Both the position numbers and the translations under genes were made by a program. The notes beneath the pieces are model-generated. The model saw only the letters and a list, made by a program, of their open reading frames with translations. It did no database searches and was not told the origin of the DNA. 64,000 nucleotides of DNA from Flaviaestuariibacter sp. (GTDB lineage: Bacteria > Bacteroidota > Bacteroidia > Chitinophagales > Chitinophagaceae): contig JAOQAI010000011.1 in the NCBI GenBank assembly GCA_025963645.1, positions 1 to 64,000 on the forward strand, written 5' to 3'. Positions 1 through 64,000 of the stretch are shown piece after piece. Numbering within the stretch: position 1 is the first letter of the stretch; each line of letters starts with the position of its first letter.

Positions 1-75
1 CGTCGCCAAATACTCCTCAATGACCTTTGTCTTGAAAGCCCGGTCGTAATGCGGCTGAAATAACTTCTTTTCCAT
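1..75 (-). CDS. Transposase orfA-like protein, N-terminal fragment
   Basis: Twenty-five codons are visible from an ATG at 75 down to the window edge. The peptide begins MEKKLFQPHYDRAF and is basic and helical. It resembles the first helix of the helix-turn-helix OrfA proteins of IS3-type transposases, which bind the element ends. The rest of the gene is outside the window, so frame integrity and activity cannot be judged. The upstream IS-like tip (to about 122) supports the call. It could instead be another small DNA-binding protein. Confidence 0.4.
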   Translation of the reverse strand, partial: MEKKLFQPHYDRAFKTKVIEEYLAT

Positions 76-122
76 CGTCCCTGTTTTTTAAGTTTACTAT
101 TGTGTAAACCCATTTCAGGACA
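1..122 (-). mobile_element. Partial IS3-like insertion sequence, 5' end only
   Basis: The minus strand reads inward from a tip at about position 122 that begins TGTCCTGA, then a 6-bp palindrome (GTTTAC at 92-97, GTAAAC at 104-109), then the start of a transposase-like ORF running off the window at base 1. A terminal TG/CA dinucleotide and a small ORF starting soon after the tip fit IS3-family elements, and similar tips recur in Bacteroidota IS elements as far as I recall. The other end, the target duplication and the catalytic ORF lie outside the window, so the family is an inference. Confidence 0.45.
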
Positions 123-148
123 AGACAGTTGTAGCTGCGGTTGCGGGA

Positions 149-164
149 GACTCGGCTGGGAACG
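149..164 (+). repeat. Copy 1 of a 15-bp direct repeat
   Basis: ACTCGGCTGGGAACG occurs here (150-164) and again at 792-806, with looser similarity continuing to the left in both copies. A partial inverted relative (GCCGAGTTCCC) lies near 742-752. The copies bracket the AT-rich gene at 170-694. This may be debris of a mobile element or a duplicated insertion target; nothing more can be said from one window. Confidence 0.5.
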
Positions 165-169
165 TAATT

Positions 170-694
170 TTAGAATGGTAACATTGAAATAGGTAACTGG
201 TTTTGCTTGATATATGTACGTCTCCATTCAAGAAAGACTCTTTTTATTTCGTTTAATATATTGCCAGCATCAGCCCCTTTCCAATACCATTGTACATCAG
301 TTTCTTTTAAATCTTCTAATGCCCAATATAATAAATAGAAATCTTGCAGTCCTTTATACATATCAAATCTTTCGTGTAACTCTTTAAGTTCTTTGAGGGT
401 AGTTTCGTAAGAGTTTTTTTCATTGAATGCTTCTGATATCAAAAGATAAGCATAACCATTCACCGCTTCTACATCAGATATCTTATGTAGATTAAGTTCT
501 TTTAATGTTTTGAATATTACTTCTTCTAAATATGGTCGCTCAATTGGAGACCTAAGTCCTGCGAGAATATAAAGGTGCTCTGCTTCATACCCATATTCTA
601 ACATTTCTAAAGCCCAGTCTACCCAGTCTTCAACCTTGTCGATGTATGTAGCTTTTTTTGCAAGAAGCTTATAAGTAGAAAAAGTCTTCAACAT
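170..694 (-). CDS. Hypothetical protein, AT-rich accessory gene
   Basis: A 174-residue, soluble, acidic, mostly helical protein with many Leu, Glu and Tyr residues and no signal peptide or membrane segment. I recognise no family. Its size, composition and position beside an IS fragment resemble small immunity-type or polymorphic-toxin-associated proteins of Bacteroidota, but that is only a contextual guess. The gene is visibly more AT-rich than the housekeeping genes that follow, which suggests recent acquisition. The ATG at 694 is preceded on its own strand by an A/T-rich stretch without a Shine-Dalgarno site, as is usual in this phylum. No partner toxin gene is in view. Confidence 0.6.
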   Translation of the reverse strand: MLKTFSTYKLLAKKATYIDKVEDWVDWALEMLEYGYEAEHLYILAGLRSPIERPYLEEVIFKTLKELNLHKISDVEAVNGYAYLLISEAFNEKNSYETTLKELKELHERFDMYKGLQDFYLLYWALEDLKETDVQWYWKGADAGNILNEIKRVFLEWRRTYIKQNQLPISMLPF

Positions 695-791
695 ATTTAT
701 AGATTTTTTACGCCGTGGTTGGTTTTCGGGTCAAGCACACCGCCGAGTTCCCGCCTCTGCTTTCCTATTTTCGGAGTCTCAGGTGTGGGTA

Positions 792-806
792 ACTCGGCTG
801 GGAACG
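792..806 (+). repeat. Copy 2 of a 15-bp direct repeat
   Basis: This is identical to 150-164 over 15 bases. It lies in the 182-bp gap between the two AT-rich genes, next to an inverted partial copy at about 742-752. That gap shows no convincing gene. Confidence 0.5.
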
Positions 807-876
807 AAGAAAGGACTATGATGATTTTTTTTCTTGTTGTCATTGGAAGGAAGAAGCGTCAATTTTATTACTACAC

Positions 877-1227
877 CTATTTTGCTAATTGTCGTTTTGG
901 AATGTAAAAAGTTAGTTCTGGTGTATCGCTTTCGAATGTTTTAATAATTCCCATAAATTTCGTCCCAATAGATGGAGCGGAGCAATAGAACTTAAACGAT
1001 TTTTTATTACCAGGAGTAAATGTTATTGTAAAATCTCTTTTGGCATCTGTATATGCTCGAGCTAAGATCTTGTTATTACTTCTAACAACAATTAGCATAG
1101 TTCTCACGTCTATTGAAGAGTCTAGGAACTTGACGTGACCTCGTAAAGTAACCTGATTCTCATTCCATGAAAAACTTGAAAGTAGTAATACAATTATGAT
1201 TGCTATTATCGTAAGGCAAACTTTCAT
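877..1227 (-). CDS. Small secreted hypothetical protein with Ig-like beta fold
   Basis: A 116-residue protein. Residues 1-20 form a hydrophobic signal peptide (MKVCLTIIAIIIVLLLSSFS), with no clear lipobox cysteine at its end. The mature part alternates short beta-strand patterns (VTLRGHVKF, MLIVVRS, DFTITFTPG, LTFYIPK), suggestive of a carboxypeptidase-regulatory-like or other small beta-sandwich domain. The function is unknown. It shares AT-rich composition with the gene at 170-694 and stands alone, with its own long AT-rich leader between 1228 and about 1320. An export destination, periplasm or surface, follows only from the signal peptide. Confidence 0.55.
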   Translation of the reverse strand: MKVCLTIIAIIIVLLLSSFSWNENQVTLRGHVKFLDSSIDVRTMLIVVRSNNKILARAYTDAKRDFTITFTPGNKKSFKFYCSAPSIGTKFMGIIKTFESDTPELTFYIPKRQLAK

Positions 1228-1321
1228 GCAGTGTGATATAAAATTGCTTTGTAAATAATTTACTCAATAATATAATCTTCTACGTTAATTTTCTATTCTG
1301 ATTTATTCTGCGACCAATACA

Positions 1322-1801
1322 CTAAAACAACACCCGCACCCCATTTGCCACCTTCGCTTCATGCTCCAGCAACCACTGTTTCCTCCACAAGCCGCCTGCA
1401 TAGCCAGTAAGGCTTTGGTTGGAGCCGATAACACGGTGGCAGGGCACTACGATGGCGAGGTTGTTGCGTCCGTTGGCGGTGCCTACCGCACGGATGGCTT
1501 TGGCATCGCCAAGGGTTTTGGAAAGGGCGAGATAAGAAACCGTTCTGCCGTAGGGGATAGCGAGCAAACCTTCCCACACCTTTTGCTGGAAAGCGGTGCC
1601 GGCTTGACCTATCGGGAAATCGAAGGTGCGGCGGGTGCCGCTGAAATATTCATCCAGTTGGGTGATGCATTGCTGCAGCACGGGTGATGTTTCGGAGGCA
1701 GCGGCTTCGGCGCCTTCCTCTGTAAAGACGATAGCGGCAATGGCATCATCCGTTGCCACGATCTTTAAAACACCAAGCGGAGAGGGATAGTAAGCCGTCA
1801 T
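1322..1801 (-). CDS. ogt: Methylated-DNA--protein-cysteine S-methyltransferase
   Basis: This 159-residue DNA-repair protein removes the alkyl group from O6-methylguanine (and O4-methylthymine) by transferring it irreversibly to its own cysteine. The active-site motif PCHRV is at residues 120-124 with Cys121 as acceptor. The preceding RAVGTANGRNN segment and the FQQKVWEGLLAIPYG helix-turn-helix region are typical of the DNA-binding domain. Its length fits Ogt proteins without an Ada domain. The ATG at 1801 directly follows the stop codon of the upstream csaA gene with no spacer, so the two are probably translationally coupled. The short N-terminal ribonuclease-like domain is about 60 residues. 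Confidence 0.93.
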   Translation of the reverse strand: MTAYYPSPLGVLKIVATDDAIAAIVFTEEGAEAAASETSPVLQQCITQLDEYFSGTRRTFDFPIGQAGTAFQQKVWEGLLAIPYGRTVSYLALSKTLGDAKAIRAVGTANGRNNLAIVVPCHRVIGSNQSLTGYAGGLWRKQWLLEHEAKVANGVRVLF

Positions 1802-2134
1802 TTAGCCGATTTTTAGTCCCGGCGGCAGTGCCTTGTCGGGACGCAATAAAACTACATCATTGTTCGCATCGTACACACCCAGCACGAGGCATTCGGAAAA
1901 GAAACGGCCGATCTGCTTCGGCGGGAAATTGACCACGGCAACTACCTGGCGTCCTATCAATTCTCCGGGTGTATAATGGGCGGTTATCTGCGCGGAGGAG
2001 CGCTTGATGCCGAGGGCTTCGCCAAAGTCGATGCTTAATTTGTAAGCGGGCTTGCGGGCACTTTCAAGGGGTTCGGCGCTTTGTATCGTGCCAACGCGGA
2101 TGTCGATCTTTTCAAAGTCGGACCAGGAGATCAT
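1802..2134 (-). CDS. csaA: tRNA-binding domain protein, CsaA type
   Basis: A 110-residue stand-alone EMAP/Trbp111-type OB-fold protein. Typical CsaA features are the start WSDFEKIDIRVGTI, the central S-AQIT-Y motif (residues about 46-53), VVAVVNFPPKQIG (residues about 64-76) and the C-terminal ending PGLKIG. Relatives bind tRNA and have been described as having chaperone-like activity; which applies here is not visible. It sits between a SirB1-like gene and ogt on the same strand, immediately adjacent to ogt. Its ATG is preceded by four 7-bp repeats of GGGGTTT type on the plus strand. Confidence 0.92.
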   Translation of the reverse strand: MISWSDFEKIDIRVGTIQSAEPLESARKPAYKLSIDFGEALGIKRSSAQITAHYTPGELIGRQVVAVVNFPPKQIGRFFSECLVLGVYDANNDVVLLRPDKALPPGLKIG

Positions 2135-2162
2135 GGGGTTTGGGGTTTGGGGTTTGGAGTTG
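2135..2162 (-). repeat. Heptanucleotide array upstream of csaA
   Basis: Four contiguous 7-bp units on the plus strand (three GGGGTTT, then GGAGTTG) start at the first base after the csaA start codon. On the coding strand this gives a C/A-rich leader (CCCCAAA units) abutting the ATG. It pairs in inverted orientation with the array at 2231-2265. Confidence 0.75.
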
Positions 2163-2230
2163 GCTGTTTATAATTTGAACTGTTCGATTATCGGTAAGCA
2201 AGTCTACTAAAAATTCTACGGCATTCACGA

Positions 2231-2265
2231 AACCCAAAACTCCAAACCCCGAACTCCAAACGTTT
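2231..2265 (+). repeat. Heptanucleotide array after the SirB1-like gene
   Basis: Units beginning AAC occur at 2231, 2238, 2245, 2252 and 2259, an exact 7-bp period (AACTCCA twice, AACCCAA, AACCCCG, AACGTTT). The array is the inverted partner of 2135-2162 and could fold with it across 68 bases. It touches the stop codon of the SirB1-like gene. Confidence 0.7.
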
Positions 2266-2266
2266 C

Positions 2267-3130
2267 CTAATCCAACAGCGCTGCCAGCTCCAGCAACTCA
2301 GCCCGCTTATAATAGTCCTTTTCGTTGTCGAAGCATTTGGCCATTTCTTCCAACAGGTTTTGAATGACCCGTTTGTTGGAGTAGGGCTTGAAGTAGACGT
2401 GAACCGCTGGCACCTGGATGCGCTTGAAGTAATGCTCAATATCCTTATGGCTGAAGACCTGCCCGGAAGAGGGGTCAATAAAGAAATCAATCTTAGATAC
2501 GGGTTCGGTCATTTCAGTGCTGTAGCCGGGTTTGAAAAAGGCGAGTACCGCCTGCTTGGGAACGCCAATGGCTTTAATGGGAATATCCAGCAATTCGCAG
2601 AGAATAAGGTAGAGAACACCATTGCTTAACTGGTTGCCGCGCTTGCCTTCCAGCGTTTTATGAATGAGGAATTCGTTCACATCGGTATAGGCCACTTCGG
2701 TTCCTTTCAGTCCATAATAACCGTATAAAATGCCGGTAACGATGCGGGCCTGCTCCAGCGGCGTGAGGTAATTATTTAACTCCAGCCAGATGTTGCGGCG
2801 CAGTTTTTCTACATCCTGCACAATACGGGCAGTGGTAAGGTCGGGGTATTGAAACTTGGCGGCGAGCATGGCGCCTACCAGCAGGTCGTGGTGACCGGAG
2901 AGCGACCACTGCCGAAAATCTTCTTTAAGGTCGGTGAAATGAAGCCGGTGAATGAGGAGCTCGATGCGCTCCTGCACTTCCTCGCTTACGGTGTTCTCCC
3001 AAAGGTTTTCGAGGTTAGGGATGATGGTGCGTCCGAACTCTACGATCTTTTCCGACACGGCACCAAACACGTCTTCATCGGGGTCGTCTATCAGGGTCAG
3101 CAAGGCTGATATTTCCTTTGTTTGCTCCAT
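2267..3130 (-). CDS. SirB1/transglutaminase-like protein
   Basis: A 287-residue protein of the Transglut_core2 (SirB1-like) type. The central part contains YDVNEFL-type and GNQLSNGVLYLILCELL segments (here YTDVNEFLIHKTLEGKRGNQLSNG, residues about 150-170), then a predicted beta-rich region (IDFFIDPSSGQVFS). The usual transglutaminase cysteine is not obvious at the expected helix start, where the family often has a non-catalytic residue, so enzymatic activity is uncertain. The N-terminal 100 residues are HEAT-like helices. It lies 21 bp downstream of topA on the same strand and probably shares its transcript. The biological role of this family is poorly known. Confidence 0.75.
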   Translation of the reverse strand: MEQTKEISALLTLIDDPDEDVFGAVSEKIVEFGRTIIPNLENLWENTVSEEVQERIELLIHRLHFTDLKEDFRQWSLSGHHDLLVGAMLAAKFQYPDLTTARIVQDVEKLRRNIWLELNNYLTPLEQARIVTGILYGYYGLKGTEVAYTDVNEFLIHKTLEGKRGNQLSNGVLYLILCELLDIPIKAIGVPKQAVLAFFKPGYSTEMTEPVSKIDFFIDPSSGQVFSHKDIEHYFKRIQVPAVHVYFKPYSNKRVIQNLLEEMAKCFDNEKDYYKRAELLELAALLD

Positions 3131-3151
3131 TCCTCACAATTCGTAAAAAAG

Positions 3152-5749
3152 TTATGCCTTCTTTGTGCCACCTTTTTTTGGTGCGGCTCTTTTGGTCGCC
3201 GATTTCTTAGCGGCGGCTTTTGCGCCCGACTTTGCCGGTGCTTTCAGCTTTTTGGTGAAAGGGCCGGGTACCTGGTCCTCGATCATCTTTTTCACTTCTT
3301 CGAGTGATAAAGCTGCTGCGGCTTCCGGGGTGAGTTTACCACCATCTGCTGCCCGTCCGAGCTTCAGCATCTTTTTGCCAAAGCGGATGAAAGGACCCCA
3401 GCGACCGTTCTCAACGGAGATCTTTTCCGCCGGCCATTGCTGGATGTAGCGGTTGCCTTCTTTCTCGAGCTTTTTTTCGATCAGCTCGTTGATATCGCTT
3501 TGGGAAAGGTTGTCGAAGTTGTAAGCCCGTGGAATGTTGATGTAGAGATCGCCCCATTTGATAAAGGGTCCGAATCGTCCTTTTCCCTTGGTTACGCCCT
3601 GCTCCTGGAAGTAGGCGATCGGCGCATCGGCCACTTGCTTTTGGCTGATCAATTCGATGGCGGCATCGAGGTCAAGATCCAATGGCTCAGTGCCTTTTGG
3701 AATGGAAACGAAAGCTTCGCCAAACTTCACATAAGGTCCGAAGCGGCCGGCATTCACCGAAACTTCGAGTCCATCATGTGTTCCTAAGGTGCGTGGTAAC
3801 TGGAACAATTCCATTGCCTGCTCGAGGTTGATGGTTTCAATGCTTTGGTCTTGCTTCAGCTTGGCGTAGCGTGGCTTTTCTTCGTCATCGCTGGTGCCGA
3901 TCTGCACCATTGGTCCGAACTTGCCCATGCGGGCAATGACTGGTTTGCCGGAAATTTGATCAACGCCAAGGTCGCGTTCACCGCTGATGCGTTCGGCTGT
4001 TTCTATCGTGTTGTCAACGTCTTTTTTAAAGGGATTGTAAAAGTCATCGATCATGCTGTTCCACTTCATCCGGCCCTGTGCCACTTCATCAAACTCCTGT
4101 TCGATGCGGGCGGTGAAGCTATAGTCCATGATATTGTCGAAATGCTGCTTCAGGAAATCCGTTACCACCAAACCCAGGTCGGTAGGGAATAACTTTGACT
4201 TTTCAGCACCCGTATTTTCTGACTCTGTTCGCTTTGTGATCGTATCGTTGGCTAAAGTCAACACTCCAAATTCACGGCGCACACCTTCTTTATCCCGCTT
4301 TTCTACATAGCCTCTCTTTTGAATGGTGGAGATCGTAGGAGCGTAGGTGGATGGACGACCGATGCCCAACTCTTCGAGTTTTTTTACCAGCGATGCTTCC
4401 GTGTAGCGCGGCAGGGGACGGGTGAAACGCTGGGTCGCATTCATTTTTGTCAGCGGCAGGCTTTGCCCAATTGACAAAGGCGGCAGCATGCCTTCGGCTT
4501 CTTCTTCGCCATCTTCATCGTCCACATCTTCGCGATAGACCTTTAAAAACCCATCAAATTTGAGCACCTCGCCTTCGGCAGATAATTCTGCCTTATTTGT
4601 AGATACATTAATCTTCGCCGTGGTTTTTTCGAGTTCTGCATCGGCCATTTGCGAGGCGATGGTGCGTTTCCAGATCAATTCATATAATCGCTTTGTATCC
4701 GGATCGTCAACCGTTGCATTGGCCATATAGGTGGGGCGAATGGCTTCATGCGCTTCCTGTGCAGACTCGTTTTTATTCTTGTAACGACGCGACTGGTGAT
4801 ACTTATCGCCAAAAGAAGAACGCACCGTTTTTTGAATGTCTTCCCGTGCGGTATCACTCAGGTTCACGCTATCGGTACGCATATAAGAGATATGCCCGTT
4901 CTCGTAAAGCTTCTGCGCCAGCAGCATCGTCCGGCTCACGCCATAGCCTAATTTACGGCTGGCTTCCTGCTGCAGGGTAGATGTAGTGAAAGGCGCTGAT
5001 GGAGAACGACGTGTAGGCTTTACCTGGATGTCGGTGACCTTATAATCTGCGCCGATACAGCTTTTCAGAAATGCTTCCGCATCCTCACTGTTCTTGAATT
5101 TAGTTCCTTCCGCTTTGAAAGAAACGGTTTTACCAGTGGCATCTTTTGATGTGAATATCGCTTCGATCTTAAAGCTGCTTTGCGCATTAAACGCATTGAT
5201 CTCCCGCTCTCTTTCGGCAATGATCCTAACCGCTACGCTTTGTACCCGGCCGGCACTCAGGTTGTTCTTCATGCTCATCTTACGCCAGAGCACCGGGCTC
5301 AATTCAAATCCCACGATGCGGTCTAAAATGCGGCGGGCCTGCTGTGCATTCACGAGGTCCATATTTACCGTGCGAGGATTCTGCACGGCTGATAATATCG
5401 CTGGCTTGGTGATCTCGTGGAATACAATGCGCTTGGTATTTTTCGGGTCTAATCCAAGCACTTCGCACAGGTGCCAGGAAATGGCTTCCCCCTCGCGGTC
5501 CTCATCCGTTGCCAGCCACACTTCGTCGCTTTTGCGGGCCATTTGCTTCAGTTCGCTTACCACTTTGTGCTTGTCTTCCGATACTATATAAGTAGGCTTA
5601 TAATTGTTCTTGATGTCGATGCCCATATCGCCTTTTTCGAGGTCGCGGATATGGCCATAGCAGCTCCGCACCTCGAAATCTTTTCCCAGGATCTTTTCAA
5701 TCGTCTTTGCTTTCGCAGGCGACTCAACTATCAGCAAATTCTTCGGCAT
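3152..5749 (-). CDS. topA: DNA topoisomerase I
   Basis: A full-length 865-residue type IA topoisomerase that relaxes negative supercoils through a 5'-phosphotyrosyl intermediate. The Toprim domain starts at LLIVESPAKA, with the acidic triad region TDEDREGEA at 81-89. SAGRVQSVA (165-173) and the active-site segment GHISYMRTDS place the catalytic tyrosine at residue 289. Beyond residue about 590 come several GRFGPYVKFG-type repeats, the C-terminal DNA-binding modules typical of Bacteroidota and actinobacterial enzymes in place of zinc fingers, and then a lysine/alanine-rich tail of about 30 residues. It begins the leftward group topA, SirB1-like, csaA, ogt. The ATG at 5749 gives the canonical MPKNLLIVES start. 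Confidence 0.97.
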   Translation of the reverse strand: MPKNLLIVESPAKAKTIEKILGKDFEVRSCYGHIRDLEKGDMGIDIKNNYKPTYIVSEDKHKVVSELKQMARKSDEVWLATDEDREGEAISWHLCEVLGLDPKNTKRIVFHEITKPAILSAVQNPRTVNMDLVNAQQARRILDRIVGFELSPVLWRKMSMKNNLSAGRVQSVAVRIIAEREREINAFNAQSSFKIEAIFTSKDATGKTVSFKAEGTKFKNSEDAEAFLKSCIGADYKVTDIQVKPTRRSPSAPFTTSTLQQEASRKLGYGVSRTMLLAQKLYENGHISYMRTDSVNLSDTAREDIQKTVRSSFGDKYHQSRRYKNKNESAQEAHEAIRPTYMANATVDDPDTKRLYELIWKRTIASQMADAELEKTTAKINVSTNKAELSAEGEVLKFDGFLKVYREDVDDEDGEEEAEGMLPPLSIGQSLPLTKMNATQRFTRPLPRYTEASLVKKLEELGIGRPSTYAPTISTIQKRGYVEKRDKEGVRREFGVLTLANDTITKRTESENTGAEKSKLFPTDLGLVVTDFLKQHFDNIMDYSFTARIEQEFDEVAQGRMKWNSMIDDFYNPFKKDVDNTIETAERISGERDLGVDQISGKPVIARMGKFGPMVQIGTSDDEEKPRYAKLKQDQSIETINLEQAMELFQLPRTLGTHDGLEVSVNAGRFGPYVKFGEAFVSIPKGTEPLDLDLDAAIELISQKQVADAPIAYFQEQGVTKGKGRFGPFIKWGDLYINIPRAYNFDNLSQSDINELIEKKLEKEGNRYIQQWPAEKISVENGRWGPFIRFGKKMLKLGRAADGGKLTPEAAAALSLEEVKKMIEDQVPGPFTKKLKAPAKSGAKAAAKKSATKRAAPKKGGTKKA

Positions 5750-5855
5750 AGCTCGTTTGTTTGAATACGGTTTTTAGTAAAACCCGGCGGCAAGTTTACG
5801 GCAAGAATAGGATTTTTTTAATTAGAAGGGTTTTGTTGCTGGTAGCCAGGCACTC

Positions 5856-6464
5856 TTATTTGATAACGGTTTTCAACAGTTGGGCTACTTTGATCGCCCA
5901 TGTTTTGTATTCTTTGGCAGAAGGGTGCAAGCCATCTTCTGCCAGCAATGAATCATCCGTGTAAGCTTGCCGGGTGCTGTCGGTAATATCTATAAAAGCA
6001 ATTTTATATTGCGTGGCTAGGGCCCGTTTTACCGAATTGTATTGATCGATCTCGGTAGCGATTTTGGCAGCATCGAGTTTCTTTGCAAAAGGCGTTACAC
6101 CGTAATCCGGAATGGAAAGAAGTATCACATGTTCCGATTTCTTGTTAGCAAATTCCAGTGCTTGTTTAATTAAGCTTTCCAGCTCGATCGTGTATTCTTC
6201 CAGCCGCCGTCCGCGGTATTGGTTGTTGACGCCTATTAATAAGGTCACAAAGTCATAATGCCCTAAAAAGCGATGCGAGCTAATAGCGCTGCTTAGTTCA
6301 TCCGTTGTCCAACCGGTTTTGGCAATGATCTCCGGTGCCGCCACATGCCATTTTTCTTTGCGTAATAGTTCCATTACCTGGTAGGGAAAACTTTGCTGAA
6401 GTGGAAGTGCTTCGCCAATCGTATAAGAATCGCCAAGTGCTAAATAGGTGTATAGTTTTTCCAT
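5856..6464 (-). CDS. SGNH/GDSL-family hydrolase
   Basis: A 202-residue cytoplasmic-looking esterase or lipase of the SGNH superfamily. Block I GDSY gives nucleophile Ser13, block II has Gly51, block III GVNN gives Asn80, and block V DGLHPS gives Asp177 and His180. All four catalytic elements are intact. There is no signal peptide. The substrate cannot be read from the sequence; relatives include lysophospholipases, thioesterases and carbohydrate esterases. It lies 41 bp downstream of an alpha/beta hydrolase gene on the same strand, so the two may be cotranscribed. A 106-bp gap separates it from topA, and no terminator was seen there. Confidence 0.9.
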   Translation of the reverse strand: MEKLYTYLALGDSYTIGEALPLQQSFPYQVMELLRKEKWHVAAPEIIAKTGWTTDELSSAISSHRFLGHYDFVTLLIGVNNQYRGRRLEEYTIELESLIKQALEFANKKSEHVILLSIPDYGVTPFAKKLDAAKIATEIDQYNSVKRALATQYKIAFIDITDSTRQAYTDDSLLAEDGLHPSAKEYKTWAIKVAQLLKTVIK

Positions 6465-6505
6465 AAGTGCGCTGATTTCTAAGCCTAAAAGTAGCCCTGA
6501 ATTTT

Positions 6506-7348
6506 CTATAGAAAATTGACGATTTCCTGAACCACGGCATTATCACGGTAAATGCGCCGGTGGCCAAGCCCTTCCGTAATATGAAAACGAAAATTTGGAT
6601 AGCCTTTTTTTATAACCGGTTCCACATCGCTGACAGGTGTCATATCATCATCCTTATCATGAAGCCAAAGGACTTGTGCTTTTATGTGTTCGGCAGCGCG
6701 GGCAATGGAAAACCATTGCGTAGGATTTCCACCTTTTTCAGTGATCAGCTTTTCGAACTCTTCCCGTAAACTATGGGGCAGACCAAGCACTGAAAAAAGA
6801 TAATCTACGGCAGTTGAGGTTTCAGTAGCAGGTGCAATCAAAACGGCTTTATATGTTTCTGTGTCCTTCCACTCTTCCAAAGCCAGGCTAATCGCCAGGC
6901 CGCCAAACGAATGAGCGATGAAACGCCGGACAGGTCCGTATTTCTGTTGGATGGCATCTACAAACTCTTTATAGATCAAAACGTTAATCATCTTTCCGGA
7001 ACTGCGTCCGTGTGCCGGGGCATCAAACCCTATGACGCAATAGCCCTCTGCTACTAATGGTTTCACATAGCGATCGAAGTTGACAATGCTGGATTCAAAG
7101 CCATGAAGGATCAAAACCTTTTCGGATACATCGCCATTCCACCGAAAGCCTTGTACGTCGTAATCGTGAAATTGAAACTGGAGGCTTTCTGCTTCTTTAA
7201 ATAATTGCGGAAGGTCTTTTTTGTTGCGGTATTGCGGTGTGCAAAAAAGTTCGAAAGCCTGTTCGGCAGCTTTTCTTTTTGATACCCGTGAAAGAATCTT
7301 AAATTTCGTTCTGATATAGTGTAAAGCGAGTTTTTTAGCAAAGGACAT
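6506..7348 (-). CDS. Alpha/beta hydrolase
   Basis: A 280-residue alpha/beta-hydrolase-fold protein. The oxyanion segment LILHGFES is at 79-86. The nucleophile elbow AHSFGG gives Ser147 (an A-H-S-F-G variant of GxSxG), a D-rich loop at 231-235 supplies the acid, and GLGHRR gives His263. The FDAPAHGRSSG motif (108-118) is typical of the serine aminopeptidase/monoglyceride-lipase branch. The N-terminal 60 residues are extra and helical, without a signal peptide. The substrate is unknown. The ATG at 7348 has an upstream leader with CTTAAAC heptamers shared, in inverted form, with the divergent DUF2520 gene. Confidence 0.88.
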   Translation of the reverse strand: MSFAKKLALHYIRTKFKILSRVSKRKAAEQAFELFCTPQYRNKKDLPQLFKEAESLQFQFHDYDVQGFRWNGDVSEKVLILHGFESSIVNFDRYVKPLVAEGYCVIGFDAPAHGRSSGKMINVLIYKEFVDAIQQKYGPVRRFIAHSFGGLAISLALEEWKDTETYKAVLIAPATETSTAVDYLFSVLGLPHSLREEFEKLITEKGGNPTQWFSIARAAEHIKAQVLWLHDKDDDMTPVSDVEPVIKKGYPNFRFHITEGLGHRRIYRDNAVVQEIVNFL

Positions 7349-7355
7349 TAGTATC

Positions 7356-7385
7356 GTTTAAGGTTTTGATGGATGTTTAAGGTTG
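7356..7385 (-). repeat. Heptamer-type array upstream of the alpha/beta hydrolase gene
   Basis: GTTTAAG at 7356 is followed by GTTTTGA at 7363, then another GTTTAAG at 7375, so the period is partly broken. It is the inverted partner of 7421-7455 across about 36 bases, in the divergent promoter region. Confidence 0.55.
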
Positions 7386-7420
7386 TTGACAAAATTACCT
7401 GCCAGACTGCATCTGACCAC

Positions 7421-7455
7421 TTTAAACTTTAAGCCTCAAACCTTAAACTTTCATA
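7421..7455 (+). repeat. Heptanucleotide array upstream of the DUF2520 gene
   Basis: Five contiguous 7-bp units (TTTAAAC, TTTAAGC, CTCAAAC, CTTAAAC, TTTCATA) end 2 bases before the ATG at 7458. The exact period and the inverted relation to 7356-7385 match the other arrays in this window. Confidence 0.75.
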
Positions 7456-7457
7456 GA

Positions 7458-8219
7458 ATGGATATCGTAATCATTGGAACGGGAAATACCGCAACCGTGT
7501 TAGGTAGGAAGCTTAAAGCAGCAGGTCACAGCATTGTACAAATATTTGGCCGGGATGCGGAAGCAGCCAGTTCGCTGGCGTACAAACTGGGTACAGAATC
7601 CACAAATTATTGGAGTGTAGTCAGCCGTGAGGCCGATATTTATTTGTTGGCCGTTTCGGACATTGCCATTGAAGAATTGCGGAGAGAATTGCAATTGGGT
7701 GATAAGACGGTGGTGCACACAGCAGCCTCCGTATCCAAAAATATTTTAAAAGATACCTCCTCTCATTTTGGTGTTTTCTACCCGCTGCAAAGCCTTAAAA
7801 AATCTTCTGCAAATCTACCCGAGATTCCGGTGATCATTGATGCAAGCGACCCGGAAACCCTACAGCTTTTGGAAGGACTAGCGGGTACGATCTCGGAAAA
7901 TGTTGTGCAGGGCGATGATGAATACCGATTGAAAATGCATCTTGCCGCTGTATTTTGTAACAATTTCACCAACCACATTTATGCCCTGATGGAATCGTAT
8001 TGCGGACAGCACGGGATCGATTTCAAACTACTGATTCCTTTGATACAGGAAACGGCAATGCGACTGAATGAAATGAGTCCGGTAGAAGCACAAACCGGCC
8101 CGGCAATACGCCGGGATGCAACTACCATTGCTAAACATTTGGAGCTATTGCAAAATGATCAGCGCCTGAAGGATGTGTACGAACTTTTGACCCGAAGCAT
8201 ACAATACAAAGGCGCCTAA
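7458..8219 (+). CDS. DUF2520 Rossmann-fold dehydrogenase-like protein
   Basis: A 253-residue protein of the DUF2520 family. An N-terminal NAD(P)-binding Rossmann motif (MDIVIIGTGNTA) resembles F420-dependent NADP oxidoreductases and pyrroline-5-carboxylate reductases. It is followed by a helical C-terminal domain with NNFTNHIYALME. A longer reading frame extends upstream to 7383, but the ATG at 7458 puts the glycine-rich motif at the N-terminus and lies right after a heptamer array, so I chose it. The biochemical role is not established for the family. It heads a rightward run of small housekeeping genes, 81 bp ahead of the ferredoxin gene. Confidence 0.88.
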   Translation: MDIVIIGTGNTATVLGRKLKAAGHSIVQIFGRDAEAASSLAYKLGTESTNYWSVVSREADIYLLAVSDIAIEELRRELQLGDKTVVHTAASVSKNILKDTSSHFGVFYPLQSLKKSSANLPEIPVIIDASDPETLQLLEGLAGTISENVVQGDDEYRLKMHLAAVFCNNFTNHIYALMESYCGQHGIDFKLLIPLIQETAMRLNEMSPVEAQTGPAIRRDATTIAKHLELLQNDQRLKDVYELLTRSIQYKGA

Positions 8220-8275
8220 CTTCCATGTTTCCGCAACATTTCACGGAAATCGGTTCTATTCCCCTTTTCTAAGGT

Positions 8276-8283
8276 TACTTTTG
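8276..8283 (+). promoter_or_regulatory. Candidate -7 promoter box upstream of the ferredoxin gene
   Basis: TACTTTTG matches the Bacteroidota -7 consensus TAnnTTTG and ends 17 bases before the ATG at 8301. No clear -33 TTG was found at the usual spacing, so this is a tentative assignment. Confidence 0.35.
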
Positions 8284-8300
8284 CAGCCGAAAAGAGAACG

Positions 8301-8636
8301 ATGTACACGATTAAATTCAATTTTGAGCAAAGAGGTTTGGAGCCGGTAGTGGTCGAAAATGTTGCAGCCGGGCATAGTTTATTAGAAATAGCGCTGACCA
8401 ACGATATAGAACTGCACCATAACTGCGGTGGCGTTTGCGCTTGCAGCACCTGTCACTTATATGTGAATAAAGGTGAAGATTCGTTAGAAGAGTTAAGCGA
8501 CCGGGAGGAAGATTTTATTGACCGTGCGGTGAATCCACGCCTCAATTCCCGGTTGGGTTGCCAGTGCTTATTGCTCGATGGTGGCGGCAATATTGAGGTG
8601 ACCTTACCCGACCAGACACAATTTTTAGGAGAATAA
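8301..8636 (+). CDS. fdx: [2Fe-2S] ferredoxin, ISC/adrenodoxin type
   Basis: A 111-residue vertebrate-type ferredoxin. The cluster ligands follow the C-x5-C-x2-C pattern, Cys42, Cys48 and Cys51 in the HNCGGVCACSTCH segment, with a distal ligand at Cys87 in GCQC. This arrangement is characteristic of the electron donor of the ISC iron-sulfur assembly system rather than plant-type ferredoxins. The acidic patch EDSLEELSDREED (59-71) is where partner reductases and IscS usually dock. The next gene is iscX, which strengthens the ISC assignment, although no iscS, iscU or hsc genes are in the window. A candidate promoter lies just upstream. Confidence 0.93.
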   Translation: MYTIKFNFEQRGLEPVVVENVAAGHSLLEIALTNDIELHHNCGGVCACSTCHLYVNKGEDSLEELSDREEDFIDRAVNPRLNSRLGCQCLLLDGGGNIEVTLPDQTQFLGE

Positions 8637-8657
8637 TTTTTAAACCGATCTTATTAT

Positions 8658-8897
8658 ATGGACCAATACGAACCACCGATAAACTGGGGCGATTACGAGG
8701 ATATTGCCTTAAAGCTTTACGAACGCTTTGGTGATGATTTCAATGAAGGCAAAATCTACCGGGTTCGATTTACCGATCTGCTGGAGTGGGTTTTACAAAT
8801 ACCCGGGTTTGAAGGTACCCGTGAGCAAAGTAATGAAGGGCATCTTGAAATGGTGCAAAGCTCTTGGGTTTATGAGTGGCGGGACAATCAGAAATAA
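8658..8897 (+). CDS. iscX: Fe-S cluster assembly protein IscX
   Basis: A 79-residue acidic protein of the IscX/YfhJ family. The signature WGDYEDIALKLYERFGD and the C-terminal LEMVQSSWVYEWRD are clear. Family members bind IscS and iron and modulate cysteine desulfurase activity. It lies 21 bp downstream of fdx and 14 bp upstream of the kdsC-like gene, so an operon is likely. The pairing fdx-iscX is the end of the classical isc operon; here it appears detached from the rest. Confidence 0.9.
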   Translation: MDQYEPPINWGDYEDIALKLYERFGDDFNEGKIYRVRFTDLLEWVLQIPGFEGTREQSNEGHLEMVQSSWVYEWRDNQK

Positions 8898-8911
8898 CCT
8901 GTATAATACTT

Positions 8912-9433
8912 ATGAATCTCTTAACCCAATTTAAGCAGATCACCACCTTTGTTTTTGATGTGGATGGCGTACTAACCGATGGCACCGTACTGCTTTTATC
9001 AGATGGGGTTCAATCCCGCCAAATGCACGTGAGAGATGGTTTGGCGCTGCAAATGGCAATTAAAAATGGCTACGAGGTGGTCATTATTTCAGGTGCGTAT
9101 TCTGAACCGGTAGTAAAGCGCCTCCACTATTTAGGCATTGCCGAAATCTATACTGCGGTAAAGGATAAAAAAGAATTTTTCCTAAAATACATGCAGGAAA
9201 GAAGCCTGTCAGCCAACCAGGTTTTATTTATGGGCGACGACCTGCCTGATGTGGCAACACTTCAAATTGTAGGTTTAAGTTGTTGCCCGGCAGATGCGGC
9301 GGTAGAAGTGAAAGAAGTGAGTCAATATATTTCTCCGGTCAATGGGGGGCATGGTTGTGTTAGAGATGTAATTGAAAAAGTATTACGACTGAATGACCAT
9401 TGGAAATTTGACACCGAAGTGACCTCTAAATAA
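8912..9433 (+). CDS. KdsC-like HAD phosphatase (KDO-8-phosphate phosphatase)
   Basis: A 174-residue HAD-superfamily class C0 phosphatase. The motif FDVDGVLTDGT places the catalytic aspartates at residues 16 and 18, and GDDLPD is the metal-binding motif near residue 107. Size and lack of a cap domain fit 3-deoxy-manno-octulosonate-8-phosphate phosphatase, which supplies KDO for lipopolysaccharide. Related cytidylyltransferase-associated phosphatases look similar, so substrate is inferred. An in-frame start at 8876 exists but overlaps iscX; the ATG at 8912 gives the usual N-terminus and a 14-bp spacer. Confidence 0.85.
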   Translation: MNLLTQFKQITTFVFDVDGVLTDGTVLLLSDGVQSRQMHVRDGLALQMAIKNGYEVVIISGAYSEPVVKRLHYLGIAEIYTAVKDKKEFFLKYMQERSLSANQVLFMGDDLPDVATLQIVGLSCCPADAAVEVKEVSQYISPVNGGHGCVRDVIEKVLRLNDHWKFDTEVTSK

Positions 9434-9438
9434 AATAT

Positions 9439-10359
9439 ATGAAACTGGTCACTGCTTTCTTTCGGTTGATTCGCTGGCAGAACCTTATTTTTATTGTTAT
9501 CACCCAATTGCTGTTTTATTTTTGTGTTTATCAACCGCTGTACTCGAGTAATGAAAACCTTCACCAACTTACCTGGCTAATTATCGCCTCTGTATTTATT
9601 GCGGCTGCCGGTTATATCATCAACGATTATTTCGACCTGAATATTGACCAGATTAATAAACCGTCGCAAAATGTAATTAATAAGCTCATTAGCCGACGTT
9701 GGGCTATCTTTTGGCATATGAGTTTGAGTATTGCCGGTATAGGAGCAACAGGCATTGCCGTCGGATTTCAAAAATGGTATTTGATCGTAGCTAATGTGGT
9801 CGTGGTTATTCTGCTTTGGTTATATTCTACGTCATTTAAACGCCAACTCCTCATTGGCAATATTGTTATTTCACTACTAACAGCCTGGACGGTTTTGATC
9901 CTGTTCTTTGCAAAAGTGCCCTTTGCTTCTGCTTTTGGAACGACAGATCCCGTTACGGTAAAGTTCTTCCGCATTAGTTTTCTGTATGCTGGTTTTGCCT
10001 TTATCATTTCGTTGATACGGGAAGCGATTAAAGATGTAGAAGATATGGAAGGAGACCGGCGCTACGGTTGCAAAACATTACCCATTATAGCCGGTATCGT
10101 GGCTACCAAGGTTTATACAACTGTCTGGGTCGTTGTATTGATGGCGGCGTTAATTATCCTGCAACTTTATATCCTTCAGTTTGGCTGGTGGTGGGCAGTA
10201 GTGTATGGCGTTCTGGTCGTGATCGCCCCCTTGTGTTATCTTTTTCGGAAGCATTATGCGGCTCATACAACAAAAGAGTTTACGGATCTTAGCCGGCTCG
10301 CCAAATGGATCATGTTGACCGGGATTTTATCCATGTTATTTTTCAGGTATTATTTTTAG
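9439..10359 (+). CDS. UbiA-family prenyltransferase
   Basis: A 306-residue integral membrane protein with about eight or nine transmembrane segments. The first aspartate-rich motif NDYFDLNID (62-70) and the second in IKDVEDMEGDRRYG (about residues 198-211) bind magnesium and the prenyl diphosphate. Bacteroidota homologues are often annotated geranylgeranylglycerol-phosphate geranylgeranyltransferase, but menaquinone and heme O prenyltransferases share the fold, so the acceptor is undetermined. No men or hem genes are nearby. It starts 5 bp after the kdsC-like gene and ends 3 bp before maf, in one tight transcription unit. Confidence 0.85.
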   Translation: MKLVTAFFRLIRWQNLIFIVITQLLFYFCVYQPLYSSNENLHQLTWLIIASVFIAAAGYIINDYFDLNIDQINKPSQNVINKLISRRWAIFWHMSLSIAGIGATGIAVGFQKWYLIVANVVVVILLWLYSTSFKRQLLIGNIVISLLTAWTVLILFFAKVPFASAFGTTDPVTVKFFRISFLYAGFAFIISLIREAIKDVEDMEGDRRYGCKTLPIIAGIVATKVYTTVWVVVLMAALIILQLYILQFGWWWAVVYGVLVVIAPLCYLFRKHYAAHTTKEFTDLSRLAKWIMLTGILSMLFFRYYF

Positions 10360-10362
10360 GTA

Positions 10363-10923
10363 ATGGCACCATATGTTTTGGCATCGCAATCGCCCCGGCG
10401 CAAGCAATTATTGGAGTGGGCAGAGATCCCTTTCGAGATTGTTTTGCATCCTACGGATGAAAGTTATCCCGCTGGATTAACACCTGAAAAAGTGGCCCAA
10501 CACATCGCGGATGAAAAAGCGGCAGCTGTCGTGCCCATCGCAGGGGGCAGAACCGTAATTGCCGCCGATACCATTGTTGTATTCGGTGAAGAAATTATCG
10601 GCAAGCCGAAGGACCGTGAAGATGCGATTCAAATCCTGACCAAGTTGAGTGGCGCCCGGCACCAGGTGATAACTGCGGTTTGTATATCCAATTTAGGAAA
10701 GAAGTTAAGCTTCGCGGATATAACGATTGTTCAGTTTCACCCATTGACAAGAGACCAGATTGAGTTCTATGTAGATAAATACAAACCTTACGATAAAGCA
10801 GGCGCCTACGCCATCCAGGAGTGGATCGGGGTGGTAGGTATCAAAAGCATTCAAGGTGATTTTTATAACGTGATGGGATTGCCGGTGAGCAGGGTAGTGC
10901 AGGCATTAAAGGATTTTGCCTAA
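10363..10923 (+). CDS. maf: Maf-family nucleoside triphosphate pyrophosphatase
   Basis: A 186-residue Maf/HAM1-fold protein that hydrolyses dTTP, UTP or modified nucleotides to the monophosphate, acting in house-cleaning and possibly in septum arrest. The N-terminal signature VLASQSPRRKQLLE (5-18), the AADTIVVF segment with the catalytic aspartate (about residue 68) and the GKPKDREDA motif are intact. The ending YNVMGLPVSRVVQAL is typical. It is embedded in the same rightward run, 3 bp after the UbiA gene and 8 bp before the DUF2851 gene. Confidence 0.93.
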   Translation: MAPYVLASQSPRRKQLLEWAEIPFEIVLHPTDESYPAGLTPEKVAQHIADEKAAAVVPIAGGRTVIAADTIVVFGEEIIGKPKDREDAIQILTKLSGARHQVITAVCISNLGKKLSFADITIVQFHPLTRDQIEFYVDKYKPYDKAGAYAIQEWIGVVGIKSIQGDFYNVMGLPVSRVVQALKDFA

Positions 10924-10931
10924 TTTAGGGT

Positions 10932-12203
10932 ATGACCGAAAAGCTGCTGCATTTTATCTGGAGCTTTGGCTATTTTAATCAAAGCCATCTAACCACTATT
11001 GATGGTCAGGCGGTTCATATCATTACAAAAGGAGTCCTGAATAAAAACGCCGGACCCGATTTTCAGGCTGCAAAAATCCGCATTGGAGATGTACTCCTTG
11101 CCGGGTCTGTAGAGCTCCATCTCAAAACAACTGATTGGCAAAAACACAAACATGAAGATGACCCGAATTACAAGAATGTCATTTTACACGTGGTGTATGA
11201 ACACGATCAAACCTTAGCACACTCCATCCCGGTGTTAGAATTGCAGCCGCTTATTTCTTCGCTGCTATTACAGCGGTATGAGCAGTTGCTCTATAATAGC
11301 GAAGCCATAGCCTGCGGAAAGGAAATCGTGTCTGTAAAAGAGCTTACCTGGCTGGCATGGAAAGAGCGCTTGATAGCAGAACGCCTTACGTGTAAATCGG
11401 ATAGCATTTTTTCTTTTTTAAAAGAAACGAACGATCATTGGGAAGAAGCTTTTTGGTGGCTATTGGCCCGCAATTTTGGGATGAAGGTGAATGCCGATGC
11501 TTTTGAAGCCATTGCCCGTTCTATTCCGATCAACGTATTAGCCAAACAAAAAAGCAGCATTCACCAAATAGAGGCATTATTATTTGGACAAGCAGGATTG
11601 CTGACCGCTTCCTTTGAAGAAGAGTACGCCAGGCTTTTGCAGCGTGAATATTCCTTTTTAAAACAGAAGTATAATCTGAAACCAACCTTTGCAGCTATAC
11701 AATTCCTGCGAATGCGGCCCGGCAATTTTCCTACGCTACGGTTAGCACAACTTGCTATGTTGATCCATACTTCGCAACACCTTTTTTCAAAAATTCTGGA
11801 AGCTAAAAGATTGGTGGAAGTCGAAGCCTGGTTAAATGTTACGGCTAATGACTATTGGCATTATCATTATCGATTTGATGAAGAAGGGAGTTTTAAACCC
11901 AAGCGATTAGGCGCTGAAATGCTGAAGAATATTATTATCAACACCGTTGTACCCACACTTTTTGCCTATGGCATTTATCAAAAGAACGAGACGCTGAAAG
12001 CAAAAGCGTTGCATTGGTTGGAAGAGCTGAAGCCCGAGAACAATGCCATTACACAGTCTTTTCAGCAACTGCAGGTTGCCAATGCTTCTGCGTTTGATTC
12101 GCAGGCATTGATACAATTACGAAATGAATACTGCCATCAAAAGCGATGTTTGGAATGCGCAGTTGGCTTGGCCATTTTAAAAAGAGCGCCTGTTTTAATT
12201 TAG
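10932..12203 (+). CDS. DUF2851 family protein
   Basis: A 423-residue cytoplasmic protein. The N-terminus (residues 1-110), with NKNAGPDFQAAKIRIG, GSVELHLKTTDW and NVILHVVYEHD, is the hallmark of DUF2851, a family common in Bacteroidota. The D-x-Q and E-x-H residues in these beta-strands resemble a restriction-endonuclease-like core, which is an inference, not a known activity. The C-terminal half is helical and ends with a cysteine-containing segment YCHQKRCLECAVG. It overlaps the convergent OsmC gene by 4 bp. The function is unknown. Confidence 0.85.
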   Translation: MTEKLLHFIWSFGYFNQSHLTTIDGQAVHIITKGVLNKNAGPDFQAAKIRIGDVLLAGSVELHLKTTDWQKHKHEDDPNYKNVILHVVYEHDQTLAHSIPVLELQPLISSLLLQRYEQLLYNSEAIACGKEIVSVKELTWLAWKERLIAERLTCKSDSIFSFLKETNDHWEEAFWWLLARNFGMKVNADAFEAIARSIPINVLAKQKSSIHQIEALLFGQAGLLTASFEEEYARLLQREYSFLKQKYNLKPTFAAIQFLRMRPGNFPTLRLAQLAMLIHTSQHLFSKILEAKRLVEVEAWLNVTANDYWHYHYRFDEEGSFKPKRLGAEMLKNIIINTVVPTLFAYGIYQKNETLKAKALHWLEELKPENNAITQSFQQLQVANASAFDSQALIQLRNEYCHQKRCLECAVGLAILKRAPVLI

Positions 12204-12613
12204 CTCCATTCGCCCCAGTTGATATTCACTTCAATATCCGGGTGAAGGCTGTGTTGCACCGGGCAGGTGTTGCCGGTGTGTATTAAAATTTGTTTTGTCT
12301 TTTCATCAATGCCTCTTAGCGTTCCCGGAATATGAAAAGTAAGATTAATGCCGCCCACCCGCCGCGGGTCCGCCTTCATGAGCTTTTCAACATCTACGGT
12401 CACATCATTCATATCAAGCCCCATTGTCCGGGCTTTGATGCTCATCACTGTCACCATGCAGGTAGCCAGCGAAGTGGCCATCAGGTCGGTAGGTGAGAAG
12501 CGTTCGCCTTTGCCGTTGTTATCAACAGGTGCATCGGTTTCGAAATGTGAACCTGATGCTAAATGCGTACACACCGTACGCAATTCGCCGGTGTATTTTA
12601 CCGTTGAAGTCAT
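12200..12613 (-). CDS. OsmC-family protein
   Basis: A 137-residue OsmC/Ohr-like protein. The two redox cysteines are Cys52 (in SPTDLMATSLATCMV) and Cys117 (in NTCPVQHSL), the layout used for thiol-dependent reduction of organic hydroperoxides. Glu37 (GERFSP) is positioned as the usual activating residue. This branch (SPTDL, CPV-HSL) is the OsmC-type rather than Ohr. It is convergent with the DUF2851 gene with a 4-bp overlap and divergent from the secreted protein at 12660, sharing a 46-bp intergenic region. A role in peroxide stress is known for the family; the physiological substrate here is not visible. Confidence 0.9.
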   Translation of the reverse strand: MTSTVKYTGELRTVCTHLASGSHFETDAPVDNNGKGERFSPTDLMATSLATCMVTVMSIKARTMGLDMNDVTVDVEKLMKADPRRVGGINLTFHIPGTLRGIDEKTKQILIHTGNTCPVQHSLHPDIEVNINWGEWS

Positions 12614-12659
12614 TATATCTTATTTGTGCCTAAATTTACCTAACAATATATCAAGCACT

Positions 12660-13448
12660 GTGAAAAAACTTATATTGATCGCTTCTCTGATGTTTCCAGC
12701 CCTTTTTTCTTTTGCTCAAAAAACCAACAGCAAAGAAAGCCGCAAGATTGAAAAAAGGCAGAAATATGCCGCCATGGCAAAGCAGGAAGAAGAAGGCGTA
12801 TTGTCTTACTCCCGCCAGAATACATTTGGTATACAATTGCGCACCAATGGCTATGGGCTGTTCTATGAACATGGCCGCATGAAAACGCCCCGGATCACCA
12901 ATATGTATATGGTAGAATTGACCGAGATCAAGCACCAGAAAGAATCAAGAACTCAAAAGCAGGAAGGCGCTTTCGGTGGATCGTATGTGTATGGGAAGAT
13001 CAACAATTTCTACCAGTTTAAGCTTGGTTTTGGGCAACAATATATTTTTGGACAGAAGGGCAACAAGAATGGCGTAGCTGTCATGGGCATTTACCAGGGC
13101 GGGCTTTCGCTGGGCTTGTTGCGTCCGTATTATTTAGATGTAAATGATAACGGCACCAAAAGAGCAGTGAAATATGAAAGCGCTGACAGCCTTTTATTTT
13201 TAGGCAATGAGATTTATGGCAGCTCTGGCTTTAGCAAGGGTTGGAATGAGCTAAAGATCCGCCCCGGTGCATTTGTAAAAGCAGCCTTGCGTTTTGATTT
13301 CAATAAATACAACGAAAAAGTACAGGCGGTTCAGATCGGCTTAAGCGTTGATGCCTACGCACAGGAAATCCCCTTGATCGTTGAAAGAAAGCCGCAACGC
13401 TTCTTTTTTCAAGGTCATTTAGCCTACATTTTTGGAGGGCGTAAATAA
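12660..13448 (+). CDS. Secreted hypothetical protein, GTG start
   Basis: A 262-residue protein beginning at a GTG at 12660, which yields a clean signal peptide (VKKLILIASLMFPALFSFAQ). A longer in-frame ORF reaches back to 12348, but it lies across the osmC gene and lacks a signal peptide, so the GTG is preferred. The mature protein starts with a charged segment (ESRKIEKRQ) and continues with alternating beta-strand patterns and aromatic girdle-like residues, ending FFFQGHLAYIFGGRK. This suggests a small outer-membrane beta-barrel or a surface protein. I recognise no named family. Confidence 0.7.
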   Translation: MKKLILIASLMFPALFSFAQKTNSKESRKIEKRQKYAAMAKQEEEGVLSYSRQNTFGIQLRTNGYGLFYEHGRMKTPRITNMYMVELTEIKHQKESRTQKQEGAFGGSYVYGKINNFYQFKLGFGQQYIFGQKGNKNGVAVMGIYQGGLSLGLLRPYYLDVNDNGTKRAVKYESADSLLFLGNEIYGSSGFSKGWNELKIRPGAFVKAALRFDFNKYNEKVQAVQIGLSVDAYAQEIPLIVERKPQRFFFQGHLAYIFGGRK

Positions 13449-13509
13449 AATACACAGATTAAGGGATCATTAGCAAGGAATTCACTGATTATGCTGAAAT
13501 TTGCGCCGG

Positions 13510-13532
13510 CTATTGATAACTGCTATCAATAG
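13510..13532. promoter_or_regulatory. Perfect inverted repeat upstream of lipA
   Basis: CTATTGATA (13510-13518) and TATCAATAG (13524-13532) form a perfect 9-bp inverted repeat with a 5-base spacer, ending 25 bases before the lipA ATG. It could be an operator or an RNA hairpin in the leader. No T-run follows, so a terminator is unlikely. Confidence 0.5.
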
Positions 13533-13557
13533 TGAAATCAACCCTGAACTTTTTTCA

Positions 13558-14493
13558 ATGATAGAACTTCCTATAGTAGCCGCTGAAATTCCCACTAAAA
13601 GAACAAAACCTGATTGGTTGCGTGTAAAGCTTCCCATCGGCGAAAGCTACAAGCACGTTCGCGGACTGGTAGATACACACAAACTGCATACGATCTGCGA
13701 AAGCGGAAACTGCCCGAATATGGGTGAATGCTGGGGTGCCGGCACGGCAACTTTTATGATCCTTGGTAACGTATGCACCCGAAGTTGTGGTTTTTGCGCG
13801 GTAGCTACGGGGCGGCCAGATGCTTTGGATTGGGATGAACCGCAACGTGTTGCCGAAGCCATTTTTTTGATGAAAGTGAAGCATGCTGTCATCACTTCAG
13901 TTGACCGGGATGAGATCAAAGACGGTGGTTCTATCATTTGGAACAATACGATCAAAGCGGTTAAAGCGCTTAACCCGGAAACAACATTAGAAACCCTGAT
14001 ACCGGATTTTAAGGGGCAGAAAGAAAATATTCAACGCATTATAGAAGCAGCGCCGGAAGTGGTTTCGCACAATATAGAGACAGTAGAGCGCCTTACCCGC
14101 CAGGTGCGTATTCAGGCCAAGTACTGGCGCAGCATGGAAGTGATCAAGACCTTGAAAGAAGGTGGCATGCGCACCAAAAGCGGCATCATGCTGGGCTTGG
14201 GAGAAGAAAAGGAAGAAGTATTTCAAACGCTGGAAAATTTGAAAGCAGCCGGATGTGATGTAGTGACCATCGGTCAATACTTGCAACCTACCAAAAAGCA
14301 TCTGCCGGTGCATCGTTTTGTACACCCCGATGAATTTGCACAGTATCGAGATTACGGTTACACCATTGGTTTAGACTACGTGGAAAGCGGTCCGCTGGTT
14401 CGATCCTCCTATCATAGCGAGCGCCATGTCTTTGCGGGCTTAGGCCGCAAGGAGTGGGAGGCACAGAAGAGAGCGGCGCTATTGGCTGGATAG
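13558..14493 (+). CDS. lipA: Lipoyl synthase
   Basis: A 311-residue radical SAM enzyme that inserts two sulfur atoms into protein-bound octanoyl groups to form lipoyl cofactors. The auxiliary cluster ligands follow C-x4-C-x5-C (Cys47, Cys52, Cys58) and the radical SAM ligands follow C-x3-C-x2-C (Cys73, Cys77, Cys80). The C-terminal SSYHSERHV supplies the conserved serine ligand region. The ATG at 13558 gives the normal length; an upstream TTG at 13501 would add 19 residues and run through the inverted repeat. No lipB is adjacent. Confidence 0.97.
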
Positions 14494-14538
14494 TTTGTTC
14501 TTATATTGCAGTAGTCAATTCACCTTCAAGCCTTATTG

Positions 14539-15510
14539 ATGAAAAAATTACTGCTTGCTCTTTGCCTGTTGCCCATCATCGCAACAGCCCAGGAAAAACT
14601 TCTTTGGCAAAACGTTGATTCTTCATACGGTCCATTGCCTCCTTCCGTACACGTTTTTTATACCTCAAATCCAATTGACACAGCGCCATTCCGGGCTTTT
14701 TACGTGATCGCGGATTTAAAAGACAAGGGCTTGGATTTTACTACCGATACGACTTATAAAAGAAGGTTTACTCCATCTAAATTTTACGAGAAGAACGGAC
14801 AACCTTTCGTGGTCGTGAATGGAACTTTTTTTTCGTTTGAAACAAATGGGAATCTGAATGTCGTAGTTAATGATGGAAGAATCTTATCGCATCATATAAA
14901 AACAGTAAAGCAGCCAGCAGACACCACGAAAAAAGTATTTGTAAGTAGCGGAGCTATCGGCATTGATAAAAAACGAAATGCTGACATTGCCTGGATCAAA
15001 GGCGATAGTTTATACAAGCGAGTATATGCCAGCCAGTTTCCTGTTCATCCTTTCAAAAAAGGTAATTTTTTTACGGTGAACAGAAGTACAGGCGAACGAA
15101 AAGCAGTCGATAATAAAGATTTTGATCCTTACACTAGATGGAAAGTAAAAACGGCTATCGGCGGCGGTCCTGTGTTGGTGCAAGAAGGAGAAATTAAAGT
15201 GACAAATGAAGAAGAACGGATGTTTGCAGGAAAAGCCATTAATGATAAACATCCCCGCACGGCTATGGGTTATACGGCTGATAACAAATTGATCATTTTA
15301 GTGGTGGAAGGAAGAAATTCCGGTATTGCAGGTGGGGCGACCCTTACACAAGAAGCCCAGATCTTAAAAGACCTCGGTTGCATAGAAGCGTTAAACCTCG
15401 ATGGTGGCGGCAGCAGTTGTCTATTGATCAATGGCAAGGAAACAATAAAGCCCTCTGACAAAGAAGGTCAAAGGGCTGTACCGGCGGTATTTATTATTAA
15501 GAAAAACTAA
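14539..15510 (+). CDS. Secreted phosphodiester glycosidase (NAGPA-like) family protein
   Basis: A 323-residue protein with a signal peptide (MKKLLLALCLLPIIATAQ) followed by a NAGPA/DUF2233-type domain. Diagnostic segments are FVVVNGTFFSF (about residues 92-102), KTAIGGGPVLVQEG, HPRTAMGYTADNKLIILVVEGR and ALNLDGGGSSCLL near the C-terminus. Related enzymes remove GlcNAc or other sugars from phosphodiester linkages. The periplasmic or surface substrate is unknown. The ATG at 14539 is preferred over a TTG one codon earlier. It converges on the ROK kinase gene with a 4-bp overlap, so no terminator separates them. Confidence 0.87.
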   Translation: MKKLLLALCLLPIIATAQEKLLWQNVDSSYGPLPPSVHVFYTSNPIDTAPFRAFYVIADLKDKGLDFTTDTTYKRRFTPSKFYEKNGQPFVVVNGTFFSFETNGNLNVVVNDGRILSHHIKTVKQPADTTKKVFVSSGAIGIDKKRNADIAWIKGDSLYKRVYASQFPVHPFKKGNFFTVNRSTGERKAVDNKDFDPYTRWKVKTAIGGGPVLVQEGEIKVTNEEERMFAGKAINDKHPRTAMGYTADNKLIILVVEGRNSGIAGGATLTQEAQILKDLGCIEALNLDGGGSSCLLINGKETIKPSDKEGQRAVPAVFIIKKN

Positions 15511-16475
15511 TCCCGCATTTCCCAAACCAGCGCACTGGCGCCTAATATAGCAGCATCCGCTTCCTTTAATTCGCTGAACACCAGCCTTACCTTGTTCTGG
15601 AAAATAGGCAGCAAGTTTTTTTCCATGTGCTCTTTGGTTGGCTGCATGATCAGGTTACCAGCCTTTATCACACCACCAAAAAGGATGATGGCTTCTGGGG
15701 AGGAAAACATTACAAAATTGGCCAGGGATTCGCCCAGCAATTGACCGGTGAAACGATATACTTCAGCTGCCAAGGCATCACCCTGAATGGCGCAATCAAA
15801 AACGATCTTAGAATCAATTTTAGCCTCTTCAAAATTGCGCAATAAGCTGGGTTCGGTAGAGTTTGCTAAAAGTTCTTTTGCGGTTAGTGCAATACCTGTT
15901 GCCGAGCAATACGCTTCTACAGAGCCATCCAGTTTGGTTGACCAGTGCTTTCTTCCGCCATGCCGGATGATGGTATGACCCAACTCGCCAGCAAAGCCAT
16001 CGTGACCATATACCACATGCCCATTGGCAACAATGCCGCTGCCAACGCCGGTGCCCAGCGTGATCATGATAAAGTCCTTCATGCCGCGAGCTGCACCATA
16101 CATCATTTCGCCAACGGCGGCTGCATTCGCATCATTGGTAAGGGAGCAGCGCAGGCCGAATTTTTCGGAGATCAATTTAGCTAATGGAATGATCCCTTTC
16201 CAGTGCAGGTTAGGCGCATATTCGATGGTGCCGGTGTAGTAGTTTCCATTTGGCGCACCTACACCGATTCCGCGTATCCGCTCCCCGTCCCCCACTTTGG
16301 CCATAATGGGTTGCAGTGTTTTATAAAGTCCATCGACGAAATCCTCGATGGTTGGGAAAGAGTCAGTTTTGATATCGCCCTTCTCAACAATTTCTCCGCG
16401 GTGGTTTACCAGGCCGTACTTCGTATTGGTGCCGCCAATATCAATTCCAATAGCCAATTCTTGTGACAAGTCCAT
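15507..16475 (-). CDS. ROK-family sugar kinase, probable glucokinase
   Basis: A 322-residue ROK kinase. The phosphate-binding motif IDIGGTNTKYG is at 11-21, the catalytic aspartate is Asp115 in TNDANAAAVGE, the second glycine-rich motif is TLGTGVGSG (139-147), and GELGH gives Glu164 and His167. The canonical ROK zinc motif (C-x-C-G-x2-G-C) is absent; the corresponding loop reads RHGGRKHWSTKLDG. This occurs in some Bacteroidota ROK kinases and means zinc dependence should not be assumed. It starts 22 bp after the MFS transporter gene on the same strand, consistent with uptake then phosphorylation of glucose. Confidence 0.88.
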   Translation of the reverse strand: MDLSQELAIGIDIGGTNTKYGLVNHRGEIVEKGDIKTDSFPTIEDFVDGLYKTLQPIMAKVGDGERIRGIGVGAPNGNYYTGTIEYAPNLHWKGIIPLAKLISEKFGLRCSLTNDANAAAVGEMMYGAARGMKDFIMITLGTGVGSGIVANGHVVYGHDGFAGELGHTIIRHGGRKHWSTKLDGSVEAYCSATGIALTAKELLANSTEPSLLRNFEEAKIDSKIVFDCAIQGDALAAEVYRFTGQLLGESLANFVMFSSPEAIILFGGVIKAGNLIMQPTKEHMEKNLLPIFQNKVRLVFSELKEADAAILGASALVWEMRD

Positions 16476-16497
16476 ATCGTTTTATTGATGATCGTTC

Positions 16498-18255
16498 TTA
16501 GGGCTCTAAGGTAGCGTCCTTATTGGCTGCAACCGGCTCGGTCGCTTCTTGTTGCTTATCATAATCAATTCCCTGGCTCCGCAAAATACCCCGTACAGCA
16601 AAGGCGAAGAAGGCGAGGTAAGCAAAGCAGATAACCGCTACCCAGTACGATTGGTGAATGCCATAGCCAACCACCTCAGAAGAGGTTTGCAGGTAATCTG
16701 CAATTTTCCCTTGTATCGGTGGAATGATGCCTCCGCCAAGAATCATCATAACCAGGAAAGCGGAACCCTGGGTCGTGTATTTTCCTAAACCTGCAAGCGA
16801 CAGGGAAAAAATAGCTGGCCACATAATAGAGCACAAGAGACCTCCACTTAAAAAAGCGTACACAGCAACAGTGCCGGTGCTCATAATACCAATAATCATT
16901 GCAATAACACCGAGCACGGAGAAAATTAAAAGTGTACGGGCAGGCTTGTCTTTGCTGATATAAAATGCTGCGATTTGAATGACAACACAGATGATATAAT
17001 AGTAAAGAGGCTGCATATCATAGCCGAATGCCATATTAACGCCGAGTATCACTCCAAATGCAATTAGCGGAACAATGATCTGCAATAACAGTTTGGCATT
17101 CTTAGAAAGGTTGAACGCTGAGACCGCGCCAGCCCAGCGGCCGATCATTAGGCTTCCCCAATACATAGCTACATACTTAGTGGCTTCAGAAGCTTCCAGT
17201 CCACCAAAGTCAGGCTGCCTCAGCAGTTCGCTAAGGTTACTTCCAATAGTTACTTCCACGCCGACATATATGAATATCGCCAGCATGCCCAAAACTAATT
17301 GCGGGTATTTCATAGCGCCCCAACCCTCCGGAGATTTGCGGGCACTCATATTAGAAACAAGCAAACCAACAACAATAACGGCTAATGCTCCAAAGAGCCA
17401 TTTCATCCGGTAGGTTTCCAGATCATGTTTTTCAACATCCGATAAAGTGGTTGGGTCTATTTTATAGCTATTGAAAACGGGTACGAACATAATGATCAGC
17501 AAACCGGTCATGATCAATAAAGAATATAAAGCTTTATTTGCTTTCTCCGTTTTCTCTGTAGAAATGCCTGATGGAACTTTTTTAGAAAAATAAAACAAAG
17601 CCGCAGCCCCAATAAACAAGGCGCCAACAAAGGAATAGAGGATGATTACTTTGCTTAGACTCAGTTCCGCAATCTGGTCATCGGTAATGGCGGCTGTAGT
17701 CCCAAAAAGCGCCAATGCCACAACAATAGGTCCAATGGTGGTTCCAAAAGAGTTGATTCCTCCGCCAAGGTTAACGCGGCTGGTACCGGTGGCAGGATCA
17801 CCTAAGGAAATCGCAAAGGGCTGCGCTGCTGTTTGCTGAAGAGAAAAACCAAGAGCAACAACAAATAATCCGAAAAGCATACCGGCAAATGTGTTGGCAT
17901 TTACCGCGATGATCATGGCAATAGCGCCTAAGGCAGAAAACAACAGACCATAAACGATACTCCTTTTATATCCCCATTTTGCTACGAGGTCTTTTCCACC
18001 AAAAGCGCCATAGGCAAATAAGGCCAGCGCTCCAATATAGTATGCCGTGTAAAAAGCAAAATCCACTAACTGGCTCTGAAATTGGTCCAGGCTGAAATAA
18101 TGCTTGCAAAAAGGAATAAAGACAGAGTTACCGGCAGCAATAAAGCCCCAGAAGAAAAAAACCGTAACCAGTGTGCCCAATGCACCGTAGTTAGTAGCGA
18201 CAGGTCCGGTGGAAGGGTTTGCTACAGGTCGGTGCGTACCAGTTGAAGTTGCCAT
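16498..18255 (-). CDS. MFS hexose transporter, FucP/GluP-like, enlarged
   Basis: A 585-residue membrane protein of the major facilitator superfamily. The N-half has [48 protein letters not shown] and [11 protein letters not shown], signatures of the fucose/glucose/galactose:proton symporter group. FucP-type proteins are about 430 residues; this one is some 150 longer. Hydrophobic stretches suggest 14 or more membrane segments, with an extra pair between the two halves (residues about 240-330). Position ahead of a ROK kinase and divergent from glgA suggests glucose or a related hexose. The specificity is inferred. Confidence 0.85.
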
Positions 18256-18333
18256 AAGCTGTGAGTTTGAATTTAAGGTGGCTCAAAATAAACAGAAATA
18301 ACCATTTGATAATCATCTCTTATCGAGAGTGTT

Positions 18334-18351
18334 GATAAAATGGCTTTTATC
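18334..18351. promoter_or_regulatory. Palindrome in the MFS/glgA divergent region
   Basis: GATAAAA (18334-18340) and TTTTATC (18345-18351) form a perfect 7-bp inverted repeat with a TGGC spacer. It lies in the 165-bp divergent region, 69 bases before the glgA start and about 80 bases before the transporter start on the other strand. An operator is possible; no regulator gene is adjacent. Confidence 0.4.
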
Positions 18352-18420
18352 CCGATTCCGTGGAATAAGCTTTGCTGCTATACAAAACCTTCCTAATTTG
18401 AAATCGGTTATCTAAGGCGT

Positions 18421-19845
18421 ATGGAAATAATTCATGTATCAGCGGAATGCTACCCGGTGGCAAAGGCAGGTGGTTTGGGAGATGTGGTTGGGGCATTGCC
18501 TAAATACCAGGTTGAACTCGGACACAACGCAAAGGTGGTAATGCCGATGTACCGCACCAAATTTTTGTATAATAATAATTGGGACCTGGTGCATGAAGGC
18601 TACCAACAGCTGGGGTCGCAGCAGTTTAAATATGCTGTGATCCGTGAAAAAACAAATGTATTAGGGTTTGAGCTTTACCTCATTGATATCAACGGGTTAT
18701 TGGATCGTGAAAAAATTTACGGTTATGATGATGATACCGAACGTTTTTTGGCCTTCCAAATAGCTACTTGCGATTGGCTGTCTAAATGGGCGCACCAACC
18801 GGATATTGTGCATTGCCACGACCATCATACGGCACTGATGCCTTTTATGATGCAGTTTTGCCATGCTTTCAAGCATCTTGGAAGAATACCCACTGTCTTT
18901 ACAATTCATAACGCACAATACCAGGGGTGGATTGACTGGAACAAGCAGGCTTTATTGCCACCCTTCGACAGCTGGAAATGGGGCTTGCTGGATTGGGATA
19001 AAACCATTAATCCATTAGCCTGTGCTATCAAATGTGCGTCGAAGGTGACAACCGTAAGTCCCAGCTATATGGAAGAACTGCGGTATGCAGCCAATGGATT
19101 AGAAAATTTGATGCAATATGAAAGAGGTAAAAGCGTCGGCATTTTAAATGGGATTGATGCCGATGTCTGGAACCCGCAAAGCGACAATTTCATTGCAAAG
19201 AATTATGATGACCATGCCGTGAAGGAAGGCAAGCGGAAAAATAAGAAAGAGCTATGCGGGCAATTCGGTCTGGATGAAGACAAGCCGCTGATCGTTTTTA
19301 TTGGTCGCCTGGTAGGAGAGAAGGCTGCGGATATTTTGCCGGATGCCATTCGCAACTCTACTTACCAGCATCGTGGGGCGGCTAATTTTTTGGTGTTGGG
19401 CTCGGGCGAAAGTGAGGTAGAGAATAACCTTGAGCACGTTAAGAATCAATTGCACGGTTATGTGAACACTTATATCGGCTACAACGAAACGCTCAGCCAT
19501 TTAATGTATGCTGGCGCAGATTTTTTATTAATGCCCAGCCGCGTTGAGCCTTGTGGACTGAACCAGATGTATGCCCTTCGTTATGGAACCGTGCCCATGG
19601 TTCGTAGCACAGGAGGTTTAAAAGATACGGTGAAGGATTTTGGGGATTGGCAAGGCTATGGCATACGGTTTAATAATGCAACAGTGCCGGACATTACACA
19701 TTCCGTTGGGCGTGCTATTGACCTCTACAATAATAAACGTGACCTGTATAACTGGATGCGCAGCTATATGATGAATATTAATTACTCCTGGGATGCCTCG
19801 GCGGAGGAATACATCAAGCTTTATGAGAATTTAATCGAAAATTGA
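18421..19845 (+). CDS. glgA: Glycogen synthase
   Basis: A 474-residue GT5 glycosyltransferase that extends alpha-1,4-glucan chains from ADP-glucose. The N-terminal KAGGLGDVVGALP (15-27) binds the nucleotide sugar, HCHDHHTAL (about 134-142) is typical of bacterial GlgA, and the C-terminal SRVEPCGLNQMYALRYGT segment carries the conserved glutamate. The length is normal. The last codons and stop (GAA AAT TGA) form the first part of a heptamer array that precedes the inserted four-helix-bundle ORF, so the end of glgA has been moulded by, or used as, the repeat. It begins the rightward glycogen locus. Confidence 0.96.
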   Translation: MEIIHVSAECYPVAKAGGLGDVVGALPKYQVELGHNAKVVMPMYRTKFLYNNNWDLVHEGYQQLGSQQFKYAVIREKTNVLGFELYLIDINGLLDREKIYGYDDDTERFLAFQIATCDWLSKWAHQPDIVHCHDHHTALMPFMMQFCHAFKHLGRIPTVFTIHNAQYQGWIDWNKQALLPPFDSWKWGLLDWDKTINPLACAIKCASKVTTVSPSYMEELRYAANGLENLMQYERGKSVGILNGIDADVWNPQSDNFIAKNYDDHAVKEGKRKNKKELCGQFGLDEDKPLIVFIGRLVGEKAADILPDAIRNSTYQHRGAANFLVLGSGESEVENNLEHVKNQLHGYVNTYIGYNETLSHLMYAGADFLLMPSRVEPCGLNQMYALRYGTVPMVRSTGGLKDTVKDFGDWQGYGIRFNNATVPDITHSVGRAIDLYNNKRDLYNWMRSYMMNINYSWDASAEEYIKLYENLIEN

Positions 19846-19865
19846 GAATGGAAAATGGAGAATTA
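19838..19865 (+). repeat. Left heptamer array of the four-helix-bundle cassette
   Basis: Four 7-bp units (AAAATTG, AGAATGG, AAAATGG, AGAATTA) span the glgA stop codon and end at the first base of the next ATG. Bases 19847-19864 match the reverse complement of 20223-20240 at 17 of 18 positions, giving a near-perfect inverted repeat around the ORF. Confidence 0.8.
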
Positions 19866-20224
19866 TGCGAAAGCCTAATGTTCTGAAAGATAAAAGTTTT
19901 GCATTCGCTTTGAAGATAGTTTCCTTATATAAAACACTACAGAATGAATACAAGGAATTTGTTCTTTCGAAACAGGTTTTGCGAAGCGGAACAGCTATCG
20001 GTGCCATGATAAGAGAATCAGAGAATGCCGCCAGCTTAAAAGATTTTTTAAATAAATTGACGATTGCTTTGAAAGAAGCAGATGAAACCCAGTACTGGCT
20101 TGAGCTGCTCTTCCAATCCAATTATATTCCTGATGCAGCTTACAAATCTTTGCATGAGGATTGCAGTGAACTTATTAGTATTTTAGTTGCAAGTGTAAAA
20201 ACAGTCAAAGAGAAAGTTATATAA
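19865..20224 (+). CDS. Four-helix-bundle protein (S23 / 23S rRNA IVS-encoded type)
   Basis: A 119-residue helical protein of the S23 four-helix-bundle family. Family hallmarks are the basic first helix (KDKSFAFALKIVSLYKTL), VLRSGTAIGAMIRESENAAS (43-62) and a later ADETQYWLELL (about 77-87). Members are encoded in intervening sequences of 23S rRNA genes in several bacteria and also occur as free-standing copies in Bacteroidota; no biochemical role is settled, and RNA binding is only suggested. Here the ORF interrupts glgA and glgC and is framed exactly by inverted heptamer arrays, its ATG at the end of the left arm and its stop inside the right arm. Confidence 0.88.
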   Translation: MRKPNVLKDKSFAFALKIVSLYKTLQNEYKEFVLSKQVLRSGTAIGAMIRESENAASLKDFLNKLTIALKEADETQYWLELLFQSNYIPDAAYKSLHEDCSELISILVASVKTVKEKVI

Positions 20225-20258
20225 TTCTACATTTTCCATTTTAAATTCTCCATTCGAT
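20223..20258 (+). repeat. Right heptamer array of the cassette, upstream of glgC
   Basis: ATT-initial units start at 20224, 20231, 20238, 20245 and 20252, an exact 7-bp period, and end at the glgC ATG (20257). The array overlaps the stop codon of the four-helix-bundle ORF and is inverted relative to 19838-19865. Confidence 0.8.
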
Positions 20259-21525
20259 GAAAGAGATGGTCTCCATTATTTTAGGCGGCGGTGCCGGTAC
20301 GCGTTTATCACCATTAACGGCGAACCGTTCAAAGCCGGCCGTGCCGATTGCAGGTAAATACCGCCTGGTAGATATACCCATTTCAAATTGTCTTAATTCA
20401 GGGGTGAGCAGGATGTTTGTATTAACCATGTACAATTCCGCTTCGCTCAACCGGCATATAAAGAACACGTATCATTTTAGTGCATTCAGCAATGCGTTTG
20501 TAGATATTCTGGCAGCGGAACAGACGCCGGATAATTTTACCTGGTTTCAGGGAACAGCCGATGCGGTGCGACAAGGCTTGCGGCATGTGCGTCCCTTTCA
20601 GTGCGAGTACGTGTTGATCCTTTCCGGCGATCAATTGTACCAATTGGACTTTGTGGAAATGCTGCGGGAGCATAAGGAGAGAGGTGCTGATATTACGATT
20701 GCTACCATCCCGGTTACGGCGAAAGAAGCTTCTGAATTTGGCATTCTAAAAACAGAAGATGGGTATATCCATTCGTTTACGGAAAAACCCAAATCCGGAC
20801 TGGAAGATTGGGTAAGTGATACCGGTGAAGAAATGCTAGCGCTTGGCAGGAATTACCTCGCTTCGATGGGTATCTATATTTTCAACCGCGAGCTGCTGTT
20901 TGAATTACTGGAGGTGGAGAAAAAAGATGCTACGGATTTTGGAAAAGAGATCATACCGGAATCTATTGATAAGTACAAAGTGGCTTCTTACCAGTACGAG
21001 GGTTATTGGGAAGACATTGGAAACATCAAAGCCTTCTATGATGCTAATCTGGCGTTAACAGCGGACCTGCCTGCCTTTAATTTATTTGATAATGCTAAAG
21101 CGATCTACACCCGTGCACGGATGTTGCCCCCGGCAAAGATCAGCGGCACACGATTAGACAAAGCGCTTATTGCCGAAGGGTCAATCATAAACGCTTCGCA
21201 TATCGAAAACTCTATTGTCGGTATCCGTTCCCGCATCGGGCACGATTCGGTTATCATCGGTACATACTTAATGGGAAACGATTATTTTGAAACCCTGGAA
21301 GAGATCAAGAAAGCCCAGGAGAAAGGGCTTCCATCACTTGGCATTGGAAGCCGCTGCCATATTCAAAACGCCATCATTGACAAGGACTGCCGGATTGGCG
21401 ATGATGTGCGCATTAATGGAGGAACACATTTAGAAGATGGCGACCATCCGTTATTTACTATCAAAGATGGAATCGTTGTTATTAAAAAAGGCGTTGTCAT
21501 ACCCAATGGTTTCTCTTTGGGATAA
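20257..21525 (+). CDS. glgC: Glucose-1-phosphate adenylyltransferase
   Basis: A 422-residue ADP-glucose pyrophosphorylase, the committed step of glycogen synthesis. The nucleotidyltransferase signature IILGGGAGTRLSPL is at 7-20, SKPAVPIAGKYRLVDIP follows, WFQGTADAVRQ (about 96-106) contacts substrate, and FTEKPKSG is the glucose-phosphate loop. The C-terminal 130 residues form a left-handed beta helix (IVGIRSRIGHDSVIIG). It is regulated allosterically in most bacteria; effector residues cannot be assigned here. It is separated from glgA only by the inserted four-helix-bundle cassette. The start is fixed by the heptamer array that abuts it. Confidence 0.96.
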   Translation: MKEMVSIILGGGAGTRLSPLTANRSKPAVPIAGKYRLVDIPISNCLNSGVSRMFVLTMYNSASLNRHIKNTYHFSAFSNAFVDILAAEQTPDNFTWFQGTADAVRQGLRHVRPFQCEYVLILSGDQLYQLDFVEMLREHKERGADITIATIPVTAKEASEFGILKTEDGYIHSFTEKPKSGLEDWVSDTGEEMLALGRNYLASMGIYIFNRELLFELLEVEKKDATDFGKEIIPESIDKYKVASYQYEGYWEDIGNIKAFYDANLALTADLPAFNLFDNAKAIYTRARMLPPAKISGTRLDKALIAEGSIINASHIENSIVGIRSRIGHDSVIIGTYLMGNDYFETLEEIKKAQEKGLPSLGIGSRCHIQNAIIDKDCRIGDDVRINGGTHLEDGDHPLFTIKDGIVVIKKGVVIPNGFSLG

Positions 21526-21605
21526 AGTTTTCCACAGGTCTATCCACTAATTTTTTAAATGTGTAACGAAAACACAATAGTAAAATAATTTGGACTTAAC
21601 TTTCG

Positions 21606-21626
21606 GCAATCAAAACGATTGATTGC
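21606..21626. promoter_or_regulatory. 21-bp palindrome, candidate operator
   Basis: GCAATCAA (21606-21613) and TTGATTGC (21619-21626) are perfect 8-bp arms with a 5-base spacer, ending 2 bases before the ATG of the SLC45-like transporter. The shape and central CG resemble LacI-type operators. The same arms, GCAATCA/TGATTGC, recur in the terminator at 24901-24934. Confidence 0.5.
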
Positions 21627-21628
21627 TT

Positions 21629-23008
21629 ATGAACCCTACTCCAGCGCACAAGCCAAAACTAAGTTTATCGCAGATCATTAATATGAGTGTTGGATTCTTC
21701 GGAATTCAATTTGGGTGGGATTTACAGCGGGCGAACATGGGTCCTATTTATGAAAACCTTGGTGCTAATCCCGACGAAATCCCGTTACTTTTTTTAGCCG
21801 CGCCATTGACCGGTTTGATCGTTCAACCTATCATTGGTTACCTCAGCGATCGCACCTGGCACCCGAAATTTGGAAGACGACGGCCTTACTTTTTTGTCGG
21901 CGCTTTATTGAGTTCCATTGCCTTATTCTTTATGCCGCATAGCCCGGTGCTTTGGATGGCCGCCGGCTTGCTTTGGATATTAGATACATTTGGAAACGTT
22001 GCTATGGAACCATTCCGGGCTTTCGTGGCCGACAAATTACCCGATAGCCAATTGAACCGCGGGTTTGTTATGCAAAGTCTTATGATAGGGTTGGGTGGAA
22101 GTATCGCTTCTGCACTTCCGTGGATCATGCGTAACTGGTTTGATCTGGAGAACACAGCTGCTAAAGGCATCATTCCTGATAATGTGCGCTACTCTTTTTA
22201 TGTAGGGGGCTTTTTCTTTTTATCCGCTGTGTTATACACCGTTTTTTCAACTAAGGAATACCCGCCATCAGATGTCGGGTTCAAAGAAAAAGTAACGGAA
22301 TCCAACAAAGGTTTTGGTGGTGGGGTTAAAGAGATCTTTGGCGCTATCGCCAACATGCCGCCTAAAATGAAGGCCATCGCGTTGGTGCAGTTTTTCACTT
22401 GGCCGGGATTATTCCTGATGTGGTTTTATTACTCCACAGCGGTGGCATATAATATTTTCGGGGCTACCAGCGATACCGATCCTGCCTTTGGAAACGGTCG
22501 CGACTTTGCAGGGTTGACCTTATCGTATTATAACGTTGTTACTTTTATATTCGCATTCATCCTTCCTTCTATTGCCAATAGGCTGGGAAGAAAACTAACG
22601 CATTCCCTGTGTTTGCTGGCCGGCGCTGCAGGACTCATCACAGTAGCTTTCGTTACCAATAAATACATGCTGTATGCATCTATGACCGGGGTTGGTATTG
22701 CGTGGGCCAGCATTTTATCTATGCCTTACGCGATGCTTGCACCAAGCTTGCCGCCTAATAAAGTCGGCGTATACATGGGAATCTTCAACTTTTTTATCGT
22801 GCTTCCGGAAATCCTTGCATCCTTATTTTTTGGTTGGATCATGAGTAATCTGTTAGACAATAACCGCATGGCCGCTGTGCAAATTGGCGGCGTATTAATG
22901 GTAATAGCCGCGGTGCTTTGCTATCTGTTTATCAAAGAAAGCAAAGACACTAACGCTTATGATGATGACATTTCGGAACTTAAAATCGAAGAAAACAGAT
23001 CTGTTTAA
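21629..23008 (+). CDS. MFS transporter, SLC45/GPH-like, probable maltodextrin or disaccharide
   Basis: A 459-residue, 12-segment transporter. The start NMSVGFFGIQFGWDLQRANM (residues 18-37) and the loop GYLSDRTWHPKFGRRRPYF (about 72-90, with the MFS basic motif D-R-T-x-x-x-x-G-R-R-R) are typical of SLC45-like proton-coupled sugar transporters. Bacteroidota copies usually lie beside maltose or maltodextrin genes. That fits the GH13 gene 2 bp downstream. An alternative TTG start lies two codons earlier. A 21-bp palindrome lies directly before the ATG and may control this gene and the amylase together. Confidence 0.87.
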   Translation: MNPTPAHKPKLSLSQIINMSVGFFGIQFGWDLQRANMGPIYENLGANPDEIPLLFLAAPLTGLIVQPIIGYLSDRTWHPKFGRRRPYFFVGALLSSIALFFMPHSPVLWMAAGLLWILDTFGNVAMEPFRAFVADKLPDSQLNRGFVMQSLMIGLGGSIASALPWIMRNWFDLENTAAKGIIPDNVRYSFYVGGFFFLSAVLYTVFSTKEYPPSDVGFKEKVTESNKGFGGGVKEIFGAIANMPPKMKAIALVQFFTWPGLFLMWFYYSTAVAYNIFGATSDTDPAFGNGRDFAGLTLSYYNVVTFIFAFILPSIANRLGRKLTHSLCLLAGAAGLITVAFVTNKYMLYASMTGVGIAWASILSMPYAMLAPSLPPNKVGVYMGIFNFFIVLPEILASLFFGWIMSNLLDNNRMAAVQIGGVLMVIAAVLCYLFIKESKDTNAYDDDISELKIEENRSV

Positions 23009-23010
23009 AT

Positions 23011-24882
23011 ATGAAAAAATTTATTCTTTGTGCAGCGGCAATCGCCGTCGCTATTTGTTCTTTTGCGCAAGCTGGCACACAAATCTTTCCAATGCACTGG
23101 TGGGTAGGAATGAAGAACCCGAACCTGCAATTAATGGTACATGAGGAAGGCATTGCCGATAAACTACCAATGCTGAAATTACCTGCCGCCGGAATTCCTA
23201 TTGCAGAAGGCGTGACCCTAAAAAAGATCAATCGCGTTGAAAATCCGAACTATGTTTTTATTGACCTGGTGATCGGAAAAACGGCAAAGCCAGGAAAGCG
23301 GACTTTTAAATTCGGTTCAGGCGCTAATGCTAAACAAATCCAGTTTGAGTTGCAACCCCGCCGAAAGGGTAATGGTACGGATTTCGCACAGGGCGTTCGC
23401 TCCGAAGATTTTATTTACCTGTTAATGCCCGACCGCTTTAGCAATGGCGATTATAGCAACGACAGGCTTCCGCAATACGCAGATCAAACACTGAACCGTG
23501 ATTCAATGTATCACCGTCATGGTGGGGATATTCAAGGCGTCATTAACCATTTGGACTACTTAAAGGATTTAGGTGTATCAACCGTTTGGATGACGCCCGT
23601 TTTCGAGAATGACATGAAGAACCGCACTGAGCATGGCTATGCGATCACTAATCATTACGAGGTTGATAAGCGCCACGGTGGTAATGAGGCTTATAAAAAG
23701 CTAAGTGACGAATTGCATAAAAAGGGAATGAAATTGATCCAGGATGCCGTTTATAATCACTGTGGCCTGGAGCATTTTTTTGTGAAGGATCCACCGATGA
23801 AGGACTGGCTGCATCAATGGCCCACTTTTACACAAACCAGTTATAAAGACCAGCCTCTTTTCGATCCTTATGGCTCAGTAAAGGATAAAACGGTTACGGC
23901 TGATGGTTGGTTTGTGACGCAAATGCCGGACCTGAACCATAGCAATCCGTATGTCTCCAACTTCCTCATTCAGAATGCTATCTGGAGCGTAGAAGAATTT
24001 GGCGTGGACGGCTGGCGCATTGATACCTATATCTACAATGACCTGCCGTTCATGAATAAGTGCAACCAGGCTTTGATCGATGAATATCCCAAAATGACCA
24101 TGTTCGGGGAAACCTGGGTACATGGCGTGACCAGCCAGGCCTATTTTGCCCGGAATAATTTCACCAAAATTCCTTTCAAAAGCAACCTGATTGGCGTTAC
24201 CGATTTTCAAACGCATTTATACGGCATTGTTCCGGCGCTTACGCAGAATTTTGGTTGGACAGAAGGCGTGAACAAGCTTTATCAAACCCTGAGCAATGAC
24301 TTTGTTTACCAGGACCCGATGAACAATGTCAACTTCCTCGATAATCATGATATGAGCCGTTTTCTATCACAAGTAGGAGAGGATGCAGACAAGTTGAAAG
24401 TGGGTATTGGATGGCTGCTGACCACCCGTGGCATTCCGCAACTGTATTATGGAACCGAAATTTTGCTGAAAGGTTTTTCAAATCCTGACGGCTTGGTTCG
24501 CGGCGATTTTTTTGGCGGCTGGAAAGAGGATGCTCAAAATAAATTTACCGCAGCCGGCAGAACGGAAAAGGAAAATGAAGTGCACGAGTGGACAAAAAGA
24601 ATCGCCAATTTTCGCAAGTCTTCTTCTGCTATAAAAACAGGTAAGATGATGCAGTATGTGCCCGATAATTGGGTATATACTTATTTCCGTTATGACAAGT
24701 CCGGCACTGTAATGGTTGTAATGAATACAAGCCCTGAGGAGCGAACTGTTGATCCCAAACGCTTTGCGGAAAGCACTAAAGGCTTTGCCTCTGCAAAGAA
24801 TATTGTTACAGCTGCCACAAATGACCTGAACAGCTCCTGGAAGGTACCAGGAAAGAGCATTTGGATAATGGAATTGAAATAA
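23011..24882 (+). CDS. Secreted GH13 alpha-amylase, neopullulanase/cyclomaltodextrinase type
   Basis: A 623-residue glycoside hydrolase. A signal peptide (residues 1-20, ending CSFAQ) is followed by the N-terminal cyclomaltodextrinase beta-sandwich domain (about 22-115), the catalytic barrel starting at DFIYLLMPDRFSNGD (133-147), and a C-terminal beta domain. Catalytic residues are Asp338 (GWRIDTY), Glu367 (FGETW) and Asp447 (DNHDMSR). The domain order matches SusA-like neopullulanases acting on maltodextrin or pullulan in the periplasm. Its gene is 2 bp from the transporter gene and is followed by a strong terminator, forming a two-gene unit that would degrade and import maltodextrin. Confidence 0.92.
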   Translation: MKKFILCAAAIAVAICSFAQAGTQIFPMHWWVGMKNPNLQLMVHEEGIADKLPMLKLPAAGIPIAEGVTLKKINRVENPNYVFIDLVIGKTAKPGKRTFKFGSGANAKQIQFELQPRRKGNGTDFAQGVRSEDFIYLLMPDRFSNGDYSNDRLPQYADQTLNRDSMYHRHGGDIQGVINHLDYLKDLGVSTVWMTPVFENDMKNRTEHGYAITNHYEVDKRHGGNEAYKKLSDELHKKGMKLIQDAVYNHCGLEHFFVKDPPMKDWLHQWPTFTQTSYKDQPLFDPYGSVKDKTVTADGWFVTQMPDLNHSNPYVSNFLIQNAIWSVEEFGVDGWRIDTYIYNDLPFMNKCNQALIDEYPKMTMFGETWVHGVTSQAYFARNNFTKIPFKSNLIGVTDFQTHLYGIVPALTQNFGWTEGVNKLYQTLSNDFVYQDPMNNVNFLDNHDMSRFLSQVGEDADKLKVGIGWLLTTRGIPQLYYGTEILLKGFSNPDGLVRGDFFGGWKEDAQNKFTAAGRTEKENEVHEWTKRIANFRKSSSAIKTGKMMQYVPDNWVYTYFRYDKSGTVMVVMNTSPEERTVDPKRFAESTKGFASAKNIVTAATNDLNSSWKVPGKSIWIMELK

Positions 24883-24900
24883 GATTTCCTTCGGTTTAAT

Positions 24901-24934
24901 ATAAAAGGGCAATCATAATTGATTGCCCTTTTAT
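24901..24934 (+). terminator. Rho-independent terminator after the GH13 gene
   Basis: A perfect 15-bp stem (24901-24915 with 24920-24934) with loop TAAT contains AAAAGGGC at its base and a T-rich 3' side. The core GCAATCA/TGATTGC repeats the arms of the palindrome at 21606-21626. It separates transporter plus amylase from glgB. Confidence 0.85.
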
Positions 24935-25026
24935 ATATAGGCTTGGAAATTGAAGTCTGCATAGTTTGGTGTCAACAGTAAAGTTCACCAGTTAGCATAA
25001 TCTATGTAAATTCAGTTTTGAATATT

Positions 25027-27057
25027 ATGTCAAATCAATCCAATAAACCGGCAGATGGCACTTTAGGTGGGCTACAACCAAATGCTTCTTCACATAGCAT
25101 TGATACCTCAAAATCCATAGTTCGTTATGAGGATAAAAACTTTATTGATACCTCAAAAACAGTTTGGAATTATTCCATACTTTATGATAACGATATTCAA
25201 ACATTTGCAGCAGGCACCCATTATTCGCTCTATGAGAAATTTGGTTCCAAGCCTTTAGAGGTATTGGGTACGAAAGGATTTTATTTTTGCGTATGGGCGC
25301 CTAATGCCACGAGGGTTTCTGTCATCGGAAGCTTCAATGCCTGGCAGAAAGATCAGCATATATTATTTCCGCGGTTGGACAAAAGCGGTATCTGGGAAGG
25401 GTTTATTCCCGGGATTCAAAAAGGGGATCTGTATAAATATCATATTGTTGGCTATGAAGACAGGGTAACGATCAAAGGCGATCCTTTCGCCAATTATTGG
25501 GAGCTCCGTCCCGCAACGTCTTCCATTGCCTGGCAATTTGAATATGAATGGAAAGATACCGCCTGGATGGAAACCCGTGTGAAGCACAACGCTTTAGGCG
25601 CTCCGTGGAGTGTTTATGAAGTGCACCTCGCCAGTTGGATGCGGCCGGATAAACATAATGAAGAATCATACAACACCTACCACCAGATAGCTGATAGATT
25701 GGTACCCTATGTAAAAGAGATGGGGTTTACGCATGTCGAGTTCATGCCCGTTACCGAGCATCCTTTTGATGGCAGTTGGGGCTACCAGTGCACCGGTTTT
25801 TTTGCACCTACATCACGCTTTGGAGAACCTGAAGGATTGATGCATTTAATTGATACTTTTCACCGGGCAGGCATTGGCGTCATACTCGATTGGGTACCGT
25901 CTCATTTTCCCTATGATGCGCATGGGCTCTACCTTTTCGATGGAACGCATACTTATGAATATGCCGATATGCGCAAAGGCTATCATCCGGATTGGAACTC
26001 TTACATTTTTAATTATAAAAGGGGAGAGGTCAAATCCTTTTTAATAAGCAGTGCCCGCTTCTGGTTCGATCTTTTTCATATTGATGGCATTCGGGTAGAT
26101 GCGGTTTCATCTATGTTGAAGCTTGACTACTCCAGAAAGGAAGGCGAGTGGGAGCGCAATGAATTTGGCGGCAATGGAAACCTGGAAGCCATTGCTTTCA
26201 TAAAAGATTTGAATGAGACCATCTTTCGCGATTTTCCAGACACGCAAACCATTGCGGAAGAAGCCACTGATTGGCCGGGTATTTCTAAACCCACCACTTC
26301 CGGTGGATTGGGTTTTGGCATGAAGTGGATGATGGGCTGGATGCACGACACTCTGGATTATTTTAAAATAGATCCGCTTTTCCGTAAGGATCACCAGGAT
26401 AAGCTCACTTTCAGCATGATGTATTTCTATGACGAAAACTTCATGATGCCATTAAGCCACGATGAAGTGGTGCATGGCAAAAGCCCGATGCTGTATAAGA
26501 TGCCTGGCGATGAATGGCAGAAGTTTGCCAATCTCCGGTGCCTTTATACTTATATGTGGACACATCCCGGCGGACGGCTGCTTTTTATGGGTAATGAATT
26601 TGGGCAGACTTCAGAATGGAACTATCGTTCAGAGTTAGATTGGCATTTACTGGATTTTGGTTTGCATAAAGGCTTACGGAAATGCGTAAGCGATTTGAAC
26701 AAATTGTTGAAAGAACACCCGGCGCTTTACGAAAACCAATTTAAGCCCGCAGGGTTTGAGTGGATCAGCCTGTCTCACCGTGCCCAAAGCATCCTCGCTT
26801 ACCGCAGGAAAGGAACAGAAAAGGCAAGTGACCTGCTGATTGTTTTAAATCTCACACCGGTACCTCGTTTTAATTGGGAAGTGGAAATTGACGGCGAACC
26901 TTATACAGAGGAAATTTTTAATAGTGACAGCAATATCTATGGCGGTGCCGGCGACGTGTACAATGCTGAATTGCGTATTGAAAAAATAGGTGATGAAAGT
27001 GTAAGACATAAGCTCATCCTTAATTTACCCCCATTAGCTGCCATCATATTAAAATAA
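25027..27057 (+). CDS. glgB: 1,4-alpha-glucan branching enzyme
   Basis: A 676-residue GH13 branching enzyme that forms alpha-1,6 branches in glycogen. A CBM48-like domain spans about 75-165 (CVWAPNATRVSVIGSFNAW), followed by the catalytic barrel. Catalytic residues are Asp358 (GIRVDAV), Glu411 (AEEATDWPG) and Asp479 (LSHDEVVHG). The first 50 residues are extra and carry the near-repeat IDTSKSI/IDTSKTV at about 25 and 40. The ATG at 25027 is chosen over an upstream TTG at 25018. It closes the glycogen locus, after its own 144-bp upstream region containing a terminator. Confidence 0.96.
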   Translation: MSNQSNKPADGTLGGLQPNASSHSIDTSKSIVRYEDKNFIDTSKTVWNYSILYDNDIQTFAAGTHYSLYEKFGSKPLEVLGTKGFYFCVWAPNATRVSVIGSFNAWQKDQHILFPRLDKSGIWEGFIPGIQKGDLYKYHIVGYEDRVTIKGDPFANYWELRPATSSIAWQFEYEWKDTAWMETRVKHNALGAPWSVYEVHLASWMRPDKHNEESYNTYHQIADRLVPYVKEMGFTHVEFMPVTEHPFDGSWGYQCTGFFAPTSRFGEPEGLMHLIDTFHRAGIGVILDWVPSHFPYDAHGLYLFDGTHTYEYADMRKGYHPDWNSYIFNYKRGEVKSFLISSARFWFDLFHIDGIRVDAVSSMLKLDYSRKEGEWERNEFGGNGNLEAIAFIKDLNETIFRDFPDTQTIAEEATDWPGISKPTTSGGLGFGMKWMMGWMHDTLDYFKIDPLFRKDHQDKLTFSMMYFYDENFMMPLSHDEVVHGKSPMLYKMPGDEWQKFANLRCLYTYMWTHPGGRLLFMGNEFGQTSEWNYRSELDWHLLDFGLHKGLRKCVSDLNKLLKEHPALYENQFKPAGFEWISLSHRAQSILAYRRKGTEKASDLLIVLNLTPVPRFNWEVEIDGEPYTEEIFNSDSNIYGGAGDVYNAELRIEKIGDESVRHKLILNLPPLAAIILK

Positions 27058-27155
27058 CTGCTGACGTTCATTTTTTGCCAATTCACCATATTTTAGGAGA
27101 GTATTAGGTATGGCTGATGTATTTTTAATTCCTAAAAGAAAACACCAATCATCCT

Positions 27156-28184
27156 ATGCGTACAATCATCTTAACCATGGCAACGGTCTGTATCTGCGCG
27201 GTTGCATCTGCCCAGGTTCCGGACGCTGCTATGTACCTCCAAAGAGGTTTGCAGGAAAAGTCTAAGGGACGCCTGATGGTAGCTTATAAGCAATTTGATT
27301 CTGCTTACATGCAGAGTAAGACCGATAAAGCTATCGTGGCAGAGTTAGCAAACTCCCTTTTTGAACTTCGTCGTTATGGGCCGGCCCGTGAAAAGTATAT
27401 GGAGCTGGAAAAATTAGGCGGCGCTGATGCGGCCGTTTACAACCAGCTCATGACGCTTTCCTTCAACATGCGCCAGTTTCCGGATGCTATTAAATACGCT
27501 GAATTGTATAAAAAAGCTGATCCTTCCGCTAAGACCGCTTACTATATTGGAAAAGCGCATTACGACCAGGAGAACTATGGCGATGCATTGAAGTATTTGG
27601 ATGCCGCGTCCAAAGAGGATCCGGCGAACGCTGAAATTCCTTACATGGTGGCCCGTGCTTATTCCGACATGAATAATCACAAAATGGCAATGCCTTATTT
27701 CCACAAAGCATTGGAATTGCAGCCGAAGAATAGCCGTTGGATGTACGAGATAGGCTTGATCTATTATGCTATGAATGATGACGCAAATTCGATCAAGTAT
27801 ATGGAAATGGCAGCTGAGAATGGCTATAAAAAAGACAATGAGTATTTAGAGAACCTGGCGATTGGTTATCTCAATACAAAACAAACTGATAAGGGTTTGG
27901 ATATTCTGTTGGAGGCTTTGAAGCGCCGCCCGGCTGATATGAACCTCCTGAATATGATTGCCGAAGCCAACTATGACGCCAAGCGTTATGATAAGGCGAT
28001 CGAATATTGGGATCAGGTGCTGGCAATGGATAAAACCAGTGCGGTTTCTCTTTTCATGATCGGTTTAAGCTACCAGAAGAAAGGCGAAAAGGCCAAAGGA
28101 CAAGACCTTTGTGATAAAGCCATTCAAATGGATCCCAGCCTGGCGAAAAACCGCCAGAAGATGGAAATGCCGGGTGGTTTGTAA
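27156..28184 (+). CDS. Periplasmic tetratricopeptide-repeat protein
   Basis: A 342-residue protein with a signal peptide (MRTIILTMATVCICAVASAQ) and eight or more TPR units from about residue 25 to 335. Examples are AYYIGKAHYDQENYGDALKYLDAAS, PYMVARAYSDMNNHKMAMPYFHKAL and LFMIGLSYQKKGEKAKGQDLCDKAI, with the usual alanine, glycine, tyrosine and proline positions. Such proteins act as scaffolds for protein assemblies in the periplasm or on the outer membrane. Nothing indicates a specific partner. It is followed by a good terminator, so it is probably monocistronic. Confidence 0.85.
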   Translation: MRTIILTMATVCICAVASAQVPDAAMYLQRGLQEKSKGRLMVAYKQFDSAYMQSKTDKAIVAELANSLFELRRYGPAREKYMELEKLGGADAAVYNQLMTLSFNMRQFPDAIKYAELYKKADPSAKTAYYIGKAHYDQENYGDALKYLDAASKEDPANAEIPYMVARAYSDMNNHKMAMPYFHKALELQPKNSRWMYEIGLIYYAMNDDANSIKYMEMAAENGYKKDNEYLENLAIGYLNTKQTDKGLDILLEALKRRPADMNLLNMIAEANYDAKRYDKAIEYWDQVLAMDKTSAVSLFMIGLSYQKKGEKAKGQDLCDKAIQMDPSLAKNRQKMEMPGGL

Positions 28185-28209
28185 TAAACGAAACTGTAAA
28201 TAATTTGAG

Positions 28210-28232
28210 TCCTGCTTCTGCAGGATTTTTTT
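28210..28232 (+). terminator. Rho-independent terminator after the TPR gene
   Basis: The stem TCCTGC/GCAGGA (28210-28215, 28220-28225) with loop TTCT is followed by seven T residues. It lies 25 bp after the TPR stop codon. Confidence 0.85.
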
Positions 28233-28249
28233 ATATCCGCAAACGAAAA

Positions 28250-28269
28250 ATCCCCTCTTTCAAGGGGAT
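28250..28269. repeat. GC-rich hairpin downstream of the TPR gene
   Basis: ATCCCCT (28250-28256) pairs with AGGGGAT (28263-28269) around a 6-base loop. It is preceded by AAAAA, so on the minus strand it would resemble a terminator, but no minus-strand gene reads into it. The rest of the 28185-28459 gap shows nothing clear. Confidence 0.5.
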
Positions 28270-28459
28270 CTCTGGCAGGCATTTAATTTTTAATTGACAA
28301 CACTAAAAATTCAGACGGTTTGTTACTGCCAATTTAGGTGACCTATTTACTTAAAATATTGGGCCAGGCAGAGTAGGAGTCAATGTTAAAACCTACCCTT
28401 TGCGAAAACGATTGCAGATTCTGGTATTTTCTTTGAATTATGATCGGATGAGGTAACAA

Positions 28460-28921
28460 ATGGAAAATACCGCAAATAACATATCTCGTATTATTCTGGC
28501 CGATGATGACCTGGATCATGGGGTGATTTTCAACCAAATATTGAAACAGGTTGAACCGAACGCCGAACTACATTTTGCGCATAATGGAGACGAGCTTTTT
28601 GAGCTGTTGGGCAAATTCCACCCCGAAATCATTTTCCTCGATTTGAATATGCCCTGTAAGAATGGTTTTGAATGCCTGCAGGAAATCCGTAGCAATGACA
28701 TTTTAAAATCAATTCCCGTTGTTGTTTATAGTTGTTCTACCCATATGAGCGATATACAACGTTCTTACCTGCACCAAGCGGATCTGTACATGGTAAAGCC
28801 CTTTAATGTGGATCATTTAAAGACAGCCTTAGATTCCATCCTTCAGATCAATTGGCGCCAGGCTTCTTCCTTCAAAAGGCATTATTATATCAACAACCGG
28901 TTTGTTCCCTTTACGGCTTAA
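28460..28921 (+). CDS. Single-domain response regulator
   Basis: A 153-residue receiver-domain protein without an output domain. The acidic pocket is Asp15 to Asp17 (LADDDLDH), the phosphoacceptor is Asp61 in IIFLDLNMP, a conserved Ser/Thr lies in VVYSCST (88-94), and Lys113 is in MVKPF. The C-terminal 25 residues are basic and aromatic (FKRHYYINNRFVPF) and are not a recognised effector. This CheY-like or Rcp1-like type is frequent in Bacteroidota and often follows a hybrid histidine kinase; no kinase is nearby. The REP-like element begins 3 bases after its stop codon. Confidence 0.92.
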   Translation: MENTANNISRIILADDDLDHGVIFNQILKQVEPNAELHFAHNGDELFELLGKFHPEIIFLDLNMPCKNGFECLQEIRSNDILKSIPVVVYSCSTHMSDIQRSYLHQADLYMVKPFNVDHLKTALDSILQINWRQASSFKRHYYINNRFVPFTA

Positions 28922-28923
28922 GT

Positions 28924-28952
28924 GCCCCCTGTCCCCCGGTGGGGGAACTTAG
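28924..28952 (+). repeat. REP-like palindromic repeat, left copy
   Basis: A 29-base G/C-rich sequence contains the hairpin CCCCCGGTGGGGG, read as GCCCCCTGTCCCCC then GGTGGGGGAACTTAG. It resembles repeats widely seen between Bacteroidota genes as I recall them. Its reverse complement recurs, decayed, at 29145-29171. Confidence 0.65.
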
Positions 28953-29144
28953 GTCAGTCAAACTTTTCGTTTTCATTTTTTATTTAAAGAAAACTATTGC
29001 ATAATTAGTACCCAGAAGCGTTGCTGCAATCATGACCTATTGCGTCGCACTCTTTTTACTGTAAGATTACTTTTCAGCATTGTGCATACAGCTACCTGGC
29101 TACAATGAATTTTAGAATAATGGCTACAAAGATGTTTCATAAGA
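28953..29144. other. Non-coding DNA between the REP-like copies
   Basis: About 190 A/T-rich bases lie between the two inverted REP-like copies. No ORF with a convincing start, no RNA fold and no terminator was recognised. The unit could be a miniature mobile element or two independent repeats. Confidence 0.4.
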
Positions 29145-29171
29145 CTAAGTTCCCCATCGTCGACAGGGGCT
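29145..29171 (-). repeat. REP-like repeat, right copy, inverted and partly decayed
   Basis: CTAAGTTCCCC (29145-29155) and ACAGGGGC (29163-29170) match the reverse complement of the left copy at 28924-28952, with a diverged centre. It overlaps the stop codon of ychF. Confidence 0.6.
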
Positions 29172-30267
29172 ACACATTGAAACGGAAGTGCATAATGTCA
29201 CCATCCTTGACAATGTATTCCTTGCCCTCGATCCGTAGTTTTCCTACATCGCGGCAGGCGGCTTCTGAGCCATACTGCACAAAATCGCTGTAAGAAATAA
29301 CCTCCGCCTTAATGAATCCTTTTTCAAAATCGGTATGGATCACAGAAGCGGCCTGAGGCGCTTTCCAGCCAATGCCAATCGTCCAGGCACGCACTTCCTG
29401 CACACCCGCGGTGAAATAAGTAGCGAGGTTGAGTAGTTTGTATGCTGATTGGATCAAACGGTTCAGTGCAGGCTCTTTCATACCGTATTCATCCATGAAC
29501 ATCTGCTGGTCTTCACCCGCTTCCATTTCAGCGATTTGCGCCTCAATATTGTTGTTCATGACGATCACCTGGGCGCCTTCCCCTTTCACCCCATCTATCA
29601 GCATTTGCGAGAACTTGTTTCCGGTGTGCATAGAAGCCTCATCAACATTGGCTACATATAAAACCGGTTTGATCGTCAGTAAAAACAGATCGGCAATAGC
29701 ACTCATATCCTCTTTGCTTATTTCCAGCTCACGTATGTTTTTGCCTTGTTCCAAATGAGCCTTACACCGCTGCAGCACCTCCAGTTCCGCTTTTGCTTTC
29801 GGGTCGGTCTTGGCCATTTTTTCGGTACGGCTCAACTTCTTCTCCACGCTTTCCAGGTCCTTAAATTGCAGTTCCGTATCAATAATTTCTTTATCGCTGA
29901 TCGGGTTGATAGCACCTTCGTCGCGAAGGATATTCTCATCTTCAAAGCAGCGGATCACATGAATAATCGCATCCACTTCCCGGATATTGCCTAAAAACTT
30001 GTTGCCTAAGCCTTCGCCTCTGCTGGCGCCACGTACCAGGCCGGCAATATCCACGATCTCGATCTGCGTGGGCACTACCCGGTTTGGTACCACCAGCTCT
30101 GCCAGTTTATTCAGCCGCTCATCCGGCACATCTACCAAGCCTACGTTAGGATCAATCGTGCAGAAGCGATAATTGCTCGCCTGCGCTTTGGCACTATTGC
30201 TTACGGCATTAAAAAGGGTTGATTTGCCAACATTCGGAAGTCCTACGATGCCTGCTTGTAAAGCCAT
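29170..30267 (-). CDS. ychF: Redox-regulated ATPase YchF
   Basis: A 365-residue Obg-family P-loop protein (YchF/OLA1) that hydrolyses ATP in preference to GTP and associates with ribosomes. The P-loop GLPNVGKST is at 9-17, [10 protein letters not shown] is the switch region, and the atypical N-x-x-E type G4 motif (YVANVDE) explains ATP use in the family. The C-terminal TGS domain ends in [17 protein letters not shown]. It is full length and its ATG is preceded by a heptamer array. It overlaps a REP-like repeat at its stop codon. Confidence 0.96.
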
Positions 30268-30295
30268 GTTTTCAGTTTATAGTTTGCAGTTTGCA
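30268..30295 (-). repeat. Heptanucleotide array upstream of ychF
   Basis: GTTT-initial units start at 30268, 30275, 30282 and 30289 (GTTTTCA, GTTTATA, and GTTTGCA twice), an exact 7-bp period beginning at the first base after the ychF start codon. It is inverted relative to 30399-30433. Confidence 0.78.
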
Positions 30296-30398
30296 AAATG
30301 TAATTCGTCAAAAGCGCTACATTGTACAAGCTGGTTTTTAGCGGCGGCAAAGATAGGCAAATAGGGGAAGGCGGAGTGATTAGAAATGAAGCCTTACC

Positions 30399-30433
30399 TT
30401 CAAACCATAAACCTTAAACTTCAAACTTTCTTA
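30399..30433 (+). repeat. Heptanucleotide array upstream of the SpmAB gene
   Basis: TTCAAAC, CATAAAC, CTTAAAC, TTCAAAC and TTTCTTA follow without gaps and end at the first base of the ATG at 30433. It is the inverted partner of the ychF array, 103 bases away in the divergent region. Confidence 0.78.
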
Positions 30434-31929
30434 TGGCTTTAAGCAGGATATGGTCGGCATTTATCATTATTGCAGTAGCGGTTGCGGGCTTTCGAATGCT
30501 GAACGGCGACCGTACGATCTTCAGCCGGATGGTAACGGGCAAAAGCTCTGATACCTACGACAGCGTTTTTTATGTAGGCGTTGGCTCGCCGCTAACGCAA
30601 AACCTTTCGCCAAAATACGGTACTTTTTTGCAGGAGTATGGCTTGTATAGAACAGATGATCTTACCAAAGCCACAGTTTTGCTTAGCGATAACGAAGCTT
30701 CCGATTCAGTAAGATTGCTGCAGGGCGTAAACCCAAACCTGAAACCATATACTTATCTGTCTATTCAAAAAACACTGCAACGAAAAGCCGATGGTATTAT
30801 TCAAACGGCGAAGAATGCCGTGATTGATATTATCATTCCCTTAATCGGCATCATGGCGCTCTTTATGGGCTTTTTGAGTATTGCTGAACAGGCAGGCGGT
30901 GTGCGGTTGCTATCAAGAATTATTGGCCCATTCTTTTCCAAGCTTTTCCCCGACATTCCAAAAGGGCACCCGGCAGTGGGGCATATGATGATGAACTTTT
31001 CCGCGAATCTTTTAAACCTGGATAATGCCGCCACCCCTTTTGGATTGAAAGCCATGCAAAGCCTGCAGGAGTTAAATCCTAATAAAGCCGTGGCCTCCAA
31101 TGCGCAGATCATGTTCCTGGCGCTTCACGCCTCTGGCCTGACCTTGATCCCTGTGACCATTATTGCATTCCGAAGTGGATTAGGCGCTCAGAATCCTACC
31201 GATATTTTTATTCCTTGTATGATTGCCACCTTTGCAGCAACGATAGCCGCAATGTGCATTGTATCTTTCAAGCAAAAGATAAATGTATTTCAACCGGTGG
31301 TGTTAGCGTGGATAGGAGGGCTATCGGTAATCATCGCGTTGTTAGTATCGTATGTGTCCCGCTTGGATTCTGCTAACGCAGAAATGTTTTCAAGTGTATT
31401 AAGCAACGGAATTATTTTGGTGCTCTTTCTCGCCATTGTCTTAGGCGGGCTTTATAAAAAGATAGATGTGTTTGATGCCTTCGTGGAAGGCGCTAAAGGC
31501 GGCTTTGAAACAGCGGTCCGCATTATTCCCTATATCGTTGGGATGCTGGTAGCGATAAGCCTGCTGCGCACCAGCGGCACGTTTGATATTATCATCAATG
31601 GCATGAAAAGCTTCTTCGCAGCCATTGGAACCGACACACGATTTGTAGATGGATTACCTACGGCATTGATCAAGCCTTTGAGCGGTAGTGGAGCAAGAGG
31701 AATGATGCTGGATACGATGAAAACCTTTGGCGCGGATTCCTTTGCGGGGCGCCTCGCTTGCATACTGCAGGGCTCTTCAGATACAACGTTCTATGTAATT
31801 GCTGTTTACCTCGGTTCAGTATCTATCAAGAATTCAAGATACGCAGTAGGAGCGATGCTGCTGGCGGATCTGGTAGGTATCATCACTTCTATCATCCTGG
31901 CATATATGTTCTTTGGGGGGAGCGCCTGA
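30433..31929 (+). CDS. SpmA-SpmB fused nucleoside-recognition (Gate) membrane protein
   Basis: A 498-residue membrane protein in which two Gate-domain proteins are joined. Residues about 110-300 match SpmA (DIIIPLIGIMALFMGF, NFSANLLNLDNAATPFGLKAM) and about 345-495 match SpmB (GGFETAVRIIPYIVGMLVAI, LSGSGARGMMLD, QGSSDTTFYVIAVYLGSV). In Bacillus, SpmA and SpmB act in spore-core dehydration; in non-sporulating Bacteroidota fused homologues are probable transporters of unknown substrate. The N-terminal 110 residues form a single membrane anchor plus an extracytoplasmic segment not found in SpmA. It is followed by a bidirectional terminator. Confidence 0.87.
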   Translation: MALSRIWSAFIIIAVAVAGFRMLNGDRTIFSRMVTGKSSDTYDSVFYVGVGSPLTQNLSPKYGTFLQEYGLYRTDDLTKATVLLSDNEASDSVRLLQGVNPNLKPYTYLSIQKTLQRKADGIIQTAKNAVIDIIIPLIGIMALFMGFLSIAEQAGGVRLLSRIIGPFFSKLFPDIPKGHPAVGHMMMNFSANLLNLDNAATPFGLKAMQSLQELNPNKAVASNAQIMFLALHASGLTLIPVTIIAFRSGLGAQNPTDIFIPCMIATFAATIAAMCIVSFKQKINVFQPVVLAWIGGLSVIIALLVSYVSRLDSANAEMFSSVLSNGIILVLFLAIVLGGLYKKIDVFDAFVEGAKGGFETAVRIIPYIVGMLVAISLLRTSGTFDIIINGMKSFFAAIGTDTRFVDGLPTALIKPLSGSGARGMMLDTMKTFGADSFAGRLACILQGSSDTTFYVIAVYLGSVSIKNSRYAVGAMLLADLVGIITSIILAYMFFGGSA

Positions 31930-31950
31930 TTGAACAATAAGCAATAAAAA

Positions 31951-31974
31951 AAGGCTGTCAAAAATGACAGCCTT
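31951..31974. terminator. Bidirectional rho-independent terminator
   Basis: The stem AAGGCTGTCA/TGACAGCCTT (31951-31960 with 31965-31974) has loop AAAA, with A-run and T-run on opposite sides. It serves the convergent SpmAB and DUF4397 genes. Confidence 0.9.
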
Positions 31975-31994
31975 TTTTTATTAAGAAAACACGA

Positions 31995-32825
31995 TTAAAG
32001 GTTTACATAACTCATCAAGCCTCGTGCTTTTGTACCACTAGTGAGTTTGGTATCGCCACGGTAGATGAACGTATAGACCCTTTGGTTTAAATAAACAATA
32101 GGAGTAATAGCAGGTTGCCCCAGTGGCGGAAACCGGGCCAGTTCCCAGTTTGTTACTCCCGCTCTTCTTATGATCAAAGTATCTGTGGTAAGGTTAGTAG
32201 GCAGGTATGCAAAGCCCGTTGCCGACAGGATCGGGACATTGGTAAAAATATTAGCTTTTGCCTTCGCAGAAAAAACATCCACTGTTCTTCCAGCCGTATC
32301 GTTCGCCACTGCATGAACAAACCGGATTCCAAAAAGACCAGGAGTAGGTTGCACGTAATCATCAGGAATTAACATCTGCTTCGTTTCATTCGCATTCAAA
32401 ATAGAATCCGTAATGATCAATGAATAACGGCGCCCCGGTATCAGGTTCTTATAGAACGTATATAAATTCACTGAGTCTGCCTGGTTTGTGCCCTGTACGC
32501 TAAAACGAAAGGAAGTACCGGTATTCAGCGGGTTTGTTCCCGAAGTTGCCGGCACATTCACATAGTTATTGGTTGTTGCTCCCGGGAAAACAGAGCCATA
32601 GGTCAGAAAAGGAGAGGTCAATTTGTTTACGCTTGTGTAAACATTAAAGGAATCCCTGTTATTGAAAATTGCCCGGAAAGAAGGAGCCGCGTGTACGATA
32701 CGCACAAAGGCGTCATTATCTGCGGGTTGATCTTCTATCACTTTATAAGGCTCTTTGTCACAGCTTGCCAAGAGTAAGCCGGAAAGAACAGCCAAGGATA
32801 AGATGCCTTTTATCTTGATATTCAT
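31995..32825 (-). CDS. DUF4397 domain lipoprotein
   Basis: A 276-residue surface or periplasmic lipoprotein. The lipobox LLLASC places the lipidated Cys at residue 22. DUF4397-type beta-sandwich units follow (FVRIVHAAPSF at about 41, IRFVHAVANDT at about 172). This family often forms tandem Ig-like domains in Bacteroidota cell-surface proteins. It lies 22 bp downstream of the SusD-like gene on the same strand, so it is probably a third component of the same surface complex or a surface glycan-binding protein. No catalytic residues are evident. Confidence 0.85.
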   Translation of the reverse strand: MNIKIKGILSLAVLSGLLLASCDKEPYKVIEDQPADNDAFVRIVHAAPSFRAIFNNRDSFNVYTSVNKLTSPFLTYGSVFPGATTNNYVNVPATSGTNPLNTGTSFRFSVQGTNQADSVNLYTFYKNLIPGRRYSLIITDSILNANETKQMLIPDDYVQPTPGLFGIRFVHAVANDTAGRTVDVFSAKAKANIFTNVPILSATGFAYLPTNLTTDTLIIRRAGVTNWELARFPPLGQPAITPIVYLNQRVYTFIYRGDTKLTSGTKARGLMSYVNL

Positions 32826-32847
32826 GATATACTTCGTTTAATAATTA

Positions 32848-34521
32848 TTATTCAGCAAACCAGATTTTCTTGGTATGGTAATCCCGGTCTGTTGCCCCTA
32901 TACGGCGTAATTCATTGATATTCCATACATACTCTGAGTTGAAGCGGGGTTGATAACGATATACAGGTTTCCCAGCATTATCCGGGAAAAGATCAATACC
33001 GGTTGGCAATGCAAAGCCCGCATACACCTGGGTGCTTTCGCCCGGCCAGGTATCCGTGTAATGGAAACGGCGCATATCAACCCAGGTTTCCAGGATGCCA
33101 TGTCCCCACATTGCAATATATTTCTGCAACATGATCTTTGACATCGTCAAGTCGCCAGATGTTCCTTCCACCTTTGCCAAATAAGCATCCCTGGTTGCAT
33201 CAGTGATTTGTCTTTCTGCCGGGATAGCTGCATTGAAAGTGGTCTTCAGCATATCAAAGTGCATACGAATACCTTCACCGTAAGATTGCCAGGCGGTTCC
33301 TTTTTCGCCCTTCCTGAATTCGGCTTCCGCCCGTAAAAATTTCATTTCTGCGGCCGTCATAATAGGGAAGGGTGCACTGCGGCGGAAAATGAAGCGAATG
33401 CTGTCCTCATTAGAAGGGGCGCCATTCTGTATCGTAGAAGAAACCTGCGATATGCCCCAGAAATTCTGAGGACGGTCGTTAGCATTCAAAGCATTCTGAC
33501 CCTTATTTGGCGCCAATCCCCTGAATGTATTGTTCGCATTCAAACGTAACATGTAAAAGGCTCTTGGGTCTTCTGAACCCGTAAACGATACAGCTGGGTT
33601 GAGTCCGTTCACCAGGTTTGCAATGTAGCCGCTTTGACGAATGGCTGTTGGGTTCGTCGTTGCAGAACCATTTAAGTTATTAGGTCGTGAAATGCTGAAA
33701 AAGTTATTGGTTGAAGGCACAACAGAAGCCTCAAATTTCACCATAGCATTTTCCGCATTGCTGGTCATCGCCAGTTTCGCGTAATGAATAACAGAATCAG
33801 CCTTGTACTCTGCTTTGTTGCTATACCGGTGATGAACCCGGGCTAATATACCATATACGAACTTCTTCCATTTGTTTACATCGCCCTGGTAGAAATAAGC
33901 ATCGCCTTTTGCCAGGTTTTGTGGGCTGGCATTGTCACCCGTGTTGTTCAGCAAGGCCAACGACTCGAAGCATAGACGTTTTACATGCTCGTAAACTTCT
34001 GGCTGCGTATCATAGCGGAAAGTGATAAGACTGGTATTGAAAGCGTCCTTTAAAATGACATCGCCATGGTAGTCTGTCAGGGTTAACCAGCTCCAGGCAA
34101 AAATGGCCTTTCCAACTCCGGCATAATCCCATTTCTTTTCTTCCATCGCCCATTCAATCATGCGATTGTTGTTCTGGCCAATATCATAATAATGCATACG
34201 CCAGATTGATTGCGCGATATCCGCAACACTGTTGATATATCCCATTTGATCAAAGGGACTCAACGTATTGGAATAATGCCAGTTCTGCACGTATTGCCCG
34301 ATGTAGCGGATATCACTCATCGTTCCGTGCCCACCGCTGATAGGCGGAGTGGTGGCATAGTTTGCCGCCATTACGGAGATGATCTGTGGCAATAATTGTT
34401 CGGTTGGCACCCGGACCAGCGTGTTCGGGTTTAAATAGACCTCGTCTATTTTTTTAGAGCATGAAAAGCTGGAGACAGCAATTATGCTAAGCATCGTGAA
34501 TTTTAAAATATAATTTTTCAT
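32848..34521 (-). CDS. SusD/RagB-family outer-membrane lipoprotein (SusD-like_2 type)
   Basis: A 557-residue lipoprotein with lipobox and Cys21 (AVSSFSC). The rest is mostly helical with TPR-like pairs, with TAAEMKFLRAEAEFRKG (about 382-398) as the conserved SusD segment and the ending LRRIGATDRDYHTKKIWFAE. The domain organisation is of the SusD-like_2 branch. SusD-like proteins cap the SusC pore and bind the imported ligand. It lies 17 bp downstream of the SusC gene. The ligand cannot be told from the sequence; no glycoside hydrolase, protease or sulfatase gene adjoins. Confidence 0.93.
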   Translation of the reverse strand: MKNYILKFTMLSIIAVSSFSCSKKIDEVYLNPNTLVRVPTEQLLPQIISVMAANYATTPPISGGHGTMSDIRYIGQYVQNWHYSNTLSPFDQMGYINSVADIAQSIWRMHYYDIGQNNNRMIEWAMEEKKWDYAGVGKAIFAWSWLTLTDYHGDVILKDAFNTSLITFRYDTQPEVYEHVKRLCFESLALLNNTGDNASPQNLAKGDAYFYQGDVNKWKKFVYGILARVHHRYSNKAEYKADSVIHYAKLAMTSNAENAMVKFEASVVPSTNNFFSISRPNNLNGSATTNPTAIRQSGYIANLVNGLNPAVSFTGSEDPRAFYMLRLNANNTFRGLAPNKGQNALNANDRPQNFWGISQVSSTIQNGAPSNEDSIRFIFRRSAPFPIMTAAEMKFLRAEAEFRKGEKGTAWQSYGEGIRMHFDMLKTTFNAAIPAERQITDATRDAYLAKVEGTSGDLTMSKIMLQKYIAMWGHGILETWVDMRRFHYTDTWPGESTQVYAGFALPTGIDLFPDNAGKPVYRYQPRFNSEYVWNINELRRIGATDRDYHTKKIWFAE

Positions 34522-34538
34522 TCTTCTTTTTTAAAAAA

Positions 34539-37500
34539 TTAAAAGGAAGCTTTAAGTCCAAAGTTTACACTTATCGGCGTTCCTACGTTTCCGAAATCAA
34601 ATCCAAACGCACCTACACCCCTGGTACCGGCTGTGTTACCATTAACGGCAGGGTCAGCACCGGTGTAGTTGGTCAACAAGATCAGGTCATTACCGGTAAT
34701 GAAAGCGCTTAATGTTTTAAATGATTTTAAAAACCGGAGGTTAGTGCGTGGGAAAGTGTAGTTCAATGTCACATCGCGCAACCGTGCCCAGTTGATGTCT
34801 TTTTCAATGAATTCCTCTTCAGGCATCGTTGTAAAATAGCCCTGGTTGTAATAAGGAATAACCGCGATCTCGTTTGGAATTGGCGCACCGCTGTTTTCAA
34901 AGCCGTCTCTCAGAACGCCTTTGATCACTCTTGGCGTCATGCGCTCACTGGTGCGTAGGCTTCTGCCAGCGCGGGTAAGGAACTGTTCGGTACCGTTAAA
35001 GATGTCGCCGCCTACTTTAAAATCCCACAACATGCTGAAGCGAAGATTCTTGTAACTGATGCTGTTCAAAGCGCCTAATGTGAAATCAGGATTGCGGTCT
35101 CCACGAACCTTAAAGTTCGCATCAACCAATGCCAGGCCGGTAGCCGGGTCAATTAATATGTCTCCTGCATTGTTTCTCTGGTAACCATAAGCGGTAATAG
35201 TAGTTGTCGGGTTGCCCATTGTCAGGCCACCTCTTGCATTACCATACAACCAGGTATCAGAAATATAGAATTCAGGAACGTTAGGAGGTAGTTGCAAAAC
35301 TTTGTTCCGCATGCGGTTAAAGTTCAAACGGGTAGACCATTTGAAATTATTTGTTTGAACTGGCACCGCTTCTAAAGCTATTTCAATACCCTTATTTTCA
35401 TTGGCCCCTACGTTCAGGGTGTTTAACACAAACCCGGTTCCATAGCTGGTTCTGAACAATTCAACGATCAGGTCCGAGTTCCGGGTGTTGTAATAAGTGG
35501 CGTCAAGGTTCAAACGGCTGTTGAAGAAACGAAGTTCCGTACCGACCTCATAGGTCTTCTGACGCTCCGGGCGAAGGAATGGGTTGGCGTTGGTGAAGCC
35601 ATAGTAAAACCCTCCGCCACTTTGAATGGCGGGGTTAAATGTTGGCTGGTTAGCATAAGGGGCACTTGTACGAGCAGTATTAGCCCTTGAACCCCTCAGC
35701 TTCGCATAGTTCAGTACTTTACTCTTTATGGAAGGAAAAAGATCGGTAAGCATTACGCTTATGCTTCCGGCAGGATAGTTATAATTTCTAAAGTCCTTAG
35801 GGAAAACAGAAGCCTCTTCAAACCGGTGTGAGTAGGTGAGGAAGATGGCATTTCTCCAGCTGATAGATGCTTCTCCAAAAAAAGCGGCGTTACGGTAAAA
35901 GCTTGAGTTGGGAATGTCTCTGCCTGCAATGGTAGCTCTTGAAAGCTTCAATCTGGTTGCGGGAGCTGAACGTGCCACATTGCTATCGGGGTAGCGTCCG
36001 ATCAGCTTTTCATATTCACCCTGGGTTATTACGCGGCCTCCGAGCCACATTTGCCCGATGGCACTTACCGAATCAATGATCTGTGTACCATTAATAGCAA
36101 ACATGTCTGTCTGACTCTCTTGCCACATATTGCCCACCATGAGGCGTCCTGAGAAATCTCCTATTTTATGACGAGCCGTGGCGGTGATGGTATGGTTATA
36201 GTTTTTGTAATCACGGTAGAAATTATCAATCAAGCCACCACTTTGCCTTGTCACATAGAAAGAAGCAGGATGATAACTTACACTTCCTTCTGTATGATAG
36301 GTATCATAGCCAAACCGTCCGCTCAGTGTCATCCATTTTGCCGGGTTGATATTGATTCCCATAGTACCGGTCATGCGATTGGTTTTGTCGGCTCCACCAT
36401 TGCGGTTTGCATGGAAGAATGGGTTATCAATTTCAGAGTTAGGGTTTGAGAGATATAGACCCTTTTTAAATCCATCTTCCGTTTGCCAATCCAAAATGTT
36501 GTTATCTGCCGGCCACTGCAACAGGTTAAGCATATAGCCTGAAACGCCTCTTAAAGGTCTTCTTGTGTTTGTGTGAACATAAGTAAAAGAAGGAGCGATG
36601 TCAATGTATTTACCAATTTTAGTGGTATTGGTGATACGGGCTGTGTAGCGGTTATAGATATTGTTCGGAACCGTACCTTCCTGGTTGAAATAAGAGCCTG
36701 AGAAACGGAAGGTGTAATTCTTCTTTCCGTATTCGGCACCCAGGTTATGCGTTTGCGAAAAACCGGTCTTGAAGAACTTGTCGAAACTGTTATCGAAGGT
36801 CTGTGCGTTCGCTCCATAGGCAGGACCGAAATAGCTGAACACATTTTGGGCAACACCGTTTGCGCCACCATCGTATAAGGTCTGAAACTTAGGATAACGG
36901 GTTTGCTTTGAAAGGCGGAAAGCATTATCGTAAGTGATACCCACCCGGCCGGAATTGTTGCCTTTTTTCGTGGTGATCACAATGGCGCCGCCAGCAGCCT
37001 GGCTACCGTAAAGCGCTGTTGCTTCCGGACCTTTCAGTACAGTGATCGTTTCAATATCATTTGGGTTGATATCCGAAATACGGCTGCTGTAATCATTATT
37101 ACGGTTCTCGCGGGCAGAAGCCAAGCCTAAGCCGGTACCTGGGCCACCACCGCCATGGTTCTCACTCATGGTCTGGTTATCCATCACGATTCCGTCCATT
37201 ATGAACAGGGGTCCGTTATCAAGCGACATGGAATTGAAACCTCTTAAAACGATCTGTGTTGAAGAGCCGGCCACACCACTCGAAGGAGTGATGGTCAAAC
37301 CGGCGATGCGCCCTTGTAAGGCGTCAACAAAGTTTTCGCGTTGCGTTTCCTGGATTTCGGAACCGCTTACTTTTTGAACCGAATAGCCGAGTTCTTTCGG
37401 GTTGCGCTTAATGTCCATCGCCACCGTCACGGTTTCAAGTGTATTGTCAGTTCTTTTCATGCGCAGGTCCATGGTAGAACCCGAGCCTACTGCTGACTCA

Positions 37501-37742
37501 CTGAAATCAAACCCTACATAGCTAAACTGCAGCACATTGCCAGTTTGCACGGAAATGGTATAATTACCTGACGCATCGGTTTGCACACTGCGATTCGTGC
37601 CTTTTACTCTTACGGTCACTCCGGCCAGGGGAGCGCCATCATCGGACAAGATTCTGCCGGAAACAGGCCTGTTTTGCGCTATTGCAGCCAACGCAAAAAG
37701 CAGGAACAGGGAGCTGGTGAGCAGTCGTTTTAAAACATTCAT
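34539..37742 (-). CDS. SusC/RagA-family TonB-linked outer-membrane receptor
   Basis: A 1067-residue TonB-dependent transporter. A signal peptide (1-22) is followed by a carboxypeptidase-regulatory-like domain (about 26-105, GRILSDDGAPLAGVTVRVKG), a plug domain (about 118-235, ALQGRIAGLTI, LRGFNSM, EATALYGSQAAGGAIVITTK) and a long beta-barrel ending in SVNFGLKASF with terminal Phe. No N-terminal STN signalling domain is present, so control by a FecR/sigma pair is not expected. It heads the susC-susD-DUF4397 unit, 63 bp downstream of a DeoR-type regulator gene on the same strand. Confidence 0.95.
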   Translation of the reverse strand: MNVLKRLLTSSLFLLFALAAIAQNRPVSGRILSDDGAPLAGVTVRVKGTNRSVQTDASGNYTISVQTGNVLQFSYVGFDFSESAVGSGSTMDLRMKRTDNTLETVTVAMDIKRNPKELGYSVQKVSGSEIQETQRENFVDALQGRIAGLTITPSSGVAGSSTQIVLRGFNSMSLDNGPLFIMDGIVMDNQTMSENHGGGGPGTGLGLASARENRNNDYSSRISDINPNDIETITVLKGPEATALYGSQAAGGAIVITTKKGNNSGRVGITYDNAFRLSKQTRYPKFQTLYDGGANGVAQNVFSYFGPAYGANAQTFDNSFDKFFKTGFSQTHNLGAEYGKKNYTFRFSGSYFNQEGTVPNNIYNRYTARITNTTKIGKYIDIAPSFTYVHTNTRRPLRGVSGYMLNLLQWPADNNILDWQTEDGFKKGLYLSNPNSEIDNPFFHANRNGGADKTNRMTGTMGININPAKWMTLSGRFGYDTYHTEGSVSYHPASFYVTRQSGGLIDNFYRDYKNYNHTITATARHKIGDFSGRLMVGNMWQESQTDMFAINGTQIIDSVSAIGQMWLGGRVITQGEYEKLIGRYPDSNVARSAPATRLKLSRATIAGRDIPNSSFYRNAAFFGEASISWRNAIFLTYSHRFEEASVFPKDFRNYNYPAGSISVMLTDLFPSIKSKVLNYAKLRGSRANTARTSAPYANQPTFNPAIQSGGGFYYGFTNANPFLRPERQKTYEVGTELRFFNSRLNLDATYYNTRNSDLIVELFRTSYGTGFVLNTLNVGANENKGIEIALEAVPVQTNNFKWSTRLNFNRMRNKVLQLPPNVPEFYISDTWLYGNARGGLTMGNPTTTITAYGYQRNNAGDILIDPATGLALVDANFKVRGDRNPDFTLGALNSISYKNLRFSMLWDFKVGGDIFNGTEQFLTRAGRSLRTSERMTPRVIKGVLRDGFENSGAPIPNEIAVIPYYNQGYFTTMPEEEFIEKDINWARLRDVTLNYTFPRTNLRFLKSFKTLSAFITGNDLILLTNYTGADPAVNGNTAGTRGVGAFGFDFGNVGTPISVNFGLKASF

Positions 37743-37805
37743 AAAACAGCAATTTAAATTGAACTAAAAATTAAAAATAAGCGGTTTTGGATAGGATAGT
37801 GGACT

Positions 37806-38555
37806 TTATAATATTCTAACCCCTGCATCGGCATAAGGCTTCAGCAGCGGGTGGTCGGCCGGCAATTCGGTGATCAGCAGGTCAACCGCTTTCAGCGAAC
37901 ATACTTGTATGGGCTGAAGACTGTTGATCTTTTCAGAAATGGTTAAACAAACAGTCATTTTAGAAGAATCTATCATCGCTCTTTTCATCTGCACCACATC
38001 CCAATCGTTATCGGATACGCCGTTGTGTAAGTCTATTGCGTTGATACCTAAAAAACAAAGGTCACTGGTAAATTGCCGCACCTTCATAATGCCATCCGGA
38101 CCAATGGACATTTTTGAAGCTTTCGAAACCTTGTCGCCAATAGAGATCACTTCAATATTGGGATGCTTTGCATATTCCATTAGCGCAGTGAGGCTTCCGG
38201 AAATAAACGTCGCATTCAACTCTACGGGTAACGCTTTTGCCAACTCGCTGATGGTAGTGCCACCACCGGTTATTACAAACATGCCGTCTTTAATGAGGCT
38301 AACGGCTTTTTGCGCAATGATCTGCTTTTTCGCATGGGAATAAATGGCTTCCGGCAGCAAATTGCCCTTGTGAAAGGAATTTGACAAAGCCCCGCCATGC
38401 ACTTTAATAATGCTGCCTTTATCAGCCAACTCCTGCAAATCGCGACGAATGGTGTCATTAGAGACATTGATGTGCTGGCATAAATCCACGGCCAAGATCT
38501 TATTATGAAGATTGACCTGGTGAAGAATATAAGCCTGACGTTCCTGTTTAAGCAT
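37806..38555 (-). CDS. DeoR/GlpR-family transcriptional regulator
   Basis: A 249-residue regulator. The N-terminal helix-turn-helix domain (residues about 1-58) has ILAVDLCQHINVSNDTIRRDLQELADKG, the classical DeoR signature. The C-terminal DeoRC effector domain has DGMFVITGGGTTISELAKAL (about 95-114) and ends with ADHPLLKPYADAGVRIL. DeoR regulators respond to sugar phosphates. An upstream TTG at 38576 would add 7 residues; the ATG at 38555 is preferred. The position directly upstream of susC on the same strand suggests control of the SusC/SusD unit and a phosphorylated sugar as signal, an inference from context. Confidence 0.88.
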   Translation of the reverse strand: MLKQERQAYILHQVNLHNKILAVDLCQHINVSNDTIRRDLQELADKGSIIKVHGGALSNSFHKGNLLPEAIYSHAKKQIIAQKAVSLIKDGMFVITGGGTTISELAKALPVELNATFISGSLTALMEYAKHPNIEVISIGDKVSKASKMSIGPDGIMKVRQFTSDLCFLGINAIDLHNGVSDNDWDVVQMKRAMIDSSKMTVCLTISEKINSLQPIQVCSLKAVDLLITELPADHPLLKPYADAGVRIL

Positions 38556-38702
38556 CGTTAGTTTATCCGCAATCAAAATAAGTTAAAAAAACGCAAATTC
38601 AGGCAATGATTCTTTAAAATGTGCAAAAAACTGCAAGTGTAGTGGAAAAGTACGGTTTTGTGAACTGCTAACCTTTGACAAAACCCTTTGAAGAAACGCT
38701 GC

Positions 38703-40298
38703 TTAGTCGAGCAATTCGTACTTGGATTTCGGGCGGCGCTTGTCAAGCCATTGAAACCCTTTCAGCAAGACATCACTTGGGCTTTTTTGAGAGATTGGCC
38801 ATAAGGTGCCTTTTACGGAGCGGCGGAAAACCACCCGTTGCAAATCGCCATTGGTGAAAAAGACATCCATGGCATCGCTGGTCGTTTGGTTAATACCGGT
38901 AAAAGCGCTGTCGTCATCCTGCATAAAATAAACGGTCTCCGCAAAGCCTTTCGCCTCCAGCGAATCAATGACCCCATCTTTAAAGTATCCATTCATTCGG
39001 GTGGAGCGGACCTGGTTAAAAATATTCTCCTGCACCTGGTTTATTACAAAGCTGTTTTCAAAAACCCGGAAACGATCCGCTTTTTTATTCTTTGTAAATA
39101 AATAGATGGTATCGCCGGTTACCTGGTTTTTACCATTCCAGACGATGGGGTTCTGGTAGAGCCGGAAAGTTGAATCTTTAAAAGAATAAAACATACTATC
39201 GCTTACCGCTTGCAGGGAATCGGAAAAGATGCGGACATTCCGGAAGGCTTCAAAATAACGGTTGGTGCTATCCGGTTTAGCCGCTTTTGCCGTGCTGTTT
39301 TTAATGGTTTTAGGTTTGGCCTTTTGCGAAGTATCAACTGTTTTCACCAGGTCAGTCAGGCGGGCGCTAAAAAGCGTATCGGCAGAAACAAAGATGGAAT
39401 CCCGTTCCTGCTTGATGATCATTACCGGCTTTCGGGTGGCCAGGTAGGCCTCCGTTCTCTTATTGGCAAAAATGCGGTTGCCTAAGATTATCACCCCCTG
39501 GCAACTGTCAATCAATATAGCATTGCCTTCAATCTGCGAAATGCCGGTAACATCATCGCTGATGATATTATCTCCCGTTACCCGCAGGCATTTGTCCTCG
39601 ATAGTGGTTCGTTGGGTGAAATTGGCGCTGCCGCCTTTTTGGAAGGTTCCTTCTTTCGTACGAATGACCCTGCCGGAACTGTCCCGGATATAGGTATCGG
39701 TTATAAACCGGGCTTGCTGGGTTTCGGTGTTATAAAACATCGAATCCGTTTTCAGGTAATAGCCGGGGTCTCTTAATACCACATCCTGCTTAAAGAAAAT
39801 ATCGCGGGTATCGGAATAGTAAACGCCCTGCCTGCTGGTTAAAACAGACTTCTTACTTACCAAGCGGCCGCCATTATTATAGATAGCAATTTTAGTGTTG
39901 ACATCGTATTCGAGTTCGGGAGTGGTGAGTACGCCTTGCCCATCGGTAAGCCGCACTCCCTTTTGCAGGTAAGCATAACGGCGGTCTAATAAATAGCGTA
40001 AATAGCCGGAGCGGATCTGCGTGGTGTCGTCTATAATACGAACATTGCCAAAAGCTTCCGCAACTTTGGTTGTGGTGTTCACAATAAGGCTATCACAATA
40101 AAAGAAGGTAGTGCCCTGGCGCATAGCAACATTACCAACCCACGTTTGTAATTTGGTTCCGTCCGGCAAGTTTTGTGACCTCTGTATTTTCGTGCCCGGG
40201 AGAATCTCCACCGTTTTCATAGTATCACTGCCTGCCTGTCCTTTAGACACGTAGCCGCAAAACAAAAAACAAAGGAGAAAGAATTGCCTGATCTTCAT
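38703..40298 (-). CDS. OstA-like (LptA/OstA_2-type) periplasmic protein
   Basis: A 531-residue secreted protein with a signal peptide (1-20, CFLFCGYVSKG) and repeated OstA/LptA beta-jellyroll units from about residue 30 onward (VGNVAMRQGTTFFYCDSLIVNTTTKVAEAFGNVRI, YDVNTKIAIYNNGGRLVS, GNAILIDSCQGVIILGNR). Repeats of this kind carry lipopolysaccharide across the periplasm. Here several units occur in one chain, longer than the single-domain E. coli LptA. Its start overlaps the MlaD stop by one base (TAATG), so translation is coupled. With LptD nearby, it likely belongs to the LPS export bridge. Confidence 0.85.
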   Translation of the reverse strand: MKIRQFFLLCFLFCGYVSKGQAGSDTMKTVEILPGTKIQRSQNLPDGTKLQTWVGNVAMRQGTTFFYCDSLIVNTTTKVAEAFGNVRIIDDTTQIRSGYLRYLLDRRYAYLQKGVRLTDGQGVLTTPELEYDVNTKIAIYNNGGRLVSKKSVLTSRQGVYYSDTRDIFFKQDVVLRDPGYYLKTDSMFYNTETQQARFITDTYIRDSSGRVIRTKEGTFQKGGSANFTQRTTIEDKCLRVTGDNIISDDVTGISQIEGNAILIDSCQGVIILGNRIFANKRTEAYLATRKPVMIIKQERDSIFVSADTLFSARLTDLVKTVDTSQKAKPKTIKNSTAKAAKPDSTNRYFEAFRNVRIFSDSLQAVSDSMFYSFKDSTFRLYQNPIVWNGKNQVTGDTIYLFTKNKKADRFRVFENSFVINQVQENIFNQVRSTRMNGYFKDGVIDSLEAKGFAETVYFMQDDDSAFTGINQTTSDAMDVFFTNGDLQRVVFRRSVKGTLWPISQKSPSDVLLKGFQWLDKRRPKSKYELLD

Positions 40299-41311
40299 TA
40301 ACGGGGAGCCAACGGGATCGTATCCTTGACTGTGGGCGAAGTTAGCGGGTCGGATTTCGTTTTGCCACCAAACACCGAAATATTAACGTAGCGTTTTGGA
40401 TGCACCCGTACATCATCGAGGAGTATTTCCAAACTCAATGCAGCCTTGTTCAATTGGTCGTACAACTTACGATCGTTCACTAAGGCTCCCAAGGTTCCGT
40501 TAGGACTATTGATCTTATCAATGCTGCCTCTTAACCCCGTAGCGGCGCCTTTCATTTCGTTGATGGTTCCTTCGAGAGAAGCCATGGTCTCCTGTATTCT
40601 TGCGTTTGCGAGGCTTGTTGTTACGGTCTCTACATTGCGTATGGAACGGTTGATGGTTTCATTGTTCCTTGCCAGGTTACCGGTCACCGCGTTCATATTG
40701 TTAAGCGTTTGGGCCAAGGCGCCGGTCTCTGCATTTAAAAGCTTTTGCAGGTTGGCCGCAGAGATGGTCATGCGGGCGATAAGCAGCTGCAGGTTGCTAT
40801 TCGTATTCGGATCAAAAATCGAGTTGATATTTCCAATAGCCAGTTTTAAAGAATCCAGCGTCGCGTTGACACGCGTCATAGTAGGAGCGATCTGCTCTTT
40901 CAGATCACCTAATAGCCCGCTGCTTAGATCCGTCGAGATCGTGTCCCCGGACTTAAGGTAGATATTGTCGGTTCCTTTTTTTATAGAGATATAAGAAGCT
41001 CCCAATGGGGAACCATCAATAAACGCAACGGAATTGCGTGGGATGGCCACATCCTGTGTCAGGTGAATTTCCACTACAATGCTGCTGACCTCTTTATCGC
41101 TGGCGGCGTAGCTATAAACGGTACCGATTGGAAAGCCGCTGATCTTAACCGCGTTCGATTTTTCTAAAGCCCCGAGGTTTTGAAATTTCGCATAAATGAC
41201 CGGCGATTTATTAAAAAGCGTTTTCCCCTTTAAAAAATTGAATCCCAAGACGAGAACGATAATAGCAATTATAGCGAGTAAACCTACTTTAGCTTCATTG
41301 GAGATCTTCAT
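40298..41311 (-). CDS. MlaD/MCE-family lipid transport protein
   Basis: A 337-residue protein with a single N-terminal membrane anchor (about 8-27, VGLLAIIAIIVLVLGFNFL), one MCE domain (about 36-115, with NAVKISGFPIGTVYSY and PLGASYISIKKG) and a long helical C-terminal segment with heptad patterns (NAVTGNLARNNETINRSI). It is the substrate-binding component of Mla-type phospholipid transport at the inner membrane. No MlaE/MlaF permease genes are in the window. It is sandwiched between the amidase and the OstA-like gene on the same strand. Confidence 0.9.
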   Translation of the reverse strand: MKISNEAKVGLLAIIAIIVLVLGFNFLKGKTLFNKSPVIYAKFQNLGALEKSNAVKISGFPIGTVYSYAASDKEVSSIVVEIHLTQDVAIPRNSVAFIDGSPLGASYISIKKGTDNIYLKSGDTISTDLSSGLLGDLKEQIAPTMTRVNATLDSLKLAIGNINSIFDPNTNSNLQLLIARMTISAANLQKLLNAETGALAQTLNNMNAVTGNLARNNETINRSIRNVETVTTSLANARIQETMASLEGTINEMKGAATGLRGSIDKINSPNGTLGALVNDRKLYDQLNKAALSLEILLDDVRVHPKRYVNISVFGGKTKSDPLTSPTVKDTIPLAPR

Positions 41312-41394
41312 GCATTTATGTTTTCTGTGGCTGGCGTATCAGTATTCCGGGTCAAAATAACAATAATTTTCCCTACGCCTTACAAATCGGCTTT

Positions 41395-41411
41395 TACACA
41401 CGCTTTGTGTA
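41395..41411. repeat. Short inverted repeat between amidase and mlaD
   Basis: TACACA (41395-41400) and TGTGTA (41406-41411) are separated by 5 bases, in the 132-bp gap downstream of the amidase gene. It may be a weak hairpin or operator; low information content. Confidence 0.25.
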
Positions 41412-41443
41412 TAAAAAAGTGTACCACAGTAATTACATGATTT

Positions 41444-42466
41444 TTACTTCTTTGCCTGCGCTTTCTCGCGGTTATCAATGGCTTGCAGGAATGAGGCAGA
41501 CATCTTGCCGGTGCTGTTATTAGGCAATGAATTATTATTGGATGAAGTAGGTCCGGCCTGTTGCTCCACCCATTTGATATAGCTGCCGATGGCGCCGCTG
41601 ATAGCGCCTGCCATTTGTGTTTGCCCGGATTCGCTGTTTAAATAATCTTCTTCTTCCTGGTTGGTAATAAAGCCGGTCTCTATGAGTACGCTTGGCATGG
41701 CCGTCGCCTGCAACACCCAAATTCCTTTTTGGCGCTGGTATGATCCCTGGCTGAAGCGTCCGGCCTTTGAGAACTCATCGGTTAGAAAATCGGCTAGCTT
41801 AGAGCTTCTTTTAAAGAACTGCTTTGTCTTAACCAAGGAAAGGGCAATGAATTCCGGTGAGTTCACATCCATATCACCATACTTCTCCTTGTAGTTCTCT
41901 TCGGAAAACATCGGTGCATTCTCGCGGATCGCGGTTTCCTTATCATCAGACTTGTGCGCTCCCCAGATATACGTTTGCGTTCCTTTGGCTTTGCTGGCTA
42001 TGGAATAGTAACGGTATTGAGCCACCTTACGGGTCTGCTTCTTTCTTTTCTTTCCTTTCCCGGTGTAATAGGTTTCGGTTTTATAACCTGTCAATTCACG
42101 GCCTTGTTTAGGCGACATGGCGTTCACGTGAATGGATATAAACAGGTCGCCTTTGTTTTGATTGGCAATGTCGGCTCTTTCGCGCAAGTCAACTTTGTAT
42201 TTTGTAGGGCGGGTTTCTATGATACGAACATTCGGATATTGAACGGCAATTTGAGCGATCAGTTTTTTGGAGATGCCAAAGCAAATATCATCCTCGTGTG
42301 AATAGGTTCCTTTAGCGCCATCATAACCTCCACTTGGAGAAATGCCGTGCCCTGCATCAATGATAATGGTTCTAACTGCTGGCTGTTTTTTTTCTTCTAT
42401 CCTAAAAGAAAACAGTAAAGACATGAAGAAAGCCGAGCTAAGCAGGAATATGGATTTTTTAAGCAT
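41444..42466 (-). CDS. N-acetylmuramoyl-L-alanine amidase
   Basis: A 340-residue Amidase_3-family zinc enzyme that cleaves peptidoglycan between MurNAc and L-alanine. The hydrophobic N-terminus (3-21) acts as signal or anchor. Zinc ligands are His40 (DAGHG), Glu58 (SHEDD) and His113 (SIHVNA), with catalytic Glu263 (LIETGFITN). A basic loop with KGKKRKKQTRK (about 137-147) is inserted in the domain. The C-terminal 50 residues are low-complexity (SSNNNSLPNN). It is divergent from lptD with a 77-bp shared region, and followed by mlaD and the OstA-like gene. Confidence 0.93.
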   Translation of the reverse strand: MLKKSIFLLSSAFFMSLLFSFRIEEKKQPAVRTIIIDAGHGISPSGGYDGAKGTYSHEDDICFGISKKLIAQIAVQYPNVRIIETRPTKYKVDLRERADIANQNKGDLFISIHVNAMSPKQGRELTGYKTETYYTGKGKKRKKQTRKVAQYRYYSIASKAKGTQTYIWGAHKSDDKETAIRENAPMFSEENYKEKYGDMDVNSPEFIALSLVKTKQFFKRSSKLADFLTDEFSKAGRFSQGSYQRQKGIWVLQATAMPSVLIETGFITNQEEEDYLNSESGQTQMAGAISGAIGSYIKWVEQQAGPTSSNNNSLPNNSTGKMSASFLQAIDNREKAQAKK

Positions 42467-42525
42467 ACTAGTCTTTTATAAAACGGTTAACTGAATCTTC
42501 ACAAATTGTTTAGTACCCAAAGGGC

Positions 42526-42533
42526 TATTTTTG
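42526..42533 (+). promoter_or_regulatory. Candidate -7 box upstream of lptD
   Basis: TATTTTTG matches TAnnTTTG, with a TTG 17 bases upstream (42506-42508). It ends 10 bases before the lptD ATG, so the leader would be very short. Spacing is a little shorter than usual; tentative. Confidence 0.3.
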
Positions 42534-42543
42534 TTCACACCGT

Positions 42544-45276
42544 ATGATAGGGCTGCACAAATTTAGTTTAAAAACGTTTCGGCTACTCCTGCTAACATTA
42601 GCAATGTTTTGTGGAGTAACGTTGAAAGCCCAAAAGAAAGATACACGACCTGCCAAGATTGACAGCACTTTAACAGCAGACTCCTTAAGCGCCATGAAAG
42701 TTTTGACAGCAGCGCAAAAGGATTCTATACGGTTGTCGCGGCGCACACAAACCATGGTTGGAAGCGATGGGGCTGCTACCATTCAAAGAGCCGATAGCCT
42801 GTTCCAACGCACCGATACCTTTTCCCTGCGCCTTTCAAAAGATACGCTTGATGCTCCTGTAAACTATGAAGCAGAAGATAGTGCTGTTATCCTAGCGGTC
42901 GCAAAGAAGATCATCCTGTATGGCAAAGGAAAAACGGTTTATAAGGATATAACGCTTACGGCGCCGCAAATAGAACTGAACCAGCAAACAAGTCTTGTCA
43001 GCGCTTATAATAACAGGGACAGCCTGGGAGAAGTAATAACCCGTGCCCGCTTTGAACAAGCGGAAAATAAGTTTGAAAGCGATACGATCCGGTATAATTT
43101 TAAAACGCAAAAAGGGTTAACACAAAACACGTTCACCAACCAGCAGGAGATCTTTATACAAGGTGAGCTTATCAAGAAAGTAGATTCCGTAACCGTAAAT
43201 ATTTCACGTGCCCGTTTTACTACCTGCGAACTGGATGAACCTCATTTTGCCTTTCGGGCAAATAAGATGAAAGTAATTAACAATAAGGTAGGCGTGTCGG
43301 GGCCGGTGCATCCGGAGTTTGAAGGCGTACCAGTACCGGTTTATCTTCCCTTTGGCTATTACCCGTTGAGCAAAGGCCGTCGTTCGGGCATGTTACCACC
43401 ACAGTTCACCGCAACCGAAAACCAGGGGATTGGTTTGCAGGGCATAGGCTATTACAAAGTATTGAATGATAATTTTGATGCCACCATTCGCGGTGACCTC
43501 TATAGCTATGGCGCCTGGAGGGCAGATGTCGCTACATCCTACCGTTTTCGGTACCGTTCCAGTGGGTCATTAAATCTTAGCTATCAAAACACAAAGGTTA
43601 ATTTTAAGGGAGACCCGGATTACTTTAAAACTAAAACCTTTTTTATTACCTGGGGGCATTCGATGGATCAGCGGGCCCGGCCAGGTGTTAATTTTTCGGC
43701 AAGCGTGAATGCCGGTTCCACCCGATTCAACCGTTTGCAACTTAACAGCGCACAGCGGGCTTTTCAAAACCAGTTGGGTTCTTCCATCACGTATTCGAAA
43801 ACCTGGAAGGACAAGCCTTTTAATCTTACACTCGCTGCTAACCACAACCAGAACAATGAAACCCGCCTGATCAACGTCATGTTGCCGGAAGGCAGCTTCA
43901 GCGTGAATACGATCTATCCCTTGGAACGCAAGGAAGAGAATGCCATTGGAGCACAGAAATGGTATGAGAAATTGGGTATAGGTTACCAGGGGTCCTTCCG
44001 GAACCAGGTTTCTTTTTACGATTCCGCTTTTTCTACCAGGCAGTTGTTGGATACCTTACAATGGGGCGCTGTTCACAATATTCCATTAACAGTAGCCTTG
44101 CCTTCCTTGGGTCCGCTGATCGTATCTCCGAGCATTTCCTACCAACAGCAATGGATGATGCGGCGTCAATCGTTGGCCTGGAATCAAAACAATTTAAAGA
44201 TTGATACAACCATTGAAAAAGGATTCTACGCAGCTCATAGTCTCTCGTTTGGCGTGGGAGTGAATACGTCTTTTTTTGGAACCTACCAGTTCAAGAAATC
44301 AAGAGTCATAGCTATTCGTCACACGGTGCGGCCAACTTTCAGTTTAAGCTATTCGCCCAACCTGGCTAAGAACTATTACAGCGAAGTGCAGGTGACCAAC
44401 TCGGGAGAATTTATCCCTTATAATTTGTACGAAGGAAATCTCTACACCGGTTATTCCAATACTGAATTCGGAGGCATCGGTTTCGGTATAGACAACGTGT
44501 TGGAAATGAAAAAAAGGAGCAAGAAAGATACGGTCGAAAGAAAGATACGTCTTATTGATGGCTTTGGGTTCTCCAGCAATTTCAATTTCCTGCAACCGGA
44601 GTATAAGCTTGGAGACTTTAATCTATACTTGCGCAGCAACCTCTTCGATAAGATCAATCTTAATGTCACTACGAATCTTAGTCCTTATGCTTACGATACG
44701 ATCGGCCGCCGGATCAGCCGCTACGCATGGAGGGATGGCGTCAAACTGGGCCAGTTAACTAATGGCAGCCTTTCGCTTTCCACCAGTTTTCGCAGTAAGC
44801 CACGGGACGCGTCTAAGCCTGCGCAACCCACGCACACCAACTCAAATGCCATCTCTGATCCAACGCTATTAGGCGACCAGCAGCGTTTAGCGGATTATAT
44901 GCGCCGTAACCCCGCCGAGTTTGTTGATTTTAATATTCCTTACGATTTCAGCGTGGACCTGGCAGTTAGTTTCTTCCGTCCTTTTGATACAAAAACAAGA
45001 AAGTTCAGGACAGAATTCAACTCCAGCCTGAACTTCCGCAACAGCTTTAGCCTTACGCCAAAATGGAATTTCAGCACCAACGGCTATTTCAATCTCGATG
45101 ATAAAAAGCTCGAAATGTTTACGGTCGCCATTAACCGCGACATGCACTGCTGGCAAATGTCTATCGCTATAACACCTGTCGGGTTTCAGCGGTATTTCAA
45201 TATTACCATCAGCCCAAAATCATCCTTGCTGCAAAACCTGAAAGTAAACCGGACGCGGATATTCAATAACTTTTAG
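42544..45276 (+). CDS. lptD: LPS-assembly protein LptD, Bacteroidota type
   Basis: A 910-residue outer-membrane protein. A signal peptide (about 1-29, TLAMFCGVTLKAQ) is followed by an N-terminal OstA/LptA-like domain (about 90-230, AVILAVAKKIILYGKGK, DITLTAPQIELNQ) and a large C-terminal barrel typical of LptD, with many aromatic-polar strands and HCWQMSIAITPVGFQRYFNITISPKSS near the end. LptD with LptE inserts lipopolysaccharide into the outer leaflet. It is divergent from the amidase and close to OstA-like and MlaD genes, forming an envelope cluster. It overlaps the plsC stop region by 14 bp. Confidence 0.9.
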   Translation: MIGLHKFSLKTFRLLLLTLAMFCGVTLKAQKKDTRPAKIDSTLTADSLSAMKVLTAAQKDSIRLSRRTQTMVGSDGAATIQRADSLFQRTDTFSLRLSKDTLDAPVNYEAEDSAVILAVAKKIILYGKGKTVYKDITLTAPQIELNQQTSLVSAYNNRDSLGEVITRARFEQAENKFESDTIRYNFKTQKGLTQNTFTNQQEIFIQGELIKKVDSVTVNISRARFTTCELDEPHFAFRANKMKVINNKVGVSGPVHPEFEGVPVPVYLPFGYYPLSKGRRSGMLPPQFTATENQGIGLQGIGYYKVLNDNFDATIRGDLYSYGAWRADVATSYRFRYRSSGSLNLSYQNTKVNFKGDPDYFKTKTFFITWGHSMDQRARPGVNFSASVNAGSTRFNRLQLNSAQRAFQNQLGSSITYSKTWKDKPFNLTLAANHNQNNETRLINVMLPEGSFSVNTIYPLERKEENAIGAQKWYEKLGIGYQGSFRNQVSFYDSAFSTRQLLDTLQWGAVHNIPLTVALPSLGPLIVSPSISYQQQWMMRRQSLAWNQNNLKIDTTIEKGFYAAHSLSFGVGVNTSFFGTYQFKKSRVIAIRHTVRPTFSLSYSPNLAKNYYSEVQVTNSGEFIPYNLYEGNLYTGYSNTEFGGIGFGIDNVLEMKKRSKKDTVERKIRLIDGFGFSSNFNFLQPEYKLGDFNLYLRSNLFDKINLNVTTNLSPYAYDTIGRRISRYAWRDGVKLGQLTNGSLSLSTSFRSKPRDASKPAQPTHTNSNAISDPTLLGDQQRLADYMRRNPAEFVDFNIPYDFSVDLAVSFFRPFDTKTRKFRTEFNSSLNFRNSFSLTPKWNFSTNGYFNLDDKKLEMFTVAINRDMHCWQMSIAITPVGFQRYFNITISPKSSLLQNLKVNRTRIFNNF

Positions 45277-46000
45277 GGCTGTGACTAAGTAAGTAATCGT
45301 TCATTATTTGAAAGACTTCCTCCTTTAGCGCCTGAACCGTTTTGCCTGCCGGAAAAACGGCTGGCAGAAAATGTAACTCTACAGGATGCGGCCAAAAGTA
45401 AAAGCCTTTATGGGGCGGCATTACTTTGCGGGAATTAAAAATAAGTGATGGAATGACGGGCTTGCCGGTATCAACCGCTAACTTGAAAGCCCCGTCATGA
45501 AAGCGTTGCATTGGTTCGGAGGTTTTATTGCGGGTGCCTTCGGGGTAAATGCACATGTGCAAACCCATCTCCAGTACTTCCTTCATTTTGCCATAGCTGG
45601 CTTTGCGGCTTTCCTCGCTTTTCCGGTCGACCAATACGCTTCCTCTTTTATACATTAACCCGAATATGGGAATGCGTGACATTTCAATTTTCGCTATGGT
45701 TTTGTTGCCCGTTGGTATGCCCGGACTTGAGAGTGGCGGATCTAAAAAGGAGTTATGATTACACACAACAATGTAGTTCTCGCCTCTTTGGAAATGCTCA
45801 CGTCCTACAAATTTTCGGCGTACGCCGGTCAATACAAAAAACACTTTCATCCACCCCTGAAAGATGGGTTGCAGCAGGTGAGACCGTCGCGGCTCTTTCC
45901 ATAAACCGAGCAAGGCAATGGGTAGCGCCACAATAAACATCGTAACGATAAATATAAGTGCGGCCCATACTGCCAATACCTTTGATAGAAAATTTTTCAT
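45263..46000 (-). CDS. plsC: 1-acyl-sn-glycerol-3-phosphate acyltransferase
   Basis: A 245-residue membrane-associated acyltransferase. The N-terminal hydrophobic anchor is at about 7-33. The catalytic H-x4-D motif is NHNSFLD with His82 and Asp87, and the phosphate-binding motif III is YPEGTRN (152-158). It transfers an acyl chain to lysophosphatidate to give phosphatidate, but related acyltransferases act on lysolipids or ornithine lipids, so the acceptor is inferred. It converges with lptD with a 14-bp overlap and lies 18 bp downstream of ung. Confidence 0.9.
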   Translation of the reverse strand: MKNFLSKVLAVWAALIFIVTMFIVALPIALLGLWKEPRRSHLLQPIFQGWMKVFFVLTGVRRKFVGREHFQRGENYIVVCNHNSFLDPPLSSPGIPTGNKTIAKIEMSRIPIFGLMYKRGSVLVDRKSEESRKASYGKMKEVLEMGLHMCIYPEGTRNKTSEPMQRFHDGAFKLAVDTGKPVIPSLIFNSRKVMPPHKGFYFWPHPVELHFLPAVFPAGKTVQALKEEVFQIMNDYLLSHSPKSY

Positions 46001-46018
46001 TTACTTCTAAGTCCTGTT

Positions 46019-46690
46019 TTAGATAGACCAGTTGATCGGGTCAATACCCTGCTTAATAAGATAAGCGTTGGTTTTGGAAAAATGCCGGTTGCCGAAGAAA
46101 CCATTGTGTGCTGACAGCGGTGAAGGATGAGCCGATTTTAAGACCAGGTGTTTTGAAGTGTCAATAAGCGTAATTTTTTCTTGTGCAAATTTCCCCCAAA
46201 GCAGGAAGACGATATGCTCCCGTTCTGCTGAAAGCTTTTGGATGACGGCGTTCGTAAAATGGTGCCAGCCTATTTTCGAATGGCTCATGGGTTCCCCGGC
46301 TCTTACCGTCAGGGAAGCGTTGAGCAAAAGAACACCTTGCTGGGCCCATGATTCCAGGTTGCCGTGAGAAGGGATCGGCATACCAACATCTTCATGTAAT
46401 TCTTTAAAAATATTGACCAAAGAGGGTGGAGGCGGAACTCCTTTTTGCACACTGAAGCTGAGTCCATGTGCCTGCCGCGGGCCGTGATAAGGGTCTTGTC
46501 CCAGGATCACCACTTTCACTTTTTCGAAGGCGATAGCATCAAACGCATGGAAAATATGAGGTCCTGCCGGGTAAATGATCTTGCCTTGTTCTTTTTCTAT
46601 TTTCAGGTGATCAACGATCTGCTTGAAGTAAGGCTTCCTGAATTCTTCTACCATCGCTGCTTTCCAGCTCGCGGCTATTTTTACCTGCAT
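46019..46690 (-). CDS. ung: Uracil-DNA glycosylase
   Basis: A 223-residue family-1 UDG that excises uracil from DNA. The water-activating loop VILGQDPYHG (61-70) holds the catalytic Asp66 and His69, PPPPSLVNIFKEL (86-98) is the Pro-rich loop, and SAHPSPLSAHNGFFG (187-201) holds catalytic His188. It is full length. The gene is on the minus strand, upstream of plsC. The 185-bp divergent region to glgX has no clear structure. Confidence 0.97.
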   Translation of the reverse strand: MQVKIAASWKAAMVEEFRKPYFKQIVDHLKIEKEQGKIIYPAGPHIFHAFDAIAFEKVKVVILGQDPYHGPRQAHGLSFSVQKGVPPPPSLVNIFKELHEDVGMPIPSHGNLESWAQQGVLLLNASLTVRAGEPMSHSKIGWHHFTNAVIQKLSAEREHIVFLLWGKFAQEKITLIDTSKHLVLKSAHPSPLSAHNGFFGNRHFSKTNAYLIKQGIDPINWSI

Positions 46691-46875
46691 GGCTTCTTAC
46701 AATTTTGGCGAAAGTTATCAACAAAACCGTTTAGGGCGAGAAGTGAGTATTACGGCTTTCTAAAAAAAGTGAGTTGGTGAAGGAGTCTTTGCAAGAAGGT
46801 CATGGATGGCAAGAATATTGTCAGTATCTCTCACAATTAATAGTGCACGAAAATTTTCAATAGACTATAGTAGAG

Positions 46876-48999
46876 ATGATGAACACGATTTACCCGGGGC
46901 ATCCTTATCCATTGGGTGCTACCTGGGATGGAAGAGGCGTAAACTTTGCCCTGTTTTCGGAAAATGCTACAGGGGTGGAATTGTGCTTTTACAGTGCTGA
47001 TGGCAAAACGGAAACCGGGCGCTTTAAAATAATTGAACGATCACATCATGTGTGGCATTGTTATGTAGTCGATGCGCAACCCGGGCAATTGTACGGGTAT
47101 AGAGTTTCTGGACCATATGAACCACAAGCCGGGCACCGTTTTAACCCGAATAAGCTGTTGCTTGATCCTTATGCAAAAGCGGTATCGGGAACGCTTCATT
47201 GGCATGATTCGCTTTTTGGCTATACCATTGGCGACCCTGGAGGGGATCTAAGCTTTAATGAAACTGACAGCGCTCCCTTTGTTCCGAAAGCGGTTGTCAT
47301 CGATCCGAATTTTGATTGGGGCGATGATAAAGCGCCGCAGACGCCGTATCACAAAACAATCATTTACGAAACCCACGTAAAAGGTTTTACGAAGTTGCAT
47401 CCGGACATACCGGAGGAACTTAGGGGCACTTATTCCGGGCTTGCGCATCCCGTTACCATACAGTATTTGAAAGCATTGGGAATAACAGCGATCGAGCTCA
47501 TGCCGGTCCATTATTTTCTAACCGATGGGCATTTAGAGTCAAACGGACTGTCAAATTATTGGGGTTACAATACCATTGGTTTTTTTGCGCCTGATGTGCG
47601 TTATTCCAGCAAGGGCGGTGTGCATGAACAGGTGTTCGAATTCAAGAACATGGTGAAGGAGTTGCATAAGGCCGGCATTGAAGTTATCCTTGACGTTGTG
47701 TATAACCATACCGCCGAAGGAAGCGAGTTAGGACCCACCATTTCCTTTCGGGGTATTGATAACAGCAGCTATTACCGGCTAACGGAAGATGCCCGTTACT
47801 ATATGGATTATACCGGCTGCGGCAATACGCTTAATTCTAACCTGCCCAATGTTCTGCGCCTGATCATGGACAGCTTGCGCTACTGGATATTGGAAATGCA
47901 CGTAGATGGCTTTCGATTCGACTTGGCTTCAACGCTGGCTCGTGAGCTGCATGAAGTGAACCGCCTGAGCGCTTTTTTCGATATCATTCACCAGGACCCG
48001 GTGATCTCGCAGGTCAAGCTCATAGCCGAACCGTGGGATGTAGGCGAAGGTGGTTACCAGGTAGGTAAATTCCCGCCGGGCTGGGCGGAATGGAACGGTA
48101 AATACCGCGATTGCATGCGGGATTATTGGCGCGGCGCCGACAGCATGCTATCCGAATTTGCTGAACGCCTGACCGGCTCATCGGATTTATATAAAAATGA
48201 TTACCGGCGGCCTACGGCGAGCATCAATTTCATTACGGCTCACGATGGTTTCACCCTCCACGATTTAGTGTCTTACAATGAAAAGCACAATGAAGCGAAT
48301 GGTGAAGGAAATAATGACGGGGAAAGTCACAACCGCTCCTGGAATTGCGGTGCAGAAGGAGAGACGGATGATCCGAATATCAAGGCGATGCGAAAGCAGC
48401 AGGTACGTAATTTTTTGACAACGCTTTTCCTTTCGCAAGGTGTGCCGATGCTGGTTGCCGGCGATGAATTGGGCAAGACGCAATATGGAAATAACAATGC
48501 GTATTGCCAGGATAATGAGCTGTCGTGGATCAACTGGGCACAGGCAGATAATGAATTGCTGGCCTTTACCCGCTCCTTGATCCATATCTACAAATCGCAC
48601 CCGGGATTTTCCCGCAGGCGCTGGTTCAAAGGCTTGCCGATTAAGGGTGCCGGTGCGGAAGACATTGCCTGGTTCTTACCGGAAGGCGATGAAATGTCGG
48701 AAGAGAACTGGAACCAGGATTTTGCAAAGTCTTTGGGCGTGTTTTTAAATGGTAAAGCGTTGCGGACGGTTGACCCTTTAGGGCGCCCCGAGGTTGATGA
48801 TAATTTTTATGTCATTTTCAATGCACACGGTGACTCCGTGCCTTATAAATTGCCGTCGAAGAAATACGGTAAGCATTGGATCAAGCTGATAGACACCACG
48901 GAACCACTGGTTTTAGATGGTAGTGTGGTGTACGAACCCGAAGAGTTTATAGAAGTAAAAGGAAGATCGGTTGTTCTTTTAAACCAGACTTTACAATGA
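46876..48999 (+). CDS. glgX: Glycogen debranching enzyme GlgX
   Basis: A 707-residue GH13 enzyme cleaving alpha-1,6 branches, mainly those shortened by phosphorylase. A CBM48-like domain (about 8-100) precedes the barrel. Catalytic residues are Asp349 (GFRFDLA), Glu385 (AEPWDVG) and Asp457 (TAHDGFT). Two tandem ATG codons (46876, 46879) are possible starts. The stop overlaps the treZ start by 4 bp. It heads the glycogen-to-trehalose operon. The TreX-type debrancher, which supplies TreY substrate, is homologous, so GlgX here may play that role. Confidence 0.95.
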   Translation: MMNTIYPGHPYPLGATWDGRGVNFALFSENATGVELCFYSADGKTETGRFKIIERSHHVWHCYVVDAQPGQLYGYRVSGPYEPQAGHRFNPNKLLLDPYAKAVSGTLHWHDSLFGYTIGDPGGDLSFNETDSAPFVPKAVVIDPNFDWGDDKAPQTPYHKTIIYETHVKGFTKLHPDIPEELRGTYSGLAHPVTIQYLKALGITAIELMPVHYFLTDGHLESNGLSNYWGYNTIGFFAPDVRYSSKGGVHEQVFEFKNMVKELHKAGIEVILDVVYNHTAEGSELGPTISFRGIDNSSYYRLTEDARYYMDYTGCGNTLNSNLPNVLRLIMDSLRYWILEMHVDGFRFDLASTLARELHEVNRLSAFFDIIHQDPVISQVKLIAEPWDVGEGGYQVGKFPPGWAEWNGKYRDCMRDYWRGADSMLSEFAERLTGSSDLYKNDYRRPTASINFITAHDGFTLHDLVSYNEKHNEANGEGNNDGESHNRSWNCGAEGETDDPNIKAMRKQQVRNFLTTLFLSQGVPMLVAGDELGKTQYGNNNAYCQDNELSWINWAQADNELLAFTRSLIHIYKSHPGFSRRRWFKGLPIKGAGAEDIAWFLPEGDEMSEENWNQDFAKSLGVFLNGKALRTVDPLGRPEVDDNFYVIFNAHGDSVPYKLPSKKYGKHWIKLIDTTEPLVLDGSVVYEPEEFIEVKGRSVVLLNQTLQ

Positions 49000-50840
49000 T
49001 GGAGTCAGAACTATTAAAGCGCACGGTAGGAGTAAATTTTAGCGACGGAGCCACTGAAGTCAACGTCTGGGCGCCAATGGCAACTACAGTAGAATTGCTC
49101 TTATCCGAAACAGATCAAAAGCTTGCCCTGAAGAAAGCCGACATGGGTTATTGGTCACTTACGACAACTCAAGTAAAGCCGGGGCACCTTTACCAATTTA
49201 TAGTTAATGATGGATCACCATTACCCGACCCCGCTTCGCTTTCGCAACCCAAAGGTGTGCATGGGCCTTCCAAAGCAATTGATCTGAAAGCCTTTGCTGA
49301 AAAAGAAACAGCATGGAGAAATCATCCACTGGAGGATTATATTTTATACGAATTGCACACGGGCACTCTTACAGCCGATGGTGATTTTGCGGGGATTGAA
49401 GCCAAACTGGATCACTTGGTATCGTTAGGCGTAAATGCTATCGAGATCATGCCGGTTGCGCAGTTCCCCGGGAACCGTAACTGGGGATACGATGGTGTTT
49501 TTCCTTTTGCGGTGCAGGATTCTTATGGCGGACCGGAAGGGCTCGCACAGTTGGTAAATGCTTGCCACCAAAAAGGTATCGCCGTCGTTTTAGATGTGGT
49601 CTATAATCACATGGGACCCGAAGGAAATTACCTGGGTGCTTACGGACCTTACTTCACCGACAAATACAAAACGCCCTGGGGTAATGCCATTAATTTTGAT
49701 GATGCATGGTGCGATGGCGTGCGGCAGTACTTTATTGAAAATGCTTTGATGTGGTTCCGCGATTTTGAAATTGATGCTTTGCGATTGGATGCCGTTCATG
49801 CGATCAAGGACTTCAGCCCCGTGCATATCCTGGCAGATATAAAGAAAGCGGTAGATGCATTGATGGCACAAACGGGACGCACCCATTACCTGATAGTGGA
49901 ACTGGACCTGAACGACAACCGTTTTATCAATCCGCAGGAAAGAGGCGGCTATGGAATGGATGCCCAATGGATCGATGAGTTTCATCATGCGTTGCGGGTC
50001 ACGGCTACCGGCGAAAGAACAGGTTACTACTCCGACTTTAATGGACTGCAGCACTTGGTAAAAGCTTACCGCGACGCGTATGTTTATGATGGCCAATACT
50101 CGCCGCACCGGAATAAAATGTTTGGCGTAAAAGCGGAAGAAAACACCGGTCAGCAATTCATCGTCTTCTCTCAAAACCACGACCAGGTAGGCAACAGGAT
50201 GCTGGGAGAGCGAAGCAGTCAGCTGGTGTCTTTTGAAATGCAAAAGCTACTGGCAGGCGCTGTGCTGGTAAGCCCCTACCTGCCGATGCTTTTTATGGGT
50301 GAGGAGTGGAGCGAGCCTAATCCCTTTCTGTATTTTGTTAGTCATACCGATGCTGAGCTGGCAGATGCAGTAAGGAAAGGGCGCAAAGCGGAATTCGCCG
50401 CTTTTCATGCCGAGGGCGAAGCACCGGATCCAATGGCGGAAGAAACATTCCAAAGTTCAAAACTGCAATGGAATTTGATAGAGGGTGGCCGGCATGAAAC
50501 GATGCTCGAATTTTATAAAGCGCTTATTGCGTTGCGGAAGACCCACCCGGTTTTGAAACGGCTTTCACGAGCCGATCTGGAAGTGGCGGCAGATGAAGCT
50601 TCCCAAACGATCATCCTGCAACGATGGAACGGAGAAGAGCGTATCGCCTGCTTTCAAAATTTTTCTGATGCCGTTCAATCGGTAAGCTTTCCTGAGGAAG
50701 CCGATGGCTTTACGCTTGTGTTTGATTCCGCCGCACCGGGCTGGGGCGGACCGAAGGCTGCTATCGAAAAGCTTTCTGCAAATGAACCATTGGTCATTCA
50801 ACCTCAATCTTTCCTAATCTACTCCAACACACATGTTTGA
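48996..50840 (+). CDS. treZ: Malto-oligosyltrehalose trehalohydrolase
   Basis: A 614-residue GH13 enzyme that releases trehalose from maltooligosyl-trehalose. An N-terminal CBM48-like domain (about 10-95, VNFSDGATEVNVWAPMA) precedes the barrel. Catalytic residues are Asp265 (ALRLDAV), Glu302 (VELDLND) and Asp396 (QNHDQVG). The motif YNHMGPEGNYL (about 203-213) is characteristic of TreZ. It overlaps glgX by 4 bp and the next gene by 8 bp, indicating translational coupling. Confidence 0.95.
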   Translation: MMESELLKRTVGVNFSDGATEVNVWAPMATTVELLLSETDQKLALKKADMGYWSLTTTQVKPGHLYQFIVNDGSPLPDPASLSQPKGVHGPSKAIDLKAFAEKETAWRNHPLEDYILYELHTGTLTADGDFAGIEAKLDHLVSLGVNAIEIMPVAQFPGNRNWGYDGVFPFAVQDSYGGPEGLAQLVNACHQKGIAVVLDVVYNHMGPEGNYLGAYGPYFTDKYKTPWGNAINFDDAWCDGVRQYFIENALMWFRDFEIDALRLDAVHAIKDFSPVHILADIKKAVDALMAQTGRTHYLIVELDLNDNRFINPQERGGYGMDAQWIDEFHHALRVTATGERTGYYSDFNGLQHLVKAYRDAYVYDGQYSPHRNKMFGVKAEENTGQQFIVFSQNHDQVGNRMLGERSSQLVSFEMQKLLAGAVLVSPYLPMLFMGEEWSEPNPFLYFVSHTDAELADAVRKGRKAEFAAFHAEGEAPDPMAEETFQSSKLQWNLIEGGRHETMLEFYKALIALRKTHPVLKRLSRADLEVAADEASQTIILQRWNGEERIACFQNFSDAVQSVSFPEEADGFTLVFDSAAPGWGGPKAAIEKLSANEPLVIQPQSFLIYSNTHV

Positions 50841-53800
50841 TCCAATTTCAACATACCGTTTTCAGTTTCATGCAGGGTTTACGTTCGCCCAATTTAAAAG
50901 CATCATTCCTTACCTGCAAAGGCTGGGTGTGAGCACCGTTTATGCTTCGCCGATATTCGAGGCGGTGCCGGGCAGTACGCATGGCTATGATGGCTTGGCG
51001 CCCAACCGCATCAACCCGGAGATCGGCACCGAAGAAGAGCTGCGTGAAATAAGTGGTCAATTAAAAGCTGCAGGAATAAGCTGGTTGCAGGACATCGTTC
51101 CGAATCACATGGCTTTTCATCCGAGGAATGAATGGCTGATGGATGTGTTGGAAAAAGGTCCGAAGTCGCCTTATGCTAGCTTTTTTGATATGGCTGGAGA
51201 CAGCCCGGTTCTTGTTCCTTTCTTAGGCGCTTCGTTGGAAGAGGCAATAAATAAGGGCGACCTGAAGCTTGCTTATGATGGTCAGCGGTTAGCGCTACAA
51301 TATTATGAGGCTGTTTACCCGCTAAGTCCGTTTTCTTATGAATTGATGTATGAAGATGGTGAAAGCGGTTCAGAAGAGATACTGAATCTGATCACGCAAT
51401 TCCAGGCGTTGGATGAAGCGACCGATGAAGCTTCATTTGCAAAAGGATGGCAAGATTGGCTCCAATCTTTAGCTGCCTTCACCGGCAAGGATGAAGGCAA
51501 AGCTTATATCAAAAAGCAGGTTGACACCATCAACAGCGACCCTGAAAAGTTGCTGCAACTGGCGCAGCAACAGCACTACCAATTATCCCATTGGCAGGAA
51601 ACGGATAGAAAGATCAACTACCGCCGGTTCTTTACCGTGAATGGTTTAATATGCCTCAACATCCAGCACGATGAAGTATTTGCTACCTATCACAGCTTGA
51701 TAAAGAAGCTGGTGGACGATGGTGTTTTCCAGGGCTTGCGGATTGACCATATTGATGGCTTGTACGATCCCACGCAATATTTGCAGCAGTTGCGGCAGTT
51801 GGTGGGCCACGAGGTTTATATCATCGCGGAGAAGATCCTGGAAAGCCACGAGCAAAGCCCGGGCTATTGGCCCATCCAGGGCAATACGGGCTATGACTTC
51901 CTGGCAACCGTAAATAATCTTTTTACGAAAGCGGAAAGCAAGGCCGCCTTTACGCAATTCTATTATGGCATAGCCGGTGATCATCGTACGGTGCAGCAGC
52001 AAGTGAGGGACAGCAAAGCGCATATACTGCACCAGCACATGGGCGGCGAGCTGGAAAACCTGTGCCGGTTGTTTTACGAGCAGGACCTGGTACAAAAAGA
52101 CCGGCTGGATGGGTTGCCTTCCGAAACCATAAAAGCCGCTATTGCTGCCTTTTTGGTTCATTGCCCGGTGTACCGGTTCTACAGCAATATTCTTCCGCTG
52201 ACTGGCAATGAAGCAACATCCGTACAGAATATATTGGAAGCGATCCGGCAAACGGACTCGGCTGTTGCTGAAGGTATTTCTATTCTCGAAGAGGTCTTTT
52301 TAAAAAAGCCTTTGGAAGGCGATGGGGCTTACAATCTCCGTGCGGTGCATTTCTTTAAGCGCTGCATGCAATTCAGCGGACCCATCATGGCGAAAGGCGT
52401 CGAAGACACACTGATGTACACTTTCAACCGCTTTATTGCCCACAACGAAGTGGGCGATGCCGTTGATGCGTTTGGCATGAGTGCAGCCGACTTTCATCAA
52501 AAGATGAAGGAGCGCCAGAAGACCATTCCGCTGTCTTTAAACGGAAGCTCCACGCATGATACCAAGCGGGGCGAAGATGTACGGGCACGGCTGAATGTGT
52601 TGACAGAGATGCCGGGTGAATGGCTGCAAAAAGTGCAGGAGTGGCAAGGGCTGACAAGCGTTCTGAAAGAAGAAGGTGCACCAGATGCCACGGATGAATA
52701 CTTTATCTACCAGACGCTTATTGGTGCTTATCCCATGCCGGGCGCCGATACCGCTGATTTCGGGGAAAGACTTAAAGAGTATTTACAAAAGGCATTGCGG
52801 GAAGCCAAGCGTCATTCCAACTGGAGCGCTCCGAACGAAGCCTATGAAATTGCAGTACAAAACTTTGCCAGCGGTCTGCTGGACACTGCGCATCCTTTCT
52901 GGAAAAACTTCAGTGCCTTTTATGATAAAGTTGCCCGCCTGGGTATCGTCAATTCGCTTTCGCAGGTGTTGTTGAAATTCACCTGCCCGGGTGTGCCGGA
53001 TGTGTACCAGGGCTGCGAGCTGTGGGATTTTAGCCTGGTGGACCCGGACAACCGGCGTCCTGTGGACTATCAGCAAAGAGCCCACTGGTTGGAAGAATTA
53101 GCTAAAGGCGGAAGTCAGAAAATAGAATTACTTTGGAAGACAAGGGTTGATGGCAAGATCAAGCTCTGGCTCGTCAACCGTTTATTGGGGCTTCGAAAAG
53201 CCAAGCCCCAACTTTTTAGCGGGGGCGACTATATTCCTTTAAAGGTGGAAGGAATGTATAAAGAAAACCTTGTTGCTTTTGCAAGGCGGCACCGGCAAGA
53301 TTTACTTGTAGTGATCGTTCCCTTACATACTGCCAATCTCCAATTGAGTGAAAAAGAACTTCCCGATTGGGAGGACACCTGCATCACGCTTCCGAAGGGC
53401 ACATTGCCTGATTGGGAAGACCTGCTGCAAGGCGAAAAGGGCAGCTTTGAACAAGCGCTATTAGCAAACGACATCCTGCAAACACTCCCTTTCGCTGTCC
53501 TGCAACTCCGCACCGAACGTACCGAAAGAGGCGCTGGCATTTTACTGCATATCAGTTCACTGCCATCCCGTTTCGGCATTGGCGACCTCGGACCGGAAGC
53601 AAAAGCCTTTGCCCGGTTCCTGAACCGCTCCCACCAGAAGTTCTGGCAACTGCTGCCCATCAATCCGACAGAGGCCGGGCAGGCGCATTCGCCTTATAGC
53701 TCCACGTCGAGCCGTGCGGGCAACACGCTTTTCATCAGCCCCGAGATCCTGCTGCAGGAAGGGCTGCTACGTGAGGAAGATTTAGAACCGCATTATTTAC

Positions 53801-55023
53801 CTGCAGAAGCGCAAGTAGCTTACGAAGAAGCCGAAGCGGCAAAGGCTGCCTTGTTGTGGAAAGCCTGGGAGGGTTTTTATGAATTGGGTGATGCAGCCAT
53901 GCTGAAAGATTTTGAGGAGTATTGTGAAAAGGAGGCATCATGGCTGGACGATTTTTCGCTTTACGTCCTGCTTAAAGGGTTGCACGAAGGCAAGCCCTGG
54001 TATGAGTGGCCGGAGGAATACAAGTTAAGGGACAACACTGCGCTTACCCAGCTAAAAGAGGCGCACCAAAAAGAGCTGGAGTACAGTAGGTGGTGCCAGT
54101 GGGTGTTTGCCCGCCAGTGGACCGCTTTTAAAAATGATTGTAATAACCAGGGCATTCAACTCATCGGCGACCTGCCGTTTTATGTAAGCTATGATTCGGC
54201 GGATGTATGGTCAGCCCAGCATCTTTTTTATTTAGATGAAGACGACAACCGGCTGGGTATTGCAGGCGTGCCGCCGGATGCGTTTAGTGCCGACGGGCAA
54301 CTGTGGGGCATGCCGGTTTACCGCTGGGATGTTTTAAAGGAAGAAGGCTATAGCTGGTGGATCGAAAGGCTGCGGAAGAACATCGAGCTGTTTGACCTCG
54401 TGCGCCTCGATCACTTCCGCGCCTTTGCCGATTACTGGGAAGTGCCTGCCGGGGAAGAGACCGCAAAGAACGGCACTTGGAAGGAAGGACCGGGAGCCGA
54501 ATTTTTCAACGCAGTGAAAGATGCCCTCGGTGACCTGCCCTTCGTGGCGGAAGACCTGGGCGAGATCAACGATAAAGTGCTGGAGCTGCGGGATGCTTTC
54601 GGGCTGCCGGGAATGAAGATCCTGCAGTTTGCTTTTGGCGAGGACATGGGCGCCTCCGATTACATTCCACATAACTATTCCTCCAATTTCATTGCCTATA
54701 CCGGCACGCACGACAACAATACCACCCGGGGCTGGTTCCGGCAGGAAGCGGATGAAGGAATTAAGGGACGCTTGGAACAATATATTGGTCATCCGGTTTC
54801 AGAAGACAACATCAATGACGTGCTCACACGACTGGCTTATGGTTCAGTGGCGGCGACGGTGATATTGCCCATGCAGGATGTTTTGAACCTGGACGAGGGC
54901 GCCCGGATGAATACGCCATCATCGGGCAGCAACAACTGGGGGTGGCGGCTGCTGCCTAAGCAGTTGGGGTCAACACATGAGCAGCGCTTAAAGAAATGGA
55001 CGGAAATCTATAACAGGAGATAA
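50833..55023 (+). CDS. treY/malQ: Fused malto-oligosyltrehalose synthase and 4-alpha-glucanotransferase (TreY-MalQ)
   Basis: A 1396-residue protein containing two enzymes. Residues 1 to about 890 are TreY, which isomerises the reducing-end linkage of maltodextrin to alpha,alpha-1,1. It begins STYRFQF and has Asp305 (LRIDHIDG), Glu333 (IIAEKIL) and Asp576 (STHDTKR). Residues about 898-1396 are MalQ, which transfers glucan segments; it begins GAGILLHISSLPSRFGIGDLG and has Asp1193 (RLDHFRA), Glu1240 (VAEDLG) and Asp1294 (GTHDNNT). Both catalytic sets are intact. The linker at 890-898 is short (LRTERTER). It overlaps treZ by 8 bp. Confidence 0.95.
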   Translation: MFDPISTYRFQFHAGFTFAQFKSIIPYLQRLGVSTVYASPIFEAVPGSTHGYDGLAPNRINPEIGTEEELREISGQLKAAGISWLQDIVPNHMAFHPRNEWLMDVLEKGPKSPYASFFDMAGDSPVLVPFLGASLEEAINKGDLKLAYDGQRLALQYYEAVYPLSPFSYELMYEDGESGSEEILNLITQFQALDEATDEASFAKGWQDWLQSLAAFTGKDEGKAYIKKQVDTINSDPEKLLQLAQQQHYQLSHWQETDRKINYRRFFTVNGLICLNIQHDEVFATYHSLIKKLVDDGVFQGLRIDHIDGLYDPTQYLQQLRQLVGHEVYIIAEKILESHEQSPGYWPIQGNTGYDFLATVNNLFTKAESKAAFTQFYYGIAGDHRTVQQQVRDSKAHILHQHMGGELENLCRLFYEQDLVQKDRLDGLPSETIKAAIAAFLVHCPVYRFYSNILPLTGNEATSVQNILEAIRQTDSAVAEGISILEEVFLKKPLEGDGAYNLRAVHFFKRCMQFSGPIMAKGVEDTLMYTFNRFIAHNEVGDAVDAFGMSAADFHQKMKERQKTIPLSLNGSSTHDTKRGEDVRARLNVLTEMPGEWLQKVQEWQGLTSVLKEEGAPDATDEYFIYQTLIGAYPMPGADTADFGERLKEYLQKALREAKRHSNWSAPNEAYEIAVQNFASGLLDTAHPFWKNFSAFYDKVARLGIVNSLSQVLLKFTCPGVPDVYQGCELWDFSLVDPDNRRPVDYQQRAHWLEELAKGGSQKIELLWKTRVDGKIKLWLVNRLLGLRKAKPQLFSGGDYIPLKVEGMYKENLVAFARRHRQDLLVVIVPLHTANLQLSEKELPDWEDTCITLPKGTLPDWEDLLQGEKGSFEQALLANDILQTLPFAVLQLRTERTERGAGILLHISSLPSRFGIGDLGPEAKAFARFLNRSHQKFWQLLPINPTEAGQAHSPYSSTSSRAGNTLFISPEILLQEGLLREEDLEPHYLPAEAQVAYEEAEAAKAALLWKAWEGFYELGDAAMLKDFEEYCEKEASWLDDFSLYVLLKGLHEGKPWYEWPEEYKLRDNTALTQLKEAHQKELEYSRWCQWVFARQWTAFKNDCNNQGIQLIGDLPFYVSYDSADVWSAQHLFYLDEDDNRLGIAGVPPDAFSADGQLWGMPVYRWDVLKEEGYSWWIERLRKNIELFDLVRLDHFRAFADYWEVPAGEETAKNGTWKEGPGAEFFNAVKDALGDLPFVAEDLGEINDKVLELRDAFGLPGMKILQFAFGEDMGASDYIPHNYSSNFIAYTGTHDNNTTRGWFRQEADEGIKGRLEQYIGHPVSEDNINDVLTRLAYGSVAATVILPMQDVLNLDEGARMNTPSSGSNNWGWRLLPKQLGSTHEQRLKKWTEIYNRR

Positions 55024-55029
55024 GGAATT

Positions 55030-55767
55030 ATGAAGGCGAAGAACGTTTGGATCATTGACAAGGCTTTTTACATGCCGCAGCTCAACCGGTGGCGGCGCAT
55101 CTGGCTGTATGTACCGGAAGATTATGCTAGGTCCGGCAAGCACTACCCGGTGCTGTACATGCACGACGGGCAAAATCTTTTTGAGCAATGGAGCGCCTTC
55201 GGTGACGAGTGGGAAGTGGATGAGACCATTGACGCCATGAAAGAGAAATGCTTTGTTGTGGGCATTGATAACGGCGGCCCGCATCGCTTGCGGGAATACA
55301 ATATCCACCAGCATCCCGACCACGGAAGCGGACAGGGGAAGCAATATATGGATTTCATTGTGCAGACCTTAAAGCCTTATATCGACACCACCTACCGGAT
55401 CCTCCCTGAAAAGGAACACACCTATATCGCCGGCAGCTCTATGGGTGGACTGCTGTCTTTCTATGCCGGGCTCTTATACCCCGAAACCTTTGGAAAGACC
55501 GGGGTCTTCTCACCCTCTTTCTGGCTGCACCGCGACATTATAGAAGAGATGGCCGCCAGCTTCAAGCCAGCCAACGAAAACCAGCAGTGGTATTTTTATG
55601 CAGGGGAAAGGGAAGGAGAGGAGATGGCGGAGAATACCAGGAAGATTGCCGCATCGCTACGGGAAAAAGGACTGGTCGTAAAAGAAAACTATTTACAGGA
55701 GGGCGACCACAGCGAAAAGAACTGGCGGGACCAGTTCCCCGATTTCTACCAATGGCTGCACTCGTAG
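55030..55767 (+). CDS. Alpha/beta-hydrolase esterase, enterochelin-esterase/EstD-like
   Basis: A 245-residue cytoplasmic esterase. The fold starts RRIWLYVPEDY, HDGQNLF (45-51) forms the oxyanion region, GSSMGG gives nucleophile Ser137 and GDHSEK gives His227; the acid is probably in the YAGEREG segment. It belongs to the putative-esterase family (which includes EstA/Fes-like and carbohydrate esterases). It starts 6 bp after treY/malQ and is likely the last gene of the operon. A role in removing acyl groups from glucan or trehalose is suggested by context only. There is no signal peptide. Confidence 0.85.
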   Translation: MKAKNVWIIDKAFYMPQLNRWRRIWLYVPEDYARSGKHYPVLYMHDGQNLFEQWSAFGDEWEVDETIDAMKEKCFVVGIDNGGPHRLREYNIHQHPDHGSGQGKQYMDFIVQTLKPYIDTTYRILPEKEHTYIAGSSMGGLLSFYAGLLYPETFGKTGVFSPSFWLHRDIIEEMAASFKPANENQQWYFYAGEREGEEMAENTRKIAASLREKGLVVKENYLQEGDHSEKNWRDQFPDFYQWLHS

Positions 55768-55886
55768 GTAGCGTACTTTATCCACGATGGTCTTTGTTCA
55801 GTTGCATCTCTGCAAGAGGAAATAGGCTGTGGATAGATGGCTAAAAAATCTTATGGATAAGGCATATTATTTGCACCTGCTATTGT

Positions 55887-56105
55887 ATGCTGAGAGCAAT
55901 CCCTACCAACAATCAAAGGCAGGCAAAGCCGCAAATCAAAGTTGTTCACATAAAGCACTCGATCACGCTGAAAGAGTCGGAAAAGGCAGATCAGAATTCC
56001 GATCTTTTGGTAAGCGTTAAGCGCTTTCACATGGACAACCGTTCGCAGTACCTGAGAAGCAATTTTTATCCCGACGGGCCCGGTGGGAATTATAGCGGCT
56101 TATAA
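55887..56105 (+). CDS. Possible small hypothetical protein
   Basis: A 72-codon ORF, basic and polar (MLRAIPTNNQRQ, then VHIKHSITLKESEKAD), inside an otherwise empty 663-bp stretch (55768-56430). It ends 16 bp before a good terminator (56122-56150), which supports a transcript here. I recognise no family, and no signal peptide or membrane segment is evident. A second overlapping ORF in another frame exists, so the coding call is weak. Confidence 0.4.
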   Translation: MLRAIPTNNQRQAKPQIKVVHIKHSITLKESEKADQNSDLLVSVKRFHMDNRSQYLRSNFYPDGPGGNYSGL

Positions 56106-56121
56106 TTCCACCATATCTATT

Positions 56122-56150
56122 AGGGTTTCAGAAAGCTGGAACCCTTTTTT
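56122..56150 (+). terminator. Rho-independent terminator
   Basis: AGGGTTTC (56122-56129) pairs with GGAACCCT (56138-56145) with one G-T pair around an 8-base loop, followed by T residues to 56150. It may terminate the small ORF or read-through from the trehalose operon. Confidence 0.75.
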
Positions 56151-56430
56151 ATGCCATGGTCCGATGGACCGGCCATGGGGATATACATTTGAACTGTACT
56201 ATAGGACAGCCCAATTACTGCTAACTTTACTCTTGTTACCCTTGTAAAGGGTAGAGGGTAATTGTGGGCAAGCAGGCTTATCGTGCACCCTGAAGCATTA
56301 GCAAGCATTAGCCATATATCTCGATCCACATCCTTCTATGCCGTTCAGCCATTAATGCAAGCCCGTTCGGCTGTTGATAAATCGCTAATCAAATGGCACA
56401 ACTCTTTCTACAAAGAGGAAAACAGTTTTA
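56151..56430. other. Intergenic region before the DUF4142 pseudogene
   Basis: About 280 bases without a supported gene. An imperfect palindrome around CCATGGTCC and GGACC with CCATGG lies at 56154-56178. A purine-rich AGAGGAAAAC segment precedes the DUF4142 start at 56431 and could act as a ribosome-binding region. I saw nothing else clear. Confidence 0.4.
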
Positions 56431-56974
56431 ATGATAAAGAGTATTCACCTGGTCGGCATTACTGTCATCCTTTTTACTTCCTTTTCTTTTATTTTGATTG
56501 ATAAAAATGCGCAACCGTCTAACGATAAGAGCGCACAACTGTCTGATGTACAGTTCATCGAGCCCGACTCGCTTTTTCTGAAAGAGGCCGCCAGCAGCGG
56601 CTTGATGGAAGTGCAGCTGGGAACCGTGGCACAACAGCCCAAGGGTAAAAGCATTTGGCGCCATGATGGTAAGGGACCATACCGCTGCCAACGCGGAAGT
56701 AGTGATGCTGGCCGGCCGTATGGGCGTAACCCTGCCCACCGCCCCCATGGCTAAGCATGCGAAGCATATCGGGCACCTGCAACAGTTATCCGGAACCGCT
56801 TTTGACCGGGCCTATATCACGATGATGATAGAAGCGCATAAGGATGACCTTGACGAGTTTGAAGATGCGTCCAAGAAAGCGGTGGACACAGCCATACGTG
56901 GTTTCGCCGCCCGCACGTTTCCTATATTAAGGATGCACCGCGATTCCGCTATCGCTATCCGTAACCGGAAGTGA
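56431..56974 (+). pseudogene. DUF4142-family protein disrupted by a +1 frameshift
   Basis: The frame from 56431 gives a signal/anchor (MIKSIHLVGITVILFTSFSFILI) and the DUF4142 start FLKEAASSGLMEVQLGTVAQQ, then turns into nonsense after about 56643. The correct continuation, VKAFGAMMVRDHTAANAEV to the end LRMHRDSAIAIRN, is in the next frame and ends at 56974. Deleting one G from the GGG at 56643-56645 restores one 180-residue ORF (QQPKVKAFGAMMVRDH). The gene is thus either a recent pseudogene or carries a sequencing error. DUF4142 proteins are ferritin-like helical, periplasmic and of unknown function. Confidence 0.75.
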
Positions 56975-57072
56975 TCAAGTTCTTGTTGTTTCGTTTATAA
57001 TTCTTGCTATCTGCCGTGGTTGGTGAAGTGCCTACCTAACTTTAGCTTGACACCCACAGCGGCATTCAAGTC

Positions 57073-57402
57073 TCAATCTACCACAAACAGCACACAGCCA
57101 CCTTTGGAAAAGGTTCTATGCGCTTCGCAGTCGTCGCCTACAATATAAGTGGCGCCTTCGCTCAATTCCATCAGGCGCCCGTCTTCCAGTTCCGTTATCA
57201 TGCTGCCTTGAAGGCAATGAATGATGTGACCTTTTTTGCACCAGTGATCGGCTTTATAGCCGGGTGCGTATTCCATACGGCGAATGCGGATGTCTCCAAC
57301 ATTCATCACTTGCCGTAAAGCGTATGCTTCTTCGCCTTCGTGCCTTTCGGCAGGGATGGCGGTCCAGTCAATAACCTGGAAAGGGAAGGTGGGGATGGTC
57401 AT
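57073..57402 (-). CDS. Cupin-fold protein with DHWC motif
   Basis: A 109-residue single cupin. The motif ADHWCKKGHIIHCLQGS (about 51-67) replaces the usual metal-binding G-x5-H-x-H-x3-E cupin motif 1, and GDDCEAHRTFSKGGC (about 89-103) forms motif 2. This fits the small cupin family named for a DHCW-like motif. The function is unknown. It is 38 bp downstream of the VOC gene on the same strand. Confidence 0.8.
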   Translation of the reverse strand: MTIPTFPFQVIDWTAIPAERHEGEEAYALRQVMNVGDIRIRRMEYAPGYKADHWCKKGHIIHCLQGSMITELEDGRLMELSEGATYIVGDDCEAHRTFSKGGCVLFVVD

Positions 57403-57440
57403 GATTAAGTAGTTGTCGCTGTTATCGTTTCCCGTATTGG

Positions 57441-57806
57441 TTATCTACGAAAATCTACAAAATGCCATAGCACACCGGACGGGTCAATCAAATAGCATTC
57501 TTTACCCCATTCATTTTCCTGTAGCGGCACAAGTTTGCTATTTAAATATCTTTTATCGAGTTCCAGTGTTTGTAAAAAACGATAGTACTTTTCAACGTCA
57601 CTTACTTCAAGAAGCATCATTGAGTTTTCAATCCAGTCTTTTAGGTAATAGTCTTGCAAGTAGAAACATAATCCCTGGATTGTAAAAAGCGACATCTTAT
57701 CCGAAATGACTTTTTCTTCAAACCCTAAGTCCTTGTAAAAAGCTCTTGATATTTCATAGTCTTTAGATCCGATAAATGCCCTGATTGATTTTATATTTTG
57801 ATCCAT
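57441..57806 (-). CDS. VOC-superfamily (glyoxalase/bleomycin-resistance-like) protein
   Basis: A 121-residue single VOC domain. The first beta-alpha-beta unit is IRAFIGSKDYEISRAFYKDLGFEE, and the second ends in NEWGKECYLIDPSGVLWHFVDF, typical of the glyoxalase fold. Metal-binding His/Glu residues are partly missing in the first half (the usual N-terminal His is replaced by the IGSKDY stretch), so enzymatic activity is uncertain. Bleomycin-type binding proteins or dioxygenase-like enzymes are possible. Confidence 0.8.
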   Translation of the reverse strand: MDQNIKSIRAFIGSKDYEISRAFYKDLGFEEKVISDKMSLFTIQGLCFYLQDYYLKDWIENSMMLLEVSDVEKYYRFLQTLELDKRYLNSKLVPLQENEWGKECYLIDPSGVLWHFVDFRR

Positions 57807-58073
57807 TTTGTGGGTTCTCGTCTATAATTGTTTTACTATGTCTGCTTCGCTTGCCGCTAATCATCCGCCGTTATCAAACAGGCAAAAGGTCTTTGCCTTT
57901 TCCACACAAAGATATTCTTGCACCCGTATGGTTCTGTTGCCTATTTAACTGGATAACAGGGTATCTGCCAAATTGAGGATTGGCGTGTTTCCTTTTTTAT
58001 ACAAGGAGCACTGCTTCCATTTGGCAACTCCATAAGATGATGCCGTTGCCTGGCGCATAACCATTTAAATCCC
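57807..58073. other. Intergenic region between sugE and the VOC gene
   Basis: About 267 bases without a supported gene. A weak hairpin GGCAAA/TTTGCC (57881-57896) is the only structure noticed. Its T-rich flank is short. Confidence 0.4.
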
Positions 58074-58403
58074 TTATGCTTTGGTGACGAATTTGATCCC
58101 GATGATGGAACAGATAAGCAGGCAAAGAAAGAAGAGACGCCAGAAATGGACAGGCTCCCGGAAAAGGATAAGCCCGACGATAACGGTGCCCGCAGCGCCA
58201 ATGCCGGTCCACACGGCGTAGGCGGTGCCCATCGGTAATGTAAGCGTGGCTTTGTATAGCAGGTACATGCTGAGGAACATGGAGATAAGAAAGCCCGCCA
58301 GCCAATACGCCTGTGTCACACCGGTGTGTTCTTTTGCTTTTACCAGGCAGGTGGTGAAACCTACTTCAAATAATCCTGCTATGATGAGATAGAGCCAAGC
58401 CAT
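58074..58403 (-). CDS. sugE: SMR-family multidrug/guanidinium exporter, SugE (Gdx) type
   Basis: A 109-residue, four-segment small multidrug resistance protein. The first helix has the conserved glutamate (LIIAGLFEVGFTTCLVKA), and GTAYAVWTGIGAAGTVIVG (about 57-75) is the signature of the family, of the Gdx type rather than EmrE. Family members export guanidinium or quaternary ammonium cations by proton antiport. No guanidine riboswitch was found upstream. It is divergent from the aminotransferase gene with a 107-bp region between. Confidence 0.92.
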   Translation of the reverse strand: MAWLYLIIAGLFEVGFTTCLVKAKEHTGVTQAYWLAGFLISMFLSMYLLYKATLTLPMGTAYAVWTGIGAAGTVIVGLILFREPVHFWRLFFLCLLICSIIGIKFVTKA

Positions 58404-58510
58404 GATAAAAGAAATGTAGCTGCAATATTACTACCATTTACAGGCCTGAAAATTGCGAAACAGCTACACCGGTTTTTACGTAATCAACAAAAAAATAAAG
58501 GATCATAAGA

Positions 58511-59737
58511 ATGAGCAGCCATAAGAATAAAAGTCATGCCGATTGGAAAGCCATAACGAAATTGTTCACACACGACCGGAAGAATATTCACATGGGTGCC
58601 TCGCAGTTCGTGGTGTCGCATCCAAAGCCCGTGCACGAAGCCATTGACAAATACCGTAAACAACTGGACAAGGACCCGGTGCAATACACGGAAAAGGTGG
58701 AGAACGAATATATGCAGCGGGTGCGGGAAGCCGCGGCGCAATACCTGCAAATGGAGAACCCCGATGATATTGCCGTGACGGACAGCACTACGATGGGACT
58801 GGGGCTTATCTATACGGCATTGAACCTACAGCCGGGGCAGGAGATACTGACCACCGATCATGACCATTATTCGCAGCACGAAGCCATCCGCATGGCAACG
58901 GGTAGAACAGGCGCTTCCTTCCGCAGGATCCGCTTATTTGAAAGTCTTTCCTCCGTGAGCAAAGAAGAGATCGTTCTTTCTGTAAAAGAATCCATCCGGG
59001 AAAATACGAGGGTGCTCGGGATCACGTGGGTGCATTCCAGTTCAGGATTAAAAATGCCGGTACCGGAGATCGCAGCATTGGTGCGGGAGATCAATGTGGG
59101 AAGAAGCGAAGCGAATAAGGTACTGATCCTGCTGGATGCCGTGCATGGCTTTGGCATTGAAAAGGAAAGTTTCGGGGAGCTGGGCGTGGACTTCTTTATC
59201 ACCGGCTGCCACAAATGGCTATATGGCCCAAGGGGCACAGGCATCATCGCCGCAAAGCGTTCGGCCTGGCAGACGGTCACACCCATCATCCCTAGCTTTA
59301 CGGAAGTGATGGATAAGGTGATAGCGGAAGAAGAGCGTCCGAAAGAAATGGACGGAAAGCAAATGACGCCGGGCGGGTTTCACTCGCTGGAATACCGGTG
59401 GGCCCTGTGCGATGCCTTTCACTGGGTGATGGACATGGGCAAGGAAGCCATTTGGGAGCGGGTGCACGAGCTTAACAGGCGGTGCAAAGAAGGACTGGCG
59501 GAAATGGAGCATGTGGTAGTACATACACCTCTGAGCGATGAGCTGTCCGCGGGCATTATTTCGTTTGATATAGCCGGCTATTCCACGGAAGAGGCGGTAC
59601 AGGCATTGCTCGATAAAGGAGTGATAGCCACGGCTTCACCTTATAAGACCAGCTGGACGAGGTTCACTCCCGGCATTATCAATATGGAAGAGGACATTGA
59701 CAAGGCATTGGAGGTGGTCCAGTCGCTGAAGAAGTAA
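58511..59737 (+). CDS. Class-V aminotransferase-fold PLP enzyme
   Basis: A 408-residue fold-type-I PLP enzyme. The PLP lysine is Lys235 in TGCHKWLYGPRGTG, the cofactor-binding Asp209 and His212 are in LLDAVHGFG, and TDSTTMGLGL (90-99) forms the phosphate cradle. It resembles isopenicillin-N-epimerase-like and cysteine-desulfurase-like members, including hercynylcysteine sulfoxide lyases, but no pathway neighbours confirm a role. The lysine has no cysteine desulfurase persulfide loop nearby that I can recognise. Its gene is followed by an inverted repeat (59743-59781) that separates it from the iron-sulfur gene. Confidence 0.88.
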   Translation: MSSHKNKSHADWKAITKLFTHDRKNIHMGASQFVVSHPKPVHEAIDKYRKQLDKDPVQYTEKVENEYMQRVREAAAQYLQMENPDDIAVTDSTTMGLGLIYTALNLQPGQEILTTDHDHYSQHEAIRMATGRTGASFRRIRLFESLSSVSKEEIVLSVKESIRENTRVLGITWVHSSSGLKMPVPEIAALVREINVGRSEANKVLILLDAVHGFGIEKESFGELGVDFFITGCHKWLYGPRGTGIIAAKRSAWQTVTPIIPSFTEVMDKVIAEEERPKEMDGKQMTPGGFHSLEYRWALCDAFHWVMDMGKEAIWERVHELNRRCKEGLAEMEHVVVHTPLSDELSAGIISFDIAGYSTEEAVQALLDKGVIATASPYKTSWTRFTPGIINMEEDIDKALEVVQSLKK

Positions 59738-59742
59738 GTGGT

Positions 59743-59781
59743 GTTGAGAGTGGTAAGTCAATAGACCTCACTGCTCTCAAC
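59743..59781. terminator. Inverted repeat between convergent genes
   Basis: GTTGAGAG (59743-59750) and CTCTCAAC (59774-59781) are perfect arms separated by 23 bases. The right arm overlaps the end of the minus-strand iron-sulfur gene. It may act as a terminator for both genes; no long T-run is present. Confidence 0.45.
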
Positions 59782-61105
59782 CTTCTTTCTCATTCATTTC
59801 CACCGCCCAGTTGGCTCTTTCATCCGGGCTGAACTTCCATGGCGCAAAATTGTTCTCGATGTTGCTGTACATGCCGTTCCATTCGCCGGGCTGGTTGCTT
59901 TCTTCCAATGCCAAATAACGCTTCAGTTGGTTGATGATGCTAAGCGGGCTGATCAAAACCGGGCATACCTGCACACAGGCCTGGCAGGAAGTGCAGGCCC
60001 AAAGTTCTTCGGTGGTGATATAATCATGCAGCAAGGTCTTGCCTTCGGCTACTGCTTTGGTTGTATCCAGTTGCACACCCACTTCTTCGATCCGGTCGTG
60101 GGTATCCATCATGATCTTGCGTGGGGAAAGTATCTTACCTGTCTGGTTCGCCGGGCAGGCTTCGGTGCAGCGTCCGCACTCCGTGCAGGTGTAGGCATCC
60201 AACAGGTTCTTCCAGCTCAGGTCCTGCACATCTTTTGCGCCAAACTTTTTATGTTCTTCGGTTGCGGCTTCTGCCGGAACGGTAGAGGGGTTCATGGCAT
60301 ACAGCACTTCCTTTTGTATCTCCGGCATGTTCACCATTTTGCCTTGCGGCGACAGCCGGGCAAAATAGGTATTGGGGAAAGCAAGAATAATGTGCAGGTG
60401 CTTGGAGTATGGCAGGTAGTTTAAGAACACGAAGATGCCGGCAATATGCAGCCACCAGGCCATGCGCTCAATCGCTACGAGTATACCAGTAGAAAGGTTT
60501 TGAAACAGCGGTGCGATCAAACCCGAGATCCAGAATTGTCCCACGTTTCCGTAATGTTCCGCACCTCTCACTTGCAGGTTTCTATCTGCAGCATTCATCA
60601 GCAGGAAAAGACTCATGAGTACGATCTCGAAGGTGAGGATCAGGTTGGCATCCGTCTTAGGCCAACCGTTCAATTCTTTCTGGGTCAGGCGATGTACTTT
60701 CGCTACGTTCCGCCGTAATAGAAAAATAACACAGGCTGCTAAAACCAGGAACGCCAGCACTTCAAAGAAGTTAATGACAAACGTATAACCGCTTCCTAAG
60801 TAAGATGCAAACATCCGGTGCGTACCGAATATGCCATCCAATATGATCTCCAGGATCTCTACGTTGATAATGATAAAACCCGCGTACACGGCAAAATGAA
60901 GCAGTGCCACAAACGGTTTGTCAAACATTCTTTTTTGTCCTAATGCCATCAGCGCCATATTGCGCCAGCGGGCACCGGGGTTGTCTTTCAGGTCCTCGTC
61001 ACGCCCCAGGTTTATGTTTCGCGAAATGAACCTTGCTTTCTTAGCAAAAACCCAGACCGCGGCAGCCGTTAAAAGAATGAATAATATTTGTTGCGCGATT
61101 TGCAT
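59777..61105 (-). CDS. Membrane-bound 4Fe-4S dicluster reductase subunit (HdrC/NarI-like)
   Basis: A 442-residue protein. The N-terminal half (about 5-240) has six hydrophobic segments including WWLHIAGIFVFLNYLPYSKHLHII, resembling nitrate-reductase gamma/HdrE membrane domains with histidines for heme. The C-terminal half has two 4Fe-4S clusters: Cys307, Cys310, Cys313, Cys317 and Cys371, Cys374, Cys377, Cys381. In many Bacteroidota it is followed by a CCG-domain (Fe-S)-binding partner; here none is adjacent. It is probably an electron carrier between quinones and an unknown soluble partner. Confidence 0.9.
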   Translation of the reverse strand: MQIAQQILFILLTAAAVWVFAKKARFISRNINLGRDEDLKDNPGARWRNMALMALGQKRMFDKPFVALLHFAVYAGFIIINVEILEIILDGIFGTHRMFASYLGSGYTFVINFFEVLAFLVLAACVIFLLRRNVAKVHRLTQKELNGWPKTDANLILTFEIVLMSLFLLMNAADRNLQVRGAEHYGNVGQFWISGLIAPLFQNLSTGILVAIERMAWWLHIAGIFVFLNYLPYSKHLHIILAFPNTYFARLSPQGKMVNMPEIQKEVLYAMNPSTVPAEAATEEHKKFGAKDVQDLSWKNLLDAYTCTECGRCTEACPANQTGKILSPRKIMMDTHDRIEEVGVQLDTTKAVAEGKTLLHDYITTEELWACTSCQACVQVCPVLISPLSIINQLKRYLALEESNQPGEWNGMYSNIENNFAPWKFSPDERANWAVEMNEKEG

Positions 61106-61150
61106 ACGCTGGTTTTAGATGAACTAATTTGGAGGCTGTAAAAATAACAG

Positions 61151-61660
61151 ATGACCACCGATATTGTTTCAAAGAATTCACTCCTTTCCGCGGACGCCGC
61201 AAAACGCCGCATCCGTCGCATGGCCTTCCAGGTAGCCGAAGACAATGCCACTGAAACTTCTCTGACGATCATAGGCATTGAAGGCAACGGGGTGATCGTA
61301 GCGCAAAGCCTGGTAAAGGAGCTGGAACAGATACTTTCTATTCCTATAGAACTGGCAACGGTGAGACTCAATAAGAAGGAACCGCTGCAGGCAAGTATTA
61401 ATGTTGATAAGGATTTTAAGGATGCCGTGGTCATCGTGGTGGATGATGTATCCAATAGCGGACGCACTTTATTATATGCCTTAAAACCACTGCTGGACAC
61501 CTTGCCTAAAAAGATACAAACGCTGGTGCTGGTAGAACGCAGCCATAAGCAATTCGCGGTACAGCCCGATTATGTAGGACTTTCTGTTTCTACTACGCTG
61601 CAGGAACACATCACCGTAGAAACAGATGGGGAAGTGGTGACCGGCGCCTGGCTGCATTAG
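61151..61660 (+). CDS. Phosphoribosyltransferase, PyrR-like
   Basis: A 169-residue type-I PRTase. The PRPP-binding motif is VVIVVDDVSNSGRTL (94-108) with Asp98 and Asp99, and the hood region has SLTIIGIEGNGVIVAQSL (37-54). PyrR proteins in Firmicutes regulate pyr operons and have weak uracil PRTase activity; Bacteroidota copies are more probably uracil or purine PRTases, or orphan enzymes. No pyrimidine genes are nearby. It is divergent from the iron-sulfur gene (45-bp region) and converges with the DUF2279 gene, overlapping by 4 bp. Confidence 0.88.
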   Translation: MTTDIVSKNSLLSADAAKRRIRRMAFQVAEDNATETSLTIIGIEGNGVIVAQSLVKELEQILSIPIELATVRLNKKEPLQASINVDKDFKDAVVIVVDDVSNSGRTLLYALKPLLDTLPKKIQTLVLVERSHKQFAVQPDYVGLSVSTTLQEHITVETDGEVVTGAWLH

Positions 61661-62604
61661 AAATAAAGGAAGTGTCCTTTGAATTTGCCGTTAGAAAACT
61701 CCAGGGTAGGGGCCGGGAACTTAAGGCTGTTCAGTGTATAGAAAACGGTCTTCAAGAGCTTGCTTTTTGTTTTGATGCGCGTCAGGTCAATGTCCGGCGC
61801 CACATACCATTGGCGGTAACGCTTTATATCCGGCCGGTTGAACGTCACATTGCCATCTTTGTCGCGGGCTGTATTTTCATATCCACCCAACATACCTGCC
61901 GCACCATACCCGAAAGAAATTTGAAGCCAGGGCGGCAATTTCAGTCCTTTCGGCAGGTGAAAACTTAACCAATAAGCTTGCGTGTTATAATCTTTGAGGG
62001 TGCGTTCCAAAAAACCTGTACCAAAAAGTTCGTCTGCACGCTGCCGTGTATCCGGGGGATAGCGGGCCGGGTGCGCCGAAAACTTCAGCTGCACTTTTTG
62101 TTCGTTCCAGGCCAGTTGCTGCGATGCAAAAAGCGCCGCGCCAAAAGCGTTGGCACCGGCATCGCCCCAGCTCCATCCCCATTCGGCGGAGCGTCCGTCC
62201 AAATATTCCACCGCCAACATATAAGCAAGCGCAGGCGTTGCGGAAAGCAGCACCGATTTTATATTGGAAATACCCGTCCAGCGCCACATGCCATAACTGA
62301 TGCGGCTGGATGTGTAGACGGTCCAGGCATGTCCTACTTTATCCATCTGCTGCCATTCGCCCATATCGTTAAAGGAATGAAACTTGCTGCGCGGATAGTT
62401 TTTGTACCAGGTAGCATTCAGCATTACCAGCCAGCCACCATAAACAGTAAAGTGCGTTGCACCCATCAATAGCTGGCGTTTCTTATCAATAGAAAGGTTA
62501 CGGTTTACCGTATCCGGCACCTTTAAAACGAATGGGGTGGAATCCTGTGCTTGGCAAAATGTTGCCACCATAAACAGGCTATAGAAAATCCATTTACTCA
62601 CCAA
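61657..62604 (-). CDS. DUF2279 secreted/outer-membrane protein
   Basis: A 315-residue protein with an N-terminal signal peptide (about 1-19, FYSLFMVATFCQAQ). Conserved segments are FNDMGEWQQMDKVGHAWTVYTSSR (about 78-101) and WGWSWGDAGANAFGAALFASQQ (about 142-163), hallmarks of DUF2279. The remainder includes a beta-rich region with YWLSFHLPKGLKLPPWLQISFGYGAAGML. The family is restricted mostly to Bacteroidota, and its function is unknown. An outer-membrane location is inferred. Confidence 0.85.
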   Translation of the reverse strand: MVSKWIFYSLFMVATFCQAQDSTPFVLKVPDTVNRNLSIDKKRQLLMGATHFTVYGGWLVMLNATWYKNYPRSKFHSFNDMGEWQQMDKVGHAWTVYTSSRISYGMWRWTGISNIKSVLLSATPALAYMLAVEYLDGRSAEWGWSWGDAGANAFGAALFASQQLAWNEQKVQLKFSAHPARYPPDTRQRADELFGTGFLERTLKDYNTQAYWLSFHLPKGLKLPPWLQISFGYGAAGMLGGYENTARDKDGNVTFNRPDIKRYRQWYVAPDIDLTRIKTKSKLLKTVFYTLNSLKFPAPTLEFSNGKFKGHFLYF

Positions 62605-62663
62605 ACAAATGTACGGACACTTACCTTCGCATGGTTTTCAACCTTTAGGATTCAAACCAAAAA

Positions 62664-64000
62664 ATGGATACAATGGACGCAGCAATCGGGCAGAAAGTGC
62701 AAACCTGGTTAGACGGAGCTTTTGATGAAGAAACAAAAAAGGGTATCCGCGAGATGCAGGGATCAAATCCTGATGAACTGGCAGATGCTTTTTACCGCAA
62801 CCTTGAATTTGGTACGGGCGGGCTCCGCGGTATTATGGGCATTGGCACCAACCGGATGAACAAATACACGATAGGCATGGCTACGCAGGGTTATGCTAAT
62901 TACTTAAAGCAAAGTTTTCCAGGAATTCAGGTAAAAGTGGCCATTGCACATGATTGCCGCAACAACAGCCGCTTTTTTGCGGAAACCGTGGCGAATGTTT
63001 TTGGTGCAAACGGCATCAAAGTATTTCTCTTTGAAGAATTACGTCCGACTCCTGAACTGTCCTTTGCCATACGTAACCTGGGATGCCAGGGCGGAGTGGT
63101 TTGTACCGCATCTCACAATCCAAAAGAATACAATGGCTACAAAGCCTATTGGGATGATGGCGGACAATTGGTACCTCCGCATGATAAGAACGTGATCACC
63201 GAAGTTGAAAAAATAGCCAGCCTCGATGATGTGAAATGGAGTGGCGGCGAAGCGAATATTACCCTGATCGGTAAAGAGCTGGACGAGGCTTACATTAAGA
63301 TGCTCAAAAGCCTGAGCGTTTACCCCGAAGCGATTGCCGCACAAAAAGACCTGAAGATCATTTACACATCCATTCATGGTACCGGCATTACACTGGTGCC
63401 GCAAGTGCTTAGAGAATATGGTTTCCAAAACGTAACGGTTGTAGAAGAACAAGCGACGCCGGACGGAAATTTCCCTACGGTAGTTTATCCTAATCCGGAG
63501 GAAAGTGAGGCGATGAGCATTGGCTTGCGCAAGGCACAGGAGTTGGATGCAGATATCCTTTGCGGTACAGACCCGGATGCTGATCGTGTAGGAATTGGCG
63601 TGAAGGATAATGATGGCGCCTGGGTATTGCTGAACGGCAATCAAACCGCCGTATTAGCCTTTAACTATATGATCAAAAGCCGCAAGGAGAAAGGCATTGC
63701 ACGGCCAAACGATATGGTGATAAAAACCATCGTTACGACCACCATGATCGACGAATTGGCCAAAGCGCAGGGCGTTGCTTGCTACGATGTATTAACCGGT
63801 TTTAAGTGGATCGCTGAGTTGATAAAAGAGAAAGAAGGGCAGGAGCACTATATCATTGGCGGTGAGGAAAGCTATGGCTTAATGATCGGCGACCAGATAC
63901 GGGATAAGGATGCGGTTTCCGCGGTTGCCATTCTCTGTGAGATGGCGGCTTACGAGAAGAACAAAGGCAGGAGTCTTTATGAAAAGCTGATTGATCTTTA
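62664..64000 (+). CDS. Phosphoglucomutase/phosphomannomutase, C-terminus cut by window end
   Basis: At least 445 residues are visible from the ATG at 62664 in one open frame to base 64000, no stop yet. The catalytic loop TASHNP (148-153) carries phosphoserine Ser150, FGTGGLRG (about 49-56) is a phosphosugar-mutase signature, DPDADRVG is the metal loop, and GGEESYG is the sugar-binding motif. The enzyme would interconvert glucose-6- and glucose-1-phosphate, feeding GlgC. The normal size is 550-580 residues, so roughly 110-130 residues are missing. It is divergent from DUF2279. Confidence 0.95.
   Translation, partial: MDTMDAAIGQKVQTWLDGAFDEETKKGIREMQGSNPDELADAFYRNLEFGTGGLRGIMGIGTNRMNKYTIGMATQGYANYLKQSFPGIQVKVAIAHDCRNNSRFFAETVANVFGANGIKVFLFEELRPTPELSFAIRNLGCQGGVVCTASHNPKEYNGYKAYWDDGGQLVPPHDKNVITEVEKIASLDDVKWSGGEANITLIGKELDEAYIKMLKSLSVYPEAIAAQKDLKIIYTSIHGTGITLVPQVLREYGFQNVTVVEEQATPDGNFPTVVYPNPEESEAMSIGLRKAQELDADILCGTDPDADRVGIGVKDNDGAWVLLNGNQTAVLAFNYMIKSRKEKGIARPNDMVIKTIVTTTMIDELAKAQGVACYDVLTGFKWIAELIKEKEGQEHYIIGGEESYGLMIGDQIRDKDAVSAVAILCEMAAYEKNKGRSLYEKLIDL

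Follow-up and report, generated by a model that had tools for sequence, protein, structure and literature searches.

The closest described relatives of the locus reported here are the intervening sequences (IVSs) of bacterial 23S rRNA. In Coxiella burnetii, the IVS ends in a 28-bp terminal stem with an S23 ORF in sense orientation between the complementary arms, and tandem GACAGAT heptamers, whose copy number depends on the strain, stand just upstream of the S23 start codon (Warrier et al. 2016, PMC4990558). In the excerpts of that paper drawn on here, the repeats are treated in relation to RNase III cleavage, Coxiella RNase III cuts the IVS in vitro, expression of the protein is doubted, and 23S intervening sequences, although discovered more than 25 years earlier, are said to be still unclear in function and origin (PMC4990558). 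The resemblance of the S23 family (PF05635) to Avd, the accessory protein of diversity-generating retroelements (DGRs), has already been remarked in a passage of another paper (PMC10053308). Heptamer arrays of the TAACTGA type are described, in the sections consulted, from cyanobacteria, Beggiatoaceae and some Bacteroidetes, where they are intergenic and often near start codons (MacGregor 2015, PMC4679880). Our search of the open-access literature, with subscription papers mostly outside its scope, found no report linking free-standing S23 genes to heptamer arms.

We analysed a window of 64,000 nt, the whole stretch of DNA under study, from a draft genome of 2.57 Mb that is estimated to be 63% complete and contains 12 PF05635 matches. 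As the first-pass annotation had described, an S23-type ORF framed by inverted heptamer arrays lies inside the glgA-glgC operon (Table 1). The ORF scores above the curated cut-off of PF05635 and has the four-helix-bundle fold of the family, matching the structures 2rld and 2gsc. It matches no other Pfam family, so the element encodes no transposase and S23 itself has no Y1 transposase domain. S23 is the sole ORF of its size on the coding strand between the arms, and is overlapped by an antisense frame of 96 codons. The left array divides into heptamers from 19826, within the last glgA codons, and the glgA TGA stop belongs to it, confirming the earlier remark that this stop codon forms part of the left arm; the right array comes after the S23 stop. 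Tandem Repeats Finder (TRF) reports a tandem repeat of period 7/14 at 19833-19863. The longest ungapped inverted repeat pairs 19833-19866 with 20221-20254 (34 nt, 85% complementary), and the match claimed between 19847-19864 and the reverse complement of 20223-20240 was recovered at 17 of 18 bases. Inverted repeats scoring at least 14 number four in the real window against 0, 0, 1, 1 and 0 in five Markov-shuffled windows; two of the four are ordinary hairpins with 4-nt loops.

Table 1 Coordinates of the S23 cassette, its neighbours and two further heptamer elements in the 64,000-nt window.
Feature	Positions	Strand	Remarks
ORF-less heptamer hairpin	2138-2261		GTTTGGR units; 24-nt arms (22 matches), 76-nt loop; between two minus-strand ORFs
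glgA, glycogen synthase, upstream neighbour	18421-19845	+	Pfam PF08323, E 2.5e-60; tail compared with relatives
Left heptamer array	19826-19866	+	AGAATTT AATCGAA AATTGAG AATGGAA AATGGAG AATTAT; overlaps glgA tail and stop, ends at S23 ORF start
S23/IVP four-helix-bundle ORF	19865-20224	+	119 aa, ATG start; PF05635, E 1.3e-26, 93.3 bits against a cut-off of 33.8
Right heptamer array	20221-20256	+	Inverted relative to left array; AG strand is the minus strand, reading inward
glgC, ADP-glucose pyrophosphorylase, downstream neighbour	20257-21525	+	Pfam PF00483 and PF25247
Facing heptamer arrays	30269-30431		Left AGTTTGC-type, right reverse complement AGTTTGA-type; between divergent ORFs

The parallel to 23S IVSs, which had been drawn from an S23 ORF in the loop of a terminal stem, turns out to be closer than claimed. 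The S23 ORF lies between terminal complementary arms here as there, and in the excerpted account the Coxiella IVS combines its stem with heptamers before the S23 start, whose unit GACAGAT rotates to AGATGAC, the same heptamer form as in our cassettes (PMC4990558). The elements differ in that those described here occupy protein-coding operons, occur in many copies per genome and carry an S23 gene under purifying selection. The present cassette is located between glgA and glgC and not in 23S rRNA, and the 64,000-nt window has no Rfam match at gathering scores. A location of S23 loci within 23S rRNA was also rejected more widely, neither of two conserved 23S motifs being found in the 324 loci searched. 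In REP/REPIN-RAYT systems, a single cognate protein gene is flanked by small inverted repeats that also have solo derivatives, and our locus shares with them the inverted repeats, with solo forms, around a cognate gene. RAYTs are Y1-type transposases, whereas S23 matches PF05635 only, is a helical bundle for which, to our knowledge, no catalytic site has been described, and has a repeat that differs between loci. Terminal inverted repeats and insertion polymorphism are also shared with insertion sequences and transposons, but no transposase is encoded between the arms of the glgA-glgC cassette. Arrays of the TAACTGA type, which we take to be the STRRs, resemble those here in their seven-nt intergenic units, as far as the sections consulted describe them. 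They differ in having one fixed sequence, mainly in direct repeats, and those sections report no link to S23 (PMC4679880).

We found that the architecture is general beyond glgA-glgC. Inverted heptamer-like arms were recognized by inspection at 11 of the 12 S23 matches of the source genome, with units that differ per locus; one match (L012) is a fragment and was left out, and another (L005), short at its C-terminal end, was kept. When the criterion is tightened to an ungapped score of more than 11, nine of the 11 loci pass, all with period 7; L001, which scores 9 and by eye has an 8-mer unit, and L002, which scores 11, fall short. We added 81 S23 loci from relatives, mostly the best-scoring among the matches listed and not a random sample, giving 92 loci, 89 of them with flanks long enough, and took as the null the 95% and 99% points of the best inverted repeat between mismatched flanks. 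Among these listed matches, the flank inverted repeat exceeds the 95% null at 70 of 89 loci and the 99% null at 42. Within the 70, the match at lag 7 is 0.53 and at lag 14 0.49, compared with 0.34 at lag 8 and 0.24-0.28 at other lags, and the best lag is 7 in 54 loci, 8 in 14, 6 in one and 9 in one. A scan of named genomes, mostly Bacteroidota with some other phyla, gave similar figures for the best 80 of 583 S23 loci: 54 of the 77 with usable flanks exceed the 95% null and 25 the 99% null. Among those 54, again from the best 80 of 583, the lag-7 match is 0.58, with peaks at 7 and 14 nt and values of 0.24-0.28 at the other lags, and the best lag is 7 in 47, 8 in six and 5 in one. The remaining loci of these two selected sets, 19 of 89 and 23 of 77, have no arms above the 95% null. 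The excess over the 5% chance pass rate is large, the loci being related and hence non-independent observations. Thus, other free-standing S23 ORFs also carry flanking inverted heptamers, and S23 clades have distinct arm units, for example GTTTGGR, GTGAATG and GTTGATAA.

The arrays have a definite polarity and a partly fixed motif. Motifs were counted in the 78 nt that flank each of the 172 loci to the left and to the right (the 92 and the best 80 of 583), without selecting for repeats. Among these listed matches, AG..AG at a spacing of 7 occurs 328 times on the left against 67 on the right, and CT..CT 43 times on the left against 313 on the right; this opposite excess indicates that the AG strand enters the element 5' to 3' from both ends. 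Left AG..AG counts at spacings of 5, 6, 8 and 9 are 71, 74, 109 and 76 in the same loci, so that spacing 7 is enriched three- to fourfold over its neighbours in these unselected flanks of the matches listed. Left arms of period 7 or 8 (n = 114, matches listed) read inward in 91 cases and outward in 12. AG phasing was achieved in 76 of the 97 listed period-7 loci, and within-array agreement in these 76 is 0.86 for the A, 0.85 for the G and 0.85 for the third position (mostly A/T), compared with 0.70-0.76 for the other four. The number of units per array has a median of 4.7, measured in whole-period steps in the matches listed, which is only suggestive of about five. The left and right arms mirror each other beyond a shared unit: their mean score is 18.6, compared with 13.4 when the two arms are sampled independently of each other from the pooled frequencies of the units, a model without local tandem duplication under which p is below 0.05 in 41 of 115 listed loci and above 0.5 in 28. 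This mirroring fits copying between the arms at the DNA level.

Two controls address specificity to S23. Among 83 non-overlapped, ATG-started ORFs of 90-160 aa from 464 kb of the source genome, scored on their flanks in the same way, the four highest scores (22, 19, 15 and 13) belong to the four S23 ORFs in the list, and the other 79 include two that score 11 and none higher; a fifth S23 ORF in that 464 kb (L004) has no ATG codon and falls outside the list. In the source genome and its relatives, the flanks of GxxExxY-family ORFs (PF13366) contain inverted repeats that exceed the 95% null at 20 of 28 loci and the 99% null at eight, but these show no 7-nt periodicity (0.27 at lag 7, 0.32 at lag 9). 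Measured against both controls, the heptamer form is specific to S23. On contig C10 (360 kb), the inverted repeats flagged as heptameric are two S23 loci and one ORF-less hairpin; cargo other than S23 in heptamer arms was sought among these flagged repeats and rejected. The S23 locus at C10:288157 scores too low for that filter, yet is detected by the flank test. The GxxExxY loci (L063-L067, L158-L169, L172-L176, L178-L182 and L184) have other repeat types, such as CGCAAAGGCGCTAAG and TCTGAACCATGATT/TCTGAACTGGGAT. ORFs of the DUF559 family (PF04480) were also seen between inverted repeats, with arms of 26 nt (23 matches) at L072 and of 36 nt (35 matches, CCTCACCCTAACCCTCTCC) at L073; the L073-type repeat recurs as an ORF-less copy at C10:173151.

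Conserved gene junctions reveal presence and absence of the cassette. Both glgA and glgC are present at 29 of 30 GlgC loci, with S23 in the source genome only; its absence from all 28 other junctions, including that of the nearest relative (GlgC 91% identical), speaks against an ORF ancestral in all relatives. A profile built from 92 S23 proteins and run at three junctions (glgA-glgC over all 30 GlgC loci, murD-ftsW and korB) recovered the same loci as tblastn and added none, a check on diverged S23 genes that a single-protein tblastn might overlook at these junctions. GlgA of the relatives has a different C-terminal end, and their spacer ahead of glgC also differs in sequence; judging from this comparison, the arrays seem to have taken the place of the former glgA tail and spacer. 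The idea of an insertion between the two genes stands as regards the absence of the ORF from relatives, but the differences in glgA tail and spacer mean that the site is not a clean cut-and-paste one; with no precise junction to compare, no target-site duplication was identified. In one relative (G025), the glgA stop is directly followed by a heptamer hairpin that has perfect arms of 30 nt and no ORF. The glgA-glgC gap of another (G014) contains a long direct array of GTTTGAC heptamers.

At murD-ftsW, both genes occur in 29 of 30 loci, and the source genome has an intact S23 cassette. G001 retains only short S23 remnants beside heptamer arrays. Five further genomes carry short heptamer inverted repeats with no ORF, or traces of such repeats: these are clear in G006 and G014, weaker in G003 and G009, and in G007 weaker and visible by eye only. 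In 12 other of the 29 loci, the gap measures -4 to +18 nt. Upstream of korB, S23 is present at 7 of 30 loci and absent from 23, and in G010 a different S23 (47% identical) with another repeat unit occupies the same site. Empty, ORF-less and ORF-bearing states therefore coexist at conserved junctions. The simplest reading of the ORF-less forms is loss of the ORF leaving the hairpin; they may alternatively reflect entry of an ORF into a pre-existing hairpin. At a further site, seen in two species (L007 and L127), the units are a GTTTAAG 7-mer and a GTTCACTT 8-mer and the proteins are 57% identical, as might result from independent insertions or from replacement. The window itself holds one ORF-less hairpin of this kind and one probable ORF-less pair of arrays. 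The unit of the hairpin near its left end also flanks S23 ORFs in three relatives (L132, L147 and L149 in G009, G012 and G014). The facing arrays further right, between divergent ORFs that presumably encode a YchF-like GTPase and a membrane protein, have lag-7 matches of 0.72 and 0.56 and a best ungapped inverted repeat that scores only 9, and are probably a decayed ORF-less element.

We then compared the arms with the proteins they flank. Sites were taken as non-orthologous when the outer-flank alignment score was at background, tested for pairs of at least 40% protein identity. At such sites, mean arm similarity is 0.17-0.18 for proteins less than 40% identical, 0.20 at 40-50%, 0.23 at 50-60% (n = 549), 0.42 at 60-70% (n = 46) and 0.49 above 70% (n = 13), compared with 0.45 (60-70%) and 0.54 (above 70%) at orthologous sites. 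Permuting arm labels over the 608 non-orthologous pairs of at least 50% identity, a procedure that ignores kinship, gave 0.193 on average and never more than 0.210 in 2000 permutations, compared with 0.251 observed. Two loci of one genome (L144 and L154 in G003) have arms in common and proteins 84% identical in unrelated surroundings. Because the repeat tracks the protein clade at unrelated sites, the ORF and its arms move together as a unit, and a repeat that travels with its protein suggests that S23 is the reader of the repeat. The protein is under purifying selection: pN/pS is 0.12-0.31 in 23 of 23 S23 pairs, with synonymous differences of 0.65-0.95 and non-synonymous differences of 0.09-0.24. 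Arms are still recognizable at orthologous sites despite near-saturated synonymous sites. In the S23 set compared, no near-identical copies were found at two sites, with source-genome copies at most 46% identical and the best same-genome pair at 84%; together with synonymous sites at or near saturation, this indicates that movement is old or rare.

An AlphaFold2 model of the S23 ORF (pLDDT 93.7) finds as closest solved structures 2rld (59% identical over 107 columns) and 2gsc, then Avd (4dwl), then chains of the DGR complexes 8ub7 and 8ube, with TM scores of 0.77/0.85 for 4dwl and 0.75/0.81 for the 8ub7 chain. The fold ties free-standing S23 genes to Avd, although sequence identity is only about 11%. 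2rld and 2gsc have five chains each and are, we presume, pentamers, and Avd is a pentamer; since its two solved relatives have five chains and Avd is pentameric, we infer that the S23 of this locus is a pentamer. Unlike the setting of Avd, that of S23 can be without an RVT_1 reverse transcriptase: there is no match in the source genome at its 63% completeness, nor in G007, G009 and G011 (99%, 100% and 95% complete), which have 18, 17 and 10 S23 matches. On the evidence of these three genomes, we reject a general need for an RVT_1-type enzyme. RVT_1 is present in 6 of 19 relatives searched, including G003 and G006, which have S23 genes, and G005, which has no S23 match, and an RVT_1-type enzyme may have a role in some lineages.

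We think it probable that the glgA-glgC locus holds a copy of a small mobile cassette, of the same kind as the 23S IVSs but residing mostly in intergenic gaps and not in rRNA, and that its S23 oligomer recognizes AGWNNNN repeats. Good support exists for the cassette interpretation, and the earlier suggestion of a small cassette tied to heptamer hairpins is supported by the empty junctions of the relatives and by how common the arms are at other S23 loci. Such a cassette would comprise the S23 gene and two terminal inverted arrays of about five AG(A/T)NNNN heptamers each, with the AG strand reading inward. The S23 pentamer most likely binds the arrays, with about one unit per subunit, and binding would mark and pair the two cassette ends. 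Since the cassette has no recombinase or reverse transcriptase of its own, it would have to be moved by an enzyme supplied in trans, or by host replication or repair acting on the hairpin. It would settle preferentially in the direction of host transcription, and loss of the S23 gene would leave an ORF-less heptamer hairpin.

Three other explanations deserve weight to different degrees. The element might be primarily an RNA module, an mRNA stem with the ORF in its loop on which S23 or RNase III acts to cut the host mRNA or regulate a gene, with mobility secondary. We hold this to be unlikely, although it draws on several observations: S23 and its two neighbours share one direction in 117 of 161 loci (matches listed), compared with 31 of 73 control small ORFs, the predicted RNA fold of the region includes the outer stem (z -2.87, with 1 of 100 shuffles as good), and the excerpted Coxiella work reports RNase III cleavage of the IVS in vitro (PMC4990558). 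An RNA stem under selection should favour wobble pairs, but arm mismatches are G.T in 61 cases and A.C in 74 (p 0.30), and with no G.T excess such selection is not supported. A transcriptional link remains, from the co-directionality and from the outer stem in the transcript.

Terminal inverted repeats, ORF-less forms and presence or absence at conserved sites would equally be expected of a MITE- or transposon-like element that an ordinary transposase encoded by the host mobilizes, S23 being a passenger that has no role in movement. Co-movement alone would yield part of the association between arms and clade, but a single transposase fixing the ends would not give a repeat unit that varies by locus and follows the S23 clade, and passenger status alone does not predict the strong constraint on S23; we regard this explanation as quite improbable. 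The least credible account, to which we give hardly any weight, is that the heptamers are simple-sequence repeats grown by slippage in intergenic gaps where S23 lies by chance. Slippage does not produce inverted, inward-facing, mirrored arms, such arms occur among the 83 small ORFs at the four S23 ORFs only, and the inverted repeats around GxxExxY ORFs have no 7-nt periodicity.

Extending the reading of S23 as part of a mobile cassette, we tentatively propose, as a serious possibility, a joint picture. S23 proteins may be pentameric repeat-readers of widespread transposase-less cassettes, commonest as far as seen in Bacteroidota, with each clade reading its own AGWNNNN variant at about one unit per subunit and the arms being mirrored copies kept at the DNA level. 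The 23S IVSs may then be the few copies that landed in rRNA, and further proteins of the IVS type, the GxxExxY and DUF559 nucleases, may run parallel cassettes with repeat grammars of their own. A repeat grammar that covaries with the protein turns the IVS question into a biochemical one, namely which S23 binds which array, and offers a means to count and date such elements in any genome. If the reading is true, some heptamer hairpins of Bacteroidota are explained as solo or decayed cassette ends.

As a separate observation, S23 adjoins gmk both in the source genome (L006) and, according to the part of a published report consulted, in Flavobacterium columnare (PMC5524665).
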